From Fusicatenibacter saccharivorans (GTDB lineage: Bacteria; Bacillota; Clostridia; Lachnospirales; Lachnospiraceae), in the NCBI RefSeq assembly GCF_015557635.1, contig NZ_JADNOP010000015.1:1-64000 (forward strand): a stretch of DNA of 64,000 nt, written 5' to 3'. The notes under the pieces are model-generated. The model did no database searches. It was not told the origin of the DNA and saw only the letters and a program-made list of their open reading frames with translations. This document shows, one piece after another, positions 1 to 64,000 of this stretch; position 1 is the first letter of the stretch; every line of letters begins with the position of its first letter. Made by a program: the position numbers and the translations under genes.

Positions 1-36
1 GGGGTATATTCTGAATTTATATGCTTTGTTTGCCAT
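1..36 (-). CDS. tnpB: TnpB, N-terminal fragment cut by the window edge
   Basis: The minus strand from position 36 reads ATG and encodes MANKAYKFRIYP. This matches the usual start of IS200/IS605 TnpB proteins, which are RNA-guided nucleases related to Cas12. A Shine-Dalgarno-like AAGGAAGTG lies just upstream, and the start is five bases past the tnpA stop, as in two-gene IS605-type elements. Only 12 codons are inside the window, so the RuvC catalytic residues, the intactness of the gene and its guide RNA cannot be judged. Identification rests on the short N-terminal motif and the gene order. Confidence 0.75.
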   Translation of the reverse strand, partial: MANKAYKFRIYP

Positions 37-41
37 GTTGG

Positions 42-455
42 TCACTTCCTTTTTCGATCCGTTTGTCCCTGACTTTCAATGTATTTTTTGATTACTTCCA
101 TCGGGGCACCGCCCGTTGTGAGCAGGCAAAAACTCTGGCTCCAGAAATGTTCTTTCCATAATTTTTGCTTTATCTGTGGAAATTCTTTTTTCAGAAGTCT
201 GCTGCTTGCACTTTTATATGCGTTTATGAACTTGCTTATTTCTGTATTTGGATGCGCCTTGAAAAGTATATGCACATGGTCTTTATCGTGATTCCATTCT
301 TCAAGGGTGATATTGTAATTTGGAGCAATATACGCAAAGATCTCTTTTGCCCTGCCGGAAATTGCGTCATCAAAAACCTGTCTGCGGTACTTAACCACAA
401 GAACAAGATGATAGTGCAGCAAAAACACTGAATGTGCATTATTATCCAAATCCAT
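42..455 (-). CDS. tnpA: IS200/IS605 family transposase TnpA (Y1 HUH enzyme)
   Basis: This is a single-strand-specific transposase of the HUH/Y1 class that cuts and joins element ends as single-stranded DNA. The protein has the HVH metal-binding pair (in KDHVHILF) near the middle and the catalytic tyrosine in the C-terminal helix (IKKYIESQG). The length of about 137 residues is normal for the family. I chose the ATG at 455, in front of DLDNNAHSVF and preceded by a GGGG-containing ribosome-binding site; an in-frame ATG at 479 would add eight residues without a better site. It is followed directly by tnpB. No frameshift is seen, so the enzyme looks intact. Confidence 0.9.
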   Translation of the reverse strand: MDLDNNAHSVFLLHYHLVLVVKYRRQVFDDAISGRAKEIFAYIAPNYNITLEEWNHDKDHVHILFKAHPNTEISKFINAYKSASSRLLKKEFPQIKQKLWKEHFWSQSFCLLTTGGAPMEVIKKYIESQGQTDRKRK

Positions 456-542
456 TGTATTTCGACCCCTTTCTGCCATTCGACTGATTCTATTATACCA
501 TGATTAGAACCCACTATCAAGAAGGTAACGGACGCAATTCAT

Positions 543-563
543 CTCCCACCTTAGAGGTCGGAG
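543..563. repeat. Candidate subterminal hairpin of the IS200/IS605 element
   Basis: Arms CTCCCACCT (543-551) and AGGTCGGAG (555-563) pair with one mismatch around a 3-nt loop, about 90 bases upstream of tnpA. Small imperfect hairpins at this place are the recognition structures of TnpA in this family. The exact element boundary cannot be set from one end. Confidence 0.55.
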
Positions 564-671
564 TCTTCTTGCTGAAAGAGGATAAAAGTCCGTTTTCTGC
601 TGACTTTTCTTCTTATTATTAGCCAAGCGGATATTCGCAATCCGTTTCGCTACTTGCTCATAACCGAATAA

Positions 672-769
672 CTGCTTCGCAGCTTATCAGGAGTGACTTG
701 TACCACTCCTGATACAAACAAGTCCCAACCCACTGCTTATTGCTCCACGCAATGGAAGCAGGGGACTTG
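672..769. other. Strongly folded non-coding region between tnpA and the ABC-F gene
   Basis: Three stem-loops follow one another. CTGC/GCAG lies at 672-682. A perfect 11-bp stem TATCAGGAGTG (685-695) / CACTCCTGATA (704-714) follows. A compound stem joins CAAGTCCC (719-726) to GGGACTTG (762-769) and encloses CTGCTTATTGC paired with GCAAT and AAGCAG. There is no convincing U-tract after any stem on either strand and no plausible gene. It may be part of the IS end, a processed 3' UTR of the ABC-F gene that ends at 780, or a small structured RNA. The rest of 456-780 shows nothing else that I can name. Confidence 0.5.
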
Positions 770-779
770 CTTGATTCGA

Positions 780-2336
780 TTAAATCACTTTCGTCGTCCA
801 CTCCGAGCAGTCCCATACGCTGGTTGCCAGGCCATCATAAAATTCCGGCTCATGGCAGACCATAAGAACAGTTCCTTTGTACTCTTTCAGTGCGTTTTTC
901 AGCTCCTCTTTCGCGTCCACGTCAAGATGGTTCGTCGGCTCGTCGAGGACAAGGAGGTTAGTTTCGCGGTTGATGAGTTTGCAGAGGCGCACTTTTGCCT
1001 GCTCGCCGCCGGAAAGGACACGCACCAGGCTTTCAATGTGCTGTGTGGTAAGACCGCATTTGGCAAGCGCTGCGCGGACTTCATACTGGGTATAGGATGG
1101 AAATTCTTCCCAGATTTCCTGGATACAGCTGTTGGTGTTGCCTTTTTGCATTTCCTGCTCGAAATATCCGATTTCTAGATAATCGCCAAGCTCCACGTCT
1201 CCGCCAAGGGACCGGATCAAACCGAGGATACTCTTTAAGAGTGTTGTTTTTCCGATTCCGTTGGCACCGGTGAGCACGATCTTTTCGCCACGCTCGATCG
1301 CAAAGGTCAGCGGTCTGGAGAGCGGTTCTTCATAGCCGATCACAAGTTCTTTTGCAGTCACAACAAAGCGGCCCGAAGTGCGCGCAGTGCGGAAATGAAA
1401 TTCCGGCTTTGGTTTTTCTTTCGCAAGCTCGATCACATCCATCTTATCCAGCTTCTTCTGCCGTGACATAGCCATATTTCTGGTTGCCACACGGGCTTTA
1501 TTTCGTGCCACGAAATCCTTCAGTTCACTGATCTCCTGCTGCTGGCGGTTATAGGCAGCTTCCTTCTGCGCTTTTTTGACTGCATAAACCTCCTGGAAGT
1601 GATCATAATCACCAACATAACGATTCAGTTCTTTGTTTTCCATATGATAGATCAGATTGACAACACTGTTCAGGAATGGGATATCGTGAGAGATCAGAAT
1701 GAAAGCATTTTCATACTCTTCAAGGTATCGTTTCAGCCAGGTGATATGTTCCACATCCAGGTAGTTGGTCGGCTCATCCAAAAGAAGGATGTCCGGTTTT
1801 TCCAAAAGTAATTTTGCCAGAAGTACCTTCGTTCTCTGTCCGCCGGAAAGTTCGGTGACATCGCGTTCGAGACCGATCTCTTCAAGACCAAGCGCGCGGC
1901 CAATCTCTTCTATTCTGGAATCCAGAATATAAAAATCATGTGCATCCATCATCTCCTGGATTACGCCGAGTTCTTCCATCATTGCATTCAGCTCGTCCTC
2001 GGAGGCATCGCCCATGGAATCGCAGATCGTGTTCATCCGCTCTTCCATCTCGTACAACCAGGAAAAAGCACTTTTTAACACATCACGGATCGTCATACCT
2101 TTTTCCAGAACGGTATGCTGGTCCAGATAGCCGACACGGACGTTTTTTGCCCACTCAACCTTTCCCTCATCCGGCATCAGCTTTCCGGTGATGATGTTCA
2201 TAAAGGTTGATTTTCCCTCGCCATTTGCACCTACCAGACCGATGTGCTCCCCCTTTAACAGGCGGAACGATACATCTTCAAAAATCGCACGGTCACCGAA
2301 GCCGTGGGACAGATGTTCTACATTTAAAATACTCAT
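780..2336 (-). CDS. ABC-F family ATPase (YbiT-like)
   Basis: This is a soluble protein with two ABC ATPase domains and no membrane segments, the ABC-F layout. Domain 1 has Walker A GANGEGKST near residue 37, LSGGQ near 164 and LLLDEPTNYLD. Domain 2 has GANGIGKTT, LSGGEQ and LVLDEPTNHLD. The linker between them is charged and helical, as expected for the P-site tRNA interaction motif. ABC-F proteins bind the ribosomal E site and adjust translation, and some give antibiotic resistance. The domain spacing resembles the housekeeping YbiT group more than known resistance proteins, but this is inference. At 518 residues it is a usual length. The start at 2336 follows AAAGGAG by ten bases. Confidence 0.9.
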   Translation of the reverse strand: MSILNVEHLSHGFGDRAIFEDVSFRLLKGEHIGLVGANGEGKSTFMNIITGKLMPDEGKVEWAKNVRVGYLDQHTVLEKGMTIRDVLKSAFSWLYEMEERMNTICDSMGDASEDELNAMMEELGVIQEMMDAHDFYILDSRIEEIGRALGLEEIGLERDVTELSGGQRTKVLLAKLLLEKPDILLLDEPTNYLDVEHITWLKRYLEEYENAFILISHDIPFLNSVVNLIYHMENKELNRYVGDYDHFQEVYAVKKAQKEAAYNRQQQEISELKDFVARNKARVATRNMAMSRQKKLDKMDVIELAKEKPKPEFHFRTARTSGRFVVTAKELVIGYEEPLSRPLTFAIERGEKIVLTGANGIGKTTLLKSILGLIRSLGGDVELGDYLEIGYFEQEMQKGNTNSCIQEIWEEFPSYTQYEVRAALAKCGLTTQHIESLVRVLSGGEQAKVRLCKLINRETNLLVLDEPTNHLDVDAKEELKNALKEYKGTVLMVCHEPEFYDGLATSVWDCSEWTTKVI

Positions 2337-2407
2337 GCAGTAAGTCTCCTTTTTCTGTTCTATTGAATTCTCCTGATGATTTACTTTTTCCTATCACAAT
2401 CTGAATC

Positions 2408-2437
2408 ATTATATAGGAAATTTCACCCTTTTGGCAA
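2408..2437 (-). promoter_or_regulatory. Promoter of the ABC-F gene
   Basis: On the minus strand TTGCCA (2437-2432), an 18-base spacer and TATAAT (2413-2408) match the sigma-A consensus about 70 bases upstream of the start codon. Confidence 0.7.
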
Positions 2438-2498
2438 GCTTTTTCTATCTTATTTACAGGCTTTTATGCCATGCATAGAAGACGCAGCTTTCTGCCGC

Positions 2499-2556
2499 AA
2501 AAAAGAAGAATCCCGTTGAGGAGTTCCGTCACCGTCTCCTCTGTCAGAATTCTTCT
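2499..2556 (-). terminator. Rho-independent terminator after the HAD gene
   Basis: Read on the minus strand, AGAAGAATTC pairs with GATTCTTCTT across a loop holding an inner AGGAG/CTCCT stem, and is followed by a run of T. It lies about 45 bases past the HAD stop codon. Confidence 0.7.
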
Positions 2557-2600
2557 CTGTCCTTATGTTCTTACTCCGAAATCAAAGATGATGGGAAGTT

Positions 2601-3425
2601 TTAAGAACACTTCTTCTTTTGTCCATACACCCACTCCGCATACATTTCTTTTACGGATGGATACACATACTCCACAAGATACTGCGAGTTCTGCATTTCT
2701 TCACGCGTAGATTCACCGGAAAGCACAAGGGCTGCAGAAACGCCCGCCATGTTGGCGCACGCAATGTCCGTATAGAGACGGTCTCCTACAAGAACAGCCT
2801 CATCTCGGGTTCTGTCTGTCATATCAAGTGCCATCTCAATCATCCGTATGCCTGGTTTTCCGATATAAGTCGGCATGCGGTGGATCGCATGACCGATCAT
2901 CTCGCAGATGGAACCGCAATCCGGCACGTAGCCGAATTCAATCGGACAAACATAGTCCGGGTTCGTTGCAGCGTAATCGAGCTCCGGGCGCTCTGTCAAC
3001 AGCCGACAGATATCCGTCAGTTTTTGATACGTCAGTTCATTGTCATAGCTTGCAAGCACACACGCAATTCCTTCTTTTTCCGGATCGCGGGTGGTACACA
3101 CACCGAAGCTCTCCAATTCCCGGATCAGAGAGTCTGTTCCCAGCACATAGACGGGACGGGATCCATATTTCTGTTTCAGGTAATGAGCTGTCGCAACGGA
3201 TGCTGTCAGAAAGTTCCCGCTTGTTGTCGGAATGCCCAGCTTTGCAAATTTTTTCCGGTAATCTGCTACGCTCATCGTCGTATTATTTGTAATAAACACA
3301 TAATCTCCACCGTACTCGGACAGTCCGTTTAAAAACCGGTCTGCTCCCGGAATCAGACGGTTCCCCACGCAGATGGTTCCGTCGATATCCAAAAGGAACA
3401 GCTTTTTTTCTCCAATCGGTATCAC
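2601..3425 (-). CDS. HAD-IIA family phosphatase (NagD/AraL type)
   Basis: This is a haloacid-dehalogenase superfamily phosphatase of subclass IIA. Motif I DIDGT is at residues 13-17, motif II is ITNNT, the motif III lysine is in IGKPG, and motif IV is GDRLYTDI. At 274 residues it has the usual length with a C2 cap. Family members remove phosphate from small sugar phosphates, phosphoglycolate or glycerol 3-phosphate. The start is GTG, overlapping the stop of the preceding glycerophosphodiesterase by four bases (GTGA), which implies translational coupling. The neighbours make glycerol 3-phosphate a plausible substrate, but the sequence does not prove it. Confidence 0.85.
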   Translation of the reverse strand: MIPIGEKKLFLLDIDGTICVGNRLIPGADRFLNGLSEYGGDYVFITNNTTMSVADYRKKFAKLGIPTTSGNFLTASVATAHYLKQKYGSRPVYVLGTDSLIRELESFGVCTTRDPEKEGIACVLASYDNELTYQKLTDICRLLTERPELDYAATNPDYVCPIEFGYVPDCGSICEMIGHAIHRMPTYIGKPGIRMIEMALDMTDRTRDEAVLVGDRLYTDIACANMAGVSAALVLSGESTREEMQNSQYLVEYVYPSVKEMYAEWVYGQKKKCS

Positions 3426-4150
3426 TTCGCGTTGCGGCAGGAAACGGCCACATCCGGATAATTGGTGATGACTGCGTCAACACCGGCATCCATCAGGCGT
3501 TCGATCTCCGCCTTATCATTGACCGTCCACACATGCACTGCAAGATCACTTTCCACATACTGCGGAAGAAAGTCTGCCATCTGCACATGAAAGGTTGCCG
3601 GATGAAGAGCTCCTGTTCCGATTTTTTTCGCATAATTCACGACATCGTAAATAACATCTGCGTAGAGGATGCCGGTGCTGGCTTTCGGATCCAGTTCCAG
3701 AATTTTTGCAATGCTGTAATGGTTAAAGGAAGAATAAATCACGCGATCTTCCATCTCCATCTCTTTTGTCAGCTCGAGTACCTTTTTTTCCAGGTCTTTA
3801 TACCAGAAAATACCGGTTTTCAGCTCGACATTGATCGTCATTCCCGTTGGCTTTAATGCTTCATATACTTCGCGAAGCGTCGGAATTTTTACATCCTGAT
3901 ACTCCGGATGTGTCTTATTAAAGTTCAGGATCTTTAATTCCGCAAGCGTATAATCTTTGACAAATCCGCTTCCGTCACTGACCCGGTCGATTTCCTCATC
4001 GTGGACAACAACCATCTCGCCATCTTTTGTCAGCTGTACATCCAGCTCCACACCGTCTGCTCCCTGCTCTGCCGCAAGAAGAAACGCTTCCAGTGTATTT
4101 TCCGGTGCATATGCACTGGCTCCTCTGTGTGCCCATACTTTTGTTTTCAT
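3422..4150 (-). CDS. ugpQ: Glycerophosphodiester phosphodiesterase
   Basis: The enzyme hydrolyses glycerophosphodiesters to glycerol 3-phosphate and an alcohol. The N-terminus carries the HRG and ENT motifs (AHRGASAYAPENT), followed by ELDVQLTKDG, VVHDE and NVELKTG, the metal-binding and catalytic elements of the GDPD family. No signal peptide is seen, so it should be cytoplasmic. I chose the ATG at 4150 because GGAGG lies 11 bases upstream; upstream in-frame starts would add a poorly conserved N-terminus. The length is then about 242 residues. It lies downstream of a ugp-type transporter, as ugpQ does in E. coli, though a terminator-like hairpin separates them. It is coupled to the HAD gene by a 4-base overlap. 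Confidence 0.9.
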   Translation of the reverse strand: MKTKVWAHRGASAYAPENTLEAFLLAAEQGADGVELDVQLTKDGEMVVVHDEEIDRVSDGSGFVKDYTLAELKILNFNKTHPEYQDVKIPTLREVYEALKPTGMTINVELKTGIFWYKDLEKKVLELTKEMEMEDRVIYSSFNHYSIAKILELDPKASTGILYADVIYDVVNYAKKIGTGALHPATFHVQMADFLPQYVESDLAVHVWTVNDKAEIERLMDAGVDAVITNYPDVAVSCRNAK

Positions 4151-4303
4151 CTCGTATCTGTCCTCCATTTTCCGTTCCCATTTCCAAACCTGCACTCTTT
4201 TCTATCTTTTGTCCCGGCTGCAGCTTTTTTTCTTTTATCGTAAACCCTGAAAATAATTAAAAAAGCGGTACTGACTCTCTTGCATTATTTGGAGGCTTAC
4301 TAT

Positions 4304-4328
4304 AAATCCGGAAACACGCCGGATTTTT
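4304..4328 (-). terminator. Hairpin terminator or attenuator between ugpB and ugpQ
   Basis: AAATCCGG (4304-4311) and CCGGATTT (4319-4326) form an 8-bp stem with a 7-nt loop. The T-run is better on the plus strand (TTTTT) than on the minus strand (TTTATAG). It sits 145 bases after ugpB, so it may reduce read-through into the ugpQ-HAD pair. No clear promoter is visible in the rest of 4151-4470. Confidence 0.5.
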
Positions 4329-4470
4329 GTCTCCGACGCATTTCCAGTCATATCTGAAAAATCATTTCCGTAACTCGGATCTTCCCCTTCATAGAAACCG
4401 TTCAAACACGCTTTGGGAACTCGTTTTTCTTCACTATAGGACGAAATCTTATTTTTGTAAAGTCTGTCTC

Positions 4471-5889
4471 TTATTCATTCACCAGATTATAATCCTCGAT
4501 TGAACTGTTGATCTGGGAAGCCATCGATTCTACTGCTTTCTCCGGAGTCTCGTTTCCGTTGATCATATTCTCGATTTCTGTTTCCACAATCTGTCTTGCC
4601 TCCGGGAATACAGAGAGAAGTGCGCCGGCATACTGCGGCTTGGAATCGTGCAGCTGATCAATCGCGGTCTGGAACTGCGGATACTGTGCTACATTATCTT
4701 TGAAGGTCTGCTCCTCATCGGCGGCTGTTGTAACTGGGAAGTAACCAGTCTCGGCATTCCAGTATGCCTGAGATTCCGGGGAAATCAGGAATTTGATAAA
4801 TTTCCAGGTAGCAGCTGCTTTCACATCGTCGTTATTGTTCAATGCCCAAAGAGAAGCTCCTCCAATGGAAACACCGCCCTCATCGCCGTCCTTGATTGTC
4901 GGGAAATATGCAGTTCCAACCTCGAAGCTTCCGTTGACATCCTGCAAAATCTGCTTCAGAGATGCGGTAGAGCCAAGGGTGATCGCTGCTTTTCCGGAAG
5001 TAAAGTCTGTCGTTGCGGTATCACTTCCGGCACGGCCTACGTTTGGTGCAACGTCGGCATCATTCAGGGCTTTCCACTCATTTAAGATGTTGAGCGCTCC
5101 GCCGTTGGAATCAAATTCAACCGCAGTAGCAGCAGCATCACGGCCATTTCCATTATCCGCATAGGAAAGTCCCTGTTTGCAGAGCCACTGTTCGAAATAC
5201 CATCCATAGATGGAGAGTGCCAGCGGTTCACCGGCTCCGCCCTTTGTTTTCAGATCATCACCGATGGCAAGAATTCCTTCCAGGCTTGTAGGAACCTCGG
5301 TGATCCCTGCTTTTTCAAACATATCTTTGTTGTAATACAGAATCGGTGTGGACGAATTGAATGGCATCGAGTACAGCTCATTGTTTACCGTATAATAAGC
5401 AGCGATATTCGGCTCGATCTGGGAAATATCATAGCCATCTGCATTAATCAGCTCCTGCATCGGAATGACCCAGCCGGAATCAATCATAAAGCGTGTTCCG
5501 ATATCATAAATCTGTACCAGGTCTGCTCCCATATTTCCGATCTGTGCACTTTTCAGTTTGTTAATCGTATCATCATATTCTCCCTGATAAACCGCCTCAA
5601 CGGTAATGCCATCGGTATTCTCTTCATTGAATTTATTGACAAGATAATCCATCGCTTCGCCATTGACACCTCCCATGGAATGCCAGAAGGTAATCGTGGT
5701 TCCCTTCGTATCCTGGTTTAAGTCCGGTGCTTCTGCTCCATCCGCCGTACTTCCTGCCTCAGTGCTGGCTGTGGTTTCATCTGTTGTCGCACTCTGTGCC
5801 TCACTCGTTGTTTTTCCGCCTCCGCATCCGGTAAGCGCCATAGCTGCCATAGAAGCCGCAAGAATTGATGCAATCACTTTTTTCTTCAT
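4471..5889 (-). CDS. ugpB: Glycerol-3-phosphate type ABC transporter substrate-binding lipoprotein
   Basis: This is an extracellular binding protein anchored by lipid. The signal peptide ends in the lipobox LTGC with the modified cysteine at residue 22, followed by a Ser/Thr/Ala/Glu-rich linker. The mature part resembles UgpB: TFWHSMGG near the start, PFNSSTPILYYNKD in the middle, IGGASLW, and TGYFPVT near the C-terminus, all shared in order with the E. coli protein. At 472 residues it is somewhat longer than E. coli UgpB, mainly in the linker. It is the last gene of ugpC-ugpA-ugpE-ugpB. The ligand may be glycerol 3-phosphate or a glycerophosphodiester; a related sugar cannot be excluded. Confidence 0.85.
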   Translation of the reverse strand: MKKKVIASILAASMAAMALTGCGGGKTTSEAQSATTDETTASTEAGSTADGAEAPDLNQDTKGTTITFWHSMGGVNGEAMDYLVNKFNEENTDGITVEAVYQGEYDDTINKLKSAQIGNMGADLVQIYDIGTRFMIDSGWVIPMQELINADGYDISQIEPNIAAYYTVNNELYSMPFNSSTPILYYNKDMFEKAGITEVPTSLEGILAIGDDLKTKGGAGEPLALSIYGWYFEQWLCKQGLSYADNGNGRDAAATAVEFDSNGGALNILNEWKALNDADVAPNVGRAGSDTATTDFTSGKAAITLGSTASLKQILQDVNGSFEVGTAYFPTIKDGDEGGVSIGGASLWALNNNDDVKAAATWKFIKFLISPESQAYWNAETGYFPVTTAADEEQTFKDNVAQYPQFQTAIDQLHDSKPQYAGALLSVFPEARQIVETEIENMINGNETPEKAVESMASQINSSIEDYNLVNE

Positions 5890-5941
5890 TTTTTTTTCCT
5901 CGTTTTCATACAGTTTTCTATTCTTTTTTCTGTCACAGGAA

Positions 5942-6856
5942 TCAGCCCTTGACTGCTCCCGAAAACATTCCTTTGATTAAGGCCTTCTGGCCCACGATAA
6001 AGATGGAAATGGATGGAATGATAATCATTACTACGCCCGCCAGCATCAGGGTAATCGACTGTGCGTCGACGCTGTTCAGCATACTGATACCAATCTGTAC
6101 GGTACGCTTGCTGTCCGAACCTGTAACCAGCAGCGGCCACATGTACATATTCCATGCATTGATAAAGGTGTAAACCGCCATTGCTCCCATTGCTGACTTT
6201 GTCAGCGGCATCAGGATTTTTACGATAAACCGCAGATTACCGCAGCCGTCCAGCTTCGCCGATTCATAAAGCGAAATCGGAAAGGTCATGTAGAACTGGC
6301 GGAACAGGAAAATTCCCATTGCAGAGGTAAGAGAAGGCAGGATCAGAACAATATAGGTATCGAGCAGTCCGAGACTTCCTACTGTCAGATAATTGGAAAT
6401 AATGGTTGCCTCACCCGGCACCATCATGGTCGCCATGACCAGCATAAACAGAACATTTTTTCCTTTGAAGTTCAGGAAAGAGAAGGCAAATGCCGCAAGA
6501 GAACACGTTACAATCTGACCCAGTGTAATGCTGCCCGCAACCAAAAATGAATTCAGGACAAAGCGTACCAACGGGATTTTATGAAATGCTTCCACAAAAT
6601 TTTCCAGTGTCGGATGTTTGGGAACGATATTCATCGCCATTGTGTATAACTCGCCGGACGGCATAAATGCTACGCTGATGGTATAAAGCAGCGGAAACAG
6701 CATAAACAGGCAGACAATCAGGTTCATGGTAACCAACGCTGTTTTCTGAATCATTTTCTTTCTTTTTGCTTTTGCATTCATTGCCAGATGCAGTGCCTGC
6801 AGCTCCTCTGCAGAATAAGTTTTGGGTCTGGCAATCGTAGTTGCTATCGTAGACAT
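5942..6856 (-). CDS. ugpE: ABC transporter permease, UgpE/MalG type
   Basis: This is an integral membrane subunit of the importer. After a hydrophilic N-terminus of about 35 residues there are six predicted membrane segments. The cytoplasmic EAA loop, the contact to the ATPase, is seen as ESAKLDGCGNLRFIVKILMP. At 304 residues the length is normal. The start codon overlaps the ugpA stop by one base (TGATG), so translation is coupled. The stop is about 50 bases before ugpB. Family-level assignment is firm; the Ugp label depends on ugpB and the nearby ugpQ. Confidence 0.87.
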   Translation of the reverse strand: MSTIATTIARPKTYSAEELQALHLAMNAKAKRKKMIQKTALVTMNLIVCLFMLFPLLYTISVAFMPSGELYTMAMNIVPKHPTLENFVEAFHKIPLVRFVLNSFLVAGSITLGQIVTCSLAAFAFSFLNFKGKNVLFMLVMATMMVPGEATIISNYLTVGSLGLLDTYIVLILPSLTSAMGIFLFRQFYMTFPISLYESAKLDGCGNLRFIVKILMPLTKSAMGAMAVYTFINAWNMYMWPLLVTGSDSKRTVQIGISMLNSVDAQSITLMLAGVVMIIIPSISIFIVGQKALIKGMFSGAVKG

Positions 6857-7725
6857 CAGTATTTTACTCCTCTCTTTTCCACGCGGAACATAACCAGGGT
6901 AAGCGCCATGACAATCAGAAACAAAACAACGGACTGTGCAGCTGCGCTTCCAAACCGGTAATTAAAAAACGCATCACGGTAAATCGAATATACAATCAGG
7001 TTAGTGGATTCTCCCGGTCCTCCCTGTGTCAGGATTTTCACCTGTCCGAATGACTGGAATGCCTGAATAATGTTAACAACCAGTGTGTAAAACATGATTG
7101 GAGAAAGTCCCGGCAGTGTCAGCTTAAAAAATTTCTGTACTGCATTCGCGCCATCCACAGAAGCACGCTCATAAATCGAATCGTCGATGTTTCCAAGTCC
7201 CGCTGAAAAGTACAGGAAATTGATGCCACTGTTCAGCCATGCCGTGAGGACAGCCACACAGATCAGCGCATATTTCGGATCGCTGACCCAATTAATGCTC
7301 ACATGCAGCAGTTTGTTTACGATACCGATCGTGGGATTTAAGATAATCTTGAAAATCATGGCGCCTGAGCTCGATGCTACTGCCATTGGGAGTGCATAGG
7401 AAGTACTGAATACCCGGATTCCCGGAAAAGCCTTGCTGCAAAGAACTGCTCCCAGAAGGCCAAGCGCCATACTTCCGACTACAACAATCGCCACAAATTC
7501 CAGCGTAACCCAGAGGCTGTTGTAAAAGGATGGATTCGATAATAAGCTTTTATAGTTGTCCAGTCCCACATACAATTTCGCTTCTCCAAGCTTGTTTGTC
7601 TTATACAGGCTCAGATAAATGGTCTTAATAAACGGATAAAACAGAAAGATGCTAAAGATCACCATACTCGGGATCAGATACATATAAACTTCTGCTTTTT
7701 TACACTTTTCGATTACTTTTTTCAC
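6856..7725 (-). CDS. ugpA: ABC transporter permease, UgpA/MalF type
   Basis: This is the second membrane subunit, pairing with UgpE. It has six hydrophobic segments starting at MYLIPSMVIFSIFLFYP, and an EAA loop (YERASVDGANAVQKFFKLTLPG). The reading frame stays open upstream into ugpC, but I place the start at the GTG at 7725: AAGGAG lies six bases before it and it is 13 bases past the ugpC stop. This gives 289 residues, a normal length, where the longer version would start inside ugpC. It ends in TGATG with ugpE. Confidence 0.87.
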   Translation of the reverse strand: MKKVIEKCKKAEVYMYLIPSMVIFSIFLFYPFIKTIYLSLYKTNKLGEAKLYVGLDNYKSLLSNPSFYNSLWVTLEFVAIVVVGSMALGLLGAVLCSKAFPGIRVFSTSYALPMAVASSSGAMIFKIILNPTIGIVNKLLHVSINWVSDPKYALICVAVLTAWLNSGINFLYFSAGLGNIDDSIYERASVDGANAVQKFFKLTLPGLSPIMFYTLVVNIIQAFQSFGQVKILTQGGPGESTNLIVYSIYRDAFFNYRFGSAAAQSVVLFLIVMALTLVMFRVEKRGVKY

Positions 7726-7738
7726 TTCTTGCTCCTTC

Positions 7739-8893
7739 TTATGCTGTTGCACGTTCTTCTTTTTCAACCGGCAGAGATAAAATATTTTCTTCTGTAAACG
7801 GATCAAAGATCTGTGCTTTCTCCATATCTGCATACAATGTAATGCTTTCCTTTACAGCAACCGGTGCCTCGGAAGGCACTCTTGCTGTAATCAGATTTCT
7901 TCCGGTATTCATATGCAGATACGCTTCTGCACCGATCATCTCCCGCAGGTCAACAAATGCCTTCAACTGATTCTCTTCATAACAGATCTGATGTGCGGAA
8001 GCGGTTATTTCGTCCTGTAAATCCTCCGGTCGCAGGCCCAGGATCATCATTTTTCCGAGATAAGCACGGCGAAGCACCATTTCATTCTCTCCTCTGACAC
8101 GAAGGGTAATTCCTCCGTCTGCCTCCAGATAAACCGCTCCGTTTCTTTCCATCACCATCGTTTCCATAAAATTCATACTCGGAGCTCCGATAAAACCAGC
8201 CACAAATTTGTTTGCCGGATGGCGGTAAATCCGCTCCGGTGTATCCGCCTGCTGCACAACACCGTCTTTCATAACAATAATTTTTGTACCAAGCGTCATC
8301 GCCTCCGTCTGATCATGGGTAACATAAATCACCGTCGTTTTCAGTTCCTTATGTAATTTTGCCAGCTCCACCCGCATCTGTGCCCGCAGCTTCGCATCCA
8401 GATTTGAAAGCGGCTCATCCATTAAAAATGCTTTCGGCCGTCTCATAATTGCGCTTCCAATCGCAACTCTTTGTTTCTGACCACCGGAAAGTGCTGCCGG
8501 TCTCCGGTCAAGTAAATGCTCAATTCCAAGCATTTTAGCTGCCTCATGTACCTTTTTATCAACTTCATCCTTGGGCTGTTTCCGGATTTTCAGAGAAAAC
8601 GCCATGTTTTCATATACCGTCATATTCGGATAAAGCGCGTAGTTCTGAAATACCATCGAAAGATCGCGATCCTTTGCTTCTACATAATTACAAAGCTGTC
8701 CATCAATCCAGAGCTCCCCGCTCGTAATCTCCTCAAGACCGGCAATCATCCGAAGCGTCGTCGATTTTCCGCAGCCGGAAGGTCCAACAAAAATCACAAA
8801 CTCCCGATCCGGTATTTCAAGCGAAAAATCCTGAACCGCATAATGTTCCTTATCATAAGATTTACAGACATTCTTCAACACAATATTTGACAT
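7739..8893 (-). CDS. ugpC: ABC transporter ATP-binding protein, UgpC/MsmK/MalK type
   Basis: This ATPase drives the UgpA-UgpE channel. It has Walker A GPSGCGKST near residue 37, Q-loop VFQNYALYP, signature LSGGQKQR, Walker B FLMDEPLSNLD and switch histidine VTHDQTEA. After residue 240 comes the TOBE/OB regulatory domain typical of the CUT1 family. At 384 residues the length is normal. It is the first gene of the operon, the reverse of E. coli where ugpC comes after the permeases. MsmK-like ATPases can serve several transporters, so it may not be dedicated to this one. Confidence 0.9.
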   Translation of the reverse strand: MSNIVLKNVCKSYDKEHYAVQDFSLEIPDREFVIFVGPSGCGKSTTLRMIAGLEEITSGELWIDGQLCNYVEAKDRDLSMVFQNYALYPNMTVYENMAFSLKIRKQPKDEVDKKVHEAAKMLGIEHLLDRRPAALSGGQKQRVAIGSAIMRRPKAFLMDEPLSNLDAKLRAQMRVELAKLHKELKTTVIYVTHDQTEAMTLGTKIIVMKDGVVQQADTPERIYRHPANKFVAGFIGAPSMNFMETMVMERNGAVYLEADGGITLRVRGENEMVLRRAYLGKMMILGLRPEDLQDEITASAHQICYEENQLKAFVDLREMIGAEAYLHMNTGRNLITARVPSEAPVAVKESITLYADMEKAQIFDPFTEENILSLPVEKEERATA

Positions 8894-8926
8894 TCGTTTT
8901 TCTTCCTCCTCGTCTTGTCGAGATTC

Positions 8927-8932
8927 ATTATA
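8927..8932 (-). promoter_or_regulatory. Minus-10 element of the ugpCAEB operon
   Basis: TATAAT on the minus strand lies about 35 bases before the ugpC start, which has a GAGGAGG site. No good -35 hexamer stands at 17-18 bases, so the promoter may need an activator. Confidence 0.55.
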
Positions 8933-8963
8933 CCTTTCCTTCCGTAAAGCCCACTACCACCGC

Positions 8964-9006
8964 TTTGTAAAATATCCGTTAATAAAATAACCGGTTACTT
9001 TACAAA
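8964..9006. promoter_or_regulatory. Palindromic candidate operator upstream of the ugp promoter
   Basis: Left arm TTTGTAAAATATCCGTTA (8964-8981) and right arm TAACCGGTTACTTTACAAA (8988-9006) are inverted repeats with a few mismatches and a 6-base spacer. The centre is about 65 bases upstream of the expected transcription start, a typical activator position, which fits the poor -35 element. The regulator is unknown. Confidence 0.5.
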
Positions 9007-9285
9007 AAATGTCCACATTTTCCCTTATCTCCATCCCCTTCTTTTCCAGCCACTCTTCCAGATCACTCTTTGTAAAATCCCCGAAAATCACCCGCAAAAC
9101 CAATTTTCAAAACAAATTCTGAATAGCCATTCCTTTTCCCAATACCCAACAGATTATTTTTGACACAAAAAAAACGCCGCAACCCTCAAAGCTGCAGCTC
9201 TTTCTCATCACAACATACCATATTCTTCTTTCATGTCAACGCAGTGGGCGCTCCCGCTCCCACATCCGTGTCCGTCCTTCACACA

Positions 9286-9487
9286 GCCCCGTAACGCACA
9301 CAAGGGTGATGCGCATTTGCAGGGAGCGTGTAATTCTTAGGTTCTGGCATTTTGCGTTATGCGCCAAAAATCAACTGTCTGAGCGACAGCGAGTTTTGAT
9401 TTTTGGCGCATGGTTTTAGCAAAATGACAGAGCCTTAGAATTACTAGCTCCCGAAACCGCGCATCACCCTTGTGTGCGTTACGGGGC
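9286..9487. repeat. 202-bp near-perfect palindrome downstream of ppk
   Basis: The outer arms of 29 bp (9286-9314 and 9459-9487) are perfectly complementary. Inside them GGGAGC/GCTCCC, TAATTCT/AGAATTA, CATTTTGC/GCAAAATG and ATGCGCCAAAAATCAA-type arms also pair, and the centre closes with CTGTC/GACAG. One transcript would fold into a rod of about 200 nt. It begins 12 bases after the ppk stop codon, lacks a U-tract, and has no plausible gene or flanking duplication that I can see. It could be a non-autonomous mobile repeat or a 3'-end stabilising or terminating structure. The remainder of 9007-9285 shows nothing recognisable. Confidence 0.85.
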
Positions 9488-9499
9488 GTCCGTCCAAAC

Positions 9500-11686
9500 C
9501 TATTCCACCGGTTCCGCCGGCACAAACACCCTGCTGTTTTCCTGTTCTTTTGGTTTTTCCGCTCTTTCCGTTGCCTCCCTGCAGAAATACTCCTGTGAAT
9601 TCACCAGCATCTTTCCGCGCTTATCCGGCTTTGTATACGTTCCGTCTGCCTGTAAAATACTGGCTTTCACATTATCCTTCATCTGGATATCAAGAATATG
9701 CATTACTTCTTTCTTGATCTGCTCATCCTCAACCGGGAACACAATCTCCACCCGTTTTTCCAGATTTCGCGGCATCCAGTCCGCGCTTCCCATAAACACC
9801 TCTTCATTTCCACCACTGTAGAAGTAGAAAATCCGCGCATGTTCCAGGAAATTGCCGACAATCGAGCGAACGGTAATATTCTCGCTGACACCCGGGATTC
9901 CAACCTTCAGGCAACAGATTCCCCGGATAATCAGGTCAATCTTTACTCCGGCTGCCGAAGCACTGTAAAGCGCCGCAATAATATCGCGGTCGCATAACGA
10001 GTTCATCTTCGCAATAATATGCGCTTTCTGTCCCTTCTTTGCGTGCTCCTCTTCCATCGCAATCAGATGCAGGAACCGGTCCTTCATCCAGAGCGGTGCA
10101 ACAATCAGTTTGTTCCAGCGATCCGGCTCCGAATAGCCTGAGAGCATATTAAATACCGCTGTTGCATCCTCACCGATCTTTGCATTGCACGTCAACAGAC
10201 CACAGTCGGTATACAGCTTTGCCGTAGAATCGTTATAGTTTCCCGTGCCAAGATGTACATATCTGCGAATACCTGTCTCCTCACGCCGAACCACCAGTGT
10301 AATCTTACTGTGTGTTTTCAGTCCCAGAAGACCATAAATTACATGGCATCCCGCTTTCTCCAGCATCTTTGCCCAGACAATATTGTTTTCTTCGTCGAAC
10401 CGTGCCTTTAATTCCACCAGTACGGAAACCTGTTTGCCATTTTCCGCCGCCTGAGCCAGTGCTGCAATAATCGGAGAATTGCCGCTCACACGGTACAGTG
10501 TCTGTTTGATCGCCAGTACATCCGGATCCTTTGCTGCCTGTTGTACAAATTGCACGACCGGATCAAACGTCATATAAGGATGATGCAGCAGGATGTCGCC
10601 TTTTCGGATGTTTGTAAAAATGTCATCCTCATTCATCAGCGCCGGAACTGCCGCCGGAATATATTTCGGAATTTTATACTCATCAAAGCCGTCGAGCCCA
10701 TACATTTTCATTAAAAACGTCAAATCGAGCGGTCCCGGAATCCGGAACAGGTCGTCTTCATCGATGTCAAACTCTTTTTCCAGCATCTTCAGGAGCCGCT
10801 TATCCATCTTATCTTCCACTTCCAGACGGATCACTTCGCCCCACTGACGTTTTTTAAGCTGCTTCTGGATCTCTTTTAACAGGTCCGAAGCCTCATCCTC
10901 ATCGATCGAAAGATCTGCATTTCGCATAACACGGTACGGATGCGCGCAGACCACATCGTAGCTTAAGAACAGCTTTCCAATGTTCCGCTCGATGATCTCC
11001 TCCAGAAGAATCACATACCGCTGTCCCGTCTTTTCATCCTGCGGAAGCAGAATAAAACGCGGCAGTACCGAAGGAACCTGAACCGTCGCAAATTCCAGTT
11101 CTTTCTCCTTTTCCTTCTCCTTGCCTTTCTTCTCTTTCTTATCCTCCGCACGGCTCAGAAGCGAATCCTCTTTCTTCTGCACCAGTGCACCGATATTCAA
11201 TGTTTTGTTCCGGATCAACGGGAACGGGCGGGCCGAATCCATGGCCATCGGGGTCAGAACCGGGTAAATGTTTTCCTCAAAATAGGAATCCACATACTCC
11301 GCCTGCTCCTTCGTCAGCTTCTCGTGCTCACTGATAATCGTAAGGCCAACGTGCTCCAGAGACGGAACCGCCGAGCGATTGTACGTATTGTACTGCAGCT
11401 GCACCAGCTCATGCGTCCGTTTGCTGATCTCGGTAAGCTGCTCCTTCGCATCCATGCCGGACAGATCCTTTTTCGTATAGTTTGCATGCACCTGGTCTTT
11501 TAGTGAAGCCACACGGACCATATAAAACTCATCCAGATTGGAGGAGGTAATGCTGATAAATTTCAGACGTTCAAACAGCGGAATACTCTTATCCCGCGCC
11601 TCGTTTAAAACACGCTCGTCGAAGCTGATCCAGCTCAATTCCCGGTTTCGAAAATATTCCGGTTTCTTATATGGTGCAATATCCAT
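9500..11686 (-). CDS. ppk1: Polyphosphate kinase 1
   Basis: The enzyme polymerises the terminal phosphate of ATP into polyphosphate, reversibly. The protein opens with the N-domain (NRELSWISFDERVLNEA), continues through the head domain, and has the C1/C2 catalytic region, including HLGTGNYN with the autophosphorylated histidine and the phospholipase-D-like fold. At 728 residues it is slightly longer than usual, partly because of a lysine- and glutamate-rich insert of about 20 residues near position 185 (EDKKEKKGKEKEKEKELEF) in the head domain. It lies 16 bases downstream of ppx, so both are likely co-transcribed, with opposing activities in one operon. Confidence 0.95.
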   Translation of the reverse strand: MDIAPYKKPEYFRNRELSWISFDERVLNEARDKSIPLFERLKFISITSSNLDEFYMVRVASLKDQVHANYTKKDLSGMDAKEQLTEISKRTHELVQLQYNTYNRSAVPSLEHVGLTIISEHEKLTKEQAEYVDSYFEENIYPVLTPMAMDSARPFPLIRNKTLNIGALVQKKEDSLLSRAEDKKEKKGKEKEKEKELEFATVQVPSVLPRFILLPQDEKTGQRYVILLEEIIERNIGKLFLSYDVVCAHPYRVMRNADLSIDEDEASDLLKEIQKQLKKRQWGEVIRLEVEDKMDKRLLKMLEKEFDIDEDDLFRIPGPLDLTFLMKMYGLDGFDEYKIPKYIPAAVPALMNEDDIFTNIRKGDILLHHPYMTFDPVVQFVQQAAKDPDVLAIKQTLYRVSGNSPIIAALAQAAENGKQVSVLVELKARFDEENNIVWAKMLEKAGCHVIYGLLGLKTHSKITLVVRREETGIRRYVHLGTGNYNDSTAKLYTDCGLLTCNAKIGEDATAVFNMLSGYSEPDRWNKLIVAPLWMKDRFLHLIAMEEEHAKKGQKAHIIAKMNSLCDRDIIAALYSASAAGVKIDLIIRGICCLKVGIPGVSENITVRSIVGNFLEHARIFYFYSGGNEEVFMGSADWMPRNLEKRVEIVFPVEDEQIKKEVMHILDIQMKDNVKASILQADGTYTKPDKRGKMLVNSQEYFCREATERAEKPKEQENSRVFVPAEPVE

Positions 11687-11702
11687 CTTTCTTCGCCTCC
11701 TT

Positions 11703-13244
11703 TTACATCTGCCGTTTCAGTTTGATGACCGGCTGTATGCTGAATACCTCATTGAAGAAATCTAATTTTTCCTGGCACAAACCTTGCTCAAGGGTAAAAT
11801 CGCGGTTGACCGTGAGCGAAAGCTGCAGCTCGCGCTCCTTTAATGTGGCGCGGATCGCCTGAATCTTCTGCAAATGACTCCGGTCGAGCGCATTCGCCAG
11901 ACGGACGATTGCGGTCAGTTCGGATACTGTCAGATACTGCTCGGCACTCAAGGACGATTCCATCACCAGCTCATCGTAGGACGGGAGCGTAACCGTGTTG
12001 TATCTTGCAATCAATGCCACCATCTCACGCTCAATGTGCGACAATCCGATGATTTCATTTGACATGATAATATTATAGGAAGAATCCGCCACATTATTGA
12101 AACTGATGTATTTTCCAACGTCATGCAGCATCACTGCCATCTGGAGAAGCAGCCGTTCGCGCTCTTTCATACCGTGCATCTTTTTCGTCGCATCAAACAT
12201 GGCAAGCGCTGTCATCTCCAGGTTCTGGACATGCGGACGGTTCACTGCGTACCGTTTTCCGATATTTTTTGCCGCCATCAGAATATCATTTTCGAAATTA
12301 TGACCGCCTTTCAGCAGTTTCATCTGCTCCGCATACTCGTATGCAATACCACGTGTCATATGCACGCCCGGAATCCAGATATGCTCCGCACCCATCATAT
12401 CAATCAGACATTTATAAATCACAGCAGACGGATACATCAGTGAAGCGTTTTCCAGCGGAATACCAAGTTTTACGGCGAGCTCCATCGGTGACTGGCGGAT
12501 AATTTTCTCATACCAGGTATTAAAGTTTTCGCGGGAAATGATTTTTGTCGTTTTTTCTTCAATGTTCTGATAAACACTGTCGGTGAAAACATCGCCGATC
12601 AGCATAATGTTTTCAATTTTGCGGTCTTTCAGATACATCTTTTTAAAGCTTGATACTTCGTTCCAGATCAGCTCCTCGACCATCTCTTCGTAATGTTCCG
12701 TCTCACTCTGAATTCCGGCAAGACGCTCGCGGATGCGAAGACTTCCCATGCGGATGTTCTGTGTTGTGACAAGTGCATCCTTGTCGAACAGGGAAATCTG
12801 AAAACTGCCACCGTCAAGATCGAGAATCGCAGTTCCCTTTTCAATGATCTTGTTAAAATTGTCCTCCATCGCCGCGAGCGCTTTATAGCTAAGAAAACGC
12901 TGCTCCGAGTTGGAGAGAACCGTGACAGAAAGACCGGTCAACTGATGAATTTTTCCAAGGACATAGAGACTGTTCGACGCCTCACTGATCGCACTGGATG
13001 CCGTTGCACGGTAATCGTCCACGCGATAGCCTTCCATAATCCGCACAAAATCTGCGAGTACACGGCACAGCTCTTCTTCCATTTCCGGGCGAATTTTTCC
13101 CAGCGTGTACGTATCTTTTCCAAGCTCCATCCGATGGCAGATCTTATCCACGCTTCGGATACCCTGCTTTTTGGAGATCTCGAAAATCTCCAGAATGACG
13201 TCGTAGCTGCCGATATCAATGGCAGCAAATGTGGAATACTGCAT
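11703..13244 (-). CDS. ppx: Ppx/GppA family exopolyphosphatase with C-terminal HD domain
   Basis: The protein belongs to the ASKHA phosphatase fold: AAIDIGSYDVILEI at the N-terminus is phosphate loop 1 and ILDLDGGSFQISLF is phosphate loop 2. The C-terminal third contains an HD-type helical domain (MLHDVGKYISF), as in long exopolyphosphatases and pppGpp hydrolases. It should release phosphate from polyphosphate and perhaps hydrolyse pppGpp. The start at 13244 (MQYSTFAAIDIG) follows AGGAGG; the frame is open further upstream but that part crosses the previous gene's terminator. The length is 513 residues. Coupling to ppk1 links synthesis and breakdown of polyphosphate. Confidence 0.9.
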   Translation of the reverse strand: MQYSTFAAIDIGSYDVILEIFEISKKQGIRSVDKICHRMELGKDTYTLGKIRPEMEEELCRVLADFVRIMEGYRVDDYRATASSAISEASNSLYVLGKIHQLTGLSVTVLSNSEQRFLSYKALAAMEDNFNKIIEKGTAILDLDGGSFQISLFDKDALVTTQNIRMGSLRIRERLAGIQSETEHYEEMVEELIWNEVSSFKKMYLKDRKIENIMLIGDVFTDSVYQNIEEKTTKIISRENFNTWYEKIIRQSPMELAVKLGIPLENASLMYPSAVIYKCLIDMMGAEHIWIPGVHMTRGIAYEYAEQMKLLKGGHNFENDILMAAKNIGKRYAVNRPHVQNLEMTALAMFDATKKMHGMKERERLLLQMAVMLHDVGKYISFNNVADSSYNIIMSNEIIGLSHIEREMVALIARYNTVTLPSYDELVMESSLSAEQYLTVSELTAIVRLANALDRSHLQKIQAIRATLKERELQLSLTVNRDFTLEQGLCQEKLDFFNEVFSIQPVIKLKRQM

Positions 13245-13280
13245 ATATGCTTTTCCTCCTTCTTTTTCAAAGGATATCCC

Positions 13281-13314
13281 AAAAAGCCCGCTCCCAATAC
13301 CAAGCGGACTTTTT
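13281..13314 (-). terminator. Terminator after the DUF815 gene
   Basis: On the minus strand AAAAAGTCCGCT pairs with AGCGGGCTTTTT (one G-U pair), 10-nt loop, ending in T5. It separates DUF815 from ppx, whose start lies 37 bases beyond it. Confidence 0.8.
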
Positions 13315-13327
13315 GACCTTTTTCTTT

Positions 13328-14656
13328 TTACTGTTTTCCGAGCAGATAATCGATAAACTGCTGTGCGGTACGGCCGGAAAGACCGCCGTGGGACAGTTCC
13401 CATTTGTTCGCTTCTGCCAAAAGCTCTTCCTCACTCAGCGTCACGCCGTATCGTTCGGCCAGTGTGGAAACAATCTTCTGGAATTCTTTCTTATCCGGTG
13501 CACCAAAATAAATGCTGACGCCGAAACGGTATACCAGGGACAGCTTCTCCTGTACGGTGTCGGAAGTATGCATATCCTGTCTTGTTCCTTCTTTATCACT
13601 GTAATCCTCTTTAATCAGATGGCGACGATTGGAGGTTGCATAAATAAGAATATTGTCCGGACGTTTTTCCAGGCCTCCCTCAATGACAGCTTTCAGGTAT
13701 TTGTACTCAATCTCAAACTCTTCAAAGGAAAGGTCATCCATGTAAATAATGAATTTATAATTTCTGTTTTTGATCTGTGCAATCAGCTCATTCAGATCCT
13801 GAAACTGATGCTTGTAAACCTCGATCATACGAAGTCCCTGATCGTAATATTCATTCAGGATGCCCTTGATGCTGGAGGATTTTCCGGTTCCGGCATCGCC
13901 AAAAAGCAGACAGTTGTTTGCTTTCTTGCCCTCGACAAACGCTTTCGTGTTGTCGATCAGCTTCTGCTTTGGAATTTCGTAGCCGACAAGATCAGAAAGG
14001 CGCACATCCGGAATGTTGGTAATCGGGATAATCTCAACGTTCTCTCCTGTATGCGCAATACGAAATGCCTTGTGAAGTCCCAGTTTTCCCACTCCGAAAT
14101 CTTTGTAAAACTGAACCATATCAGCCATAAATTCATCTGCGGATGCAGCCTTTGCCAGACGGATGGCCAGCTCACAGATACGATCCCGGACTTCTTTGTT
14201 GAACAGTTTATTCGGACTGTCCGTGTTCTCATAGGAACTGATGACAGAGGCATCGCCGGACTCAAAAATTTCATCAAAAACACAGATATCAAAATCAAAC
14301 AGTTCTTTGAAACGGACAAAGTCGTGTTTTGCCATCTGGTTGATGCTTCCCTCTACTTTTCCGACAATCTCGCACGAGGTAGAGAATGCATTTTCTTTGT
14401 TTACCAGCAGATACGTCAGATAATCATGCCAGAGATTTCCGGAGAAGCCGTAGCGGTTTGCCATCTCGACAAGGCGGTTCAGTGCCTCATAAAACTGCGG
14501 CTCATATGCGCTCATATTCTCACGGAACCGGCGGTCCTTCAGGGAAATCTGAGCATTGACCAGTTTTTTGTAGGTCTCCACCAGTATCGTCATATCGCGC
14601 AGTACCTCCCCCTCTGCGAAATCGCGGTAGAGGATACATTCTTCTATTCTAATCAT
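13328..14656 (-). CDS. DUF815 family AAA ATPase
   Basis: This is a P-loop ATPase of the DUF815 (COG2607) family, whose cellular role is not established. The N-terminal half is helical. The ATPase part begins near residue 230 with Walker A GDAGTGKSS, Walker B FIIYMDDLSFE and a sensor-like YATSNRRH. The C-terminal helical part is AAA-like. The ATG at 14656 (MIRIEECILYR) is preferred because AGGAAGGAAGAG lies upstream; an ATG eight codons earlier lacks a site. The length is 442 residues. It is likely a single-gene unit between pheA and ppx with terminators at both ends. Confidence 0.85.
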   Translation of the reverse strand: MIRIEECILYRDFAEGEVLRDMTILVETYKKLVNAQISLKDRRFRENMSAYEPQFYEALNRLVEMANRYGFSGNLWHDYLTYLLVNKENAFSTSCEIVGKVEGSINQMAKHDFVRFKELFDFDICVFDEIFESGDASVISSYENTDSPNKLFNKEVRDRICELAIRLAKAASADEFMADMVQFYKDFGVGKLGLHKAFRIAHTGENVEIIPITNIPDVRLSDLVGYEIPKQKLIDNTKAFVEGKKANNCLLFGDAGTGKSSSIKGILNEYYDQGLRMIEVYKHQFQDLNELIAQIKNRNYKFIIYMDDLSFEEFEIEYKYLKAVIEGGLEKRPDNILIYATSNRRHLIKEDYSDKEGTRQDMHTSDTVQEKLSLVYRFGVSIYFGAPDKKEFQKIVSTLAERYGVTLSEEELLAEANKWELSHGGLSGRTAQQFIDYLLGKQ

Positions 14657-14699
14657 CTTTTGTCTCTTCCTTCCTGTCATTTTTCATTTTATTTATGCG

Positions 14700-14720
14700 A
14701 AAAGGCCGCTTGGTACGGCC
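14700..14720 (-). terminator. Terminator after pheA
   Basis: GGCCG (14704-14708) and CGGCC (14716-14720) form a 5-bp GC stem with a 7-nt loop, followed on the minus strand by TTTT. It is short but well placed, 12 bases past the pheA stop. Confidence 0.65.
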
Positions 14721-14732
14721 CTCTCTTCTGGA

Positions 14733-15863
14733 TTAATAATTTCCGAAAATCCGGAATTTCGCGGATTCTGCCTGCAATCCGCGCAGTGCGTTTTTGACTG
14801 CCGGATCGCTTAAGTTCCCCTCGAAATCCACGAAGAAACGGTACTCCCATTTCCGCTGCGGAATCGGGCGGGACTCGATTTTGGTCATGTTCAGATCGTT
14901 GTAAATAAAATGTGCCAGTGCATTGTAAAGAGAACCGCTTTGATGCGGCAGTTCCATGCATACGCTGATTTTCTGTGCATCCTTTACAAAGCGTTTCTGA
15001 CCGGAAATAATAACAAAGCGTGTCGTATTGCCCCGGGCGTCAAAAATGCCTTCTTTTAAGATCTGCAGTCCGAAGTGTTCTGCTGCATATGGGCTTCCGA
15101 CGGCTGCCATCGTCAAATCACCGCTCTCAGATACTTCTTTTGCAGCGGCGGCCGTATTCAGTCGTTCCTCTGTTTTCCAGTTTTCATTGGAATCGAGAAA
15201 ACGGCGGCACTGGGCCAGTGCCTGCGGGTGGGAAATCACGGTACGGATGTCCTCAACTTTCGCACCCGGCAGTGCCATCAGCACATGCTCGACCGGCAGC
15301 TCCTGCTCGCCGACGATGTAGTGCGGGTATTCCACGAGAAGATCGTAAATGTCGGATACGATGCCTGCGGTGGAGTTCTCGATCGGAAGCACAGCGTAAT
15401 CAGCCTCGCCCTTTGTGATCGCCTCCATCGCCTCTTTCCAGGTGTCTACGTGGAAACTGGTGATCGTATCATCGAAAAATTCTTTCATGGCACCGAAACT
15501 GTAGGCGCCCTCCACACCCTGGAAAACAACTCTTTTGCCGTGTGTCGGGAGGTGGTCAACCTGCGTGTAATCGGTCATCTCCTCGCCGCCGTTTTCTGTC
15601 AGCAGCTGATACTGACGCTTCCGGCTGATCGACATGATCTGCTGGAACAGCTCCTGGATGCCTTTTATATTGAATGCATTTGTTCCCTCGCCTGTCAGCT
15701 TTTCCAGCTTCTGGCGCTCACGTTCCGCATCAAAAACGGCTTTTCCTGTCTCTATCTTGTACTGCGCAACCTCCGCCGTCAGCGCCATCCGGTGCTGGAA
15801 CAGGCGGACGATCTCGTCATCGGTGGCATCGATCTCGTCGCGGATTTTTCCTAAGTCTAGCAT
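14733..15863 (-). CDS. pheA: Bifunctional chorismate mutase / prephenate dehydratase
   Basis: The enzyme converts chorismate to prephenate and then to phenylpyruvate in phenylalanine synthesis. Residues 1-90 are an AroQ-type chorismate mutase (LGKIRDEIDATDDEIVRLFQHRM). Residues about 110-285 form prephenate dehydratase (FQGVEGAYSFGAM, LPIENSTAGIV, GNTTRFVIIS). The C-terminus is an ACT domain with the phenylalanine-binding ESRP motif and GSLYNALAHF. At 376 residues it matches the E. coli P-protein layout. It appears to be transcribed alone, divergently from pyrBI. Confidence 0.96.
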   Translation of the reverse strand: MLDLGKIRDEIDATDDEIVRLFQHRMALTAEVAQYKIETGKAVFDAERERQKLEKLTGEGTNAFNIKGIQELFQQIMSISRKRQYQLLTENGGEEMTDYTQVDHLPTHGKRVVFQGVEGAYSFGAMKEFFDDTITSFHVDTWKEAMEAITKGEADYAVLPIENSTAGIVSDIYDLLVEYPHYIVGEQELPVEHVLMALPGAKVEDIRTVISHPQALAQCRRFLDSNENWKTEERLNTAAAAKEVSESGDLTMAAVGSPYAAEHFGLQILKEGIFDARGNTTRFVIISGQKRFVKDAQKISVCMELPHQSGSLYNALAHFIYNDLNMTKIESRPIPQRKWEYRFFVDFEGNLSDPAVKNALRGLQAESAKFRIFGNY

Positions 15864-15905
15864 ATCTGGTCCTCCTGATACTCTGCATTTGTTGCAGATA
15901 TCAAT

Positions 15906-15934
15906 ATTTTACTCCATCTCCGTTTAATTTACAA
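15906..15934 (-). promoter_or_regulatory. Promoter of pheA
   Basis: TTGTAA (15934-15929), a 17-base spacer and TAAAAT (15911-15906) on the minus strand, about 43 bases before the start codon. The short leader has no visible leader peptide or T-box. Confidence 0.65.
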
Positions 15935-16055
15935 GAAAAGATCTTCCGAAATTCGGCTTTTGTACAATCTTTTTCCTTTTTGACTGCTATTTCACTTTAT
16001 TTTTTCACATTTCATATTACTCTGCTTTTCGACCTTTTTCCTGCCATTTTTTATC

Positions 16056-16084
16056 TTGCATTTATCCTGTTTTTGTGTTAAGGT
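16056..16084 (+). promoter_or_regulatory. Probable promoter of pyrBI
   Basis: TTGCAT (16056-16061), a 17-base spacer and TAAGGT (16079-16084). This puts the folded region 16103-16246 inside the 5' leader. Confidence 0.5.
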
Positions 16085-16102
16085 GGAACACAGAAAAAAT
16101 AA

Positions 16103-16246
16103 GTTACTGTTCACTCAGCAGGGAAACACCTGCTGTTTCGCTGCGTAAGAAAGTGATTCAGGCGTGAGCAGCCCTCCTTTTGCGAAGCAAAACTTTAAAT
16201 GAGGGCTGCGAATGTTACCGTTCGCAGGGAACCTGTGAACGGTAAC
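16103..16246 (+). promoter_or_regulatory. Folded leader of pyrBI with nested inverted repeats
   Basis: The outer arms GTTACTGTTCAC (16103-16114) and GTGAACGGTAAC (16235-16246) are complementary. Inside lie CAGCAGG/CCTGCTG (16116-16135), a GCAGCCCTC/GAGGGCTGC stem (16168-16209) with TTTTGC/GCAAAA within it, and a 33-bp palindrome (16214-16246) that competes for the right outer arm. The alternatives allow mutually exclusive folds, as in attenuators, but no typical U-tract follows and no PyrR-binding loop is evident. A near copy of the 33-bp palindrome is at 51680-51712, so part of this may be a dispersed repeat. Confidence 0.55.
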
Positions 16247-16276
16247 AAAAATAAGGATCTTCATAGGAGGTAATAT

Positions 16277-17197
16277 ATGCGACACTTAATGAGTCCCCTT
16301 GATTTCTCGGTCGAAGAACTGGATCAGTTAATGGATCTGGCGAACGATATTGAAAAGAACCCGGAGAAATATGCACATGCCTGCGATGGCAAAAGACTTG
16401 CTACTTTATTTTATGAACCAAGCACACGCACCCGTCTCAGCTTTGAGGCTGCCATGATGAATCTTGGCGGTACTGTTCTTGGTTTTTCTTCTGCCAATTC
16501 TTCTTCCGCTTCCAAAGGTGAAAGCGTAGCCGACACCATCCGCGTGGTATCCTGCTTTGCAAATATTTGTGCCATGCGTCATCCGAAAGAAGGCGCTCCG
16601 CTCGTTGCATCGATGTACTCCCGTATTCCTGTGATCAACGCAGGTGATGGCGGACATCAGCATCCGACGCAGACTCTTACCGATCTTCTCACCATCCGTT
16701 CTTTAAAGGGTCGCCTGAACAATCTTACCATCGGCTTCTGCGGTGATCTTAAATTCGGCAGAACGGTTCATTCCCTGATTGAAGCGCTGGTTCGTTATAC
16801 CGGCATTAAAATTGTATTAATCTCCCCGGAGGAGCTTCGTCTCCCGGATTACATCCGTGATGATGTGCTGCGGGCGAACAATGTTCCATTTGAGGAAGTT
16901 ATTAAAATGGAAGATGTTCTCCCGAAGCTGGATGTTCTTTATATGACCCGTGTCCAGAAAGAACGTTTCTTCAACGAGGATGATTACATCCGCATGAAGG
17001 ATTTCTATATTCTGGAACAGTCCAAAATGGATCTTGCTTCTCCGGAAATGCTGGTTCTGCATCCGCTGCCGCGTGTCAATGAGATCTCCGTTGACGTGGA
17101 TAATGACCCGCGCGCTGCTTACTTTAAACAGGTTCAGTACGGTGTTTATGCACGTATGGCCCTGATTCTGACGCTGCTGAACATCAAAGTCGATTAA
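16277..17197 (+). CDS. pyrB: Aspartate carbamoyltransferase, catalytic subunit
   Basis: The enzyme joins carbamoyl phosphate and aspartate to N-carbamoylaspartate, the first committed step of pyrimidine synthesis. The carbamoyl phosphate site is seen as [12 protein letters not shown], with [11 protein letters not shown] and HPLPRVNEI, where the aspartate-binding elements lie. At 306 residues the length is normal. AGGAGG stands eight bases before the ATG. The regulatory subunit gene pyrI follows after 19 bases, so this is the class B holoenzyme with allosteric control. Confidence 0.97.
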
Positions 17198-17216
17198 GAA
17201 AGGAGCATCTTTCGCT

Positions 17217-17654
17217 ATGCTGAACGTAGGACGTATTGAAGAGGGCTTCGTGCTCGACCATATTAAAGCAGGAAAGGCTATGACCATTTACCATGATCTG
17301 GGACTGGACAAGCTGGACTGTACCGTAGCCATTATTAAAAATGCCAAAAGTGAAAAAATGGGAAAAAAGGACATTCTGAAAGTTGAGTGTTCGGTTGATA
17401 AGATGGATCTTGACATCTTAGGCTTTATCGATCACAATATCACTGTCAATGTCATTAAAGACGGCGAGATTACGGAGAAAAAAGAACTTCATCTGCCGAA
17501 ACAGGTGGTTGATGTGATTAAATGTAAAAACCCGCGCTGTATCACCTCTATTGAGCAGGGATTAAAACATGTCTTTATCCTGGCTGACCCGGAAAAAGAG
17601 GTTTACCGTTGCAAATACTGTGATGAGAAGTATACAGGAAACAGAAATAAATAA
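17217..17654 (+). CDS. pyrI: Aspartate carbamoyltransferase, regulatory subunit
   Basis: This subunit binds nucleotides and connects the catalytic trimers. The N-terminal nucleotide-binding domain begins MLNVGRIEEGFVLDHI, and the C-terminal zinc domain has the four cysteines in CKNPRC and CKYCDEKY. At 145 residues it is near the usual 150. It is the second gene of pyrBI and ends just before a bidirectional terminator. Other pyr genes are not in the window. Confidence 0.96.
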   Translation: MLNVGRIEEGFVLDHIKAGKAMTIYHDLGLDKLDCTVAIIKNAKSEKMGKKDILKVECSVDKMDLDILGFIDHNITVNVIKDGEITEKKELHLPKQVVDVIKCKNPRCITSIEQGLKHVFILADPEKEVYRCKYCDEKYTGNRNK

Positions 17655-17666
17655 GAGCTGTACGGC

Positions 17667-17706
17667 AAAGCGCCCGGAACCACGTTCGGTTTCGGGCGCT
17701 TTCTTT
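17667..17706. terminator. Bidirectional terminator between pyrI and the MFS gene
   Basis: AAAGCGCCCGGAA (17667-17679) pairs with TTTCGGGCGCTTT (17690-17702) and is followed by T-rich sequence on both strands. It serves converging transcription units. Confidence 0.85.
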
Positions 17707-17714
17707 TATCTTTC

Positions 17715-18896
17715 CTATGCAGTTTTTGCTTCTTTCGAACCGAGGCACACAATCAGCCAGCCGATGAAGGCCGCAAGAGATGCGCAGATCAGCATCGCGC
17801 CAACACCGGCTGCATCGATAAGCCAGCCGCCAAACAGGGAGCTCATTACATTTCCTGCGGTGATGGTCATCGCCATATATGCCTGTCCTTTAATCGAATC
17901 CTGCGGCTCCATGATGCCGTCCACGTAATAGACGCAGGCGACGTTGATCAGCGCCCAGCCGAACATCTGGAACGGCTGAACAGCGTAGTATGTCGGAATA
18001 TTAAAGGCCAGGAAGGTTCCTATGCTTTTCAGGACAAAAAACAGGCCGGAGAGACGGAGCCAGAAAACACTGCTCTTCTTTTTCAGCAGATAGCCGAACA
18101 GAAACATCGTTGGCAGCTCGGAAACTGCAGAGATGGTCATCGCATTTCCCATCTCACCGCTGCCACCACCTTTTGCCATTGCAATCTGATAATTGAAGCT
18201 GTTAATCAGGCTATGTGACATAAAGATCAGAATGCAGCCAAGCAGTACTACCACGAAGGACGGATACCGTTTCAGAAAATCGACCGGACCGGCTGCTCCT
18301 GTCTCTTCTTTTTCTGCTTCTGCTTTTTTCCTGTCCTTTTTAAACGGAAAGCGAAATACACAGATGAGGAAAAGAATGGTCAGTGCGATAGCCCAGATCG
18401 GAATCATGTCTGCTCCAAAGGATGCGGTCAGCCGGCCGAGCAGCCATGATGCAATCGCATATGCAACGGAACCCATGCCGCGCCCGATTCCGTAATCAAG
18501 TTCCTCTCCCTGGCGGATCGTCTCCATACCAAGAGAATTAACGAACGGAATCATCAGCATCAGCATCGTAATGCTTGCGCCGTACAGCAGTGTCCTTACC
18601 ACCATAGAACTGCTTTCTGCCGTTGCAGCAAGGGAAATGATAAGAACAAGCTGAATCAGGTTCGCTCCAAGGAGCATTGTTCGTACGGACGGGCTTTCCG
18701 GCCGATCTGCGTAGGATGCCAGCGCAGGCTGCAGAACCGCTGACACGATACAGCCAACTGCCGTCAGAAGGCCGATTTGTGTGTTTGTGAAGCCTTTTTC
18801 AAGAAGATAAACGCTGGCATACCCCATCAGTGCCGCGTATCCCATCCAGTAGCAGCCCTGAATCGTGCCGTAGCGCACGGACAGGTGTTTTTTCAT
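17715..18896 (-). CDS. MFS transporter of the LacY/HcaT-like (MFS_1_like) type
   Basis: This is a 393-residue membrane protein with about 12 hydrophobic segments split by a charged central loop (FKKDRKKAEAEKEE near residues 185-200), the usual major facilitator layout. The N-terminus (IQGCYWMGYAALMGYASVYLLEKGFTN) and the following segments resemble the LacY/nucleoside/phenylpropionate permease branch. The substrate cannot be told. It stands alone, with its own promoter, converging on pyrI, so context gives no substrate either. An ATG start follows a GGGGGA site. Confidence 0.8.
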   Translation of the reverse strand: MKKHLSVRYGTIQGCYWMGYAALMGYASVYLLEKGFTNTQIGLLTAVGCIVSAVLQPALASYADRPESPSVRTMLLGANLIQLVLIISLAATAESSSMVVRTLLYGASITMLMLMIPFVNSLGMETIRQGEELDYGIGRGMGSVAYAIASWLLGRLTASFGADMIPIWAIALTILFLICVFRFPFKKDRKKAEAEKEETGAAGPVDFLKRYPSFVVVLLGCILIFMSHSLINSFNYQIAMAKGGGSGEMGNAMTISAVSELPTMFLFGYLLKKKSSVFWLRLSGLFFVLKSIGTFLAFNIPTYYAVQPFQMFGWALINVACVYYVDGIMEPQDSIKGQAYMAMTITAGNVMSSLFGGWLIDAAGVGAMLICASLAAFIGWLIVCLGSKEAKTA

Positions 18897-18930
18897 GTTT
18901 TTGTCCCCCTTTTTCTACAACTTTTCCCTT

Positions 18931-18959
18931 ATCGTAGCGTATTCTACAGAAAATGGCAA
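18931..18959 (-). promoter_or_regulatory. Promoter of the MFS gene
   Basis: TTGCCA (18959-18954), a 17-base spacer and TACGAT (18936-18931) on the minus strand, about 35 bases before the start codon. Confidence 0.65.
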
Positions 18960-18980
18960 CTCAAAATCAACAATAAAACT

Positions 18981-19044
18981 ATTTAGATTTTTTTCGAAAT
19001 GCTTATTGACTTTTCGCTTTCCATGTGATAAAAAGTATTTAGAT
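18981..19044 (+). promoter_or_regulatory. Promoter of sdpRI with flanking direct repeats
   Basis: TTGACT (19006-19011), a 17-base spacer and TAAAAA (19029-19034) form the core. The octamer ATTTAGAT occurs on both sides (18981-18988 and 19037-19044), and TCTAATTAGA follows shortly after. These could be binding sites of the ArsR-type repressor encoded downstream; this is inference from position. Confidence 0.5.
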
Positions 19045-19074
19045 GAATTTCTAATTAGATTGTATTCATACTAA

Positions 19075-19234
19075 TGTACTCTCGGAGTCTTTCTGTGCTT
19101 GATTTTGTGAGATGATTTTTTGTCAGTTGTGCCCAAATTTCTGAGGCGTACGCGGTGCGTACGTTGATGAAATTCGGGTGCAACTGGCGGAAAATCAGCC
19201 GCAAAAGCAAGTGCAGAAAGATTCCGAGAGTACA
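19075..19234 (+). ncRNA. 160-nt leader hairpin rich in G-U pairs, upstream of sdpR
   Basis: The sequence folds back on itself over nearly its full length. The outer arms of 27 bases (19075-19101 and 19208-19234) differ only by three changes that become G-U pairs in plus-strand RNA. The inner arms continue past a small bulge, and the tip is CGTACGC/GCGTACG with a GGT loop. Most deviations from perfect symmetry are transitions compatible with RNA pairing on the plus strand, so the folded form is probably an RNA. It lies inside the expected 5' UTR, ending ten bases before the sdpR ribosome-binding site. It differs in sequence from the palindrome at 9286-9487. Confidence 0.6.
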
Positions 19235-19255
19235 TACTACTGGAAAGGAGGTTCC

Positions 19256-19540
19256 ATGGCATTCGCAGAAACGTTTAAAGCTCTCTCCGATCCTGTCCGG
19301 CGAAGGATTCTGGAGCTTCTGAAAAACGAAAGACTTTCTGCCGGGGAGATCGGATCGCACTTTGATATGGCAGGTGCAACCATCTCCTACCATCTCGGTA
19401 TTCTGAAAAAAGCAGACCTTGTGCTGGAATCCCGGGAGAAAAATTTTATTTATTATGAACTGAACACTTCCGTCCTGGAAGAAATCATGCTCTGGATTTC
19501 AGAGCTCAAAGGAGGCACTTCTGATGTGGAAAAAATATAA
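19256..19540 (+). CDS. sdpR: ArsR-family transcriptional regulator, SdpR-like
   Basis: This is a small winged-helix repressor of 94 residues. The start MAFAETFKALSDPVRRRILELLKN and the recognition helix region (AGATISYHLGILKKADLV) are typical of ArsR-type regulators, and the close relative by context is B. subtilis SdpR. It lacks the CxC metal site of ArsR/SmtB metal sensors, so it is probably not a metalloregulator. I chose the ATG at 19256 because AAAGGAGG lies directly upstream; the frame is open further upstream but that part is the leader hairpin. Its 3' end overlaps sdpI by 17 bases. Autoregulation is likely. Confidence 0.85.
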   Translation: MAFAETFKALSDPVRRRILELLKNERLSAGEIGSHFDMAGATISYHLGILKKADLVLESREKNFIYYELNTSVLEEIMLWISELKGGTSDVEKI

Positions 19541-20156
19541 AACAACACTGATTCTGACAACACTCATTTCTCTTTTTCCGATGGTGATCGGACTTCTGCT
19601 CTGGAATCGCATGCCGGACACCATTGCCACCCATTTTGGCACAAACAATGTTCCAAACGGCTGGAGCAGCAAAACGATGGCAGTGATCGGTATTCCTCTG
19701 TTTCTTGCCGCTCTGCAGATTTTTACCGCTGTTCTCACTTTTTCTGATCCGAAGCGGCAGAACATCGGCCCGAAGATGATCCGTCTTGTTCTGTGGATCA
19801 TACCTGTAACCTCCCTGATAATCTGCTGCTCCATCTACGCAAACGCAGTCGGCATCGCAGTTGATATCGGTTTTGTTAGCAATGGGATTGTCGGCCTTCT
19901 CTTTATTCTCATCGGCAATTACATGCCAAAATGCAAACAGAACTACACAACCGGCATCAAGGTTCCATGGACCCTTCACAGTCAGGAAAACTGGAACCGC
20001 ACTCACCGCCTCGCCGGCTGGGTTTGGATCATCGGCGGCGTTGCCATGATCGTAAACAGCTTTCTGCAGCTTGAATGGATTTTATTTCTCACGATCGCAG
20101 CGCTGGTTTTGATTCCGATCGGATATTCCTTTCTCCTGTTTCAGAAAGGAATCTAA
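19524..20156 (+). CDS. sdpI: SdpI family membrane protein (DUF1648 plus SdpI domain)
   Basis: This is a 210-residue protein with about six membrane segments. The N-terminal part (LPxxIATHFGTNNVPNGW-like, seen as MPDTIATHFG) is the DUF1648 signature and the C-terminal half (GNYMPKCKQNYTTGIKVPWTL, NWNRTHRLAGW) is the SdpI/YhfL domain. In B. subtilis SdpI protects against the SdpC toxin and signals to SdpR by tethering it to the membrane. No sdpC-like toxin gene is seen nearby, so here the pair may sense something else. The ORF overlaps sdpR by 17 bases. Confidence 0.87.
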   Translation: MWKKYKTTLILTTLISLFPMVIGLLLWNRMPDTIATHFGTNNVPNGWSSKTMAVIGIPLFLAALQIFTAVLTFSDPKRQNIGPKMIRLVLWIIPVTSLIICCSIYANAVGIAVDIGFVSNGIVGLLFILIGNYMPKCKQNYTTGIKVPWTLHSQENWNRTHRLAGWVWIIGGVAMIVNSFLQLEWILFLTIAALVLIPIGYSFLLFQKGI

Positions 20157-20201
20157 ACCCGGAGAATTTTTTATAAGAAAATTCAACGAAGTTTCCTGTT
20201 T

Positions 20202-20250
20202 AAAAAAGCTTCTGTTCTTCCCTTTTTCCGGGAGGAACAGAAGCTTTTTT
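20202..20250. terminator. Bidirectional terminator between sdpI and nadC
   Basis: AAAAAAGCTTCTGTTC and its complement GAACAGAAGCTTTTTT form a long stem closed by CCC/GGG near the loop. It has A/T tracts on both sides and so serves both converging units. Confidence 0.9.
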
Positions 20251-20297
20251 ATTTCGCGATTTTTATATCTATAAGGAAATGATTCCTATTTTTATAC

Positions 20298-21152
20298 TTA
20301 TTCTACTGGATGCAGATTTTTCAATGATACATCAAGAATCGGTGCAGAATGCGTCAGTGCACCGCTGGAAACATAGTCTACGCCGGTGTCGAGGATCGTG
20401 GCGATATTTTCTTTTGTCACATTTCCGGAGCACTCGGTTTTTGCTCTGCCGTTGATGACGGCTACCGCCTCTTTCATCTGTGCTGGAGTCATATTGTCGA
20501 GCATGATAATGTCGGCACCTGCATCTGCTGCTTCGCGGACCATATCAATATTTTCGCACTCGACTTCAATCTTGCGCACAAACGGAGCATAATCACGTGC
20601 CATCTCGATCGCTTTTGTGACACTGCCTGCAGCTCCGATATGATTGTCCTTTAACAGAACGCCGTCGGACAGATTATAGCGGTGATTCTGGCCGCCGCCG
20701 ATTTTGACTGCATATTTTTCAAAAATACGCATATTCGGGGTCGTTTTTCTGGTATCGAGAAGGGTCGTTTTGGAACCTTCGAGCAGCTTCGCAACGCTTC
20801 TCGTATACGTTGCGATTCCGCTCATCCGCTGCAGATAATTGAGCGCGGTTCTCTCACCGGACAGCAGAACACGGATATCGCCGTTTACGGTTGCGAGCAG
20901 ATCGCCTTTTTTGACTTCATCTCCGTCTTTCACATACGGAATAATCTCGGTTTTCTCATCGAGCAGAGTAAATACTCTTGCAAATACTTCCATACCGGCA
21001 ATGATGCCGTCCTGTTTGCAGAGAAGCTGTACCGTTCCCTGGCAGGCTTCTGGCATGACAGCATTCGTGGTTACATCTTCACTGGAGATATCTTCCTGCA
21101 GCGCCAACAGCAGCAGATTATCCACATTTAGTGTTCTTGTGATTGGATTCAT
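20298..21152 (-). CDS. nadC: Quinolinate phosphoribosyltransferase
   Basis: The enzyme converts quinolinate and PRPP to nicotinate mononucleotide. Key motifs are LQEDISSEDVTTN at the N-terminus, SGIATYTR, LLDTRKTTPNMRIFEKYAVKIGGGQNHRYNLSDGVL (the basic active-site region, in pieces) and IMLDNMTP. I chose the ATG at 21152 (MNPITRTLNV) with AAGGAAG upstream. It lies inside the 3' end of nadB, giving a 35-base overlap and a length of 284 residues, normal for the family. It is the last gene of nadABC. Confidence 0.95.
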   Translation of the reverse strand: MNPITRTLNVDNLLLLALQEDISSEDVTTNAVMPEACQGTVQLLCKQDGIIAGMEVFARVFTLLDEKTEIIPYVKDGDEVKKGDLLATVNGDIRVLLSGERTALNYLQRMSGIATYTRSVAKLLEGSKTTLLDTRKTTPNMRIFEKYAVKIGGGQNHRYNLSDGVLLKDNHIGAAGSVTKAIEMARDYAPFVRKIEVECENIDMVREAADAGADIIMLDNMTPAQMKEAVAVINGRAKTECSGNVTKENIATILDTGVDYVSSGALTHSAPILDVSLKNLHPVE

Positions 21153-22494
21153 ATTTGTCTTCCTTTCTGATCGCATCCCAGATGCTCTCTTTGCAGCGTT
21201 CTGCATATTCTTCCATATCCTGGTAATCTTCTTTTCTAATATCGTACCGTTTTGCAAGGAGCTTCCATTCATCTTCCTTCGGCTCCGTTGCCGTTTCTTT
21301 GCGGTCTGCGTTCTCTACAAGACCCTCTGCGGCCCATTCGGCAGCCATCTTCTTTGCCGCGCGCTCTGCGAATACAAGGCTCTCCAGCAGAGAATTGCTT
21401 GCCAGACGGTTTGCACCGTGCACGCCGTTGCAGCTCGTCTCACCTGCTGCATACAGATGATCCATCGTCGTTTCGCTATTGCTGTCTACCTTGACGCCAC
21501 CCATAAAGTAATGCTGGGCCGGTACAACCGGGATCGGTTCTTTTGTGATATCATATCCCTCTTCCAGGCATTTCTGGTAAATATTCGGGAACCGTTCTTT
21601 TACATCGAGCGGAATCGTTTTCAGAGAAAGCCATACGTGCTTCGTGTGGTCCTTTTCCATCTGGCGGTGGATCTCACGGGATACCACGTCACGCGGCTGC
21701 AGTTCATCGGTGAAACGCTCGCCATTTTTATCGAGCAGTACAGCGCCCTCTCCGCGGACAGATTCGGAAATCAGGAAACGGCGGCCTTTCTTTTGGGAAT
21801 ACAGCGTTGTTGGGTGAATCTGTACGTAATTGACATTTTTCAGCGCTACGTTCCTGTGAATTGCAATTGCAAGTGCATCTCCTGTCAGATGCGGGAAGTT
21901 CGTGGAATTATCGTAAATTCCGCCGATACCGCCGCATGCCCAGATCACATCCCTGGCATAAACCGGAATCAGCTTTCCTTCTTCATCCCGGATCAGAACA
22001 CCCTCGCAGACATTTTTGCAGGAAAGAATATCACACATTTCCGTGTGCGCAAGAAGCGTCACGTTCGGCAGCTTTTTTACCTGCGCGAGAAGCTTGCTCG
22101 TAATCTCCTTTCCGGTTACATCGTCGTGGAACAAGATGCGATTGGTAGAATGTGCGCCTTCTTTCGTATAGCAGAGTTCCCCGTTCTCATCGCGACGGAA
22201 ATCCACACCCCAGGCGATGAGCTGATTGATAACATTTCGGGAAGAACGGATCATAATGTCGACGGATTCCGGCGTATTTTCGTAGTGCCCGGCATGCATC
22301 GTATCTTCATAGAACGCATCGTAATCGCTCTCGTTTTTCAGAACACAGATACCGCCCTGTGCGAGGAAGGAGTCGCTGTCCTCGGTATCTGCTTTTGTTA
22401 TCATCAGAATATCGGCTTCCTGGGGCAGATGAAGTGCCGCAAAGCATCCTGCCACACCGCATCCTACAATCACTGCATCATAATACTTTTTCAT
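21118..22494 (-). CDS. nadB: L-aspartate oxidase
   Basis: This flavoprotein oxidises aspartate to iminoaspartate, which NadA condenses with dihydroxyacetone phosphate. The FAD-binding GCGVAGCFAALHLP stands at the start, then DSFLAQGGI, RILFHDDVTGKEI and CNGVHGANRLASNSLLE. The start at 22494 (MKKYYDAVIVG) follows AGAGGAAACG. At 458 residues it is a little shorter than E. coli NadB, because the C-terminal helical part is trimmed, as is common in clostridia. Anaerobic hosts use fumarate as acceptor. It overlaps nadC downstream and lies about 40 bases past nadA. Confidence 0.95.
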   Translation of the reverse strand: MKKYYDAVIVGCGVAGCFAALHLPQEADILMITKADTEDSDSFLAQGGICVLKNESDYDAFYEDTMHAGHYENTPESVDIMIRSSRNVINQLIAWGVDFRRDENGELCYTKEGAHSTNRILFHDDVTGKEITSKLLAQVKKLPNVTLLAHTEMCDILSCKNVCEGVLIRDEEGKLIPVYARDVIWACGGIGGIYDNSTNFPHLTGDALAIAIHRNVALKNVNYVQIHPTTLYSQKKGRRFLISESVRGEGAVLLDKNGERFTDELQPRDVVSREIHRQMEKDHTKHVWLSLKTIPLDVKERFPNIYQKCLEEGYDITKEPIPVVPAQHYFMGGVKVDSNSETTMDHLYAAGETSCNGVHGANRLASNSLLESLVFAERAAKKMAAEWAAEGLVENADRKETATEPKEDEWKLLAKRYDIRKEDYQDMEEYAERCKESIWDAIRKEDKYESNHKNTKCG

Positions 22495-22534
22495 TTCGTT
22501 TCCTCTTTTCCGCTTCTGCGTTCTGCTTATTTTG

Positions 22535-23443
22535 TTACTTTGCAAGCTCGAGCATTCTTAACAGCGGCGCATGTGCGTCTGAAATTTCCTGTTCGCTTAA
22601 CAGAACTTCATTCTCCTCGTTTTCCAGTGCTTCTATTAATTTGTCCAATGTCACTTTTTTCATATTTGGGCAGATCTGCGTATTTCCCACTGCATAAAAC
22701 TTCTTATCCGGGCAGCGCTTTTTCAGCTCCGCGAAAACACCAAGCTCGGTTGCAACGAGAAACTCGGTATCTTTACTTGCCTCGGCATATTTGATGATGC
22801 CTGCGGTGCTTCCGACATAATCGGCAAGTGCAACGACTTCACTTCTGCACTCCGGGTGAACGAGAAGCTTTGCCTGCGGGCGCGCTTCCTTTGCAGCCTT
22901 TGTAGCTTCCGGGCGGATGGCAGCATGTACGTGGCAGAAACCGTCATTTAAGATGATATGTTTCTCCGGCACCTGCTCAGCCACATAGGTACCAAGATGC
23001 TCATCAGGGATAAAGAAGATGTCGTGGTTCGGCAGTTCTTTTACAATTTTTACTGCGTTGGAGGAGGTGACACAGACGTCGGAATGACTTTTTAATTCCG
23101 CGGTGGAATTGACATAGCATACGACAGCCACATCCGGGTACTCTTGCCGGACTTCCTTGATTTTTTCAATCTCTGCCATGTGAGCCATCGGGCAGTCGGC
23201 ATGCAGATCCGGGAGCAGTACTTTTTTGCCCGGGTTTAAGATTTTGGCGCTCTCACCCATGAAACGAACGCCGCAGAGAACGATGACACTGGCGTCCACT
23301 TTCGTCGCCATGTCGCTTAAGTAATACGAATCCCCGATGTAATCGGCAATTTCCTGCACCTCATCCGGCACGTAATAGTGTGCCATGATGACAGCATTTT
23401 TTTCTTTCTTTAATGCTTCCAGCTTTTCTCTTCTGGTATCCAT
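22535..23443 (-). CDS. nadA: Quinolinate synthase
   Basis: The enzyme carries a [4Fe-4S] cluster and makes quinolinate from iminoaspartate and dihydroxyacetone phosphate. The three cluster cysteines are visible in IVLCGVRFMGE, HPECRSEV and QICPNM, with HYYVPDEVQ near the start. At 302 residues it is the short form found in clostridia. It leads nadABC; an operator-like palindrome covers its promoter. Confidence 0.95.
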   Translation of the reverse strand: MDTRREKLEALKKEKNAVIMAHYYVPDEVQEIADYIGDSYYLSDMATKVDASVIVLCGVRFMGESAKILNPGKKVLLPDLHADCPMAHMAEIEKIKEVRQEYPDVAVVCYVNSTAELKSHSDVCVTSSNAVKIVKELPNHDIFFIPDEHLGTYVAEQVPEKHIILNDGFCHVHAAIRPEATKAAKEARPQAKLLVHPECRSEVVALADYVGSTAGIIKYAEASKDTEFLVATELGVFAELKKRCPDKKFYAVGNTQICPNMKKVTLDKLIEALENEENEVLLSEQEISDAHAPLLRMLELAK

Positions 23444-23521
23444 TGGTTTTGTTTCCTTCCTATTTTTACTATAACGATTCAGAACCCTGAATAGTGATAT
23501 TTTTTTAACACTTTAGCGCTT

Positions 23522-23559
23522 AGTATACCACAACTTTTGTCATGTGACAAGACAGTTGT
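23522..23559 (-). promoter_or_regulatory. nadABC promoter overlapped by a palindromic operator
   Basis: The promoter is TTGTCA (23550-23545), a 17-base spacer and TATACT (23527-23522) on the minus strand. The -35 box is part of the 14-bp palindrome TTGTCATGTGACAA (23537-23550), and ACAAC/GTTGT pieces lie outside it. Such a site over the -35 region implies repression. In Firmicutes NAD genes are commonly controlled by NiaR with TGTC/GACA-type sites, so NiaR is the likely regulator; no niaR gene is in the window. Confidence 0.7.
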
Positions 23560-23583
23560 AATATCCATTGTCCATTTTTTTCC

Positions 23584-23631
23584 TGCCTTTTCCCTTCCCC
23601 GTGCTCTATAATAGAAAGTACTTGTCTAAGA
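23584..23631 (+). repeat. Orphan copy of the DUF4317-gene promoter
   Basis: These 48 bases match 25234-25281 at 45 positions, including TATAAT (23607-23612), the region before it, and AGAAAGTACTTGTCTAAGA after it. Similarity extends weakly upstream. It points toward the minus-strand permease gene and has no plus-strand gene behind it. Between it and 23743 is a short folded stretch (GCAGTAATTCACG-TTCTGCTGC) but no gene. Confidence 0.75.
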
Positions 23632-23742
23632 CATGAAAATCTGTGACGCAGTAATTCACGTTCTGCTGCGCTGAATTTTTGCATTATTTTCCGAGATTGC
23701 TATAAAAACACCCGTAAATTTGACGGTTGAATAATTATCTAC

Positions 23743-23789
23743 AAAAAAACGGCCACAATACCCATATTTACTGGGTTTGTAACCGTTTT
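23743..23789. terminator. Terminator after the AI-2E-family permease gene
   Basis: AAAACGG (23746-23752) pairs with CCGTTTT (23783-23789), with inner ACCCA/TGGGT pairing. It is followed on the minus strand by a run of seven T. Confidence 0.8.
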
Positions 23790-23821
23790 ATCACCATACA
23801 GCTGTCAAAGACGGGATTCTA

Positions 23822-25075
23822 TCATTTCACCTCTGATATGTCACTATTTACCATCTCTTCCGCCGTATCTTCTTCTATTTCTGTCTTTGTCACCTGTTTG
23901 ATATGCTTTTTTTTCAGATGCAGATATACGAATTCCCGAAAAATAGTATAGAACACGGAAAGCAACGGAATGAAAACAAGCATACCTATAATTCCCATAA
24001 GGTTTCCGCCGATCGTAACTGCTGCAAGAACCCAAATCGATGGAAGCCCTACAGACTCACCCACAACATGAGGATAGATCAGATTTCCCTCTATCTGCTG
24101 CAGCACCAGAAATACTATAATAAATAAAATTGCCTGTTTCGGATTTACCATAAAGATCAAAAAGCTTCCCACCGCACACCCGATGAAGGCTCCGAAAATC
24201 GGGATCAATGCCGTAAACGCAATTAAAACTCCGATCAAAAGTGCATATGGCATCCTCAAAATGCTCAATATAACAACAAACATACCGCCAAGGATCACGG
24301 CTTCCAAGCACTGACCTGTAAGAAAATTTGCAAATGTCTGATAAGTCAGAGAGCAGACTTTAAGAAAAGCATCTGCTTTTTCCTTTGGAAGAAAAGCGAA
24401 AAATACTTTTCGAATCTGCACCTGCAGCGTTTCCTTCTGAAAAAGGACATAGCAGGCAAAGGAAAATGCAACAAAAAAGGCTGCCAATCCACTAACTATG
24501 GAACCCACTGCTGACATTGTGATATTCATCATATTTCCTGCACCATTTCCAAGCAGGCTTATCCCCCACTTGATCGCCTGATCCGGATTAAACTGTACCT
24601 GATCTACAAGCTTCATGATTTCCTGGTTATTATGGGAAAACTCCCGGATCCAGCTTTGCATCTGCGGAATAAAGTCAGTGATACTCATCATCAGGGTTCC
24701 CATTGTCCGCGTAAGCTGCGGAATCACACCAAACATCACCAGTACAATCACGCCAACCGCAAATACGATCGTAAGGAACAGGCTTATCGGTCTTGCCAGT
24801 TTTTCGACTATCTTATTTTCTTTTTTTGCCCTTCCAAAAATTTTCTTTTCCAAAAAGCTCATTGGCACGTTGGTCACAAATGCGATCGCTCCGCCAAGTA
24901 CAAATGGAAATACGATCCCCCATATTGCTTTCAACACATCGAGTACCACATTAAACTTCCACAGTGCGACCACAAGAAATGCTGTAAACACAATAAGTTC
25001 CCGGATTTTTTTTACAGATTTTTTACTTATATCCACTATCATTCTCCTCTTTTTCTTAATTTCATGCGTATCCAT
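23822..25075 (-). CDS. AI-2E transporter (PerM/YtvI) family membrane protein
   Basis: This is a 417-residue protein with about eight hydrophobic segments and the family's C-terminal signature (FGAFIGCAVG, QQIEGNLIYPHVVGESVGLPSIWVLAAVTIGG). Members range from autoinducer-2 exporters to sodium/proton antiporters, and the substrate cannot be deduced. The start is uncertain: ATG at 25075 has no ribosome-binding site, while ATG at 25042 (MIVDISKK) follows AGAGGAG closely. The acidic C-terminal tail is probably cytoplasmic. The gene is flanked by two copies of the same promoter and points against the neighbouring DUF4317 gene. Confidence 0.82.
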   Translation of the reverse strand: MDTHEIKKKRRMIVDISKKSVKKIRELIVFTAFLVVALWKFNVVLDVLKAIWGIVFPFVLGGAIAFVTNVPMSFLEKKIFGRAKKENKIVEKLARPISLFLTIVFAVGVIVLVMFGVIPQLTRTMGTLMMSITDFIPQMQSWIREFSHNNQEIMKLVDQVQFNPDQAIKWGISLLGNGAGNMMNITMSAVGSIVSGLAAFFVAFSFACYVLFQKETLQVQIRKVFFAFLPKEKADAFLKVCSLTYQTFANFLTGQCLEAVILGGMFVVILSILRMPYALLIGVLIAFTALIPIFGAFIGCAVGSFLIFMVNPKQAILFIIVFLVLQQIEGNLIYPHVVGESVGLPSIWVLAAVTIGGNLMGIIGMLVFIPLLSVFYTIFREFVYLHLKKKHIKQVTKTEIEEDTAEEMVNSDISEVK

Positions 25076-25232
25076 TTAAGCAACTGAATAATCGGAAGAC
25101 TTGCAAACGCAAATTTTCAAACTTAAATTACTCCCCTTTATTAGACCTAATCGTATAACAGAATCGGTACCTCTGTCAAGATTTTTGAAATTATATTTAA
25201 AGTGTAAAAAGATATAGTCGCCATTTTCTTTC

Positions 25233-25281
25233 TTGCCTTTTCCCTTCCCTATGGTCTATAATAGAAAGTACTTGTCTAAGA
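25233..25281 (+). promoter_or_regulatory. Promoter of the DUF4317 gene (second copy of the repeat)
   Basis: TTGCCT (25233-25238), an 18-base spacer and TATAAT (25257-25262). The block 25234-25281 is the partner of 23584-23631. A GGAG site and the DUF4317 start follow within 30 bases. The rest of 25076-25232 shows nothing else. Confidence 0.75.
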
Positions 25282-25311
25282 TACGAAATTGCTGATAAAG
25301 GAGCATTCTAT

Positions 25312-26466
25312 ATGAACAAAAAGGAAATTGCCGAAATTAAAAAACTGTTTACCCCATCCCACTGTGCGATCACGCGAATCTGCGGATGCTATGTGGATGC
25401 GGAAAAGAATATTAAGACAAAATTAAAAGAAGCGTTTCTCTCTCTCGAAGAGGAAGAAATGTTTAAGTATTTTAAGATTTTTAAAAGCACCCTCTCCGGT
25501 ACCATCGGAAAGAATCTGCTGAATATGGAGTTCCCGCTCTCCCAGGAAAGTGAGGGCGGCACACAGGAGTTTCTCTTAAAACTCCGCAACAGTGAGCTGA
25601 AGGACGAAGCGCTGATTGATGAATTTTATGAAAAGGTGATGGCGGATTATCTCTATCCGGAAAACTACTATATTATTCTGATCCATGGTGCCTACGATGT
25701 ACCGGGACGCGCTTCTGATAATCTGGATATGGACGATGCTTCCGATTACGTCTATGAATTTATCCTCTGCAGCATCTGCCCGGTAAAACTCGACAAACCG
25801 GGTCTCTGCTACAATGTGTCCCACAATACGATTGAAAACCGCGTGCAGGACTGGGTGGTCGGCGCACCGGAAAACGGTTTTCTCTTCCCGGCCTTCACAG
25901 ACCGCAACACGGATATCCACAATCTGCTGTATTTCACGAAAAACGCAGAGATGGATCAGCCGGACTTTCTCGACCACTTCCTGGGCTGTCAGGCGCCACT
26001 CTCCGCGAAATCTCAGAAAGAAACGTTTCAGTCTATTATAGAAGAAACTCTCGATTCCGCCTGTGATTTTTCTACTGTTATGACCATTCAGGAGAACTTA
26101 AATACCATGATTGAAGAGCGGAAAGACGATCCGGAACCGGTGGTGCTCGATAAACACGAGGTAAAACGTCTGCTCGCCAGCAGCGGCGTACCGAATGAAC
26201 AGCTTGACGAGTTCGACGAGAAGTACGAATCCATTGCGGATGAGAAAGCAAGCTTCGTTGCCTCGAACGTGGCCAGTACACGGAACTACGAGATCCGCAC
26301 CCCGGATGTTATCATCAAAGTCAGCCCGGAAAAGGCCCAGCTCATCGAAACCCGTACGATCGACGGAACACCGTATATTCTGATCGAGGCAGCCGATGAA
26401 GTGGAAATCAACGGAATTCTTTTAAAACCGTCACGGCCATCCGATGCGGATGATACCGAATTTTAA
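25312..26466 (+). CDS. DUF4317 family protein
   Basis: This is a 384-residue soluble protein of unknown function. The N-terminus (NKKEIAEIKKLFTPSHCAITRICGCYVDAEKNI) and the middle (LIHGAYDVPGRASDN, YEFILCSICPVKL, GFLFPAFTDRNTDIHNLLYF) are characteristic of DUF4317, a family found mostly in clostridia and Lachnospiraceae. There is no signal peptide or membrane segment. The C-terminal third is acidic and ends in a small beta-rich segment. It has its own promoter and terminator. The conserved cysteines in the first 30 residues might bind metal, but this is a guess. Confidence 0.82.
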   Translation: MNKKEIAEIKKLFTPSHCAITRICGCYVDAEKNIKTKLKEAFLSLEEEEMFKYFKIFKSTLSGTIGKNLLNMEFPLSQESEGGTQEFLLKLRNSELKDEALIDEFYEKVMADYLYPENYYIILIHGAYDVPGRASDNLDMDDASDYVYEFILCSICPVKLDKPGLCYNVSHNTIENRVQDWVVGAPENGFLFPAFTDRNTDIHNLLYFTKNAEMDQPDFLDHFLGCQAPLSAKSQKETFQSIIEETLDSACDFSTVMTIQENLNTMIEERKDDPEPVVLDKHEVKRLLASSGVPNEQLDEFDEKYESIADEKASFVASNVASTRNYEIRTPDVIIKVSPEKAQLIETRTIDGTPYILIEAADEVEINGILLKPSRPSDADDTEF

Positions 26467-26500
26467 CAGCCAAATGACAGCGAGTCTTTCTCCCTGTCCG

Positions 26501-26543
26501 AAAAAAAAGCGGCAGTCCCAGACAAAAGGGCTGCCGCTTTTTC
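26501..26543. terminator. Bidirectional terminator between DUF4317 and flavodoxin genes
   Basis: AAAAAGCGGCAG-CCC pairs with GGG-CTGCCGCTTTTT across an 8-nt loop, with A and T runs on both sides. Confidence 0.87.
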
Positions 26544-26559
26544 TTCCTTTTATTTATGC

Positions 26560-26982
26560 TTAGCAGAGTGCTTTTCCAAGTGCAATGCATGCTGCCTCAG
26601 CTTCATCATCTGGCGCGTCTGCGCAGATCACGCTGTCGCATACCAGCTCGGCGCCATCATTTTTGCAGCTTTCTTCCCAGGTGCGCATCCACTCGCCGTC
26701 TCCCCATCCATAGGAACCGAACAGAGCGATTTTCTTTCCGGAGAGTTTGGATTCACATGCGGAGAACATTGGCTCGAACTCGGTATCTTCCAGCTCTTCT
26801 GCCCCCATAGCCGGGCATCCGAAAGCGATTGCATCGTATGCATCTACATCATCCGCAGAGAAATCTGCGCAAGTCAGAACAGAAACTTCTGCGCCTGCCT
26901 CTTTTGCTCCCTCTGCTACTTTCTGTGCCATCATTTCTGTGTTGCCGGTTCCACTCCAATAAACTACTGCTACTTTGCTCAT
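26560..26982 (-). CDS. Flavodoxin
   Basis: This is a small FMN electron carrier of 140 residues. The phosphate-binding loop is WSGTGNTE at residues 9-16, and the isoalloxazine-contacting loops are GCPAMGAEELE and GSYGWGDGEW. Flavodoxins replace ferredoxin when iron is short. It is the last gene of a three-gene unit with DUF3793 and DUF2325 genes. That unit carries GTTAG-N6-CTAAC operators like those at the feo genes, which supports a role in iron limitation. AGAAGGA precedes the ATG. Confidence 0.93.
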   Translation of the reverse strand: MSKVAVVYWSGTGNTEMMAQKVAEGAKEAGAEVSVLTCADFSADDVDAYDAIAFGCPAMGAEELEDTEFEPMFSACESKLSGKKIALFGSYGWGDGEWMRTWEESCKNDGAELVCDSVICADAPDDEAEAACIALGKALC

Positions 26983-27073
26983 GTTTCAAATCCTTCTTTC
27001 TTTATTTTCTGATTCCGGGGGATTTTTCTTTCCCCGATCCTACTGCCCTTTTTATGGTATGCAGGATTTTATG

Positions 27074-27628
27074 TTAAACAGCTACGGTGAGCTGTAAAAC
27101 GCTTCTTCCCTGCTTCCAGAGACGCAGATACACGTTTCTGCATTTCTGATAGCGCTGAAATGTTTTCTGTGTTTCGCACTCATTGCAATAGACCTTCCAG
27201 CATCCCTTGCATTTATAATTGTGGCCTTTGTTCTCAATAAAACCGATCACATCACCGAGCGGATAGTTGAGAAACACACCGATCTCATGCGGAAATCCTT
27301 CTTTACACTCTGCTACCCGGGTTTTCAGGCGATTCAGTGCATAGGCAATGTCTGTATTTTCATATCCATAGGATTTCAAAAACGCTGCATTCTCCGGATT
27401 TTCCAGCTCTTTCTGGAGAAGCCCTTCACGGTACACATAGACCAGTGCTCTCGTCTCATGCTCCCGCAATACAAAGATGTGAATTCCTTTTGGTTCCAGA
27501 CAGGCACTCCAGTATGAAATCTGATCTTCCAGTTCTTCTTTGGATGAAAATGTCATATTACATAAATTTGCGGCTTTGATGGAAGCCAGCGTTGCCGAAC
27601 AGTGTTCGATCAGAAATCTCTCAATCAT
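27074..27628 (-). CDS. DUF3793 family protein
   Basis: This is a 184-residue soluble protein of unknown function. It has the DUF3793 features HCSATLASIKAANLCN at the start, GFPHEIGVFLNYPLGDVIGFIENKG in the middle, and a C-terminal cysteine cluster (CKGCWKVYCNEC) followed by a basic tail. The cysteines look able to bind a metal or a thiol cofactor. The family often neighbours flavodoxin and iron-transport genes in clostridia. It lies 18 bases after the DUF2325 gene and about 90 bases before flavodoxin. A CGGGG/CCCCG hairpin without a T-tract lies in that second gap. Confidence 0.82.
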   Translation of the reverse strand: MIERFLIEHCSATLASIKAANLCNMTFSSKEELEDQISYWSACLEPKGIHIFVLREHETRALVYVYREGLLQKELENPENAAFLKSYGYENTDIAYALNRLKTRVAECKEGFPHEIGVFLNYPLGDVIGFIENKGHNYKCKGCWKVYCNECETQKTFQRYQKCRNVYLRLWKQGRSVLQLTVAV

Positions 27629-27646
27629 GCCTTTTACGTCTCCTTC

Positions 27647-27937
27647 TTACATTGCTGCTGCGCAGTGCTCATCTAATACCGAGCGAAGTGCGGTGGCACT
27701 GCTGGTATGGATTCTTGCGATCGGAATATTGTTTTTCTTTGCTTCCTGGGAAGCAGTGATGACCATTTTGTGGGATACGGTGTTGGTAAAGAGAATCATC
27801 AGATCCGGATTCCCGATTTTTTTCTTAACGGAGCCATGCTCTTTCGGGAACACCTTTGCTTTACATCCATAGTCTTTACAGATATCTGTATATTGACACA
27901 CCATTCTTTCATTTCCACCGATAATTACGACACTCAT
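27647..27937 (-). CDS. DUF2325 family protein
   Basis: This is a 96-residue protein with a Rossmann-like half fold: MSVVIIGGNERM at the start, then alternating strands and helices (PDLMILFTNTVSHKMVITASQEAKKNNIPI). DUF2325 proteins have no firmly known function, and some occur next to iron and haem genes. It is the first gene of the flavodoxin unit. Two TTAG-N6-CTAA palindromes stand between it and its promoter. AAAGGCAGGT precedes the ATG. Confidence 0.82.
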   Translation of the reverse strand: MSVVIIGGNERMVCQYTDICKDYGCKAKVFPKEHGSVKKKIGNPDLMILFTNTVSHKMVITASQEAKKNNIPIARIHTSSATALRSVLDEHCAAAM

Positions 27938-27980
27938 CTTCTCTACCTGCCTTTCTGTTGTTATCTTTTGCTACTTGAAA

Positions 27981-27994
27981 TTAGTTTATTCTAA
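27981..27994. promoter_or_regulatory. Second, weaker TTAG-N6-CTAA site
   Basis: TTAG (27981-27984), TTTATT, CTAA (27991-27994) has the same spacing as the stronger sites but an A in place of the leading G. It lies 44 bases upstream of the DUF2325 start codon. Confidence 0.5.
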
Positions 27995-28065
27995 CTCCTG
28001 TGTTTTAAGAAAGAATCCCTCTACCGGGATCCCGTATGATTTTTGGTTTTATCCGTTGTACTTTA

Positions 28066-28120
28066 GTTAGCTACATCTAACTGTTGGGTATATCATACCG
28101 TTTTTGTCGGATTTTGTCAA
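28066..28120 (-). promoter_or_regulatory. Promoter and GTTAG-N6-CTAAC operator of the DUF2325-DUF3793-flavodoxin unit
   Basis: TTGACA (28120-28115), a 17-base spacer and TATGAT (28097-28092) on the minus strand form a strong promoter. The operator GTTAG-CTACAT-CTAAC (28066-28081 on the plus strand; AGTTAG...CTAACT when extended) begins about ten bases past the -10 box, at the expected start of transcription. A bound repressor there would block initiation. The rest of 27938-28235 has no gene. Confidence 0.7.
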
Positions 28121-28235
28121 GGATATCCTGCAAATTTTTCCAGCTTTTCTTGAGAAAATTGTATCATTTTCTTTTTCACATCACGCTGGTGAAAGAATAT
28201 TCGCAATGGAAGCAGAGGCTTTCCCTGCTTTTGTT

Positions 28236-28277
28236 AAAAAGCCGCTGGAATCTTAAGAAGAAGACTCCAGCGGCTTT
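28236..28277 (-). terminator. Terminator after the P-type ATPase gene
   Basis: AAAGCCGCTGGA pairs with TCCAGCGGCTTT, 16-nt loop, followed by T5 on the minus strand. Confidence 0.83.
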
Positions 28278-28301
28278 CCCGTTGCTATTCTGTTCTGTTT
28301 T

Positions 28302-30389
28302 TTATACCGGCTCGTCCAGCAGGTTGCCCATACTCTTTAAGCCAATGTAAAGAGTAGATGTATTGTGAAGCAGTGCGGAAGTGGTTGGCTGTAAAATGCC
28401 GCCCACGCCGAGCAGAATCAGTCCGGCGTTGAACGTAACGATAAAGCGGTAATTCTTATGAATCCGTTTCATCAGACGGTTGCTCAGCATACGAAGCACC
28501 AGAATTTCTGCCAGATCGTCTGCGGCAACGGTGATATCCGCGATCTCACGCGCAATCTCTGCGCCCTCGCTGATGGCGATTCCAACGTCTGCGGCAGAAA
28601 GTGCCGGTGAATCGTTAATACCGTCACCGATCATAATGACTTTACGTCCCTCTGCTTTTTCTTTCTCCACAAAGTTTGCCTTATCCTCTGGCAGTACCTC
28701 AGCATAGTACTCGTCCACGCCGACCTTCTTCGCGATCGCTTTTGCCGTGCGCTCGCTGTCTCCGGTCATCATGACGATCTTTTTCAGACCTGCTTTTTTC
28801 AGCTGACGGATAATTTCGGCCGCCTCCGGACGAAGCGGATCCTCAATGCAGATAACTGCTGCAAGTACACCTTCTAAGGCAAGATAGAGATGAGAATACT
28901 CCTCCGGCAGATGACGGAACTTCTCTTCCATTCCTTCCGGAATGATACTATTCTCATCCTCAAATACGAAGTGATAACTTCCAATAATCGCTTTTTTGCC
29001 ATTGATCGTTGTAGAAATACCGTGTGCAACGATATATTCTACCTTGGAGTGCATCTCCTCGTGATCCAGATATTTCTCTTTTGCCGCGTCTACTACGGCT
29101 TTTGCCATGGAATGCGGAAAATGCTCTTCCAGGCAGGCTGCGATGCGCAGAAGCTCATCCGGGCTCTTTGTTTCGCTGAAGGATACCACCTCTGCTACGG
29201 TCGGCTGCGCTTTTGTCAGTGTTCCGGTCTTATCGAAAACGATCGTATCCGCTTCCGCCACAGCTTCCAGGAATTTACCGCCCTTTACGGTGATCTTGTG
29301 CTGGTTTGCCTCGCGGATTGCAGAGAGAACGGAAATCGGCATGGCAAGTTTTAACGCACAGGAGAAGTCTACCATCAGAATAGAGAGTGCTTTCGTTGCA
29401 TTTCTGGTCAGAAGATACGTCAACGCCGTTCCGCCAAGGGAATACGGTACAAGACGGTCTGCCAGATGCTCTGCCTTGCTCTCCAGTCCGGATTTCAGTT
29501 TCTCGGACTCTTCGATCATCGCGGTAATCTTCTCGTAACGGCTGGATCCGCCGGTCTGCTTCACAAGAATAGTAAGCTCGCCCTCCTCAAGAACCGTTCC
29601 CGCATAGACAACGGAACCTAAGGTACGGCGTACCGGAACAGATTCTCCGGTCAGAGAAGCCTGGTTCACCATACCCTCGCCGTTGGATACCTCGCCGTCG
29701 AATGGAATCAGATTTCCCATATGTACGACAATCTCGTCGCCCGCAACAATTTTTTCAGACGGAACGAGAATTTCCTGGCCGTCTTTTTTCAGCCATACCT
29801 TTCCGACGTTCAACGACATGCTGCGTGCCAGATCTCCGACGGATTTTTTATGCGTCCATTCCTCAAGCAGCTCTCCTACGCCGAGCAGGAACATGACAGA
29901 GCCTGCGGTTCCATAGTCGCCGCGGAGCATCGAAACACCGATTGCAGTTGCATCAAGAACCGGAACTTCGATCTTTCCCTGTGCCAGTGTCTGGATTCCT
30001 TTCCAGATATATTTTACGGAAACAACCGTAGTATAGATGGCACGGATCGGTGCCGGAAGAAGCCATTTTCTTCCAAAGTGGTAAATCACTTTGCTGATCA
30101 GCTTTTCCTGATATTCGTTGTTTAACGCTCTGCCGGAGCTCTCAAGCAGTCCGGTCGGCAGCTCTACTTCCTCGTAGTGGAAGAGCTGTATCATCCGAAT
30201 CACAGCGGCTCGTTCTCCCTCGTAACAGATCACGGCATCGCCGGTTCTGTCATATACCTTCGCGAAAGATACCTGGTTCTGATTCTGCAGATAGTACAGC
30301 AGTGTCTCTGCCTGTACGGAGGACATGCGCTTCTGTGCCAGATGGATTCGGATTCTGCCTCTGCTTTCGTGTTTAATATAAAATTTCAA
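28302..30389 (-). CDS. P1B-type metal-transporting ATPase with atypical SCA motif
   Basis: This is a 695-residue cation pump. TGES (actuator) is at residues 247-250, the phosphorylated aspartate in DKTGT at 386-390, a P1B HP-like dipeptide in EEHFPHS near 430, and GDGINDSPAL near the C-terminus. The ion-site helix reads DFSCALKLAMP, with Ser-Cys-Ala at 343-345 where most P1B pumps have CPC, CPH or SPC. The N-terminal 70 residues resemble a metal-binding domain fold but lack the CxxC pair. The start is TTG with AGGAGG eight bases upstream. Substrate is unknown; the neighbouring iron genes and the Fur-type box upstream of the operon suggest iron or manganese. Confidence 0.87.
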   Translation of the reverse strand: MKFYIKHESRGRIRIHLAQKRMSSVQAETLLYYLQNQNQVSFAKVYDRTGDAVICYEGERAAVIRMIQLFHYEEVELPTGLLESSGRALNNEYQEKLISKVIYHFGRKWLLPAPIRAIYTTVVSVKYIWKGIQTLAQGKIEVPVLDATAIGVSMLRGDYGTAGSVMFLLGVGELLEEWTHKKSVGDLARSMSLNVGKVWLKKDGQEILVPSEKIVAGDEIVVHMGNLIPFDGEVSNGEGMVNQASLTGESVPVRRTLGSVVYAGTVLEEGELTILVKQTGGSSRYEKITAMIEESEKLKSGLESKAEHLADRLVPYSLGGTALTYLLTRNATKALSILMVDFSCALKLAMPISVLSAIREANQHKITVKGGKFLEAVAEADTIVFDKTGTLTKAQPTVAEVVSFSETKSPDELLRIAACLEEHFPHSMAKAVVDAAKEKYLDHEEMHSKVEYIVAHGISTTINGKKAIIGSYHFVFEDENSIIPEGMEEKFRHLPEEYSHLYLALEGVLAAVICIEDPLRPEAAEIIRQLKKAGLKKIVMMTGDSERTAKAIAKKVGVDEYYAEVLPEDKANFVEKEKAEGRKVIMIGDGINDSPALSAADVGIAISEGAEIAREIADITVAADDLAEILVLRMLSNRLMKRIHKNYRFIVTFNAGLILLGVGGILQPTTSALLHNTSTLYIGLKSMGNLLDEPV

Positions 30390-30407
30390 ATCTTATGCCT
30401 CCTAGAA

Positions 30408-30437
30408 AAACACCTGCAGAGAATTCTGCAGGCGTTT
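30408..30437. terminator. Hairpin between the DUF6110 and ATPase genes
   Basis: AAACACCTGCAGA pairs with TCTGCAGGCGTTT around a very small loop. T-runs follow on both strands. Within the operon it may act as a partial terminator that lowers ATPase expression relative to the DUF6110 protein. Confidence 0.65.
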
Positions 30438-30486
30438 CGTTTTTTCCGTATGAATACGACGTAAATCAGATGTTGCTGTGTACAGC

Positions 30487-30798
30487 TTATGCCTCAACCG
30501 TATCCTCTGCTTCTGCTTCAACAGCTTCCTCTGCTGTCTCTTCAGCTACATCCTCTACTGCCTCTTCTGCTGCTTCACGCTCTTCGTTGATCTGTTTTGC
30601 GTCAGCATAGATGTCCTCCGCATTCTCCTGGATGGTCGTTACCGTATCCAGAACAACTTTCTTTGCACGAAGAACAGCTGCGGTGCAGTTGGTGTAAAGT
30701 TTTTTCGCATCCTTGCTGGACAGTGCTTTGATACCTGCTGTTCCGAATAATACTCCTGCTGCGAAAAGTCCTGGATGTTTTAAATCTTTGATTGTCAT
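30487..30798 (-). CDS. DUF6110 family protein
   Basis: This is a 103-residue protein. The N-terminus (MTIKDLKHPGLFAAGVLFGTAGIKALSSKDAKK) contains one short hydrophobic stretch that may touch the membrane. The middle (VLRAKKVVLDTVTTIQENAEDIYADAKQINEE) is helical, and the last 30 residues are almost wholly Glu, Ala, Val and Asp. It matches the DUF6110 family seen beside metal ATPases of this kind. It could be a cytosolic metal buffer or a partner of the pump; nothing in the sequence proves this. AGGAGG precedes the ATG. It is the first gene of its operon. Confidence 0.75.
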   Translation of the reverse strand: MTIKDLKHPGLFAAGVLFGTAGIKALSSKDAKKLYTNCTAAVLRAKKVVLDTVTTIQENAEDIYADAKQINEEREAAEEAVEDVAEETAEEAVEAEAEDTVEA

Positions 30799-30866
30799 AT
30801 TACATTTCCTCCTATTGTTAAAATAAATTTTTCCTGAATTTTACATCTTCCCCCGCTGTGGTTCAC

Positions 30867-30896
30867 AGTATAGCACTCACCTGCTCGGTTAGACAA
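30867..30896 (-). promoter_or_regulatory. Promoter of the DUF6110-ATPase operon
   Basis: TTGTCT (30896-30891), an 18-base spacer and TATACT (30872-30867) on the minus strand. A single GTTAG half-site overlaps the -35 box. Confidence 0.65.
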
Positions 30897-30912
30897 TACG
30901 TACAGTTCTTTT

Positions 30913-30927
30913 TGATAATTATTTTCA
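30913..30927. promoter_or_regulatory. Fur-box-like sequence
   Basis: TGATAATTATTTTCA differs at one position from the 15-base Gram-positive Fur consensus TGATAATNATTATCA. It lies about 17 bases upstream of the -35 box of the DUF6110-ATPase promoter and just after the Fur-like gene, so it could bind a Fur or PerR protein. Confidence 0.6.
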
Positions 30928-30935
30928 TTAAAACA

Positions 30936-30968
30936 GGGAAAACGGAAGGAATTTTCACCCGTTTTCCC
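30936..30968 (-). terminator. Terminator after the Fur-like gene
   Basis: GGGAAAACGG pairs with CCGTTTTCCC across a loop of about 12 bases, 7 bases past the stop codon. TGTTTT follows on the minus strand. Confidence 0.75.
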
Positions 30969-30974
30969 CGTTTT

Positions 30975-31430
30975 TCAGCCTTCCACCGCTGAAACAATCA
31001 CATTTTCAATATCCTGATTCTGAATATAGCCCTTTGCCTTCAGTCCGGATTTCATCACGTCCATCCACATCTCTCCGCTTAAGCGGCAGATGGTATGATC
31101 GCTCAGTTCTACGGTACAGCCCTGATCTTTGAAGCATTCTTCTCCACAGGCAATCTTGTAAAAATTTTTGCGGCTGATTGCACCGATGCTCTCCAGTGTA
31201 TTCACCATGCGATACACCGTAGCAGGCCCGATGCTGCTGTCTTTCTGCAGAGCTTTATAGTAAATTTCTTTACAGCAGGAGCACTCCTCTTCCAGGATAA
31301 TATCGAGCAGAATCCGTCTCTGTCTGGTTATTCTGCATCCCTGTTCCCGGAGCTTCTGAATAATCAGTTCTCGCTTCATCTGTGTTCTGTGATAATTTCT
31401 GGCTTCATGCTTTGTCTGTTCCTGCGGCAT
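30975..31430 (-). CDS. Divergent Fur-family metalloregulator, Cys-rich
   Basis: This is a 151-residue regulator. The winged helix is clear (GCRITRQRRILLDIIL, then GPATVYRMVNTLESIGAI). In typical Fur proteins a histidine-rich stretch (HHDHxxC) and H/E ligands bind the sensed metal. Here the hinge region reads EECSCCKEIYYK (Cys 50, 52, 53), and the C-terminal part has Cys 95, 99, 105 and 115 with a single His 112, and no histidine cluster. This predicts a different metal site or thiol-based sensing. The ATG at 31430 follows AGGAGG. It is the last gene of the feo operon and probably acts on neighbouring promoters. Confidence 0.85.
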   Translation of the reverse strand: MPQEQTKHEARNYHRTQMKRELIIQKLREQGCRITRQRRILLDIILEEECSCCKEIYYKALQKDSSIGPATVYRMVNTLESIGAISRKNFYKIACGEECFKDQGCTVELSDHTICRLSGEMWMDVMKSGLKAKGYIQNQDIENVIVSAVEG

Positions 31431-31463
31431 ACGTTCTACCTCCTGATGATGATTCCTGTCCTG

Positions 31464-31598
31464 TCAGTCGCAATGTCCCTTGCACTGCCCGCAGTTACCA
31501 CCACAGCTTCCCTTGCCACTTTTTTTATCTTTAATCATACTGCGTACTGCAAGTCCTACCAGACCAACAACGACTACAAGTGTGATAAAAGTTCCCAT
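31464..31598 (-). CDS. FeoB-associated Cys-rich membrane protein
   Basis: This is a 44-residue protein with one membrane helix (MGTFITLVVVVGLVGLAVRSM), a basic linker (IKDKKSGKGS), and a cysteine tail CGGNCGQCKGHCD. Small proteins of this form follow feoB in many Firmicutes and replace FeoC there. They may help pass Fe2+ or sense redox state. AAAGGAG precedes the ATG. It sits between feoB and the Fur-like gene, 33 bases before the latter. Confidence 0.88.
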   Translation of the reverse strand: MGTFITLVVVVGLVGLAVRSMIKDKKSGKGSCGGNCGQCKGHCD

Positions 31599-31621
31599 AG
31601 AAACAACTCCTTTCTTTTCAA

Positions 31622-31662
31622 AAGAGTCCGCATCCTGCAGCGGATGCCGGATACGGACTCTT
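31622..31662 (-). terminator. Hairpin between feoB and its Cys-rich partner
   Basis: AAGAGTCCG pairs with CGGACTCTT, with GCATCC/GGATGC nested inside. TTTT follows on the minus strand, so it may be a partial terminator or an mRNA-stability element inside the operon. Confidence 0.6.
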
Positions 31663-31695
31663 CATCAGATACATGTTCTCTATCTGTCACAGCAA

Positions 31696-33855
31696 TTATT
31701 TGCTGAACATTTTGTTGGTGGAAACGCTCAGAGTTGCGCTCTCTTTGTAAGGTCTTACCAGCAGATATACAAATCCAATGATGAGCAGAACAGCAACTAC
31801 CGTTCCGATTCCAAAACCGCCGCCGATGAACAGGTTACCGATCTGATAGATGCACAGGGATACAACATAGGCAAGCAGTGTCTGATATCCGATTGCAGTA
31901 AAAAACCATTTGGTATTGTTCATCTCACGTTTGATTGCACCCATTGCTGCGAAGCACGGTGCGCACAGAAGGTTGAATACCAGGAAGGAATAAGCTGCTA
32001 CCGTAGATAAGCTTCCTGCGAGCTGTCCCCAGATCTCGGCGCCGTCTTCTGCAACTTCACCAAAGCCAAACAGGATACCAAAGGTACCAACAACGTTCTC
32101 TTTTGCGATCAGTCCGGAAACAGCTGCAACAGCCATCTTCCAGTCGCCCCATCCAAGAGGTGCAAACAGAGGAGCGATCACGCTTCCGATGGAAGCCAGG
32201 ATACTGTCATTTAACTGCTCGGCTTCCAGCATTCCGAAGGATCCGTCAACCCATCCGAAGTTCATCAGGAACCACAGAACGATGGTGGACATCAGGATGA
32301 TCGTACCGGCTTTTTTGATGAAGGACCAGCCACGCTCCCACATGCTGCGAAGAACGTTGCTTACCGTCGGCCAGTGGTAAGCCGGAAGCTCCATAACAAA
32401 CGGAGCCGGATCACCGGCGAACAGTTTTGTTTTTTTCAGGATGATACCGGAGCAGATGATTGCTGCAATACCAACGAAGTAAGCACTTGGTGCAACCCAG
32501 GAAGCTCCATTAAACAGGGCGCCTGCGATCAGGGCGATGATTGGAAGTTTTGCTCCACAAGGTACAAACGTTGTTGTCATGATGGTCATTTTACGGTCAC
32601 GGTCATTCTCGATGGTACGGGAAGCCATGATACCAGGAACACCGCAGCCACTTCCGATCAGCATCGGAATGAAGGATTTTCCGGAAAGTCCAAATTTACG
32701 GAAGATACGGTCCATGATGAATGCAACACGCGCCATGTAACCGCAGGACTCCAGAAATGCCAGGAACAGGAACAGTACCAGCATCTGCGGTACGAATCCA
32801 AGTACGGCACCAACACCGGCAACAATACCATCCAGGATCAGACCCTGCAGCCAGTCAGCGCAGTGGATCGCGTTCAGCAGATTTTCAATGGCCGGCGGAA
32901 TGATCTCTCCAAAGAGTACATCGTTGGTCCAGTCCGTTACAAAAGTACCTACTGTTGTGACAGATACATAATATACAACCCACATAACAACTGCAAAGAT
33001 CGGAAGTGCCAGCCAGCGGTTGGTTACGATCCGGTCGATCTTATCCGATGTTGTCATGGCGTTTTTCTTGTTCTTTGTGACACAGTCGCCGATGATGCTG
33101 GAAATATAAACGTAACGCTCGTTTGTAATAATACTCTCGGTATCGTCATCAAATTTGTCTTCCAGCTGTTTGATCTCGGCAGATACATCCGGAACGGATT
33201 TCATCTGCTCTGTGATCTTATCATCTTTCTCCAGAAGTTTGATTGCAAAGAAGCGTTTCTGCTCATTTACAATATCACTTCCGAGTTTGCTCTCAACGGT
33301 GCGGATGACTGCCTCCACATCCTTGTCAAACTCATGAACCGGTACAGCAGCACCTTTTTTCTGTGCAATCTGCACTGCTTTATCAGCAGCTTCTTTGATT
33401 CCGGTTCCTTTCAGAGCAGAGATGGTTACAACTTCACAGCCCAGCTTTTTCGCCAGTTTGTCGATATGTATTTTGTCTCCGTTCTTCTCAACAATATCCA
33501 TCATGTTGACAGCCATGATCACCGGAATACCAAGTTCCATGATCTGTGTGGACAGATACAGGTTACGCTCAATGTTGGTACCATCTACGATGTTCAGGAT
33601 CGCATCTGGTCTTTCATTAATCAGGTAATTTCTGGCTACCACTTCCTCCAGTGTATACGGAGATAAAGAATAGATACCCGGAAGGTCCATGATGGTGACA
33701 TCTTTGTGGCCTTTGAGCTTTCCTTCTTTTTTCTCGACGGTTACACCTGGCCAGTTTCCTACGAACTGGTTGGAGCCTGTCAGTGCATTGAACAATGTTG
33801 TCTTACCGCAGTTCGGGTTTCCTGCGAGTGCAATCTTAATTGCCATTTTTTCCAT
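31696..33855 (-). CDS. feoB: Ferrous iron transporter FeoB
   Basis: This is the main Fe2+ importer, 719 residues. The N-terminal G domain has G1 GNPNCGKT, the G2 region NWPGVTVEKKEG, G3 DLPG and G4 NMMD. A helical GDI-like domain follows to about residue 270. The membrane part has about eight to ten segments with the two Gate regions (GSGCGVPGIMASRT, and VPCGAKLP in between) that carry conserved cysteines. The start at 33855 has GAGGGG close to it; the in-frame ATG at 33846 is about as good. It follows two feoA genes, with a GTTAG-N6-CTAAC palindrome in the gap. Confidence 0.96.
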   Translation of the reverse strand: MEKMAIKIALAGNPNCGKTTLFNALTGSNQFVGNWPGVTVEKKEGKLKGHKDVTIMDLPGIYSLSPYTLEEVVARNYLINERPDAILNIVDGTNIERNLYLSTQIMELGIPVIMAVNMMDIVEKNGDKIHIDKLAKKLGCEVVTISALKGTGIKEAADKAVQIAQKKGAAVPVHEFDKDVEAVIRTVESKLGSDIVNEQKRFFAIKLLEKDDKITEQMKSVPDVSAEIKQLEDKFDDDTESIITNERYVYISSIIGDCVTKNKKNAMTTSDKIDRIVTNRWLALPIFAVVMWVVYYVSVTTVGTFVTDWTNDVLFGEIIPPAIENLLNAIHCADWLQGLILDGIVAGVGAVLGFVPQMLVLFLFLAFLESCGYMARVAFIMDRIFRKFGLSGKSFIPMLIGSGCGVPGIMASRTIENDRDRKMTIMTTTFVPCGAKLPIIALIAGALFNGASWVAPSAYFVGIAAIICSGIILKKTKLFAGDPAPFVMELPAYHWPTVSNVLRSMWERGWSFIKKAGTIILMSTIVLWFLMNFGWVDGSFGMLEAEQLNDSILASIGSVIAPLFAPLGWGDWKMAVAAVSGLIAKENVVGTFGILFGFGEVAEDGAEIWGQLAGSLSTVAAYSFLVFNLLCAPCFAAMGAIKREMNNTKWFFTAIGYQTLLAYVVSLCIYQIGNLFIGGGFGIGTVVAVLLIIGFVYLLVRPYKESATLSVSTNKMFSK

Positions 33856-33929
33856 GCCCCTCTTTCTTTGATTTTTACTGATTTTAATAACTTCACAAGC
33901 CTTACCAATATTGGCTGCAGCTTGCTTTT

Positions 33930-33945
33930 GTTAGCATCCGCTAAC
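33930..33945. promoter_or_regulatory. GTTAG-N6-CTAAC palindrome between feoA and feoB
   Basis: GTTAG (33930-33934), CATCCG, CTAAC (33941-33945). The symmetry extends outward (TTGTTAG...CTAACAA, GCTT...AAGC), so it can also fold as a hairpin. It is the same palindrome as at the two main promoters of the island, and may give feoB separate control. Confidence 0.6.
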
Positions 33946-33962
33946 AAGCAGGCAAAAAAAAT

Positions 33963-34184
33963 TTACTCTACTTCAATCATTTCGGCATCTGCTTTTCTTA
34001 AGGATAATTCGTATCCTCTGACGGTTACTTCGACCGGATCGCCGAGCGGAGCAACTTTGCGCACGAATACGTCAACACCCTTGGTGATTCCCATATCCAT
34101 GATTCTTCTTTTGACCGGACCGGAGCCGTTGAGTTTTACAACTTTAACGGTTTCTCCTACGGAAGTCTCTTTTAAAGTCTTCAT
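33963..34184 (-). CDS. feoA: FeoA family protein (second copy)
   Basis: This is a 73-residue SH3-like protein that supports FeoB. Typical features are the SVGETVKVVKLNG start, RRIMDMGITKGVDVFVRKVAPLGDPVEVTVRGYELSLRK, and a C-terminal acidic end. The two FeoA-type proteins of this operon share only the fold-level pattern (the MG-x-xxG-xx-V turn), so they are not a recent duplication. It is 20 bases after the first feoA. Confidence 0.93.
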   Translation of the reverse strand: MKTLKETSVGETVKVVKLNGSGPVKRRIMDMGITKGVDVFVRKVAPLGDPVEVTVRGYELSLRKADAEMIEVE

Positions 34185-34203
34185 CTTCTCTCCTTCTTTC
34201 CTA

Positions 34204-34413
34204 TCAAATCAGGATTTTGGCTGCCATATCTTTTCCAACGGCTACCCTGGAATCTTTCACATTCACGATGAGATTGCCGTCGATTTCCGATACGACTGTC
34301 ACGTTTCCGCCAACGACGAAGCCAAGATTTTCAAGAAATCTTCTGGTCTCTTCTTTTCCGCCAACTTTTCTGATTGTGTAACATTCGCCTGGATTTGCCA
34401 TCGTTAAAGGCAT
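34204..34413 (-). CDS. feoA: FeoA family protein (first copy)
   Basis: This is a 69-residue FeoA-type protein (MPLTMANPGECYTIRKVGG, RRFLENLGFVVGGNVTVVSEIDGNLIVNVKDSRVAVGK). I chose the ATG at 34413, nine bases after AGGAGG; a TTG two codons earlier is too close to the site. It leads the operon feoA-feoA-feoB-small Cys-rich protein-Fur-like gene. It differs from the second copy by a shorter C-terminal loop, and may bind FeoB at another stage. Confidence 0.9.
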   Translation of the reverse strand: MPLTMANPGECYTIRKVGGKEETRRFLENLGFVVGGNVTVVSEIDGNLIVNVKDSRVAVGKDMAAKILI

Positions 34414-34462
34414 AGTCAATTACCTCCTGTGTATGATAATGAGTTTCATCTCTATTTCAGTT

Positions 34463-34494
34463 GTTAGTATATGCTAACGTACGTTAGATGTCAA
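34463..34494 (-). promoter_or_regulatory. feo operon promoter built from GTTAG/CTAAC palindromes
   Basis: TTGACA (34494-34489), a 17-base spacer and TATACT (34471-34466) make a near-consensus promoter. The spacer contains CTAACGTACGTTAG (34474-34487), itself palindromic. GTTAG-TATATG-CTAAC (34463-34478) overlaps the -10 box. The whole core promoter is therefore operator, which fits strong metal-dependent repression. The regulator could be the adjacent Fur-like protein or a DtxR/MntR-type protein elsewhere. Confidence 0.8.
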
Positions 34495-34586
34495 CTGCTT
34501 TTTTACTATTTTTTTGTATTTTTTTCTGAAATTTACTCCGTTACTGAGAAAAAGCCTTCGTTAAGGGCCCTGTTTTTTTGAAAAAT

Positions 34587-34630
34587 AAGGCAGAACAGAG
34601 AAATTTCGTATCTCCCTGTTCTGCCCTTTT
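34587..34630. terminator. Bidirectional terminator after the peptidase-acetyltransferase gene
   Basis: GGCAGAACAG (34589-34598) pairs with CTGTTCTGCC (34616-34625), with further pairs inside. T-rich tracts follow on both strands. Confidence 0.8.
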
Positions 34631-34645
34631 TGCTTTCCATTTTTT

Positions 34646-36820
34646 TTAGAAACGGTACATCATCTTATGCCATTTTGCACCGCCATGTGTCGAGTCGGAA
34701 AGTTCAATATATTCGTATCCGATCCTTTTGTAGAATGGAATCATATGATCCTTGCACGTAAGAACAACGGCTTTTTTGTCACGCTCTCCTGCGCTTTTTA
34801 CCATATGACGCATCAGTGCTTCTCCAATGCCCTGTTTCTGGAACTTCGGATTGACGTCCAGTCCGAAAATCATCTGATAATCACCGTCCGGGTTGTGCAG
34901 CGTGGCGTCATGGTAGAGTGCATCCGCCAGATAATCGGTATCCGCACAGCAGCCATTGCAGAAGCCTGCGATTTCGCCGTCTTCGGTTTCCGCTACAAAA
35001 AAGCTGTTTTTGCAGGTTTTGTACCGCTCCATGAAGTCTTCATAACCTGCCGCCTCGGCAGCCGGGAAACATAGCGCCTCCACCTCGGCTACCTTTTTCA
35101 GATCTTCGTCTTTTACCGGACGGATCGTATACTTTACTTTTCGTTTTAAATAGGGCTTCAGTCCCGCAACGACTTCTTCCACCGTTCCATCCACGAACGG
35201 ATTCTTCAGTCCGGCCAGCTCCAGCAGTGCAAAATATCCCTTGCTTCCGCCTGCCTGGCAGAGACGGTAATAATCGCCCCACGCCTTTTCCGGCTCTTTT
35301 TTGGAACGCTCAAAGAACTGGAAAGCACAGATCTGTGCCAGCGCATAATCAATATAATAGAACGGGTTCACAAAGATATGCTGCTTCTGCATCCAGAAAC
35401 CGCCCTCCTCGAGGAACTTGTGGCCGTCATAATTTCTCCATGGCATATAGGTCAGCTCTAACTGATGCCAGATCGCACGGCGCTCCTTGGCCGTCATGCC
35501 GATATTTTCAAATACCTTATGCTGGAACTCATCCACACATACCATGTACGGAATCACTTCCAGCGCGCTCATCAGGTGCGCATAACGGTAATCATCTGCT
35601 TTCTCTCCAAAGAATGCATTCATCCAGGGGTATGCGAAATGCTCCATTGTCATCGAGTGAATCTCCGCCACCTCGCTTGTCGGGAATACCATATCCATAA
35701 ACGGAATCTGTTTTGCCGCCGTATAAGCCTCGAATGCATGGCCCGCCTCATGAGTCAGAACATCAACGTCCGCGCTCGTACCATTAAAATTGGAGAAGAT
35801 GAACGGCGCCTTGAACGTATTCAGAAATGTGCAGTAACCGCCTGTCTGTTTTCCCGGCTTCGTCTCCAGGTCAAACAGCTCATGCTCCACCATAAAATCA
35901 AAGAACTCACCCGTCTCTTTCGACAGCTCATGGTACATCTTCTGCGCCTTCGCAACCAGTTCCTCCGTCGTTCCTTCCGGAACCGCGTTTCCTTCCGGGA
36001 AAATCAGCTCCTCATCGTAATAATGCAGCCTGTCCACTCCAAGCCGTTTCTCCTGCTCCTTCCGAAGCTCCAGGCAGAGCGGTACAATCTTCTCCTTCAC
36101 CTGCGCACGGAACCTTGCAACATCCTCCGCCGTATAATCGTATCTTCCATAGCTCAGGTAAATAAATTCAATGTAAGAAGAAAATCCCAGCTTCTTCGCA
36201 ATTTTATCGCGCAGCGGAACCATCTTGTCATACAGCGCATCCAGCTCCCCGGAAATCTCTTCATACAAATCTCCCCATGCCGTCATCGCCTCTTTCCGCA
36301 TCTGGCGGTCCGTACTCTGCATCGCCTTCAGCAGTCCATAAAAATTACACGTTTCGCCCTTAAATTCCGTCGAAGCATTCGCCGTAATTTTACTGTATTG
36401 CTGCGTCAGATTCGCCTCTTCGATCAGATCCTCCACGATACAGTCGTCCGCTAATTTTTGGCCAACCTCCATATTCTTCACAAAAAATTCCCCGAACTCC
36501 TCTGCAAACTCTTTGATAAACGGAGACTCCAGAATCACCTTCTCTGCCTTTTGTATCAGCAGATGGATCGCCGGAATCGTCTCATTCCAGAACTGAACCT
36601 CTCCTTCATAAAACGAATCTCTGGTGTCCACCGTATATCTTACCTGCGCCACTTCCGCCATTGTCGCCCAGGCATCCTCGCGCGTTTTTTCTTCCATAAA
36701 AAGTCCGCGCAGCTCCTCATATGATTTTGCCTCTTTGAGCGCCTTCGTATACGCTCTTACTTTTTCCCGCTCTGCCTCCATGTCCGGCCTTACGTATTCA
36801 ATTTCCGAAAACTTTTTCAT
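34646..36820 (-). CDS. Fusion of M3-family oligoendopeptidase and GNAT acetyltransferase
   Basis: Residues 1-561 form a complete M3 (PepF/thimet-type) peptidase: the zinc site HEAGH is at 357-361, and helical segments before and after match the family. From residue 562 (VKYTIRPVKDEDL) to 724 there is a GNAT N-acetyltransferase, with the acetyl-CoA loop FQKQGIGEAL and the C-terminal beta-bulge FYKRIGYEYIEL. M3 oligoendopeptidases of this group normally end near residue 560-565. The frame is continuous across the join with no stop. Peptide cleavage coupled to acetylation of the products, or simply joint expression, are both possible. The product is cytoplasmic. Confidence 0.88.
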   Translation of the reverse strand: MKKFSEIEYVRPDMEAEREKVRAYTKALKEAKSYEELRGLFMEEKTREDAWATMAEVAQVRYTVDTRDSFYEGEVQFWNETIPAIHLLIQKAEKVILESPFIKEFAEEFGEFFVKNMEVGQKLADDCIVEDLIEEANLTQQYSKITANASTEFKGETCNFYGLLKAMQSTDRQMRKEAMTAWGDLYEEISGELDALYDKMVPLRDKIAKKLGFSSYIEFIYLSYGRYDYTAEDVARFRAQVKEKIVPLCLELRKEQEKRLGVDRLHYYDEELIFPEGNAVPEGTTEELVAKAQKMYHELSKETGEFFDFMVEHELFDLETKPGKQTGGYCTFLNTFKAPFIFSNFNGTSADVDVLTHEAGHAFEAYTAAKQIPFMDMVFPTSEVAEIHSMTMEHFAYPWMNAFFGEKADDYRYAHLMSALEVIPYMVCVDEFQHKVFENIGMTAKERRAIWHQLELTYMPWRNYDGHKFLEEGGFWMQKQHIFVNPFYYIDYALAQICAFQFFERSKKEPEKAWGDYYRLCQAGGSKGYFALLELAGLKNPFVDGTVEEVVAGLKPYLKRKVKYTIRPVKDEDLKKVAEVEALCFPAAEAAGYEDFMERYKTCKNSFFVAETEDGEIAGFCNGCCADTDYLADALYHDATLHNPDGDYQMIFGLDVNPKFQKQGIGEALMRHMVKSAGERDKKAVVLTCKDHMIPFYKRIGYEYIELSDSTHGGAKWHKMMYRF

Positions 36821-36836
36821 CTTCTCTTACCTCCTT

Positions 36837-37433
36837 CTATTCCAGAACGCCCAGATTTTTCAACTCATGATAAACCCGGGACGCCGGCAGTCCCATCACA
36901 TTATAATAGTCTCCCTGGATTCCTTTCACAAACTTTGTCCCAAACACGGTCTGAATTCCGTATCCTCCAGCCTTATCCGACCACACAGGAGCCTCCCCCT
37001 CTTTCTCAAGAGCAAGATACCCGTTTATCTCCTCCTCTGTCATCGCATAAAACTCTACATCTGTGCGGTCACAGAACGATACCACACGCTTTGCGTCCCC
37101 CTCTGTTACCGCAATCGTAACTCCAGTATACACCTGATGCACCTTTCCCTGCAACTGCTGCATCATGCTTCTGGCATGTTCTATCCCCTTCGGCTTGCCA
37201 AGGATCTCCCCTTCAAAAGCCACAACCGTATCCGCCCCGATCACAACGGCATCCCCTTCGGTAATCTCCGCAACATCCAGACATTTCAGCCGTGAAAGCT
37301 CCTCCACAACCTTCTCCGGTTCCGCAGACGTCACAACTTCTTCCGCCCCTGAAGCCTGAACCTTACACCGTATTCCCAACATCTCCATCAACTCTCTTCT
37401 TCTGGGTGACCCCGAAGCCAATATCACTTTCAT
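36837..37433 (-). CDS. maf: Maf family nucleotide pyrophosphatase
   Basis: The protein hydrolyses non-canonical or modified nucleoside triphosphates; Maf of B. subtilis also slows septum formation when overproduced. Motifs: ILASGSPRRRELM at the N-terminus, GADTVV with the catalytic aspartate, and GKPKGIEHARSM. I chose the ATG at 37433 with GGAGAC upstream, giving 198 residues; the frame is open further upstream but unlike the family. It follows the RNase P RNA terminator, and its stop is 16 bases before the peptidase fusion gene starts, so both are probably co-transcribed. Confidence 0.93.
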   Translation of the reverse strand: MKVILASGSPRRRELMEMLGIRCKVQASGAEEVVTSAEPEKVVEELSRLKCLDVAEITEGDAVVIGADTVVAFEGEILGKPKGIEHARSMMQQLQGKVHQVYTGVTIAVTEGDAKRVVSFCDRTDVEFYAMTEEEINGYLALEKEGEAPVWSDKAGGYGIQTVFGTKFVKGIQGDYYNVMGLPASRVYHELKNLGVLE

Positions 37434-37525
37434 CCTGCTGTCTCCTTTATTTTTTCTTTCATGACATGCATTTTTTTCACACCATGCAGCGGTCCGCGGG
37501 AATGTGCGGCTTGCGCCAGATGGCC

Positions 37526-37594
37526 GGATAAAATAAGTACGCCGGGAACAAACACAATCCACTCGTGTCCGTTCCCGGCGTACTTATTTTATCC
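37526..37594. terminator. Long terminator after RNase P RNA
   Basis: A perfect 24-bp inverted repeat (37526-37549 and 37571-37594, containing AAGTACGCCGGGAAC) with a 21-nt loop. The T-rich outer part lies downstream on both strands. Confidence 0.88.
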
Positions 37595-37616
37595 AGATGC
37601 CTGAATTTCCGTCTTA

Positions 37617-37970
37617 TGCAAAGCAAAACGATAAGCCGGGTTATGTCGTGTGTAATCATCTATCCAATGGAACTGTCGCCAGTCCCCTTAAGCGACCCAC
37701 CTGAAAACATGACGGGCAGCCATATACGTTTTCTATTCGGTCTTGCTTCGGATGGGGTTTACATGGCTTTCTCTGTTACCAGAGAAACGGTAGTCTCTTA
37801 CACTGCCTTTCCACCCTTACCAGGAAAAACCTGGCGGTATCTCTCTGTTGCACTATCCCTGGAGTCGCCTCCGCCGGACGTTATCCGGCATCCTGCCCTG
37901 CGAAGCCCGGACTTTCCTCACCTGGCCCCTTTCGGTCCTGCCAGCCGCGATTACATATCTTACTTTGTCA
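37617..37970 (-). ncRNA. rnpB: RNase P RNA, class A
   Basis: The minus strand holds the universally conserved blocks in order: GAGGAAAGTCCGGGCT, GGTAAGGGTGGAAAGG, and near the 3' end AACCCGGCTTATCG. Helix P1 can be drawn from CAAAGTAA at the 5' end and TTGCTTTG at the 3' end, which sets the ends to within a few bases. P3, P8-P10 and P15-P17-like stems are visible (for example CCAGG/CCTGG and GTTTCTCTGGTAACAGAGAAA). The length of about 354 nt and the P1-to-P4 layout fit bacterial class A. It processes the 5' ends of tRNA. Confidence 0.93.
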
Positions 37971-37995
37971 AAAACGGAACATCAGACAGTTAATA

Positions 37996-38024
37996 ATCAT
38001 ACCACAAACTCTCTTTCTTGTCCA
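37996..38024 (-). promoter_or_regulatory. Promoter of rnpB
   Basis: TGGACA (38024-38019), a 17-base spacer and TATGAT (38001-37996) on the minus strand, about 26 bases before the mature 5' end. Confidence 0.65.
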
Positions 38025-38066
38025 TCCCCAAATCGCAGATCCCACAAAGCCATACAAAACAGCCTT

Positions 38067-39722
38067 TCACACATCAAAGCAGCTTCCCCCCACAAACTCC
38101 CGCAGAATCGAATTCTTGGGAATATCCTCAATCGGCACCCCGACAAAATAATCCAAAAACTTCAGCAGCCGCTTTGCCTCCTGGTACTCCGGCTCTCCCT
38201 CCTCAATCTGGAACAAAAGCGGCTCCGCATACAGCTTCAGCACCGAAAGCTCATACACCAGCGCTGAATTGAACATCACATCCGCCTTCTCCTGATTCGG
38301 GAAAATATTACGATCTTCCCCGCGGCGCACCGACGGCCACATCGCAATCGTCTCCTTCGCCGACGTCGCCCGTGTCCGGCTGTCACGCACCATACGCCGG
38401 ATCAGCCGGCCATCCGTCGTCGGAATCCGGTTGTGTTCATCCACATTAATCTGCGTCAGCGCACTGATATAAATCCGGAATTTACTTTCCGAAGGAAGCG
38501 ACCACGTCAGTTTTTCATTCAGCCCGTGAATCCCCTCCAGCACCAGCACATCAGTCTCCTTCATCTGAATAAAATTCCCCTTGTACTCGCGCTTGCCCGT
38601 CTTAAAATTAAAATACGGCAGTTCCACACGCTCTCCGTTCAAAAGTGCTGTCATATCCCGGTTCAAAAGCTCGATATCCAGTGCTTCCAGGCATTCAAAA
38701 TCATAGTCGCCGTTTTCATCCCGCGGCGTATCTACCCGGTTCACATAGTAATTATCAAGGCTGATCGGATGCGGCGTCAGACCATGCGCCGAAAGCTGGA
38801 TCGACAGCCGGTTGCAGAACGTCGTCTTTCCGGAGGAAGACGGACCCGCAATCAGCACAAATTTAACCTGCTTTCTTTCCGCAATCTGCTCCGCAATCTT
38901 CGCAATCTTCTGCTCCTGCAGCGCCTCCGCAATCAGCATCATCTGCTGAATATTGCCCTTCGTGATGCGTTCATTTAAGTCGGCAACCGTGGAAATTCCC
39001 ATCTGCTCACCCCAGCGCTCCGATTCCCGCTGCACCTGGAACACCTTCGGGGAGAGATTCGCCGCCGGCACCGTCTCCGGCGCCTTTTTCTCCGGCATCT
39101 GCAGCACAAAGCCGTCATCGTATAAATAGAGATCAAAATACTTCAGATAACTCGTATCATACGTCATAAATCCATAATAATAGTCTTCAAAATCCCCGAG
39201 ACTGTACAGATTCACACGGGAGACACGGCGGTAACGGAACAAGCGGTCTTTATCCGTCATGCCATGCAGCCGGAACCGTTCTCTCGCCTCGTGCGTATCG
39301 ACACTCCGCTTATAAATCGGCACCGCCTTTTCCACCTGTTCATGCATATACGCTTTTACTTCGTCCAAAAACGCCTGATTCAGCGTGATATCGCCGTCCA
39401 CCGTGTAGAAAAAGCCCGAACCCGCCGAAAAATGCAGCATCACATGGCGGATCTTATCGTAGCCTCCCACATGATACACCGCTTTTACCAGCAGAAGAGA
39501 AAGACTCCTCTGATACGTTTTATGTCCGATCTCATCCTCCGTTGTCACAAATTCCAGTTCACAGTCTTTTTTCAGCTGTTTGTGCAGCTCCCGCAGCCGT
39601 CCGTCCACTTTCACAAGGACAATCGGCGCGTCCATTGTTTTTTCAAAATCCTTTGCAATCTCATAATAAGAGCAATTTTCCGGATATTCGTATCCTTTTC
39701 CATCAATTGTTACCTGAATCAA
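38067..39722 (-). CDS. Nucleoside (uridine) kinase with ThrRS-like N-terminal domains
   Basis: This is a 551-residue protein. The N-terminus is a TGS domain (MIQVTIDGKGYEYPENCSYYEIA), then comes a region like the threonyl-tRNA synthetase second additional/editing domain (residues about 70-220). A P-loop uridine kinase domain starts with GPSSSGKTT at 293-301 and includes LDNYY and EGIHGLN. The combination is known in clostridia as a nucleoside kinase, and the use of the tRNA-synthetase-like part is not understood. The start codon is TTG, with AAGGAGG eight bases upstream. It is followed by the rnpB promoter region. Confidence 0.87.
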   Translation of the reverse strand: MIQVTIDGKGYEYPENCSYYEIAKDFEKTMDAPIVLVKVDGRLRELHKQLKKDCELEFVTTEDEIGHKTYQRSLSLLLVKAVYHVGGYDKIRHVMLHFSAGSGFFYTVDGDITLNQAFLDEVKAYMHEQVEKAVPIYKRSVDTHEARERFRLHGMTDKDRLFRYRRVSRVNLYSLGDFEDYYYGFMTYDTSYLKYFDLYLYDDGFVLQMPEKKAPETVPAANLSPKVFQVQRESERWGEQMGISTVADLNERITKGNIQQMMLIAEALQEQKIAKIAEQIAERKQVKFVLIAGPSSSGKTTFCNRLSIQLSAHGLTPHPISLDNYYVNRVDTPRDENGDYDFECLEALDIELLNRDMTALLNGERVELPYFNFKTGKREYKGNFIQMKETDVLVLEGIHGLNEKLTWSLPSESKFRIYISALTQINVDEHNRIPTTDGRLIRRMVRDSRTRATSAKETIAMWPSVRRGEDRNIFPNQEKADVMFNSALVYELSVLKLYAEPLLFQIEEGEPEYQEAKRLLKFLDYFVGVPIEDIPKNSILREFVGGSCFDV

Positions 39723-39775
39723 TTGTAATTCCTCCTTCTTGCAAAACTTTCTGAAAATTCAGAAGTGACAGAAAA

Positions 39776-39819
39776 GGCGCGCCCGAAAATTACAACTGCT
39801 GAAATTTTCAGACACGCCC
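39776..39819 (-). terminator. Terminator after trmK
   Basis: On the minus strand GGCGTGTC with AAAATT pairs with AATTTT and GGCGCGCC, followed by TTTT. The stem is imperfect but well placed, 20 bases past the trmK stop. Confidence 0.6.
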
Positions 39820-39839
39820 CTCTTGTGCAAACGCTGTCG

Positions 39840-40538
39840 TTACATCGTATGGAAACGCGCAAGCGCAGATTCCAGTACTGCCTCTTTTTCTTTTAATTCC
39901 CAAAGGCGCTGTGCTGCCTTTTCACTGGAGTGATCCGAAAGCTGGCGGATCAGCGTCTGGTTCTGCTCCTGCTGTTTCAGAAGGTATTCCCTCAGCACCG
40001 GATTTTCCTTTTCCAGAAGGCGCGGTCCATAGAAAAGCTCCTCCGCCTTCAGATTCTCCTTTTCCCCTGGCACTGCCCGCAGAATCGGATAATATTTTCC
40101 ATCCTCCTCTACAAAATTCTCCTGTGCAAGGAAAAATCCGTGTTCCAGAAGCCATGCACGCACGCGGTCGATATCCGACTGCGGCTCCAGGATCAGCTCC
40201 CGAAAACCGGACAGCAGCGGCTCACCTTCGCTTAAAATTCTTATGGTAAGCCCGCCGCCCATGCCCGCGATGAGAAGAGAATCACCCTCTCCCGCACGCA
40301 GGGCATGGAGTCCGTCGGAAAGTCTTGTTTCTATGTAGTCCCCCATCTGGTACTGCGCAATATGCTCCCTGGCCCGCTCCAGCGGTCCGCGGTTCACATC
40401 CATGGCGATTGCGGAGGAAATCTTCTTCTGTTCCAGCAGCGCAATCGGCACATAGCCGTGATCTGTTCCCACATCGACCAGGCAGCCGCCCGAGGTGACA
40501 AACTCCGCTACCGCGGAAAGTCTTTTTGATAACTGCAT
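39840..40538 (-). CDS. trmK: tRNA (adenine(22)-N1)-methyltransferase
   Basis: The enzyme methylates A22 of tRNA using S-adenosylmethionine. The SAM site is LVDVGTDHGYVPI, and the catalytic-loop region is LLIAGMGGGL followed by LEPQSD, as in the TrmK family. The C-terminal third is a coiled helical domain. At 232 residues the length is normal. It lies 29 bases downstream of rpoD, a pairing found in many Firmicutes. Confidence 0.92.
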   Translation of the reverse strand: MQLSKRLSAVAEFVTSGGCLVDVGTDHGYVPIALLEQKKISSAIAMDVNRGPLERAREHIAQYQMGDYIETRLSDGLHALRAGEGDSLLIAGMGGGLTIRILSEGEPLLSGFRELILEPQSDIDRVRAWLLEHGFFLAQENFVEEDGKYYPILRAVPGEKENLKAEELFYGPRLLEKENPVLREYLLKQQEQNQTLIRQLSDHSSEKAAQRLWELKEKEAVLESALARFHTM

Positions 40539-40567
40539 TTTCCTGTCGTCCTTTTCTTCCTCGCAGA

Positions 40568-41710
40568 TTAGTCCAGGTAATCTTTCAGCTTTCTGGAACG
40601 GCTCGGATGGCGCAGTTTACGGAGCGCTTTCGCCTCGATCTGACGGATACGCTCTCTTGTAACATTAAACTCTTTACCAACCTCTTCGAGGGTTCTCGCA
40701 CGGCCATCATCAAGTCCGAAACGGAGACGCAGAACCTTCTGCTCACGGTCGGTCAGTGTGCTTAAGACATCCTCCAGCTGCTCTTTCAGCATCGTGAATG
40801 CTGCCGCATCTGCCGGTACCGGCACATTGTCATCCTGGATGAAGTCACCGAGGTGGCTGTCCTCCTCCTCGCCGATCGGGGTCTCAAGAGAAACCGGCTC
40901 CTGGGAAATTTTCAGGATCTCGCGGACACGCTCCACAGACATATGCATCTCCTCTGCGATCTCTTCCGGCGTAGGTTCGCGGCCTAACTCCTGCAGTAAC
41001 TGACGGGAAACGCGGATCAGCTTGTTGATCGTTTCTACCATATGAACCGGAATACGGATTGTTCTCGCCTGATCTGCAATCGCTCTTGTGATCGCCTGGC
41101 GGATCCACCACGTTGCATACGTAGAGAATTTGTATCCTTTGCGGTAGTCGAATTTTTCCACCGCTTTAATAAGACCTAAGTTACCTTCCTGAATCAGATC
41201 CAGAAACAGCATACCACGGCCTACGTAACGTTTTGCAATCGAAACAACAAGACGAAGGTTTGCCTCTGCCAGACGTTTTTTTGCTTCCTCATCTCCCTCT
41301 TCCATTCTCTGTGCCAGCTTAATCTCTTCCTCTGCAGAAAGAAGCGGCACTTTACCGATCTCTTTTAAGTACATGCGGACCGGATCCTCAATGCTGACGC
41401 CTTCCGGAACGGAAAGGTCGATGTTCTCCATATCGATCTCTTCTTCTTCAGAAAGATCGATGTCATCGTCGTCCAGAAGGAGAAGATCACGGTCTGCCGC
41501 ATTTGGATCCTCGGTCATGTCTGAGAGACGCAGTACGTCGATGCCGCTTGCCTCCAGGTATTCAAATACCTTCTCCATCTGCTCCGCGTCCAGCGGCATA
41601 TCGCGGAAAAAGTCGTTGATTTCCTGATATTCCAGGACGCTCTTTTTCTTTTTGCCGTATGCTACCAGCTCTTTTAATTTTTCCATAAATTTTGCTTTAT
41701 CGAACTCCAT
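40568..41710 (-). CDS. rpoD: Primary sigma factor RpoD (sigma-A)
   Basis: This is the housekeeping sigma factor. Region 1.2 is [21 protein letters not shown]; region 2 contains [31 protein letters not shown] and [10 protein letters not shown]; region 3 follows; region 4.2 ends in [23 protein letters not shown]. An acidic segment ([20 protein letters not shown]) precedes region 1.2. I chose the ATG at 41710 with a GGAAGGATGG region upstream, giving 380 residues, typical for sigma-A of clostridia. It is in the group dgt-dnaG-rpoD-trmK. Confidence 0.97.
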
Positions 41711-41815
41711 TGACTGTCCATCCTTCCATAGCTTGTATATATTCTGTCCCTGCCCTGCGAAATTAAACACACAGAACAGAAGATTCCAGGGTTTTTCTTG
41801 GGTATCCAGTTTTGC

Positions 41816-43594
41816 TTAAAAAGTGAATTCCGGAAGCTCCCCTGCTTTCCACCGCTCCAGGCTTTTTTTACCTGCCATCAATTTCTGCAGCGCCGCCATA
41901 TCGGTCACATTCATATGCGCCGACTGATATGCAATACTGTTCTCTTTCATATTGCAGATCACATCGTGCAGCGCGCGCCGTTTTTCCTCCTCTGTCTCCA
42001 GCGGGATTCTGGCATTAAAAAGGCCTGCAACTTCTTTCTGCTCCTCGGAATCAACAAACTGATTCAAAAGCTTTGCCGGATTCACCCCGCCCTCGTGATA
42101 CTGCAGCACAATCATCTCTGCAATCTGGTGGTAAAGAGGTGTGGTAAAATCCTCCGGCGTAATATATTTTTCCAGTTTTCCAATGAGCGCCGGATAAGAG
42201 GTCATCCATGTCAGCATCAGCTTCTGTGCTTTTTCGACACCGCCCTCTTTCTCTTTTTTGTTTGCGGCTGTATTCCGCGGCTTGACACGCTCCGTCCTTC
42301 CGGCTCCTGATAGTGCCATCTGACCGACCTGCTTTCGCAGTACTTCGACGGCAATCCCGTATTTTCCTGCCACTGCCTCAAGATAACTGTTCCGCTCGAT
42401 CTCATCCTCGATTGCAACGAGACGACGCACCGCCTCATGCAGGAAATCGGATTTGCCCTGCGGGTCGGCAAGGTCGAAATCGCGTTCCTTCATGCGGATC
42501 TCATACAAAACGCTGTTCTCCGCCTCTTCCAGACGTTTTTCGAACGCTTCGCAGCCCTCGTGCTGGATAAACTCATCCGGGTCCTTATACGGTCTCAAAT
42601 TGACGACACGCGTTGTAAGACCAACCCCTTTGAGCATCGGAATCGCACGAAGCGCCGCTTTGACGCCTGCCTCATCGCTGTCATAGATCACAAGAACCTC
42701 GTCGGTATACCGTTTCATCAGCCCCGCCTGCAGCGATGTGAGTGCTGTTCCAAGAGAAGCTACCGCGTTATTGAATCCTGCCTGGTGCATGGAGATGACG
42801 TCCATATAGCCCTCGCAGATAATCAGATTTTTTCTCCGTGAAGAGCGCGCCAGATGCAGCCCGTAGAGATTGCGGCTCTTATCGAAAATCTTTGTCTCCG
42901 GCGAGTTCAGGTATTTCGGCTTTCCATCCCCCATCACACGGCCTCCGAAGCCGATGACACGGCTGTTGGCATCCATGATCGGGTAAATGACACGGTTCCA
43001 GAACTTGTCCTGCATGCCATGCACCTCGTCCGCCAGAAAAAGGCCCGACTGACGCAGGATTTCATCGTCATACCCTTTTTCTTTTAAGAAACGGTACAGC
43101 AGGCTTCCATACTTATCTGAATAGCCAAGGCCGAATTTTCGAATCGTATCATCCGAAAGGCCGCGCCCCTTCAGGTAATCGTAGCCCTGCTTTCCGCGCT
43201 CGGTGTGGAGCTGGTAATAATAGAATTTCGCCGCCTGCTTATTGATCTCCAGCAGCGTATTCTTTAAATCGGCCTGCTCCTTTGCTTCTTTCGAATACTC
43301 CATCTGCGGAAGCTCCACCCCGGCCCGGTCCGCCAGAAATTTCAAAGCTTCCACAAACGTAAAGTTTTCATATTCCATCAAAAACGTAAAGACATTTCCT
43401 CCGGCTCCGCATCCGAAGCAGTAATACATCTGCTTTCCTGGGCTGACGGAAAAGGAAGGGGACTTCTCATTGTGGAACGGGCAGAGCCCGAAGTAAGAGC
43501 TTCCTCTTCTTGTCAGCTTTACGTAGCCGGATATCACATCTACGATGTCATTTTTCATACGAATCTCTTCCACTAAATCATCGGAATATCGCAT
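41816..43594 (-). CDS. dnaG: DNA primase
   Basis: The enzyme makes RNA primers for replication. The N-terminal zinc-binding domain has CPFHNEKSPSFSVSPGK followed by YYCFGCGAGG. The TOPRIM domain is seen at LIICEGYMDVI, then LVIYDSDEAG. The C-terminal helicase-binding domain is helical and less conserved. At 592 residues the length is normal. It lies between dgt and rpoD, the ancient macromolecular-synthesis order. Confidence 0.97.
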   Translation of the reverse strand: MRYSDDLVEEIRMKNDIVDVISGYVKLTRRGSSYFGLCPFHNEKSPSFSVSPGKQMYYCFGCGAGGNVFTFLMEYENFTFVEALKFLADRAGVELPQMEYSKEAKEQADLKNTLLEINKQAAKFYYYQLHTERGKQGYDYLKGRGLSDDTIRKFGLGYSDKYGSLLYRFLKEKGYDDEILRQSGLFLADEVHGMQDKFWNRVIYPIMDANSRVIGFGGRVMGDGKPKYLNSPETKIFDKSRNLYGLHLARSSRRKNLIICEGYMDVISMHQAGFNNAVASLGTALTSLQAGLMKRYTDEVLVIYDSDEAGVKAALRAIPMLKGVGLTTRVVNLRPYKDPDEFIQHEGCEAFEKRLEEAENSVLYEIRMKERDFDLADPQGKSDFLHEAVRRLVAIEDEIERNSYLEAVAGKYGIAVEVLRKQVGQMALSGAGRTERVKPRNTAANKKEKEGGVEKAQKLMLTWMTSYPALIGKLEKYITPEDFTTPLYHQIAEMIVLQYHEGGVNPAKLLNQFVDSEEQKEVAGLFNARIPLETEEEKRRALHDVICNMKENSIAYQSAHMNVTDMAALQKLMAGKKSLERWKAGELPEFTF

Positions 43595-43610
43595 TTTTTC
43601 CTCCCTGTAT

Positions 43611-44618
43611 CTAATAAACCGCCCAGGCTTTCGGCACGAACAGCTCCTCGTATTTGTGCATGGAATACTGATCGGTCATACCGGCAATATAATCGCATAC
43701 TACCTGTGTCTTGTCCTCGCCGCACCCGATCAGATTCCGGTACTCGCGGGACATCTGTTCCGGGTGCTCCTGGTAGTAGGTGTAGAGGGAAATCAGCATC
43801 TTCTTTGCCTTCTCCTCCTCTTTTTTCGCCTCCGGGTTGCGGTAGACGTTCGCGAACATCAACTCCCGCAGCAGGCGCATTCCCTCGGCAATCTCCGCCG
43901 ACTGGCGCACATACTCCGTTCCGCGGCTCTGCTCCACAATATCGTGGATCAGCGTATTGAGCCGCTCGCGGCACGTATCGCCAAGAACAACGCGGATCGT
44001 AATCGGGATGTCATCCTCGCTTAAGATGCCGGCGCGGATGGCATCGTCCATATCGTGGTGGATGTAGGCGATCTTGTCGCAGAGACGCACAACCTGTCCC
44101 TCCAGGGTCGACGGCTTTCCCGCCGTGCGGTGGTTCAGAATTCCATCCCGCACTTCCCAGGTCAGGTTCAGGCCCTGTCCTTCCTTTTCTAGAACCTCCA
44201 CGACACGGACGCTCTGTTCCGCGTGGCGGAAGCCCCCGGGATGCACCGCATTGAGCGCCGCTTCCCCGGAATGGCCAAACGGCGTGTGTCCGAGATCGTG
44301 GCCGAGCGCAATGGCTTCGGTCAGATCCTCATTCAGATTCAGCGCCCGCGCAATCGTGCGGGCAATCTGGGACACCTCGAGTGTGTGCGTCAGGCGGGTC
44401 CGGTAATGATCGCCCTGCGCAGCGAGAAACACCTGTGTTTTGTCTTTCATCCTGCGAAAGGCTTTGGAATGGAGAATCCGGTCCCGGTCTCTCTGGTAGA
44501 CGGTGCGGATGTCACACTCCGGTTCATATCGGTCCCTTCCTCTGGAATTCCGGCTGTGCGCCGCATAAGGACTCAGCTCCTGAAATTCCCGTTCTTCAAA
44601 CGATTCTCTCAAGTTCAA
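43611..44618 (-). CDS. dgt: Deoxyguanosinetriphosphate triphosphohydrolase-like protein
   Basis: This is an HD-domain phosphohydrolase that removes triphosphate from dNTPs. Metal ligands are in RLTHTLEVSQIARTIARAL and GHDLGHTPFGHSGE, with ILNHRT and DKIAYIHHDMDDA downstream. At 335 residues it belongs to the short clostridial group (dGTPase-like proteins beside dnaG). The start is TTG with AGAGGTGG upstream. The stop lies 17 bases before dnaG. The region 44619-44751 upstream is AT-rich and holds no gene. Confidence 0.88.
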   Translation of the reverse strand: MNLRESFEEREFQELSPYAAHSRNSRGRDRYEPECDIRTVYQRDRDRILHSKAFRRMKDKTQVFLAAQGDHYRTRLTHTLEVSQIARTIARALNLNEDLTEAIALGHDLGHTPFGHSGEAALNAVHPGGFRHAEQSVRVVEVLEKEGQGLNLTWEVRDGILNHRTAGKPSTLEGQVVRLCDKIAYIHHDMDDAIRAGILSEDDIPITIRVVLGDTCRERLNTLIHDIVEQSRGTEYVRQSAEIAEGMRLLRELMFANVYRNPEAKKEEEKAKKMLISLYTYYQEHPEQMSREYRNLIGCGEDKTQVVCDYIAGMTDQYSMHKYEELFVPKAWAVY

Positions 44619-44751
44619 ACGAAGACCACCTCTTTCCCGGTAATATGCCTGTAACAGTTCTTTTCATTGTCCTCCTATTTCCTATATTCGGTGCCCGATT
44701 CCGATTTCCTTTTTTATTTTTCAAATTTTTCAAATTTTTTCAAAAAAAGTG

Positions 44752-44780
44752 TTGACGGCTTACAACTCTGGTGCTATAAT
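44752..44780 (+). promoter_or_regulatory. Promoter of the tRNA-Leu pair
   Basis: TTGACG (44752-44757), a 17-base spacer and TATAAT (44775-44780), near consensus. The first tRNA starts 42 bases after the -10 box. Confidence 0.85.
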
Positions 44781-44821
44781 ACATCTTGTCGTCAGCGAGA
44801 TGACAAAAACTTAAAGAACAT

Positions 44822-44906
44822 GCGGAAGTGCTGGAATTGGCAGACAGGCCAGACTAAGGATCTGGTGGTCATTGCGATCGTGTGGGTTCAAGTCCCATCT
44901 TCCGCA
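44822..44906 (+). tRNA. tRNA-Leu (anticodon AAG), copy 1
   Basis: The acceptor stem GCGGAAG/CTTCCGC with discriminator A, a D-arm containing GGAATTGGCAG, anticodon stem CCAGA/TCTGG around CTAAGGA (anticodon AAG), a long variable arm (TGGTCATTGCGATCG), and a GGTTCAAGTCC T-loop make a class II leucine tRNA of 85 nt. CCA is not encoded. A34 would need deamination to inosine by TadA to read CUC as well as CUU. Confidence 0.95.
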
Positions 44907-44931
44907 TGAAATTTAAAAAACTACATAACAT

Positions 44932-45016
44932 GCGGAAGTGCTGGAATTGGCAGACAGGCCAGACTAAGGATCTGGTGGTCATTGCGATCGTGTGGGTTCA
45001 AGTCCCATCTTCCGCA
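44932..45016 (+). tRNA. tRNA-Leu (anticodon AAG), copy 2
   Basis: It is identical to copy 1 over all 85 bases, 25 bases downstream and on the same transcript. The flanks differ, so this is a tandem gene duplication kept identical by gene conversion or of recent origin. Confidence 0.95.
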
Positions 45017-45021
45017 GAACG

Positions 45022-45049
45022 AAAACCCTTGTGCATGCAAGGGTTTTTT
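45022..45049 (+). terminator. Terminator of the tRNA-Leu unit
   Basis: AAAACCCTTG pairs with CAAGGGTTTT around a 6-nt loop and is followed by T. Confidence 0.9.
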
Positions 45050-45056
45050 CCTGCTC

Positions 45057-45103
45057 AAAAAAATCAGAGGAAATTCCTTTCCGGATCCCTCTGATTTTTT
45101 ATT
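45057..45103. terminator. Bidirectional terminator near ilvA
   Basis: AAAAATCAGAGG pairs with CCTCTGATTTTTT. It lies 40-80 bases past the ilvA stop and backs up the tRNA terminator on the plus strand. Confidence 0.83.
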
Positions 45104-45140
45104 TTTCTTTTTTTCAGAATTTTCTCTGCAATTTCTGTTT

Positions 45141-46364
45141 TTACAGGTTCGGTCTTACAATCTTCGGTGTATAGCCAGCCTCTTCCAGTGCTTTGACAAT
45201 ACGGTTCTTGTGATCGGTGCCGAATGCCTCCATTGTGATGCGGAGCTCTACTGCAGCACTTCTGTTCGTTGTGAAGAACTGGTTGTGGTCCAGTTTGATG
45301 ACGTTTCCGTTCTCGTTTGCAATCACCTGGGAAACGCGTACCAGCTCGCCTGGTTTATCCGGCAGAAGAACGGATACAGTAAAGATACGGTCTCTCTGGA
45401 TCAGTCCGTTCTGGATCACGGAAGACATGGTGATGACGTCCATATTTCCGCCGCTTAAGATCGAAACAATCTTTTTGCCTTTGACATCCAGATGCTTTAA
45501 TGCAGCCACAGTCAGAAGACCGGAGTTCTCAACGATCATCTTGTGGTTTTCTACCATATCAAGGAATGCTACGATCAGCTCATCATCATCCACAGTAATG
45601 ATCTCGTCCAGGTTCTGTCTTACATACGGGAAAATCTTGGATCCCGGTGTCTGTACTGCAGTACCGTCTGCAATTGTGCTGACAGGAGATACGGTCGTTA
45701 CCTCGCCTTTTTCAAAAGAAGCCTTCATACAGGCTGCTCCGGACGGCTCAACACCGATGACTTTGATGTTTGGTTTCAGCAGTTTTGCCAGTGTGGAAAC
45801 ACCGGTAGCCAGTCCGCCTCCTCCGATCGGAACAAGGATATAATCTACGAGCGGAAGCTCCTGAATTACTTCCATAGCGATGGTTCCCTGGCCGGTTGCA
45901 ACGGTCAGATCATCGAACGGGTGAATAAAGGTATAGCCATGCTCTGCTGCAAGCTCGTATGCTTTTGCACATGCCTCATCGTACACATCTCCGTACAGAA
46001 CAACCTCAGCGCCGTAGCTCTGGGTACGCTCTACTTTGATGAGCGGTGTGGTAGTCGGCATCACGATGACAGCCTTTGCACCGTAGCATTTTGCCGCATA
46101 CGCAACGCCCTGTGCATGGTTTCCTGCAGATGCGGTGATCAGTCCTTTTGCGCGCTCCTCTTCACTTAAGGTGCTGATTTTGTAATAGGCACCGCGCAGC
46201 TTATAGGCGCCGGTCAGCTGCATATTTTCCGGTTTTAAGTAGACTTTATTTCCCGTCTGCTCGCTGAAATATTTGCTGTAAACCAGTTTGGTCTCCTGTG
46301 TTACTTTTTTTACAATTTCAGACGCTTCCTCAAATTTCGGGAGTGTCAGCATTTCTTCTGCCAT
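45141..46364 (-). CDS. ilvA: Threonine ammonia-lyase with ACT-like domain
   Basis: This PLP enzyme deaminates threonine to 2-oxobutyrate. The PLP lysine is in LTGAYKLRGA, the phosphate-binding loop is IGGGGLATG, and ASAGNHAQGVAYA is the substrate loop. Residues about 330-407 form one ACT-like regulatory domain (VSVLLPDKPGELVRVSQVIA). At 407 residues it has the short (catabolic-like) catalytic core plus one ACT domain, as commonly annotated ilvA/tdcB in clostridia. Whether isoleucine inhibits it cannot be seen. Confidence 0.93.
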   Translation of the reverse strand: MAEEMLTLPKFEEASEIVKKVTQETKLVYSKYFSEQTGNKVYLKPENMQLTGAYKLRGAYYKISTLSEEERAKGLITASAGNHAQGVAYAAKCYGAKAVIVMPTTTPLIKVERTQSYGAEVVLYGDVYDEACAKAYELAAEHGYTFIHPFDDLTVATGQGTIAMEVIQELPLVDYILVPIGGGGLATGVSTLAKLLKPNIKVIGVEPSGAACMKASFEKGEVTTVSPVSTIADGTAVQTPGSKIFPYVRQNLDEIITVDDDELIVAFLDMVENHKMIVENSGLLTVAALKHLDVKGKKIVSILSGGNMDVITMSSVIQNGLIQRDRIFTVSVLLPDKPGELVRVSQVIANENGNVIKLDHNQFFTTNRSAAVELRITMEAFGTDHKNRIVKALEEAGYTPKIVRPNL

Positions 46365-46387
46365 AGTCTTTTCTCCTTGTTGTCTTT

Positions 46388-47329
46388 TTAAGCATTCTCT
46401 TCGGATGTATGGAACAGTGCATTTACAAACTGGTCTGCATCAAATTTCTGCAGATCGTGGATGCTCTCGCCCACGCCGATGTATTTGACCGGAATATCAA
46501 GCTCGGACTGGATGGCAACGGCGATACCGCCCTTTGCAGTTCCGTCCAGCTTCGTCAGAATGATACCGGTGACATTTGCCACTTCTGCAAACTGTCTTGC
46601 CTGCTGCAGCGCATTCTGGCCCGTGGTACCATCCAGCACCACCAGCGTTTCCAGATATGCCTCTGGGTACTCTTTTTCCAGAATCCGGTAAATCTTGTGG
46701 AGCTCTTCCATCAGGTTCTTCTTGTTGTGAAGTCTTCCTGCCGTATCACAGATCAGCACATCCGCATTTCTGGCTTTTGCCGCTGCGACTGCATCGTACA
46801 CGATGGACGCCGGATCTGCTCCGTTCTGTCCGCCGATGATATCCACGCCGGCGCGGTGCGCCCACTCCGTGAGCTGCTCGCCTGCCGCTGCACGGAACGT
46901 ATCTGCTGCCGCAAGAACAACCTTTTTGCCCTGATCCTTCAGAAGGCCGGCCAGCTTTCCGACGGAGGTCGTTTTTCCGACTCCATTGACACCGATCACC
47001 AGCACTACCGATTTCCGGTTTTCAAATTCATAGGCTGTATCGCCTACATCCATCTGTTTTTTGATGCTCTCGATCAGAAGCTGTTTGCACTCTGCCGGAT
47101 CGGTAATGTGCTCTTCTGCCACCCGCTCTTTTAAGTGGTCAATAATTTTGGTCGTTGTATTGATGCCGATATCTCCCATGACGAGAATCTCCTCGATCTC
47201 CTCATAAAAATCGTCATCAATATTGGAATAGCCGCTGAAAATAGAATCAATTCCAGCTACAATGCTGTCTCGGGTCTTCGTCAGACCGTTGACAAGACGT
47301 TTGAAAAAGCCTACTTTCTCCTCCGCCAT
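46388..47329 (-). CDS. ftsY: Signal recognition particle receptor FtsY
   Basis: This GTPase docks SRP-ribosome complexes at the membrane. After a short N-domain ([23 protein letters not shown]), the G domain has [42 protein letters not shown] and [10 protein letters not shown]. It lacks the long acidic A-domain of E. coli, as is usual in Firmicutes. The length is 313 residues. It lies 60 bases after smc, and the last gene of plsX-acpP-rnc-smc-ftsY is this one. Confidence 0.96.
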
Positions 47330-47389
47330 ACCGTTCGCCTCCCTTTATCTTTTCTATCTTACTTCTTTCGTATTGTATCTTATTCGTTT

Positions 47390-50300
47390 CTATTTGTCCA
47401 GTTCTCCCTCGATCAAATCGACAGAAACAAGGGTAGAAACACCCTTCTCCTGCATCGTGATGCCGTACAGACGGTCTGCCGCCGTCATCGTACCGCGCCT
47501 GTGGGTGATGACGATGAACTGGGTATTTTTTGTCAGCTTATGCAGATACTGCGCAAAACGCGTTACGTTGGAATCGTCGAGCGCCGCCTCGATCTCGTCA
47601 AGTAAACAGAACGGGGACGGCTTCAAGTTCTGGATTGCAAAAAGCAGCGCAATCGCGGTCAGTGCCTTCTCGCCTCCGGAGAGCTGCATCATATTCTGCA
47701 GTTTCTTTCCCGGCGGCTGGGAAATGATGCGGATACCTGCCTCGAGTACATCCGTGTCCTCCTCGAGCTCCAGCGTTCCCTTTCCGCCGCCGAACAGCTG
47801 GCGGAACACGCGGTCAAACTCTTTCCGGATCTCCTCGAATTTTTCCGTGAACTGCTTGCGCATACCGGCATCCAGCTCATCGATGATGCCCTGCAGTGTC
47901 TCCGCCGCCTTGACAAGATCGGTGTGCTGTGCATCGAGAAAGGCGTGGCGCTCCGAAATCTCTTTGTACTCCTCAATCGCATTCACATTGACAGAGCCAA
48001 GTTTCCGGATCGCATCTTTTACTTCCAGCACACACCGCTTTAATTCACTGCGCTCCGGAATCTCCTCCATCTGGAACTCTCTTGCGTGGCCCGGTGTCAC
48101 TTCGTACTCTTCCCAGAGATACGAGGTCTGTGCCTCTTTTGTCTCCTCCAGCTTTTCTTTCTGGCTGTTCAGACGGAAGCACTCTTTGTCCATCAGGGAA
48201 ATCTGGTCGGAGAGCTGATCCCGCTTCTCGAAAAATTCTTTGTGATCTGCGCTTAATGCTTCTTTTTTCTCCTGCAGTTCCACAATCCGGCGGTCTTCCT
48301 CTTCTTTTGCCTGCACTGCTGCTGCAATCGTCTTCTGGATCTCCACGATGTCCTGCTGTTTCCTTTTGACATCGTCTTTTTCCTCCGCCGCTTTTTCCAG
48401 CATGGTGCGGCTTTCCGCTTCCAGTTTTCCCGTCTCTTCCTCAAGACGGCGGATGTTCTGGGCAAGGAATCCATCCTTCTGGGACAGATTTGCGTAATTT
48501 AACCGGATTTCTTCAAGATCCTTCGTATATTCTGCTTCCCGGCGGCGAAGCCCTGTAAGCGCCTCCTGCGCCTTCTGGATATTCTCCTGCAGCGTGCTTT
48601 CCCGCTCCACCGATTCCTGCATTTCCTGACCGATGACTTTCCGGTTCCGCTCAATCTCGGCGATCTGATTTTCAATCTCGAGACTCTCCTTCTGAAGCGC
48701 TTCAAAATCCAGACGGATTTCCGTCTTTTTCTCGCGCGCTTTTTCCAGATTCAGGCGCACCGTATTCTGCTCGATGTACTGCCGCTGCAGTTTTTCATTC
48801 AGCTCGGTGCGGAGATCGCGGATTTCATTCCGCTTATTTTTCTTCTCTTCAAGTTCCTGCTGGATTTCCCGCAGTTCCTTCGCAAGACCCTGTACGCTCT
48901 TTTCGAGTTCCTCAATCTCACGCCGTCTTCCGAGCAGGTTGCTGTTGTTCCGGAACGAACCTCCTGTCATGGAACCGCCCGGGCTCAAGAGCTCGCCCTC
49001 GAGGGTTACCATGCGGAGCGTCTGACGGTATTTCCGCTGGATCACAATGGCATGGTCGATCGTGTCGACCACCAGCGTTCTTCCAAGCAACTGTGCCACA
49101 AGGCCCTCATACACCGGGTCGTACGAAACAAGTGCATTTGCCACACCAAGCACACCGGTTTCTCTTGCCGCATCCTCATTCACCTGCGTTTTTTTCCCGC
49201 GCATACTGGTGAGCGGAAGGAACGTCGCACGGCCGAAATGGCCCCGTTTCAGGTATTCAATCAGGTATTTCGCCGTCGCCTCATTGTCGGTGACAATATT
49301 CTGAATGCTGCCGCCAAGTGCGGTCTCGATCGCCATCTCGTACTTTTTCTCCGCCTGCAGAAGATCCGCCACAACGCCGTGGATGCCGGGATTCCGGTCT
49401 TTCTGCTCCATGACCTTCCGAATACTGTTTCCATAGCCGTCGTACCGCTCGGTGATGTTCTTTAAGGATTCGAGCCTTGACGCTTCTCTGTGGTAATTGG
49501 TCTGGCCGGCTTCCATCTCTTTCGTCTGGTTCGAGAGATCCGCCGTCAGCGCGGTAATCTTCTGATCTGCCTCCTGGTACTGCTGTTTCAGGCTGCTTAC
49601 CGTCTCTCCGAGCGCTTCAAACGCGTTCTGCAGTTCTTCCATCTGCCCGTTCTGTTCGGACTCGCTCGTCTTTAAATGCAGCACCCTCTGGCTTAATTCT
49701 GCCTTTCGGATGCCGATCTGCTCGAGCATCGCATCGTAGCGCTGCATTTTTCCCTTCGTGGAACCCCGCTGGTTCAGAAGGCCGATGACTTCGCTCTTAT
49801 CCTGTTCACTCTGCAGCTCGACTGCCTGGATCTGCTCCTGGCATTCCGAGAGAGCGGCCTCTTTCTCACTCTTTTCCGTCTCTGACCCAAGAAGTGCTTC
49901 ATGAAGTCCGTCCTTTTCTGCCTGATATGTATTTTTTTCTGCCGTCTTTGTGCGGCTCTCCGCGCGGATCGCCTCCAGACGTCCTCTTAATGTGTCGCTG
50001 TTCCTCTCCGATGCATGAATCTGCTCGTTCAACACCTCGATCTGGTTTTCGAGCTGCTGGCGTTTCAGTGCATTCTCCCCCGCCTGATCGCGCGCAGAAA
50101 GAATCGTCTGGTCCAGTTTTTCCTGCTCCTGTTCCAGCTTTTCATACTCCTGCTTCGTATGCTCAAAAGCCTCTTTCGTGCTCTTTAACTGCTCTTCTGC
50201 AATCCGGTACCGGTCTTCTACTTTCGTGAGATCGTTCCGGATGCGCTCCATCTCGAGCAGAAACATATTGATATCGAGGATCTTTAATTCCTCTTTCTTC

Positions 50301-50950
50301 TTTAAATAAATCTTTGCCGTCTCAGACTGGCGTTCCAGCGGCTCTAACTGCCTTGTCAGTTCCGAGAGAATGTCGTTGACGCGCACCAGATTCTGCTGCT
50401 CTTCCGCCAGCTTCTTTTCGGTCACGGCCTTCCTTCTCTTGAATTTGACAATTCCTGCCGCCTCGTCAAACAGCTCCCGGCGCTCTTCCGGCTTACCGCT
50501 TAAGATCTTATCAATCTGACCCTGTCCGATGATGGAATAGCCTTCTTTTCCGATACCGGTATCGTAGAACAGCTCGTTGATGTCCTTTAACCGGCACGAT
50601 GCACCATTCATCAGATACTCGCTCTCACCGGAGCGGTAGAGCCGTCTCGTCACCGTGACTTCCTCGAAATCGACATTCAGCTTGTGGTCGGAATTGTCGA
50701 GTGTAATTGCAACCGACGCGTAGCCGAGCGGCTTTCTCGTCTCGGTTCCGGAGAAAATAACATCCTGCATATTTCCGCCGCGGAGCTGCTTGGCGCTCTG
50801 TTCGCCGAGCACCCAGCGCACCGCATCGCCAACATTGCTCTTTCCACTGCCGTTCGGCCCTACAACGCCGGTAATACCGTCGTGGAACTGCAGAATGGTT
50901 TTGTTGGCAAACGACTTAAATCCCTGCATTTCAATGGATTTGAGATACAT
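47390..50950 (-). CDS. smc: Chromosome segregation protein SMC
   Basis: This is a condensin ATPase of 1186 residues. The N-terminal head has Walker A GPNGSGKSN at about residue 32, then a long coiled coil, a hinge near residues 520-640 (GIHGVVADLLQAEKKYEMAIETALGGSIQNIV...), a return coil, and the C-terminal head with signature LSGGEKALTAIALLFA and Walker B FCLLDEIEAALDD. It forms a complex with ScpA and ScpB, whose genes are not here. The length is normal. Its start is seven bases after the rnc stop. Confidence 0.97.
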   Translation of the reverse strand: MYLKSIEMQGFKSFANKTILQFHDGITGVVGPNGSGKSNVGDAVRWVLGEQSAKQLRGGNMQDVIFSGTETRKPLGYASVAITLDNSDHKLNVDFEEVTVTRRLYRSGESEYLMNGASCRLKDINELFYDTGIGKEGYSIIGQGQIDKILSGKPEERRELFDEAAGIVKFKRRKAVTEKKLAEEQQNLVRVNDILSELTRQLEPLERQSETAKIYLKKKEELKILDINMFLLEMERIRNDLTKVEDRYRIAEEQLKSTKEAFEHTKQEYEKLEQEQEKLDQTILSARDQAGENALKRQQLENQIEVLNEQIHASERNSDTLRGRLEAIRAESRTKTAEKNTYQAEKDGLHEALLGSETEKSEKEAALSECQEQIQAVELQSEQDKSEVIGLLNQRGSTKGKMQRYDAMLEQIGIRKAELSQRVLHLKTSESEQNGQMEELQNAFEALGETVSSLKQQYQEADQKITALTADLSNQTKEMEAGQTNYHREASRLESLKNITERYDGYGNSIRKVMEQKDRNPGIHGVVADLLQAEKKYEMAIETALGGSIQNIVTDNEATAKYLIEYLKRGHFGRATFLPLTSMRGKKTQVNEDAARETGVLGVANALVSYDPVYEGLVAQLLGRTLVVDTIDHAIVIQRKYRQTLRMVTLEGELLSPGGSMTGGSFRNNSNLLGRRREIEELEKSVQGLAKELREIQQELEEKKNKRNEIRDLRTELNEKLQRQYIEQNTVRLNLEKAREKKTEIRLDFEALQKESLEIENQIAEIERNRKVIGQEMQESVERESTLQENIQKAQEALTGLRRREAEYTKDLEEIRLNYANLSQKDGFLAQNIRRLEEETGKLEAESRTMLEKAAEEKDDVKRKQQDIVEIQKTIAAAVQAKEEEDRRIVELQEKKEALSADHKEFFEKRDQLSDQISLMDKECFRLNSQKEKLEETKEAQTSYLWEEYEVTPGHAREFQMEEIPERSELKRCVLEVKDAIRKLGSVNVNAIEEYKEISERHAFLDAQHTDLVKAAETLQGIIDELDAGMRKQFTEKFEEIRKEFDRVFRQLFGGGKGTLELEEDTDVLEAGIRIISQPPGKKLQNMMQLSGGEKALTAIALLFAIQNLKPSPFCLLDEIEAALDDSNVTRFAQYLHKLTKNTQFIVITHRRGTMTAADRLYGITMQEKGVSTLVSVDLIEGELDK

Positions 50951-50957
50951 AATTCAC

Positions 50958-51650
50958 CTACGCTTTTTTTCTGGCAAGAATTGCATCGTATGCCGCTGCC
51001 TGTTCTGCCGCTTTTTTCGTTCTGCCCTTTCCGGTACCGAGCGCTTTCTTTCCGACGCTGACCTGTGCCCAGAAGCTCTTGTCGTGATCCGGTCCCTCTT
51101 CTTTTAAGATGGTGTAAACAATCTCTTCATCCGTCTCACCCTGGATCAGCTCCTGCAGAATCGTTTTGCTGTCGTAGAAAAGCTGTTTGTGTTCGATATC
51201 GTTTAAGATATAGTTCAGAACGAACGTTTTTGCCGGTTCAAAGCCGCCGTCCAGGAAAATCGCACCGATCGTTGCCTCCATGGCATCCGAAACGATGGAA
51301 TCGCGGTGACGGCCGCCGGTTGCCTCCTCGCCCTTTCCAAGGAGCAGAAAGCTGCCAAGGTCAATCTCACGGGCACAGAATGCCAGTGCCGGTTCACAGA
51401 CGAGGCTGGCGCGTTTTTTCGTCATCTCGCCCTCCGGGAGACGCGGGAATGTCTTGTATAAAAATTCGCTGGATACAACTTCCAGCACGGCATCTCCTAA
51501 GAACTCCAGACGCTCGTTGCACTCCAGGCGCTCCATATGGTGCTCATTTGCGTAGGAAGAATGGCGCATCGCCATCTCCAGCAGTCCGAAATCCTGAAAT
51601 CTATACTGGATCTTCTTTTCCAAATCCACGAGTTTATCAATATTATTCAT
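50958..51650 (-). CDS. rnc: Ribonuclease III
   Basis: The enzyme cuts double-stranded RNA in rRNA precursors and structured mRNA. The signature NERLEFLGDAVLEVVSSEFLY holds the catalytic acidic residues; DAMEATIGAIFLDGG is the second acidic set. The C-terminal double-stranded-RNA-binding domain spans about 160-228 (DKSFWAQVSVGKKALGTGKGRTKKAAEQAAA). At 230 residues the length is normal. It precedes smc with seven bases between. Confidence 0.97.
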   Translation of the reverse strand: MNNIDKLVDLEKKIQYRFQDFGLLEMAMRHSSYANEHHMERLECNERLEFLGDAVLEVVSSEFLYKTFPRLPEGEMTKKRASLVCEPALAFCAREIDLGSFLLLGKGEEATGGRHRDSIVSDAMEATIGAIFLDGGFEPAKTFVLNYILNDIEHKQLFYDSKTILQELIQGETDEEIVYTILKEEGPDHDKSFWAQVSVGKKALGTGKGRTKKAAEQAAAYDAILARKKA

Positions 51651-51679
51651 AACCTGTTTTAAGCCTGTCCTTCCTCATA

Positions 51680-51712
51680 GTTACCGTTTGCAGGTGTTCT
51701 GCGGACGGTAAC
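51680..51712. repeat. 33-bp palindromic repeat, copy 2
   Basis: GTTACCGTTTGCAGG and CTGCGGACGGTAAC form a hairpin. The same 33-bp palindrome with compensated changes stands at 16214-16246. It lies between acpP and rnc. Confidence 0.7.
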
Positions 51713-51713
51713 A

Positions 51714-51743
51714 AAGGGGCTGTCCTGTAGTAAACAGCCCCTT
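51714..51743 (-). terminator. Terminator or attenuator after acpP
   Basis: AAGGGGCTGT pairs perfectly with ACAGCCCCTT around a 10-nt loop, 13 bases past the acpP stop. The T-run after it is weak (TTTGTT), so read-through into rnc is likely. Confidence 0.65.
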
Positions 51744-51755
51744 CGCCATTTTCTA

Positions 51756-51989
51756 TTATTCTGCCAGTTTCTTTTTGATCGCTTCCACCGCATCCTCAAC
51801 CGATACGATGTGCTCTGCTTCTTCTGCTTCGATCTGGATATCAAATTCTTCTTCAATTCCCATCACAATCTGAAATACATCCAGGGAATCCGCTCCCAGA
51901 TCATCTGCAAAGGTTGTCTCCATGGTTACTTCATTCGGATCTACGTTTAATACATCCGCAATGATCTCCTGTAATTTTTCAAACTCCAT
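51756..51989 (-). CDS. acpP: Acyl carrier protein
   Basis: This is a 77-residue carrier that holds growing fatty acids on phosphopantetheine attached to the serine of [14 protein letters not shown]. It is strongly acidic, as usual. Its start lies within the plsX 3' end (11-base overlap), with GGGAGG upstream. The gene order plsX-acpP-rnc-smc-ftsY is conserved in Firmicutes. Confidence 0.96.
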
Positions 51990-53019
51990 CTTTCGCTGCC
52001 TCCCTGCTGCTCTTATAGTCCGCCAGATGCTCCTGCACTTTCTGCGGAATCTTCTCTTCGCTGAATGAAATGCACTGGAGAATGGAATTTTTAAATTCGT
52101 TGGCTTTTGAGCTTCCGTGCGTTTTTACAACGAGTCCTTTTAAGCCAAGCAGCGGTGCTCCGCCGTACTCACTGGCATCAAAAGACTTCAGTGTCTCTTT
52201 CAGCGCCGGTTTCACAAGAAGGGCTCCGATTTTACTGCGCAGAGATGTCATCATGCCCTGTTTTACCTTGGAAATCAGGGTCGCGCCGACGCCCTCATAC
52301 AGCTTTAAGATAACGTTTCCGACAAACGCCTCACAGACAACAACGTCTGCGGCTCCGTTTGGAATTTCTCTTGCTTCGATACTGCCGACAAAGTTGATAT
52401 ACGGGTTTTCTTTCAGAAGCGGATACGTCTCTTTGACGAGCGCGTTTCCTTTTTCTTCTTCCACACCGATATTCACGATTCCCACCCGCGGATTTTTAAT
52501 GCCGACAACGTGTTCCATATAGATGGAACCCATCATGGCAAACTGCACCAGATGGGACGGTCTTGCATCAACATTCGCACCGCAGTCGATCAGAAGGGAT
52601 ACACCGTCTTTCGTCGGGATCAGCGGAGCCAGCGGCGGGCGCTCTACGCCCTTGATGCGTCCTACGATCGTCTGTCCGCCGACCAGGACTGCTCCGGTGC
52701 TTCCGGATGAGACAAACGCGTCTGCCTCTCCGTAGCGCACTTTCTTCATGCCGACAACGATCGAAGAATCCTTTTTATGACGGATCGCATTGACCGGCGG
52801 TTCTCCCGTCTCAATGATTTCGGTCGCCGGGACGATCTCAACCCGCTCCTTCGGATACGTATATTTCTGCAGCTCTTTCTCGATGACATCCACCTGACCG
52901 ACCAGCTGGACTTTGACGCGTTCATCTGCGTTTACGGCCTCAACGGCGCCTTTTACCGGCTCCACAGGCGCATAATCGCCGCCCATCGCGTCCACTGCAA
53001 CTCTGACTAAGTCACTCAT
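51979..53019 (-). CDS. plsX: Phosphate acyltransferase PlsX
   Basis: The enzyme makes acyl-phosphate from acyl-ACP as the first step of phospholipid synthesis in Gram-positive bacteria. Motifs: [12 protein letters not shown] at the start, [23 protein letters not shown] and [12 protein letters not shown]. At 346 residues the length is normal. It leads the lipid-to-segregation gene group, and its leader is strongly folded. Confidence 0.96.
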
Positions 53020-53043
53020 GTTTTTTCCTCTTTTCTCTTTTCT

Positions 53044-53118
53044 AAAGCGCGTTTGAAAACTCTTTTTCTTTCAAAAAACCGTTTTCAACCACGCTCTAAA
53101 AGCACTTATGCAAGTGCT
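53044..53118 (-). promoter_or_regulatory. Folded leader of plsX
   Basis: Two stems lie between promoter and start codon. AGCACTT/AAGTGCT occupies 53101-53118. A larger 17-bp stem joins AGAGCGTGGTTGAAAAC (53097-53081) to GTTTTCAAACGCGCTTT (53060-53044) with a 20-nt A-rich loop. No T-run follows, so a simple terminator is unlikely. It may be a stability element or a regulator-dependent attenuator. Confidence 0.55.
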
Positions 53119-53124
53119 GTATTA

Positions 53125-53153
53125 ACTATACTAAACTCCTTTGCAAAAATCAA
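53125..53153 (-). promoter_or_regulatory. Promoter of plsX operon
   Basis: TTGATT (53153-53148), a 17-base spacer and TATAGT (53130-53125) on the minus strand. No obvious FapR-type palindrome is seen over it. Confidence 0.65.
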
Positions 53154-53193
53154 GCACAAATGCCCATCCGCGCTTTCTCCTGTATTCCAAAAA

Positions 53194-53228
53194 AGCGGGT
53201 GGATTTATCTTTCCAAAATCCACCCGCT
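53194..53228 (-). terminator. Terminator after the cell-wall-binding lipoprotein gene
   Basis: AGCGGGTGGATTT pairs with AAATCCACCCGCT (53194-53206 and 53216-53228) and is followed on the minus strand by T6. Confidence 0.9.
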
Positions 53229-53247
53229 CTGTTTTGTCTTATTTTTC

Positions 53248-54033
53248 TTAAGAAACCTTGACTCCGCTCGAATTCATCTCATGACCGTCTATGGTTGTAT
53301 TCCGTGCCATGACACCGGTATCCGGATCCAGATAATATTCCTCACCATCCTGCGTGAACCAGCCGGTCTGCATCTGACCGTTGTCCGCCAGATAATACCA
53401 TTCTTCTCCGCTCCAGTACCATCCTGTCACCATGTATGAATTTTCATCAAACACGTACCAGTAGCCGTCGATATTCTGCCAGGTATTGGTTGCATAGCTT
53501 CCATCATTATTCTGATACTGCCATCCGTTTTCATTCTGAACCCATTTCCCGGCCGGAATTACCGTAACTTCTGTTACTGTACTCGTCGCCATGGAAACGG
53601 TATTTCCAACCGTGTTTGTTGCCACAACGTAATAGTAATCTTTTCCCTCCGCCGAAGTATCGACCTGGTATGTCACTTCTGTTGCGCCTTCAATCGGCGT
53701 TCCTCCGCCGTTGGAATTTACGTTGTTCTTATACCACTGATATGTTACTGTGCCTTCTCCCGTTATTCCTGCCTCACAAGTCAGCTTTCCAGATGTATTT
53801 CCAACGGGAATCTGCAGGCTCTCCACCGGATTTACCGAAAAAACCGGCTTTTCCAGATTGGCATCTACATGAACAGCATCGCTGTCCTCTTTTGAAATAT
53901 CTACACTGGCCGAAGACGAAACCGTCGTCTCAGTTCCCATCATTTTATCCATCAGACTGTCTGTGGAACATCCTGAGAGGAATACTACACTGCACATGCA
54001 TGCTGCCAGAAATATGATTCGTCTATTCTTCAT
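53248..54033 (-). CDS. Lipoprotein with Ig-like domain and cell-wall (choline-binding type) repeats
   Basis: This is a 261-residue surface protein. The signal peptide ends at LSGC with lipid-modified Cys 22. Residues about 60-155 resemble a bacterial Ig-like fold (VTYQWYKNN, TEVTYQVDTSAEGKDYYYVVATNTVG). From residue 163 come repeats rich in W, G and Y (GKWVQNENGWQYQNNDGSY, TGWYWSGEEWYYLADNGQM, QTGWFTQDGEEYYLDPDTG), the choline-binding or cell-wall-binding repeat type. It has its own promoter and terminator and interrupts the usual yceD-rpmF-plsX order. A lipid anchor together with wall-binding repeats is uncommon. Confidence 0.85.
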   Translation of the reverse strand: MKNRRIIFLAACMCSVVFLSGCSTDSLMDKMMGTETTVSSSASVDISKEDSDAVHVDANLEKPVFSVNPVESLQIPVGNTSGKLTCEAGITGEGTVTYQWYKNNVNSNGGGTPIEGATEVTYQVDTSAEGKDYYYVVATNTVGNTVSMATSTVTEVTVIPAGKWVQNENGWQYQNNDGSYATNTWQNIDGYWYVFDENSYMVTGWYWSGEEWYYLADNGQMQTGWFTQDGEEYYLDPDTGVMARNTTIDGHEMNSSGVKVS

Positions 54034-54102
54034 ATGCTTTGCACTCCTTTTTTATAATTGTTACGAAAATGTTGCAATATTGTTTCAATTCTCACCGAGA
54101 CC

Positions 54103-54132
54103 ATTATAGCACATCACGACACACCACGTCAA
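54103..54132 (-). promoter_or_regulatory. Promoter of the lipoprotein gene
   Basis: TTGACG (54132-54127), an 18-base spacer and TATAAT (54108-54103) on the minus strand, about 70 bases before the start. Confidence 0.75.
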
Positions 54133-54172
54133 ATCTTTTATATGACGCTTCCAGACAACCCGCAGAGACAAC

Positions 54173-54200
54173 AAAAAAGCCCCCGGTGACGGGAGCCTTT
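54173..54200 (-). terminator. Terminator after rpmF
   Basis: GGCTCCCG pairs with CGGGGGCT around TCAC, followed by T6 on the minus strand. Confidence 0.83.
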
Positions 54201-54240
54201 TGCTGCATTGCACATCGGAACTGATTCCGATTTATGAATA

Positions 54241-54420
54241 TTAGTCCATTGCAACGACTTCTTTTTTGTTGTAAGAACCACAAGCTTTGCAAACTCTGTG
54301 CGGCATCATAAGAGCACCACATTTGCTGCATTTTACAAGGTTCGGAGCAGACATTTTCCAGTTTGCTCTTCTCTTATCGCGTCTTGCTTTGGAAGATTTA
54401 TTCTTAGGACAAATGGACAT
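54241..54420 (-). CDS. rpmF: 50S ribosomal protein L32
   Basis: This is a 59-residue basic ribosomal protein: MSICPKNKSSKARRDKRRAN, then a zinc ribbon with CSKCG and CKACGSY. The four cysteines mark the zinc-binding (C+) form. An AGGAGG-type site precedes the ATG. It lies two bases after yceD, a pair conserved across bacteria. Confidence 0.96.
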   Translation of the reverse strand: MSICPKNKSSKARRDKRRANWKMSAPNLVKCSKCGALMMPHRVCKACGSYNKKEVVAMD

Positions 54421-54422
54421 AG

Positions 54423-54950
54423 TTACACCTCCTTAAATTTGCTGAATATATCTTTGATTGCAGCCATTCGGGGGTCTAGCCCTGTGGTATCACAATCACA
54501 GGTCTGAATATTCAGATTCGCACCACAACGGCTGCAGATTCCTTTACAGTCATCTTTACACAGCACTCGAATCGGCCATTGGACTATGAGTTCATTACGA
54601 ACCAGTTCTTCCACATCGAGCTCGTCTCCCTCCACAAACGAAGAGTCCTCTTCTTTTTCCTCGCGTTCTTCCTCTGACAGATTCAGATCAATCTGCAGAT
54701 CGAACTCGAGCTGGAATGGAGTCGCTACCGGTGTCAGGCATCTTGCACATGGAATCTCCATTGTAAGGTCTGCGCTGCCGGTGATCGTGATCACACGATT
54801 GCCTTCATGCGTAAGGCCAAGGATAACAGGATGTTTTTCGATTACCCGATAGTCCTGCCCGCCGATCGAAAAAGTTTCGGATGTAAGCGGAATTTCATAC
54901 TTTTCGGACTTTCCGTCCTGCGCAAATAACTTGGTCAGACTGATTTTCAT
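54423..54950 (-). CDS. yceD: YceD family protein (DUF177), 23S rRNA-linked
   Basis: This is a 175-residue protein of the YceD/DUF177 family, which affects 23S rRNA accumulation in E. coli and plants and is nearly always next to rpmF. The C-terminus has the family cysteine pattern CKDDCKGICSRCGANLN with TCDC, and the middle has the CARCL motif. An acidic stretch (SEEEREEKEEDSSFVEGDELDVEELV) lies between the two. It is co-transcribed with rpmF. Confidence 0.92.
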   Translation of the reverse strand: MKISLTKLFAQDGKSEKYEIPLTSETFSIGGQDYRVIEKHPVILGLTHEGNRVITITGSADLTMEIPCARCLTPVATPFQLEFDLQIDLNLSEEEREEKEEDSSFVEGDELDVEELVRNELIVQWPIRVLCKDDCKGICSRCGANLNIQTCDCDTTGLDPRMAAIKDIFSKFKEV

Positions 54951-55024
54951 ATTGTTCTCCTAATCACACTTTACCAATTATACCCGGGAAGGTAAGAATT
55001 GTCAACTGCTTTTTGAATTATTTT

Positions 55025-56221
55025 TTATTTTCCTTTTACTAACTCTACGGTCTCCTCGCAGATTGCGATTTCCTCGTTGGTCGGGATCACGCATGCTGTA
55101 ATCTTGGAGCCTTCTTTGGTGATGATCTTCTCAACGCCACGGCAGTTATTTGCCTCAGAATCGAATTCCAGACCCATGAACTCAAATGCTTTGCAGATGG
55201 TCTCACGAAGCGGAATAGCGTTCTCTCCAAGGCCTGCGGTGAAGGTGATCACATCTACGCCGCCCATAGCTGCGATGTAGGAACCGATGTATTTGATAAT
55301 ACGGTAAGCGTATGCTTCCAGACAGTTGATGGCATCCTGATTGCCTGCCTCTGCTGCTGCAGATACATCACGGTAATCGCTGGAGATGCCGGTCATGCCG
55401 AGCATACCGGATTTCTTGTTCAGAATGTTCAGAACCTCGGATACGGTCAGGTTCTCTTTGTTGCACAGATACTCAACAAAAGCTGGATCGATATCTCCGG
55501 AACGGGTTCCCATGATCACACCTTCAAGCGGGGTAAGGCCCATGGAGGTATCTACACATTTGCCGTTCTTTACAGCGGAAAGGGAAGCACCATTTCCCAT
55601 ATGGCATACGATGATCTTCAGATCGTTGTAGTCTTTGCCAAGGAACTCTGCGGTTCTCTTGGATACGAATTTATGAGAAGTTCCGTGGAAGCCGTATTTA
55701 CGGATTGCGTATTTCTCATAGTACTCTTTCGGAATACCGTACATATATGCTTTCGGAGGCATGGTCTGATGGAATGCGGTATCAAATACTGCTACGTTCG
55801 GAACGCCCGGCATCAGTTTCATGCAGGCATTGATTCCCATCAGGTTTGCCGGATTGTGCAGAGGACCAAGGTCAGCGCACTCCTCGATAACTTTGATTAC
55901 TTCGTCATCGATGATAACAGAGTTTGTGATCTTCATTCCGCCGTGCAGAACGCGGTGTCCGATGGCATCTACTTCTTCCAGGCTCTTGATGACGCCGCTC
56001 TTCTCGTTTACCAGAGCGTCCAGAACCATCTGGATTGCCTCTACGTGTGTCGGCATTGCTGCTTCTGTTACCTCTTTTTCGCCGTTCTTTGGCTCATAAA
56101 CGAGGCGTCCGTCGATACCGATTCTCTCACAGAGTCCTTTTGCCAGGACGTCACGGTTATCGTAATTGATCAGCTGGAATTTCAGAGAGGAACTTCCGCA
56201 GTTTACTACTAATACGTTCAT
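55025..56221 (-). CDS. ackA: Acetate kinase
   Basis: The enzyme makes ATP and acetate from acetyl phosphate. Features: VLVVNCGSSSLKFQL at the N-terminus, HRVLHGG, FDTAFHQTMP, KYGFHGTSHK, and HMGNGASL / GLTPLEGVIMGTRSGDIDP in the middle. At 398 residues the length is normal. It forms a pair with pta, 100 bases upstream, for acetate fermentation. No clear terminator separates it from yceD 75 bases downstream, so read-through is likely. Confidence 0.97.
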   Translation of the reverse strand: MNVLVVNCGSSSLKFQLINYDNRDVLAKGLCERIGIDGRLVYEPKNGEKEVTEAAMPTHVEAIQMVLDALVNEKSGVIKSLEEVDAIGHRVLHGGMKITNSVIIDDEVIKVIEECADLGPLHNPANLMGINACMKLMPGVPNVAVFDTAFHQTMPPKAYMYGIPKEYYEKYAIRKYGFHGTSHKFVSKRTAEFLGKDYNDLKIIVCHMGNGASLSAVKNGKCVDTSMGLTPLEGVIMGTRSGDIDPAFVEYLCNKENLTVSEVLNILNKKSGMLGMTGISSDYRDVSAAAEAGNQDAINCLEAYAYRIIKYIGSYIAAMGGVDVITFTAGLGENAIPLRETICKAFEFMGLEFDSEANNCRGVEKIITKEGSKITACVIPTNEEIAICEETVELVKGK

Positions 56222-56320
56222 TTCTAAATTCTCCTATTTTAAAAGTCTTATTAAAACTTCTGGCCGGCCTGTTCTCCGCAGCCGGCCAGAAAACCGCTTG
56301 TAATTGGTTTTATTTCGTGC

Positions 56321-57316
56321 TTACTGTGCCTGGCACTGTACAGCAGTGATTGCTACAACACCAACGATATCCTCTGCGGAGCATCCACGGGACAGATCGT
56401 TGACTGGAGCTGCGATACCCTGCGTCATTGGGCCGTATGCTTCTGCTTTTGCCAGTCTCTGTACCAGTTTGTATCCGATGTTTCCGGCATCCAGATCCGG
56501 GAAGATCAGAACGTTTGCTTTTCCTGCTACTTTGCTGTCCGGAGCTTTGGATGCACCTACGCTCGGAACGATTGCTGCATCAAGCTGCAGCTCGCCGTCG
56601 AGAGCGAGATCCGGGTTTGCTTCTTTTGCAATTCTGGTAGCCTCAACAACTTTGTCTACATCAGCATGTTTTGCACTTCCTTTGGAGGAGTGGGAAAGCA
56701 TAGCAACTCTTGGCTCGTTTCCGGTCAGCATGCGGTAGGACTCTGCGGAAGACTCTGCGATTGCAGCCAGCTCTTCCGGATTCGGGTTCTGGTTCAGACC
56801 ACAGTCACCGAATACGAATACACCGTCATCGCCGTACTCGCAGTCCGGAACTACCATCAGGAAGAATGCGGATACGAGTTTTGTGCCTGGTTTGGTCTTT
56901 AAGATCTGCAGGCATGGACGTAAGGTGTTTGCGGTAGAATGGCAGGCACCGGAAACAAGTCCGTCTGCATCTCCCATTTTAACCATCATAACGCCATAAT
57001 ATGTATAGTCATTCAGGATGGTCTCTCTTGCTTTCTCCGGAGTCATGCCTTTCTTTGCACGAAGCTCTACCAGCTTATCTACATAAGCCTGTGTTTTCTC
57101 GTTTTTCTCTGGATCTACAATAGTAGCTTTGGAGACATCCAGTCCCTCGCTGCCTTTCTTTACTGCCTCTTCGCTTCCGATGATGATCAGATTTGCAAGG
57201 TCCTCTTTCAGGATCTGTGCAGCAGCCTCATATGTTCTTCTGTCTTCTGACTCTGGCAGTACAATTGTTTTTTTGTCTGCTTTTGCTCTTGCTTTAATTG
57301 TGTCAATAAATCCCAT
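56321..57316 (-). CDS. pta: Phosphate acetyltransferase
   Basis: The enzyme converts acetyl-CoA and phosphate to acetyl phosphate. Features: MGFIDTIKARAKADKKTIVLPE at the start, LVSGACHSTANTLRPCLQILKTKPG, and a C-terminal FPDLDAGNIGYKLVQRLAKAEAYGPMTQG. At 331 residues it is the short form without the N-terminal DRTGG domain. I chose the ATG at 57316, with AAGGAG upstream. It lies first in the pta-ackA unit. Confidence 0.97.
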   Translation of the reverse strand: MGFIDTIKARAKADKKTIVLPESEDRRTYEAAAQILKEDLANLIIIGSEEAVKKGSEGLDVSKATIVDPEKNEKTQAYVDKLVELRAKKGMTPEKARETILNDYTYYGVMMVKMGDADGLVSGACHSTANTLRPCLQILKTKPGTKLVSAFFLMVVPDCEYGDDGVFVFGDCGLNQNPNPEELAAIAESSAESYRMLTGNEPRVAMLSHSSKGSAKHADVDKVVEATRIAKEANPDLALDGELQLDAAIVPSVGASKAPDSKVAGKANVLIFPDLDAGNIGYKLVQRLAKAEAYGPMTQGIAAPVNDLSRGCSAEDIVGVVAITAVQCQAQ

Positions 57317-57356
57317 GATCTTTTGACTCCTTTCGATAAATTTACTCGATATTCTC

Positions 57357-57385
57357 ATTGTAGTACGCTTTTTGCCCTTTCGCAA
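57357..57385 (-). promoter_or_regulatory. Promoter of pta-ackA
   Basis: TTGCGA (57385-57380), a 17-base spacer and TACAAT (57362-57357) on the minus strand. It is about 70 bases from the divergent tmcAL promoter. Confidence 0.75.
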
Positions 57386-57433
57386 GTATAAAATTCAAAA
57401 CAACTGGACAAAAAATCCAAAACGGAGGAATTC

Positions 57434-57462
57434 TTGCATTCCTTTTCTGTTTTTGTTACGAT
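57434..57462 (+). promoter_or_regulatory. Promoter of tmcAL
   Basis: TTGCAT (57434-57439), a 17-base spacer and TACGAT (57457-57462), with the gene's ATG 70 bases after. Confidence 0.7.
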
Positions 57463-57531
57463 AGGGCTATGTGATCCGCGGTTCCTCTCTGTTTGGAATC
57501 GTGCTATTTTTTTCGAAAGAAGGTACGTTTT

Positions 57532-58782
57532 ATGACCATTACCGCAGTCATTGCAGAATATAATCCTTTTCATAACGGCCATGCTTATCAGCTGGCAAAA
57601 GCCAGGGAACTGACCGGGGCGGACTATCTTGTCGTGATTATGAGCGGCGATTTCGTCCAGCGCGGCGCACCTGCGATTCTTGACCAACATGACCGTGCGG
57701 AGCTGGCGCTTCTTGGCGGCGCGGACCTTATCTTACAGCTTCCGTGTCACTTTGCGCTCGGCAGTGCACAGCATTTCGCACGCGGGGCGGTATCGCTCCT
57801 TACTGCGCTTGGCTGTGTCGATTTTCTCTGCTTTGGCAGTGAATATGGAGACACGGCGCCGTTTCTGGAACTCGCTGATATTCTGCTCCACGAGCCGGAG
57901 GAATACCGTGAGCTGCTCTCCGGTCTGCTTCGGAACGGACTTTCCTTCCCGACGGCGCGCGCACAGGCACTTTCCGCTTATTTTTCTGACAGCGCTTCCT
58001 TCTCTTCGCTTTCAAAAGAAGAACTTGATACCTTTTTAAAAGAACCAAACAATATTTTAGGCATTGAATATGTCCAGGCACTTCTGCTGTCACAAAGCCG
58101 CATTCGGCCGGTAACGATCCGCCGGGAGGGCAGCGGCTACCACGAAGGAGCGCTTTTCACACATGCACTCCCTTCTGCTACAGCAATGCGGAATCTTCTT
58201 TTTTCCAATCCGCATAAGGATCTGGAACTGTCCGCGCTCGCCTCCTGCATGCCAGAAGCGGTCTTTCACGCTTTTCAGAATGCCGTCGCATCTCATGGAC
58301 TGTTGACCGCCGATGATTTCAGCCTGCTCCTCGCCGCACGGCTCCTCACGGAGACGAAGGGATCTCTCTCCTCCTGTCTCGACCTCTCGCCGGATCTTGC
58401 CAACCGCATCCTCCGCCAGCGCCACGCATGCTCCTCATTTTCAGAATTCGCCATGCAGCTTAAAACAAAGGAAATGACGTATACCCGCATCAGCCGCGCC
58501 CTGATGCATCTGCTTCTGAACCAGAAAACATTGTACCCGGCCGGCTATAACCGTGTTCTCGGTTTCCGAAAAAGTGCCGGTGCATTGTTAAAAGAGATTA
58601 GAAGACGTTCTTCTCTGCCGCTCATTGCCAAGGCAGCCGACGCCCCGCGGCTTCTTACCGGCGATGCACTTGCCGCCTTTGAGAGCGATATACAGGCCTC
58701 TCTTTTTTACGAGACTGTCCGTTCTCACAAAACAGGGACACCGTTCGTCCATGAATACACAAAAAAGCTGGTTCTGTTATAG
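57532..58782 (+). CDS. tmcAL: tRNA(Met) cytidine acetate ligase
   Basis: The enzyme (YlbM, formerly DUF795) activates acetate with ATP and forms N4-acetylcytidine at the wobble base of elongator tRNA-Met. The nucleotidyltransferase signature is AEYNPFHNGH at the N-terminus, with VVIMSGDFVQRG, LGGADLILQLPCHFALGSA, and FGSEYGD downstream. I chose the ATG at 57532 with AGAAGG upstream, giving 416 residues. It is divergent from pta-ackA, whose product acetate is its substrate; the link is suggestive only. The stop codon lies inside the terminator loop. Confidence 0.92.
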   Translation: MTITAVIAEYNPFHNGHAYQLAKARELTGADYLVVIMSGDFVQRGAPAILDQHDRAELALLGGADLILQLPCHFALGSAQHFARGAVSLLTALGCVDFLCFGSEYGDTAPFLELADILLHEPEEYRELLSGLLRNGLSFPTARAQALSAYFSDSASFSSLSKEELDTFLKEPNNILGIEYVQALLLSQSRIRPVTIRREGSGYHEGALFTHALPSATAMRNLLFSNPHKDLELSALASCMPEAVFHAFQNAVASHGLLTADDFSLLLAARLLTETKGSLSSCLDLSPDLANRILRQRHACSSFSEFAMQLKTKEMTYTRISRALMHLLLNQKTLYPAGYNRVLGFRKSAGALLKEIRRRSSLPLIAKAADAPRLLTGDALAAFESDIQASLFYETVRSHKTGTPFVHEYTKKLVLL

Positions 58783-58795
58783 AACCAGCTTTTTT
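58761..58795 (+). terminator. Terminator overlapping the tmcAL stop codon
   Basis: AAAAAAGCTGGTTCT (58761-58775) pairs with AGAACCAGCTTTTTT (58781-58795), 5-nt loop. The first arm is coding and the stop codon TAG (58780-58782) lies at the loop. Confidence 0.92.
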
Positions 58796-58811
58796 CCAGC
58801 AGCATCATCAT

Positions 58812-59130
58812 CTACTGCTGTGGAACTGTATAGTCCTCCACAAACAGGAAAACATTTTTTGTATCTGCACTTTCTCTTGTAAAGTCAAACTGCATGAAAC
58901 GCATCTCACCATTCAGTATAAAATTGATCATAACATGATGCATGATGTGTTCTGCTGTTCCCTGTGTGATTGCTTCCATCGTCATCTGCTGTTTTATCCG
59001 ATTAAGATCATCTATATTGCCAGATGCATAACGCATGAGTATCTTCAAAATCAATGTACAGGATTTCTATATAATGATTTTTAAGAGCTTTTTCATATAT
59101 TGCAGCCTGAACCGCTTTCTCCAACAACTG
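58812..59130 (-). pseudogene. Remnant of a sensory-domain protein
   Basis: A possible start (TTG after AGGAGG, about 59121) gives LEKAVQAAIYEKALKNHYIEILYIDFED and then leaves frame. A second frame carries a PAS-like end, FILNGEMRFMQFDFTRESADTKNVFLFVEDYTV, to the stop at 58812. Such N-terminal and C-terminal pieces are seen in PAS/GGDEF signalling proteins of Lachnospiraceae. The middle is missing and a frameshift lies near 59050. It is probably dead. Confidence 0.55.
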
Positions 59131-59157
59131 AATTCCTCCTTGTTTTCTCATGTACTA

Positions 59158-60458
59158 TTAATGCTTCATAGCACTCCCGCTATAAATTACTTTCATCAGT
59201 AATTCCACATCAACAGGCTTAGCAACATGTTCATTCATCCCTGCTTCTTTTGCCCTTATTCTGTCCTCCGTGAACGCATTTGCTGTCATTGCAATGATCG
59301 GTATTTTCTTTGCATCCTCTCTGTCCAGAGACCTAATCATCTTTGTAGCTTCATAACCATTCATGACCGGCATCATAATGTCCATAAGAATGACATCAAA
59401 TTCACCAGGTTCACTATTTCTGAACAGTTCAACAGCTTCCTGACCATCCCATGTTTTTGTCACGTCGGCACCTTTTTTCTTTCAGGAAATCCTCTCTTAG
59501 CTGCCCGCCGTTTTCTGTTTCCATTTTAATATTTGTACTCATTTGTCTGGCACTTTCAATGGCACGGAGGAGACTTTTGGATTCCGAAGATTCATTATAA
59601 TGGGTGTAGTGGAACACTGCACTTTCACATAGTTTACAATCTCCACCATTCTTTTCTCTGCTTCTGCTTTTTCTGCGTGGAAGAAATAAAACAGAGAGAC
59701 TACAGCTACACAGATTCCTATCAGACCGCCGAGCAGCTGGATCCGTTTTTCTCCACCTCCAGATACTTCTGGGGATCATCCAGGTATTTTTCAATGATTT
59801 TCAGGGATGTGCCATCCAGACGCATCTCTTCCTGTGTCTGGCCCATCTGCTCACAGATTCCCCTGTCATCCTCTTTTGCAAAAGCAACGCCTATTCCGGT
59901 GATCATCAGAGGCTCTTCCAGGATACGGAAGCTTGCATCATAATCCTTCCTATACTGAACGATAGATTCCTCGTGTGCAGCAACCGCATCTACATATCCT
60001 TTTCCCAGAAACGTATAGATCAGCTCCCGGTGTCCCAGGATGATCAGATTTCCCAGCTTTGGGATCCTCTCATCCGTCCGGTTCAGAAAGATGCTTTCCG
60101 GTTTGGTTGTGGACTGGACAGCGGTAATCGTCAAGACGTCCTTCCATAGAAAAAACAGCCCATGATACAATCAATCTCGCCGCTCTCCACCAGTTCTTTT
60201 TTCTCCTCCCAGTTGATCTGGACAACCTTCACCTGTTATCCCATTCTTTTGAATGCTTCCGTAGCCAGTTCTACATCAATTCCTGTCGGTACACCATCCT
60301 CATTCAGATAATTGTATGGTGGATAGCTGTCGCTGCCGAGGGTAATAACAGGCTTTTCGGTTTCTTCTTTCGTGTTATCTGTGTTTTTGCACCCTGCCAG
60401 GGTGACTGCTAAATATCAAAAGTCCTAATAAAATTACTATAGTTTTTCTTAATTTCAA
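59158..60458 (-). pseudogene. Broken binding-protein/sensor kinase/receiver hybrid
   Basis: Pieces in three frames rebuild a membrane sensor. A lipoprotein-like start (LAGCKNTDNT) and a periplasmic amino-acid-binding-type domain (SDSYPPYNYLNEDGVPTGID, KNSERIPKLGNL-type segments) come first. A membrane helix (LLGGLIGICVAVVSLFYFF), a helical linker (HYNESSESKSLLRAIESARQM), and the second half of a receiver domain (VILMDIMMPVMNGYEATK, PIIAMTANAF) follow. Lesions: a frameshift near 60408, an in-frame TAA at 60236-60238, an extra base in the A-run 60150-60155, frameshifts near 59765 and 59600, and a deletion near 59465 that removed the kinase core and the front of the receiver. Confidence 0.75.
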
Positions 60459-60482
60459 TGAATGATTATGTTTTTGCGTTTA

Positions 60483-62657
60483 CTACCCCTTTTTTGTCAG
60501 CAGTTTTGTGATCGCTCTTTTTAATCGCGGAATATCAATCGGCTTTCCAATATGTTCATTCATCCCGGCCTCCAGACATGCTTTCCGATCTTCCTCAAAA
60601 GCATTTGCCGTCATGGCAATGATTGGAATCTTTTTGGCATCTTCACGTTCCAGCATACGAATTGCTTTTGTTGCTTCCAGCCCATCCATGACCGGCATCA
60701 TCACATCCATGATGATGACATCATACTCATCCAACCTGGAATTCTGAAATATTTCAAATGCCTCTTTTCCGTTTTTCGCTTCTGTAATGTTCAGATGCTC
60801 CTCCTCCAGGATTGCATGGGCTATCTCCATATTAATGACATTATCTTCAACAAGAAGCACCCGTTTTCCTGACAGATCCATATCCTGTGAGTAGCTGTCC
60901 TTCTGTGAATCATTATTTTCAGCCAAATAATCTATTTCAAATGGAACCGTAACCGTAAACGTGCTTCCTACATTTTCTTCGCTTTCCAGTTCTATCGTTC
61001 CACCCATCCGTTCAACAATATCTTTGACAATCGAAAGTCCCAGACCGGAGCCACTGAATGTTGTAGTTGACTGTTTGCCTTCCTGCGCAAAAGCATCAAA
61101 CGCATGTTTTTGAAATTCTTCACTCATACCAAGACCGGTATCTGAACATACAAACTGAAAAACAGCTATATTCCCATCATCCGATAATTCTTCGCAATGA
61201 ACATTCACTGTTCCATGAAAATGATTGTATTTAATCGCGTTGGAAGAAAGATTCATTAAAACCCTGCTCAGATGTACCGGACTTCCAATCAAATATCTGT
61301 GGCGGATTGTGCTTGCTTCCACGCCGCCTTCAAATCTTACACCATTCTCATAAGCACTCATTGCAACAACCGTCAGATTATTCCTTAACAGTTCTGCCAG
61401 ATCAAAGGATTTATGTTCCAACACAAGGGAACCGGATTCCAGTTTGCCGATATCCAGGACATTGTTGATCAGATTTTGCAGATAATCGGCGGACTGAAGT
61501 ACCTTCTTCCTGCATTCCCTTAACTTGACCACATCATTGTTATATTTTTCAGCGATATGGATCATCCCCACGATTCCGTTTAGCGGTGTACGGATATCGT
61601 GGCTCATACGCCGGAGAAAGGCTGTTTTTGAAAGATTCGCGCGATGAGCATCTTCCATGCTTTCCTTAAGCTGTTTCTGATACATGAGTTCCCGTGATTT
61701 TTCTTCCGTAATATCTCGTACGACATAAAGCACATCCACAGCGTTTCCATGTGCATCTCTGCTCTTTACAATAAATCTGGCCAGCCGCCATTCTCCGTTT
61801 ACTCCCATAAATTCAATCGAAACAGAATTCGTATTACGAAGTCTCTCTGTCAATGTATCAAAGTCAAGAAACTCCCGGTATTTTTCTCTCTCTTCCTGGG
61901 CGGCAAATGCTGTTGGAAGTCTTTCCATAACATCATCAATTTTCCCCTTTTGTCCAAGGATTTTTTGCACAAGGTCATGGCCTTTCAAAAGCTCATATGT
62001 CCGCTCTTTAACATTGGCTTGTACGATTGTTACATACAACGTAGCAATTGCGGCAATAATCTCTGACCTCTTTGTCGCCTCATCAAGAGCCTTTTTCAAC
62101 AGTACCGTACTTTTCAGATTTTCCCTCACACATCCAAGATGTCCGCCAACATCAGACAGCAGTGTAATGGAAATCTCATTCTGCCTCAAATCAGGATTAT
62201 CTACCCCGATGAATCCATTCATCTGATGATTGGCATAAATCGGCACCGCAATCAAGGAACATATTTCCTGTGTTTTTAACAATTCATATTCTTCCGGTTC
62301 AGAATTTTTTGTCGCTTCCAGATCATGAATCACGATTACTTCCTTGTTTTCAAATCGTTTCACCCAGTTCGGCATCGAACTGACCGGGATTGCCTGAAGG
62401 TTATCTATCTCTGGTGCCACTCCATCGGCACACCATTCAAATGTATTGCTCAGACTGTCCTTCTGATCGGTTTCCCAGTCAAAAACATATACCCGGTCTG
62501 CCCCTGTATAGTTTCCAATCGCCTGCAACAAAGAGTGAATGATTTCTGACAGCTCCTGCTCATTTTCCACCTGATCCATAAGCGATATCTGATGCAGGAT
62601 CGTGTCCATACTATGTAATTTTATTTGATAGAGTTCCTGAATCTCTTTTGTTTTCAT
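60483..62657 (-). CDS. Hybrid sensor histidine kinase/response regulator with GAF and PAS domains
   Basis: This is a 724-residue soluble sensor. A GAF-like domain spans about 30-180 (DRVYVFDWETD, ICSLIAVPIYANHQMNGFIGVDN). A PAS-like domain spans about 205-320. The HisKA phosphorylation site is MSHDIRTPLNG with His 353, and the HATPase has NLSSNAIKYN, DTGLGM and GSGLGLSI. The C-terminal receiver has the phospho-acceptor in IIMDVMMP and the lysine in HIGKPID. There is no membrane segment or output domain, so it must pass the phosphate on or act through its receiver. Its receiver is clearly related to the one in the broken neighbour downstream, implying an older duplication. Confidence 0.9.
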   Translation of the reverse strand: MKTKEIQELYQIKLHSMDTILHQISLMDQVENEQELSEIIHSLLQAIGNYTGADRVYVFDWETDQKDSLSNTFEWCADGVAPEIDNLQAIPVSSMPNWVKRFENKEVIVIHDLEATKNSEPEEYELLKTQEICSLIAVPIYANHQMNGFIGVDNPDLRQNEISITLLSDVGGHLGCVRENLKSTVLLKKALDEATKRSEIIAAIATLYVTIVQANVKERTYELLKGHDLVQKILGQKGKIDDVMERLPTAFAAQEEREKYREFLDFDTLTERLRNTNSVSIEFMGVNGEWRLARFIVKSRDAHGNAVDVLYVVRDITEEKSRELMYQKQLKESMEDAHRANLSKTAFLRRMSHDIRTPLNGIVGMIHIAEKYNNDVVKLRECRKKVLQSADYLQNLINNVLDIGKLESGSLVLEHKSFDLAELLRNNLTVVAMSAYENGVRFEGGVEASTIRHRYLIGSPVHLSRVLMNLSSNAIKYNHFHGTVNVHCEELSDDGNIAVFQFVCSDTGLGMSEEFQKHAFDAFAQEGKQSTTTFSGSGLGLSIVKDIVERMGGTIELESEENVGSTFTVTVPFEIDYLAENNDSQKDSYSQDMDLSGKRVLLVEDNVINMEIAHAILEEEHLNITEAKNGKEAFEIFQNSRLDEYDVIIMDVMMPVMDGLEATKAIRMLEREDAKKIPIIAMTANAFEEDRKACLEAGMNEHIGKPIDIPRLKRAITKLLTKKG

Positions 62658-62720
62658 TTTCTATCCCCCCCTGCAGTAAAACTATTATGGTTACGTCTGT
62701 GAAATAACACCGTAAGAAAG

Positions 62721-62802
62721 GATCCTGCTACGGCAGGATTCTCCGCCTAAACTTATGCAAAAAAACTGGTTTTATTATACTCTAACACTTTACTGCACAC
62801 AA
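62721..62802 (-). promoter_or_regulatory. Promoter and leader hairpin of the hybrid kinase gene
   Basis: TTGTGT (62802-62797), a 17-base spacer and TATAAT (62779-62774) on the minus strand. In the leader AATCCTGC pairs with GCAGGATC (62721-62740) with a 4-nt loop, which may control expression. The start codon is 64 bases beyond it. Confidence 0.6.
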
Positions 62803-62938
62803 GAAAAACATTACCTTTTAGCGTTAAAAGGCAAAAAAAGAACAGCAACTGTGCCCAAAGTTCCAGTGATGTGTATCAAAAACGGAAATGGACTTTCGGC
62901 AGATATATTTTCTTCTGTTTCTCTGTCTTCAGGATCAG

Positions 62939-63306
62939 ATGGAGGAACTGACAAAACAGACACAGACCCGCAATGATAAGATGCAGCTGATGATGGAACA
63001 GATCGTGCTGTCCAATAAGAGCAGCCAAAAAGAAAAAACAGATCGGCAAAAAGAATGAAAACAGCTTCCAGATGCCATATCAAGATGTTACCGCTTTGTG
63101 CCTGAAAAGTCGAAGTTGAGGAACATCATATTTTGGAGATCTGAAGATCGCAGGGTGCTGGGTACATTACAGGCGCAAGTTCCATGAGGCACTGGAGGTC
63201 ATACCGAAAGATCTGAGGAAACAGTCTGTTTTGTACCTCATCATGAACCCGATCCGTGCGATTTACCGGGAGGAAGGAAAGCTTTCCGGTCTTTCATCAG
63301 ACGAAC
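62939..63306 (+). pseudogene. IS66-type transposase remnant
   Basis: Two pieces of an IS66 TnpC-like protein are readable on the plus strand. The first runs from 62939 to 63058 (MEELTKQTQTRNDKMQLMMEQIVLSNKSSQ). The second, from about 63150, reads IAGCWVHYRRKFHEALEVIPKDL ... AIYREEGKLSGLSSDERT, the conserved part that follows the DDE region in IS66 proteins. Between them fragments such as CYRFVPEKSK occur in other frames. Deletions and frameshifts remove most of the gene, and the zinc finger and catalytic core are gone. It abuts the wall-binding-repeat fragment at about 63306. Confidence 0.65.
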
Positions 63307-63480
63307 GGACTGCCCATCGACTTTTACATAATAAATTCCGCTGATCCATTTAGATTCCTGCAGCGCTCCGTTCTTATCCATGTAATACCATTTTCCACCG
63401 ATCTTCTGCCAGCCAGTCTGCATTTTGCCGTTTTTGTTCAAATAATACTTTGTGTTTTCTATGGCGGCCTTCACATGCAC
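63306..63480 (-). pseudogene. Fragment of a cell-wall-binding-repeat protein
   Basis: The minus strand encodes YYLNKNGKMQTGWQKIGGKWYYMDKNGALQESKWISGIYYVKVDGQSV, two and a half wall-binding (choline-binding type) repeats. It is open upstream for about 50 residues without a convincing start, and it breaks off where the IS66 remnant begins. It is a leftover of a larger surface protein, perhaps a relative of the lipoprotein at 53248-54033. Confidence 0.6.
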
Positions 63481-63641
63481 ATCCGCAGAGGTATTGCTAG
63501 AACAACGGCTGCTATCGCTGAAGTTCCCCGTAATAATTCATTTTTTCTTACACTTTTTATGGGTTGCAAGTAAAATTATCAGTATGTAATATATCATACT
63601 ATACATTCCTTAAAATTACTATTTTTATTTGCGCAGATGGT

Positions 63642-63689
63642 AAAAAAGCCGGCAGCGATCCTTTCCATTCAGGATCACTGCCGGCTTTT
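63642..63689. terminator. Bidirectional terminator after the PFL gene
   Basis: AAAAAGCCGGCAG-GATCC pairs with GGATC-CTGCCGGCTTTT, 10-nt loop. It stands 12 bases past the PFL stop. Confidence 0.87.
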
Positions 63690-63700
63690 CAGCTTTCTCT

Positions 63701-64000
63701 TTAGTTTTTAAACGAATGAATCGGTGCCGGGATTCTTCCTGTTCTGTTGACGAATGCCTCGCAGGAGAAGTTGTTGACCGGCATGATCGGTGCATAGCCG
63801 AGGAGGCCGCCGAATTCTACGGTCTCGCCCACGCCTTTTCCGATGACCGGGATCAGGCGGACTGCCGTTGTTTTCTGGTTAACCATACCGATGGCAAGCT
63901 CATCTGCGATGATTCCGGAGATGGTCGATGCTTTCGTGTCTCCCGGGATGGCGATCATATCAAGACCTACGGAGCAGACACAGGTCATTGCCTCGAGTTT
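63701..64000 (-). CDS. PFL (UPF0210/DUF711) family protein, C-terminal part
   Basis: The C-terminal 100 residues of a PFL-like protein of the UPF0210 family are visible: [55 protein letters not shown] and the terminal [12 protein letters not shown]. The family resembles pyruvate-formate-lyase in fold and is widespread in clostridia, often next to an ACT-domain gene. Its function is not known. The N-terminal part, about 350 residues, lies beyond the window. Confidence 0.88.

Follow-up and report, generated by a model that had tools for sequence, protein, structure and literature searches.

IdeR/DtxR operators of Actinobacteria are described as 19-bp elements, TTAGGTTAGSCTAACCTAA, in which TTAGGNNNNCCTAA is the half-site of one dimer, and a single IdeR dimer is reported to suffice in vitro (PMC8464063). 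The metal ligands of DtxR-type iron repressors are given as Met10, Cys102, Glu105 and His106, and PgMntR of Porphyromonas gingivalis is reported to bind both Mn2+ and Fe2+ (PMC4805248). LacI, PurR, CcpA and CodY are described as roadblocks, in which a DNA-bound repressor halts the elongating RNA polymerase (PMC10310618). The word GTTAG-N6-CTAAC, analysed here in Fusicatenibacter saccharivorans and other Lachnospiraceae, resembles IdeR/DtxR operators in placing TTAG and CTAA six bases apart and in marking an iron regulon. From its sequence context, we put at roughly 80% the probability that it is the one-dimer operator of a DtxR/MntR-type repressor controlling iron acquisition here and in related genomes.

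The window, the whole 64,000-nt stretch that was analysed, contains three exact copies of the word where an earlier note on this DNA had placed them; a weaker copy, which the note had put at 27981-27994, is present as a one-mismatch site (ATTAG...CTAAC; Table 1). With two mismatches allowed, the window held 10 matches against 13.9 expected from shuffles; because such matches are not in excess, only the exact word stands out, and the exact word or TTAG-N6-CTAA was used in place of the two-mismatch form. Checked against chance, as the note had suggested, the word lies well above its control: the 3.6-Mb own genome has 8 exact copies and none of the backwards-read control pattern, and 299 genomes of the family have 1763 exact sites versus 549 control matches, with the word more frequent in 230 genomes, equally so in 30 and less so in 39 (Wilcoxon p ~1e-32, kinship ignored). 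It is also kept upstream of feo genes in relatives, the other check that had been suggested. Inverted TTAG/CTAA half-sites six bases apart, a feature of DtxR/IdeR-type operators, were counted 135 times in the 1.2 kb preceding feoB, with sites in 74/80 feoB loci, and other spacers from N0 to N15 gave 0 to 16 matches each in the same 80 loci, the 16 belonging to N10. Among ten relatives with complete site lists, 69/74 exact sites were intergenic, compared with 5/16 scored control sites (21 control matches in all). In relatives, the word recurs at the feo promoter and between feoA and feoB, and also before the DUF3793 operon and some DtxR-type repressor genes.

As expected for the DtxR/IdeR type, operators overlap or flank the promoters of iron genes. 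The earlier note had set the feo operator over the -10 box, and the TATACT hexamer indeed lies within the dyad, as does the -10 in a logo built from 64 feo promoter sites; the CTAAC-N4-GTTAG that it had seen in the feo promoter spacer was recovered at 34474-34487. When offsets from 14 bp upward were scanned, a second dyad emerged only at 20 bp, in 37/64 feo promoter sites. The proposed link between iron uptake and the DUF2325, DUF3793 and flavodoxin genes gained support: TTAG-N6-CTAA stands upstream in 28 of 30 DUF3793 loci picked irrespective of the motif, the window being one of the 30. The structure model of the DUF3793 protein is confident (mean pLDDT 89), and its function is not readable from the model because comparison with the PDB gave nothing at E 0.001 or better; in the portion of the open-licence literature covered, DUF3793 was found only in a fungal paper. 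Among the best 25 of 53 Pfam families downstream of sites in the ten relatives with complete site lists, the commonest were ABC transporters, DUF3793, FeoB, DUF2325 and DtxR (8/73 downstream ORFs had been removed beforehand as spurious by eye). Nramp was rejected as a general regulon member (site at 2/8 strong matches, one of them from the own genome), and enolase counts as a partial member at best (site in 4/16 scored loci; 30 fetched). A search of the open-licence literature returned no paper combining DtxR, FeoB, operator and Lachnospiraceae, and none combining the DtxR family, Lachnospiraceae and iron.

Table 1. Features at the feo and DUF2325 operons of the window, with the DtxR-family gene found elsewhere in the same genome.
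Feature	Position	Strand	Remark
-35 hexamer TTGACA, feo promoter	34489..34494	-	17 bp from -10
Extra half-site CTAAC	34483..34487	-	inner half of second dyad (in relatives centred 20 bp upstream)
-10 hexamer TATACT, feo promoter	34466..34471	-	within operator; conserved in logo of 64 feo promoter sites
Promoter operator GTTAG-N6-CTAAC, feo operon	34463..34478	.	exact match; conserved in relatives
First FeoA protein gene	34204..34419	-	PF04023
Second FeoA protein gene	33963..34184	-	PF04023
T-tract (T8)	33954..33961	-	nine nt upstream of TTAG in gap operator
Internal operator GTTAG-N6-CTAAC, feoA-feoB gap	33930..33945	.	exact match
feoB	31696..33855	-	FeoB_N and further FeoB domains
Fur-family gene	30975..31430	-	PF01475
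-35 hexamer TTGACA, DUF2325 operon promoter	28115..28120	-	
-10 hexamer TATGAT, DUF2325 operon promoter	28092..28097	-	
Promoter operator GTTAG-N6-CTAAC, DUF2325 operon	28066..28081	.	exact match; immediately beyond -10
Leader hairpin	28012..28033	-	8 pairs, -12 kcal/mol
T-rich stretch TTCTTTCTT	28007..28015	-	12 nt upstream of TTAG in leader operator
Leader operator TTAG-N6-CTAA	27980..27995	.	one mismatch vs 16-bp word
DUF2325 protein gene	27647..27937	-	PF10087
DUF3793 protein gene	27074..27628	-	PF12672
Flavodoxin gene	26560..26982	-	PF00258
DtxR-family protein gene of own genome	L024:4817-5203	minus	PF02742 over cut-off

The gap site belongs to another class than the promoter sites. Judged by their sequence surroundings, the operators are of two kinds, promoter and internal, a division that is new here, and the window has both. 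Promoter sites overlap or adjoin the -10, and most internal sites have no promoter and follow a T-tract at a distance of about 9 nt. Across relatives, the tract stands at this fixed place in 61/71 gap sites versus 0/64 feo promoter sites, and in the 14 DUF3793 operons with at least two sites it accompanies the last site in 10 and the first in 1. The weaker copy of the earlier note reads as such a site in the leader, preceded by a hairpin and by a T-rich stretch that shares bases with the hairpin's 3' arm. Shuffles folded as well as this hairpin in 7/200 cases within 36 nt and 23/200 within 70 nt, and a terminator scan of the leader found none, the hairpin not being among its output. A hairpin of -5 kcal/mol or better directly precedes the tract in 9/16 leader, 14/62 gap and 41/300 background tracts. 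The gap of the window folds well as RNA (z -4.2), and its palindrome extends there.

Three other readings of the gap element (an internal feoB promoter, DNA bending and an RNA hairpin) were weighed and ranked below a roadblock. If the gap held an internal feoB promoter, ordinarily repressed, with the T-tract as its -35 region, the tract would be expected about where the -35 hexamer stands in the feo promoter logo and on the gene-sense side only, and both are seen: its peak is confined to the gene-sense 5' side of the operator, and the opposite strand has no such peak. The -10 that such a promoter needs is lacking, however, as a TATAAT match of at least 5/6 at +6 to +11 occurs in 1/71 gap sites versus 50/64 feo promoter sites, and a -10-like hexamer 15-19 nt past the T-run occurs in 4/61, below the 8/61 at a control place; we regard this promoter as unlikely. 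Long T-tracts bend DNA, and the fixed distance between tract and operator would suit an A-tract whose bend aids repressor binding. That reading is less likely still, since the operator is palindromic yet the tract one-sided, and feo promoter sites do without it altogether.

Which protein reads the word bears on a further alternative. The word is likely read by a short protein of the DtxR/MntR type rather than by the Fur-like protein of the window, which the earlier note had proposed for a binding assay; the DtxR-family protein of the own genome is the better candidate. Both PF01325 and PF02742 were found in four DtxR homologues downstream of sites, and phmmer matches the candidate reader to MntR, IdeR and DtxR structures, with NCBIfam MntR models matching below their cut-offs. 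Among 74 aligned homologues (of 77 distinct proteins, retained by length), the Cys-Glu-His of DtxR is kept in all, and the Met10 position holds Asn in 59, Asp in 10 and Met in 5. The note had also suggested seeking a DtxR/MntR gene distributed like the motif, and the outcome was favourable. With DtxR presence scored by the C-terminal domain alone and kinship ignored, the 284 genomes with a match average 6.1 sites (control 1.85), and the 15 without average 1.9 (control 1.5), an excess nearly gone, with 0 to 6 sites in each of the 15. One genome has 4 sites and no DtxR match found. The DtxR gene is divergent from feo in 38/63 loci, and a site lies within 350 bp upstream of 17/56 scored DtxR genes (0 to 4 for other spacers), leaving 39/56 without one. 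In the own genome, TTAG-N6-CTAA is absent upstream of the DtxR gene, and the gene is not adjacent to feo; three feo loci (L033, L037 and L090) carry no site, although their genomes have DtxR matches.

We consider it improbable that the Fur-like protein, or another Fur, reads the operator and that the DtxR genes are merely neighbours. Fur-like genes do also occur near feo: 28/63 loci have one no more than 1 kb downstream of feoB, one heads a feo operon with sites upstream (L098), and in two loci (L227 and L290) a site is followed by a Fur-like gene. Yet the word has the DtxR/IdeR half-site spacing, the site excess tracks DtxR presence across genomes, the divergent DtxR genes share their operator region with feo, and the Fur box TGATAAT-N-ATTATCA is absent from the feo promoter, gap and DUF logos, which bears out the earlier view of a signal distinct from the classical Fur box and closer to DtxR/IdeR/MntR operators. 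Very improbable is an RNA hairpin, rather than a DNA operator, at the gap palindrome: despite the extended palindrome and the folding of the gap RNA in the window, the identical word spans promoters, where it is not fully transcribed, the logo of 71 gap sites shows no pairing outside the core (which was fixed by the search), and Rfam gave no match in the four loci searched.

We propose that TTAG-N6-CTAA is bound by one dimer of a DtxR-type repressor, probably Fe2+-loaded. At the promoter sites of the feo and DUF2325 operons, the dimer would cover or abut the -10 and block initiation. The internal sites, in the gap and the DUF2325 leader, would sit in DNA already under transcription, 9-12 nt past a T-tract, and there the bound repressor may act as a roadblock, stalling polymerase with the RNA 3' end in the U-tract; when iron is plentiful, feoB and the DUF operon would be reduced a second time. 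The sequences show the motif, its conservation and gene set, its link to DtxR genes, the two site classes and the phasing of the T-tract; binding, Fe2+ as the signal, repression and roadblocking are inferred. The roadblock step is given somewhat less than an even chance, in the reading that the internal sites are repressor-triggered terminators, at which a DtxR-type dimer would halt polymerase where its RNA-DNA hybrid is at its weakest, often without a hairpin, and the T-tract would do what is otherwise credited to Mfd. Iron would then trigger termination in the feoA-feoB gap and in the DUF2325/DUF3793 leader.

A common family of gut bacteria would thereby gain a readable iron regulon, with a single word flagging its iron genes. 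The word links DUF2325 and DUF3793, whose function is unassigned, some enolases, ECF components and ABC transporters to iron genes, and the phasing of a T-tract to internal operators points to a simple route by which a repressor could end transcription.

Compared with described systems, the spacing of TTAG-N6-CTAA equals that of the one-dimer IdeR half-site TTAGGNNNNCCTAA (PMC8464063). The single-dimer form is usual here, with flanking G/C outside the core (GTTAG...CTAAC), whereas IdeR/DtxR operators have GG/CC inside. Feo sites have their extra dyads 20 bp away, in contrast to the dimers of the 19-bp IdeR box, which on a reading of its consensus overlap 5 bp apart; no overlapping pair of dyads at that 5-bp shift was seen, the logos showing a single dyad (the offset scan began at 14 bp). 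MntR of Bacillus and E. coli are the closest solved structures to the candidate reader, which resembles them in two-domain size, best sequence match, the Glu at MntR position 11 and the His at position 77, and differs in having Cys for Glu99 and mostly Asn for Asp8. PgMntR is similar in its mixed ligand set, including a DtxR-type Cys, but unlike the candidate reader it has two FeoA domains and is reported not to bind its own feoB1 promoter (PMC4805248). The regulon of Clostridioides difficile Fur is likewise described as a clostridial iron-limitation network, but one read by Fur, whereas the word here is of the DtxR type (PMC6311696). Finally, in accounts of the LacI, PurR, CcpA and CodY roadblocks, release is mainly credited to Mfd (PMC10310618), whereas here the operator has a phased T-tract.

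Exact copies of the operator GTTAG-N6-CTAAC recur throughout the Fusicatenibacter saccharivorans genome and its family. The organism's own genome holds eight exact sites and none of the reversed word, our control, and 299 family genomes together hold 1763 sites versus 549 for the control, with at least one exact site in 277 of the 299 and a median of five per genome. One relative, G157, has 43 exact sites versus 2. Two-mismatch matches showed no excess in the window (10 versus 13.9 expected), so the signal is carried by the exact form. Outside the family the word is patchy: hand-summed counts of sites versus control were 83 versus 17 in 14 genomes of a family from the same order (f8), 33 versus 56 in 13 genomes of f22 and 5 versus 14 in 8 genomes of f24, and 6 genomes of a family from the same class (f66) gave 50 versus 5.

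Operator sites and associated features in the window
Feature	Coordinates	Basis or remark
GTTAG-N6-CTAAC, exact	28066-28081	sequence scan of window
GTTAG-N6-CTAAC, exact	33930-33945	sequence scan of window
GTTAG-N6-CTAAC, exact	34463-34478	sequence scan of window
GTTAG-N6-CTAAC with one change	27980-27995	sequence scan of window
Inner half of second dyad, all that remains	34483-34487	
DUF2325 promoter	28120-28092	its site lies 10 bp beyond the -10

At feoB, the core form TTAG-N6-CTAA lay within 1.2 kb upstream of the gene in 74 of 80 loci, and the N6 spacer gave 135 matches versus 0 to 16 for every other spacer. Two of the misses (L094 and L103) had just 322 and 2 bases available upstream, and a third (L098) had sites upstream of the Fur-like gene that heads its operon, leaving L033, L037 and L090 as true exceptions. 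Among the 30 best-scoring DUF3793 loci of 200 genomes, chosen blind to the motif and including the window's own, 28 had a site within 700 bp upstream; at one of the two misses, L187, the sequence stops at the gene. DUF2325, DUF3793 and flavodoxin genes were grouped often, though not always. The window's DUF3793 protein (27074-27628), which has a conserved core of FPHE...LxYPxxDVxGF, gave a confident predicted model (mean pLDDT 89) that matched no solved structure at E 0.001 or better.

In relatives, the gene set behind the operator is mostly, though not exclusively, concerned with iron. Judged from their flanks, three of the eight exact sites of the own genome belong to the feo promoter, the feoA-feoB gap and the DUF2325 operon; the others adjoin an Nramp gene, a further FeoA-like gene (L010), an ABC ATPase gene (L012), an ApbE-like lipoprotein gene (L014) and one of two enolase genes (L015). 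The core form occurs at 23 places in this genome, including one (L004) before a Trep_Strep/MptD-type ECF S-component followed by a T-component-like gene; other places lie within genes or by genes without an iron link, and genes named by eye as ribosomal-protein-like adjoin it at L002 and L003. In ten relatives, those for which every site was listed, 69 of 74 exact sites were intergenic by a crude custom gene caller, versus 5 of 16 scored control sites. Downstream proteins were tallied by family (65 proteins, 8 of 73 having been dropped by eye), and among the commonest 25 of 53 families were ABC transporters (10), DUF3793 (7), FeoB (5), DUF2325 and DtxR (4 each), enolase and methyltransferases (3 each), and Trep_Strep, FecCD, aldo-keto reductase and TetR (2 each). 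The genes that most often follow the operator in these relatives encode ABC transporters whose membrane and ATPase domains are fused (L247, L260, L264, L271, L273, L282, L288, L289, L292 and L295), and the cargo of these transporters might be iron compounds. The own genome carries two enolase genes (L015, G000:C11:103456, and G000:C11:407108), of which only one, at C11:102075, showed an operator upstream. Among relatives, 16 enolase loci were scored and 4 of them had a site; enolase (PF00113) was unmatched in 20 of 120 family genomes, and in 16 of 101 of good quality, through real loss or a limit of the search.

The sites fall into two classes. Promoter sites cover or abut the -10: at feo, the logo built from 64 such sites, GTTaTTGACAaCTAATaaa.GTTAGaATATACTAAC, reads TTGACA, 17 bp and TATACT with the -10 within the dyad, and 50 of the 64 had a hexamer matching TATAAT in at least five of six positions at that place. 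A second dyad (at least 6/8 match) lay 20 bp upstream in 37 of the 64, versus fewer than five at each other offset scanned (14 to 34 bp in both directions); with this offset, two dimers could share one DNA face across the -35 and -10. Repressor bound at these sites is expected to prevent initiation.

Internal sites, within the transcription unit, mostly lie behind a T-tract. In the feoA-feoB gap the dyad centre was weakly conserved and a -10 was found in only 1 of 71 sites. Upstream of TTAG, 61 of these 71 had five or more consecutive T ending at a distance of 8-12 nt (exactly 9 nt in 50), versus 0 of 64 feo promoter, 10 of 45 DUF and 12 of 68 other sites. This distance was the same when the run started immediately past the feoA stop codon or farther along (20 of 25 at 9 nt), which ties the run to the operator, and the run was confined to the gene-sense side despite the palindromic operator. 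Of the 71 gap sites, 20 carried a weaker second dyad, 20 bp downstream, and 8 of 68 gaps lacked a run of five T. Fifteen more gaps, the window's included, had a site in 12, with the T-run at 9-11 nt in 8 of the 12; at the window's 33930 site, T8 ends nine nt before TTAG.

A similar arrangement appeared in DUF3793 leaders. In 14 such operons with at least two sites, the window's among them, the first site was at a sigma-70-like promoter in 13 and behind a T-tract in 1, and the last at a promoter in 3 and behind a T-tract in 10; single-site operons (n = 13) had 5 and 4, respectively. Among leader T-tracts, 9 of 16 were preceded by a hairpin at least as stable as -5 kcal/mol, as were 14 of 62 gap tracts and 41 of 300 background tracts. 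The window's 27980 site follows a -12 kcal/mol hairpin and a T-rich stretch; this hairpin is no more than fairly unusual (equalled by 7 of 200 shuffles over 36 nt and 23 of 200 over 70 nt) and was not listed by a terminator scan of the window. The window thus contains both kinds of T-tract internal site (33930 and 27980). On meeting a bound roadblock such as EcoRI, RNA polymerase stops with its RNA end about 14 bp short of the protein, a distance that would put the RNA end inside the T-tract. We propose that repressor bound at internal sites should act as a roadblock to RNA polymerase. Repressor roadblocks are known, with release ascribed mainly to Mfd (PMC10310618).

The candidate reader is a DtxR-type protein, for which the own genome has one gene matching the DtxR C-terminal domain (PF02742). 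In relatives, 63 feo loci had 1 kb of sequence upstream, and in 38 of them a DtxR gene lay divergently next to feo; of the 56 DtxR genes scored, 17 had a site no more than 350 bp upstream, versus 0 to 4 for other spacers. Genomes with a DtxR match averaged 6.1 sites (control 1.85) versus 1.9 (control 1.5) in the 15 without (Mann-Whitney p 1.1e-4, treating genomes as independent and ignoring kinship); restricting the latter to the eight at least 90% complete gave p 0.0016, again ignoring kinship. Against this assignment, the own-genome DtxR gene has no site upstream, the three site-less feo loci are in genomes that yet have DtxR matches, G322 has sites and no DtxR match, and Fur-like genes are also near feo in 28 of 63 loci. 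In three relatives (L137, L138 and L139), DtxR C-terminal domains lie within open frames of 595-607 aa.

Searches of the open-licence literature returned no paper that combines DtxR and Lachnospiraceae with iron, or with FeoB and an operator, and no report of this regulon in the family, of dyads 20 bp apart or of T-tract sites. The own-genome protein has 128 aa, the size of MntR, and its closest solved structures are MntR. Compared with the metal-ligand lists of PMC4805248, all 74 aligned homologues have Cys-Glu-His at the places of DtxR Cys102-Glu105-His106, and all share with MntR the Glu at position 11 and the His at position 77. At the position of Met10/Asp8, 59 have Asn, 10 have Asp and 5 have Met. 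We infer that the protein senses iron, possibly alongside a manganese response. The operator type is already known: TTAG-N6-CTAA has the same spacing as the IdeR half-site TTAGGNNNNCCTAA, on which a single IdeR dimer binds with an apparent KD of 78 nM (PMC8464063).
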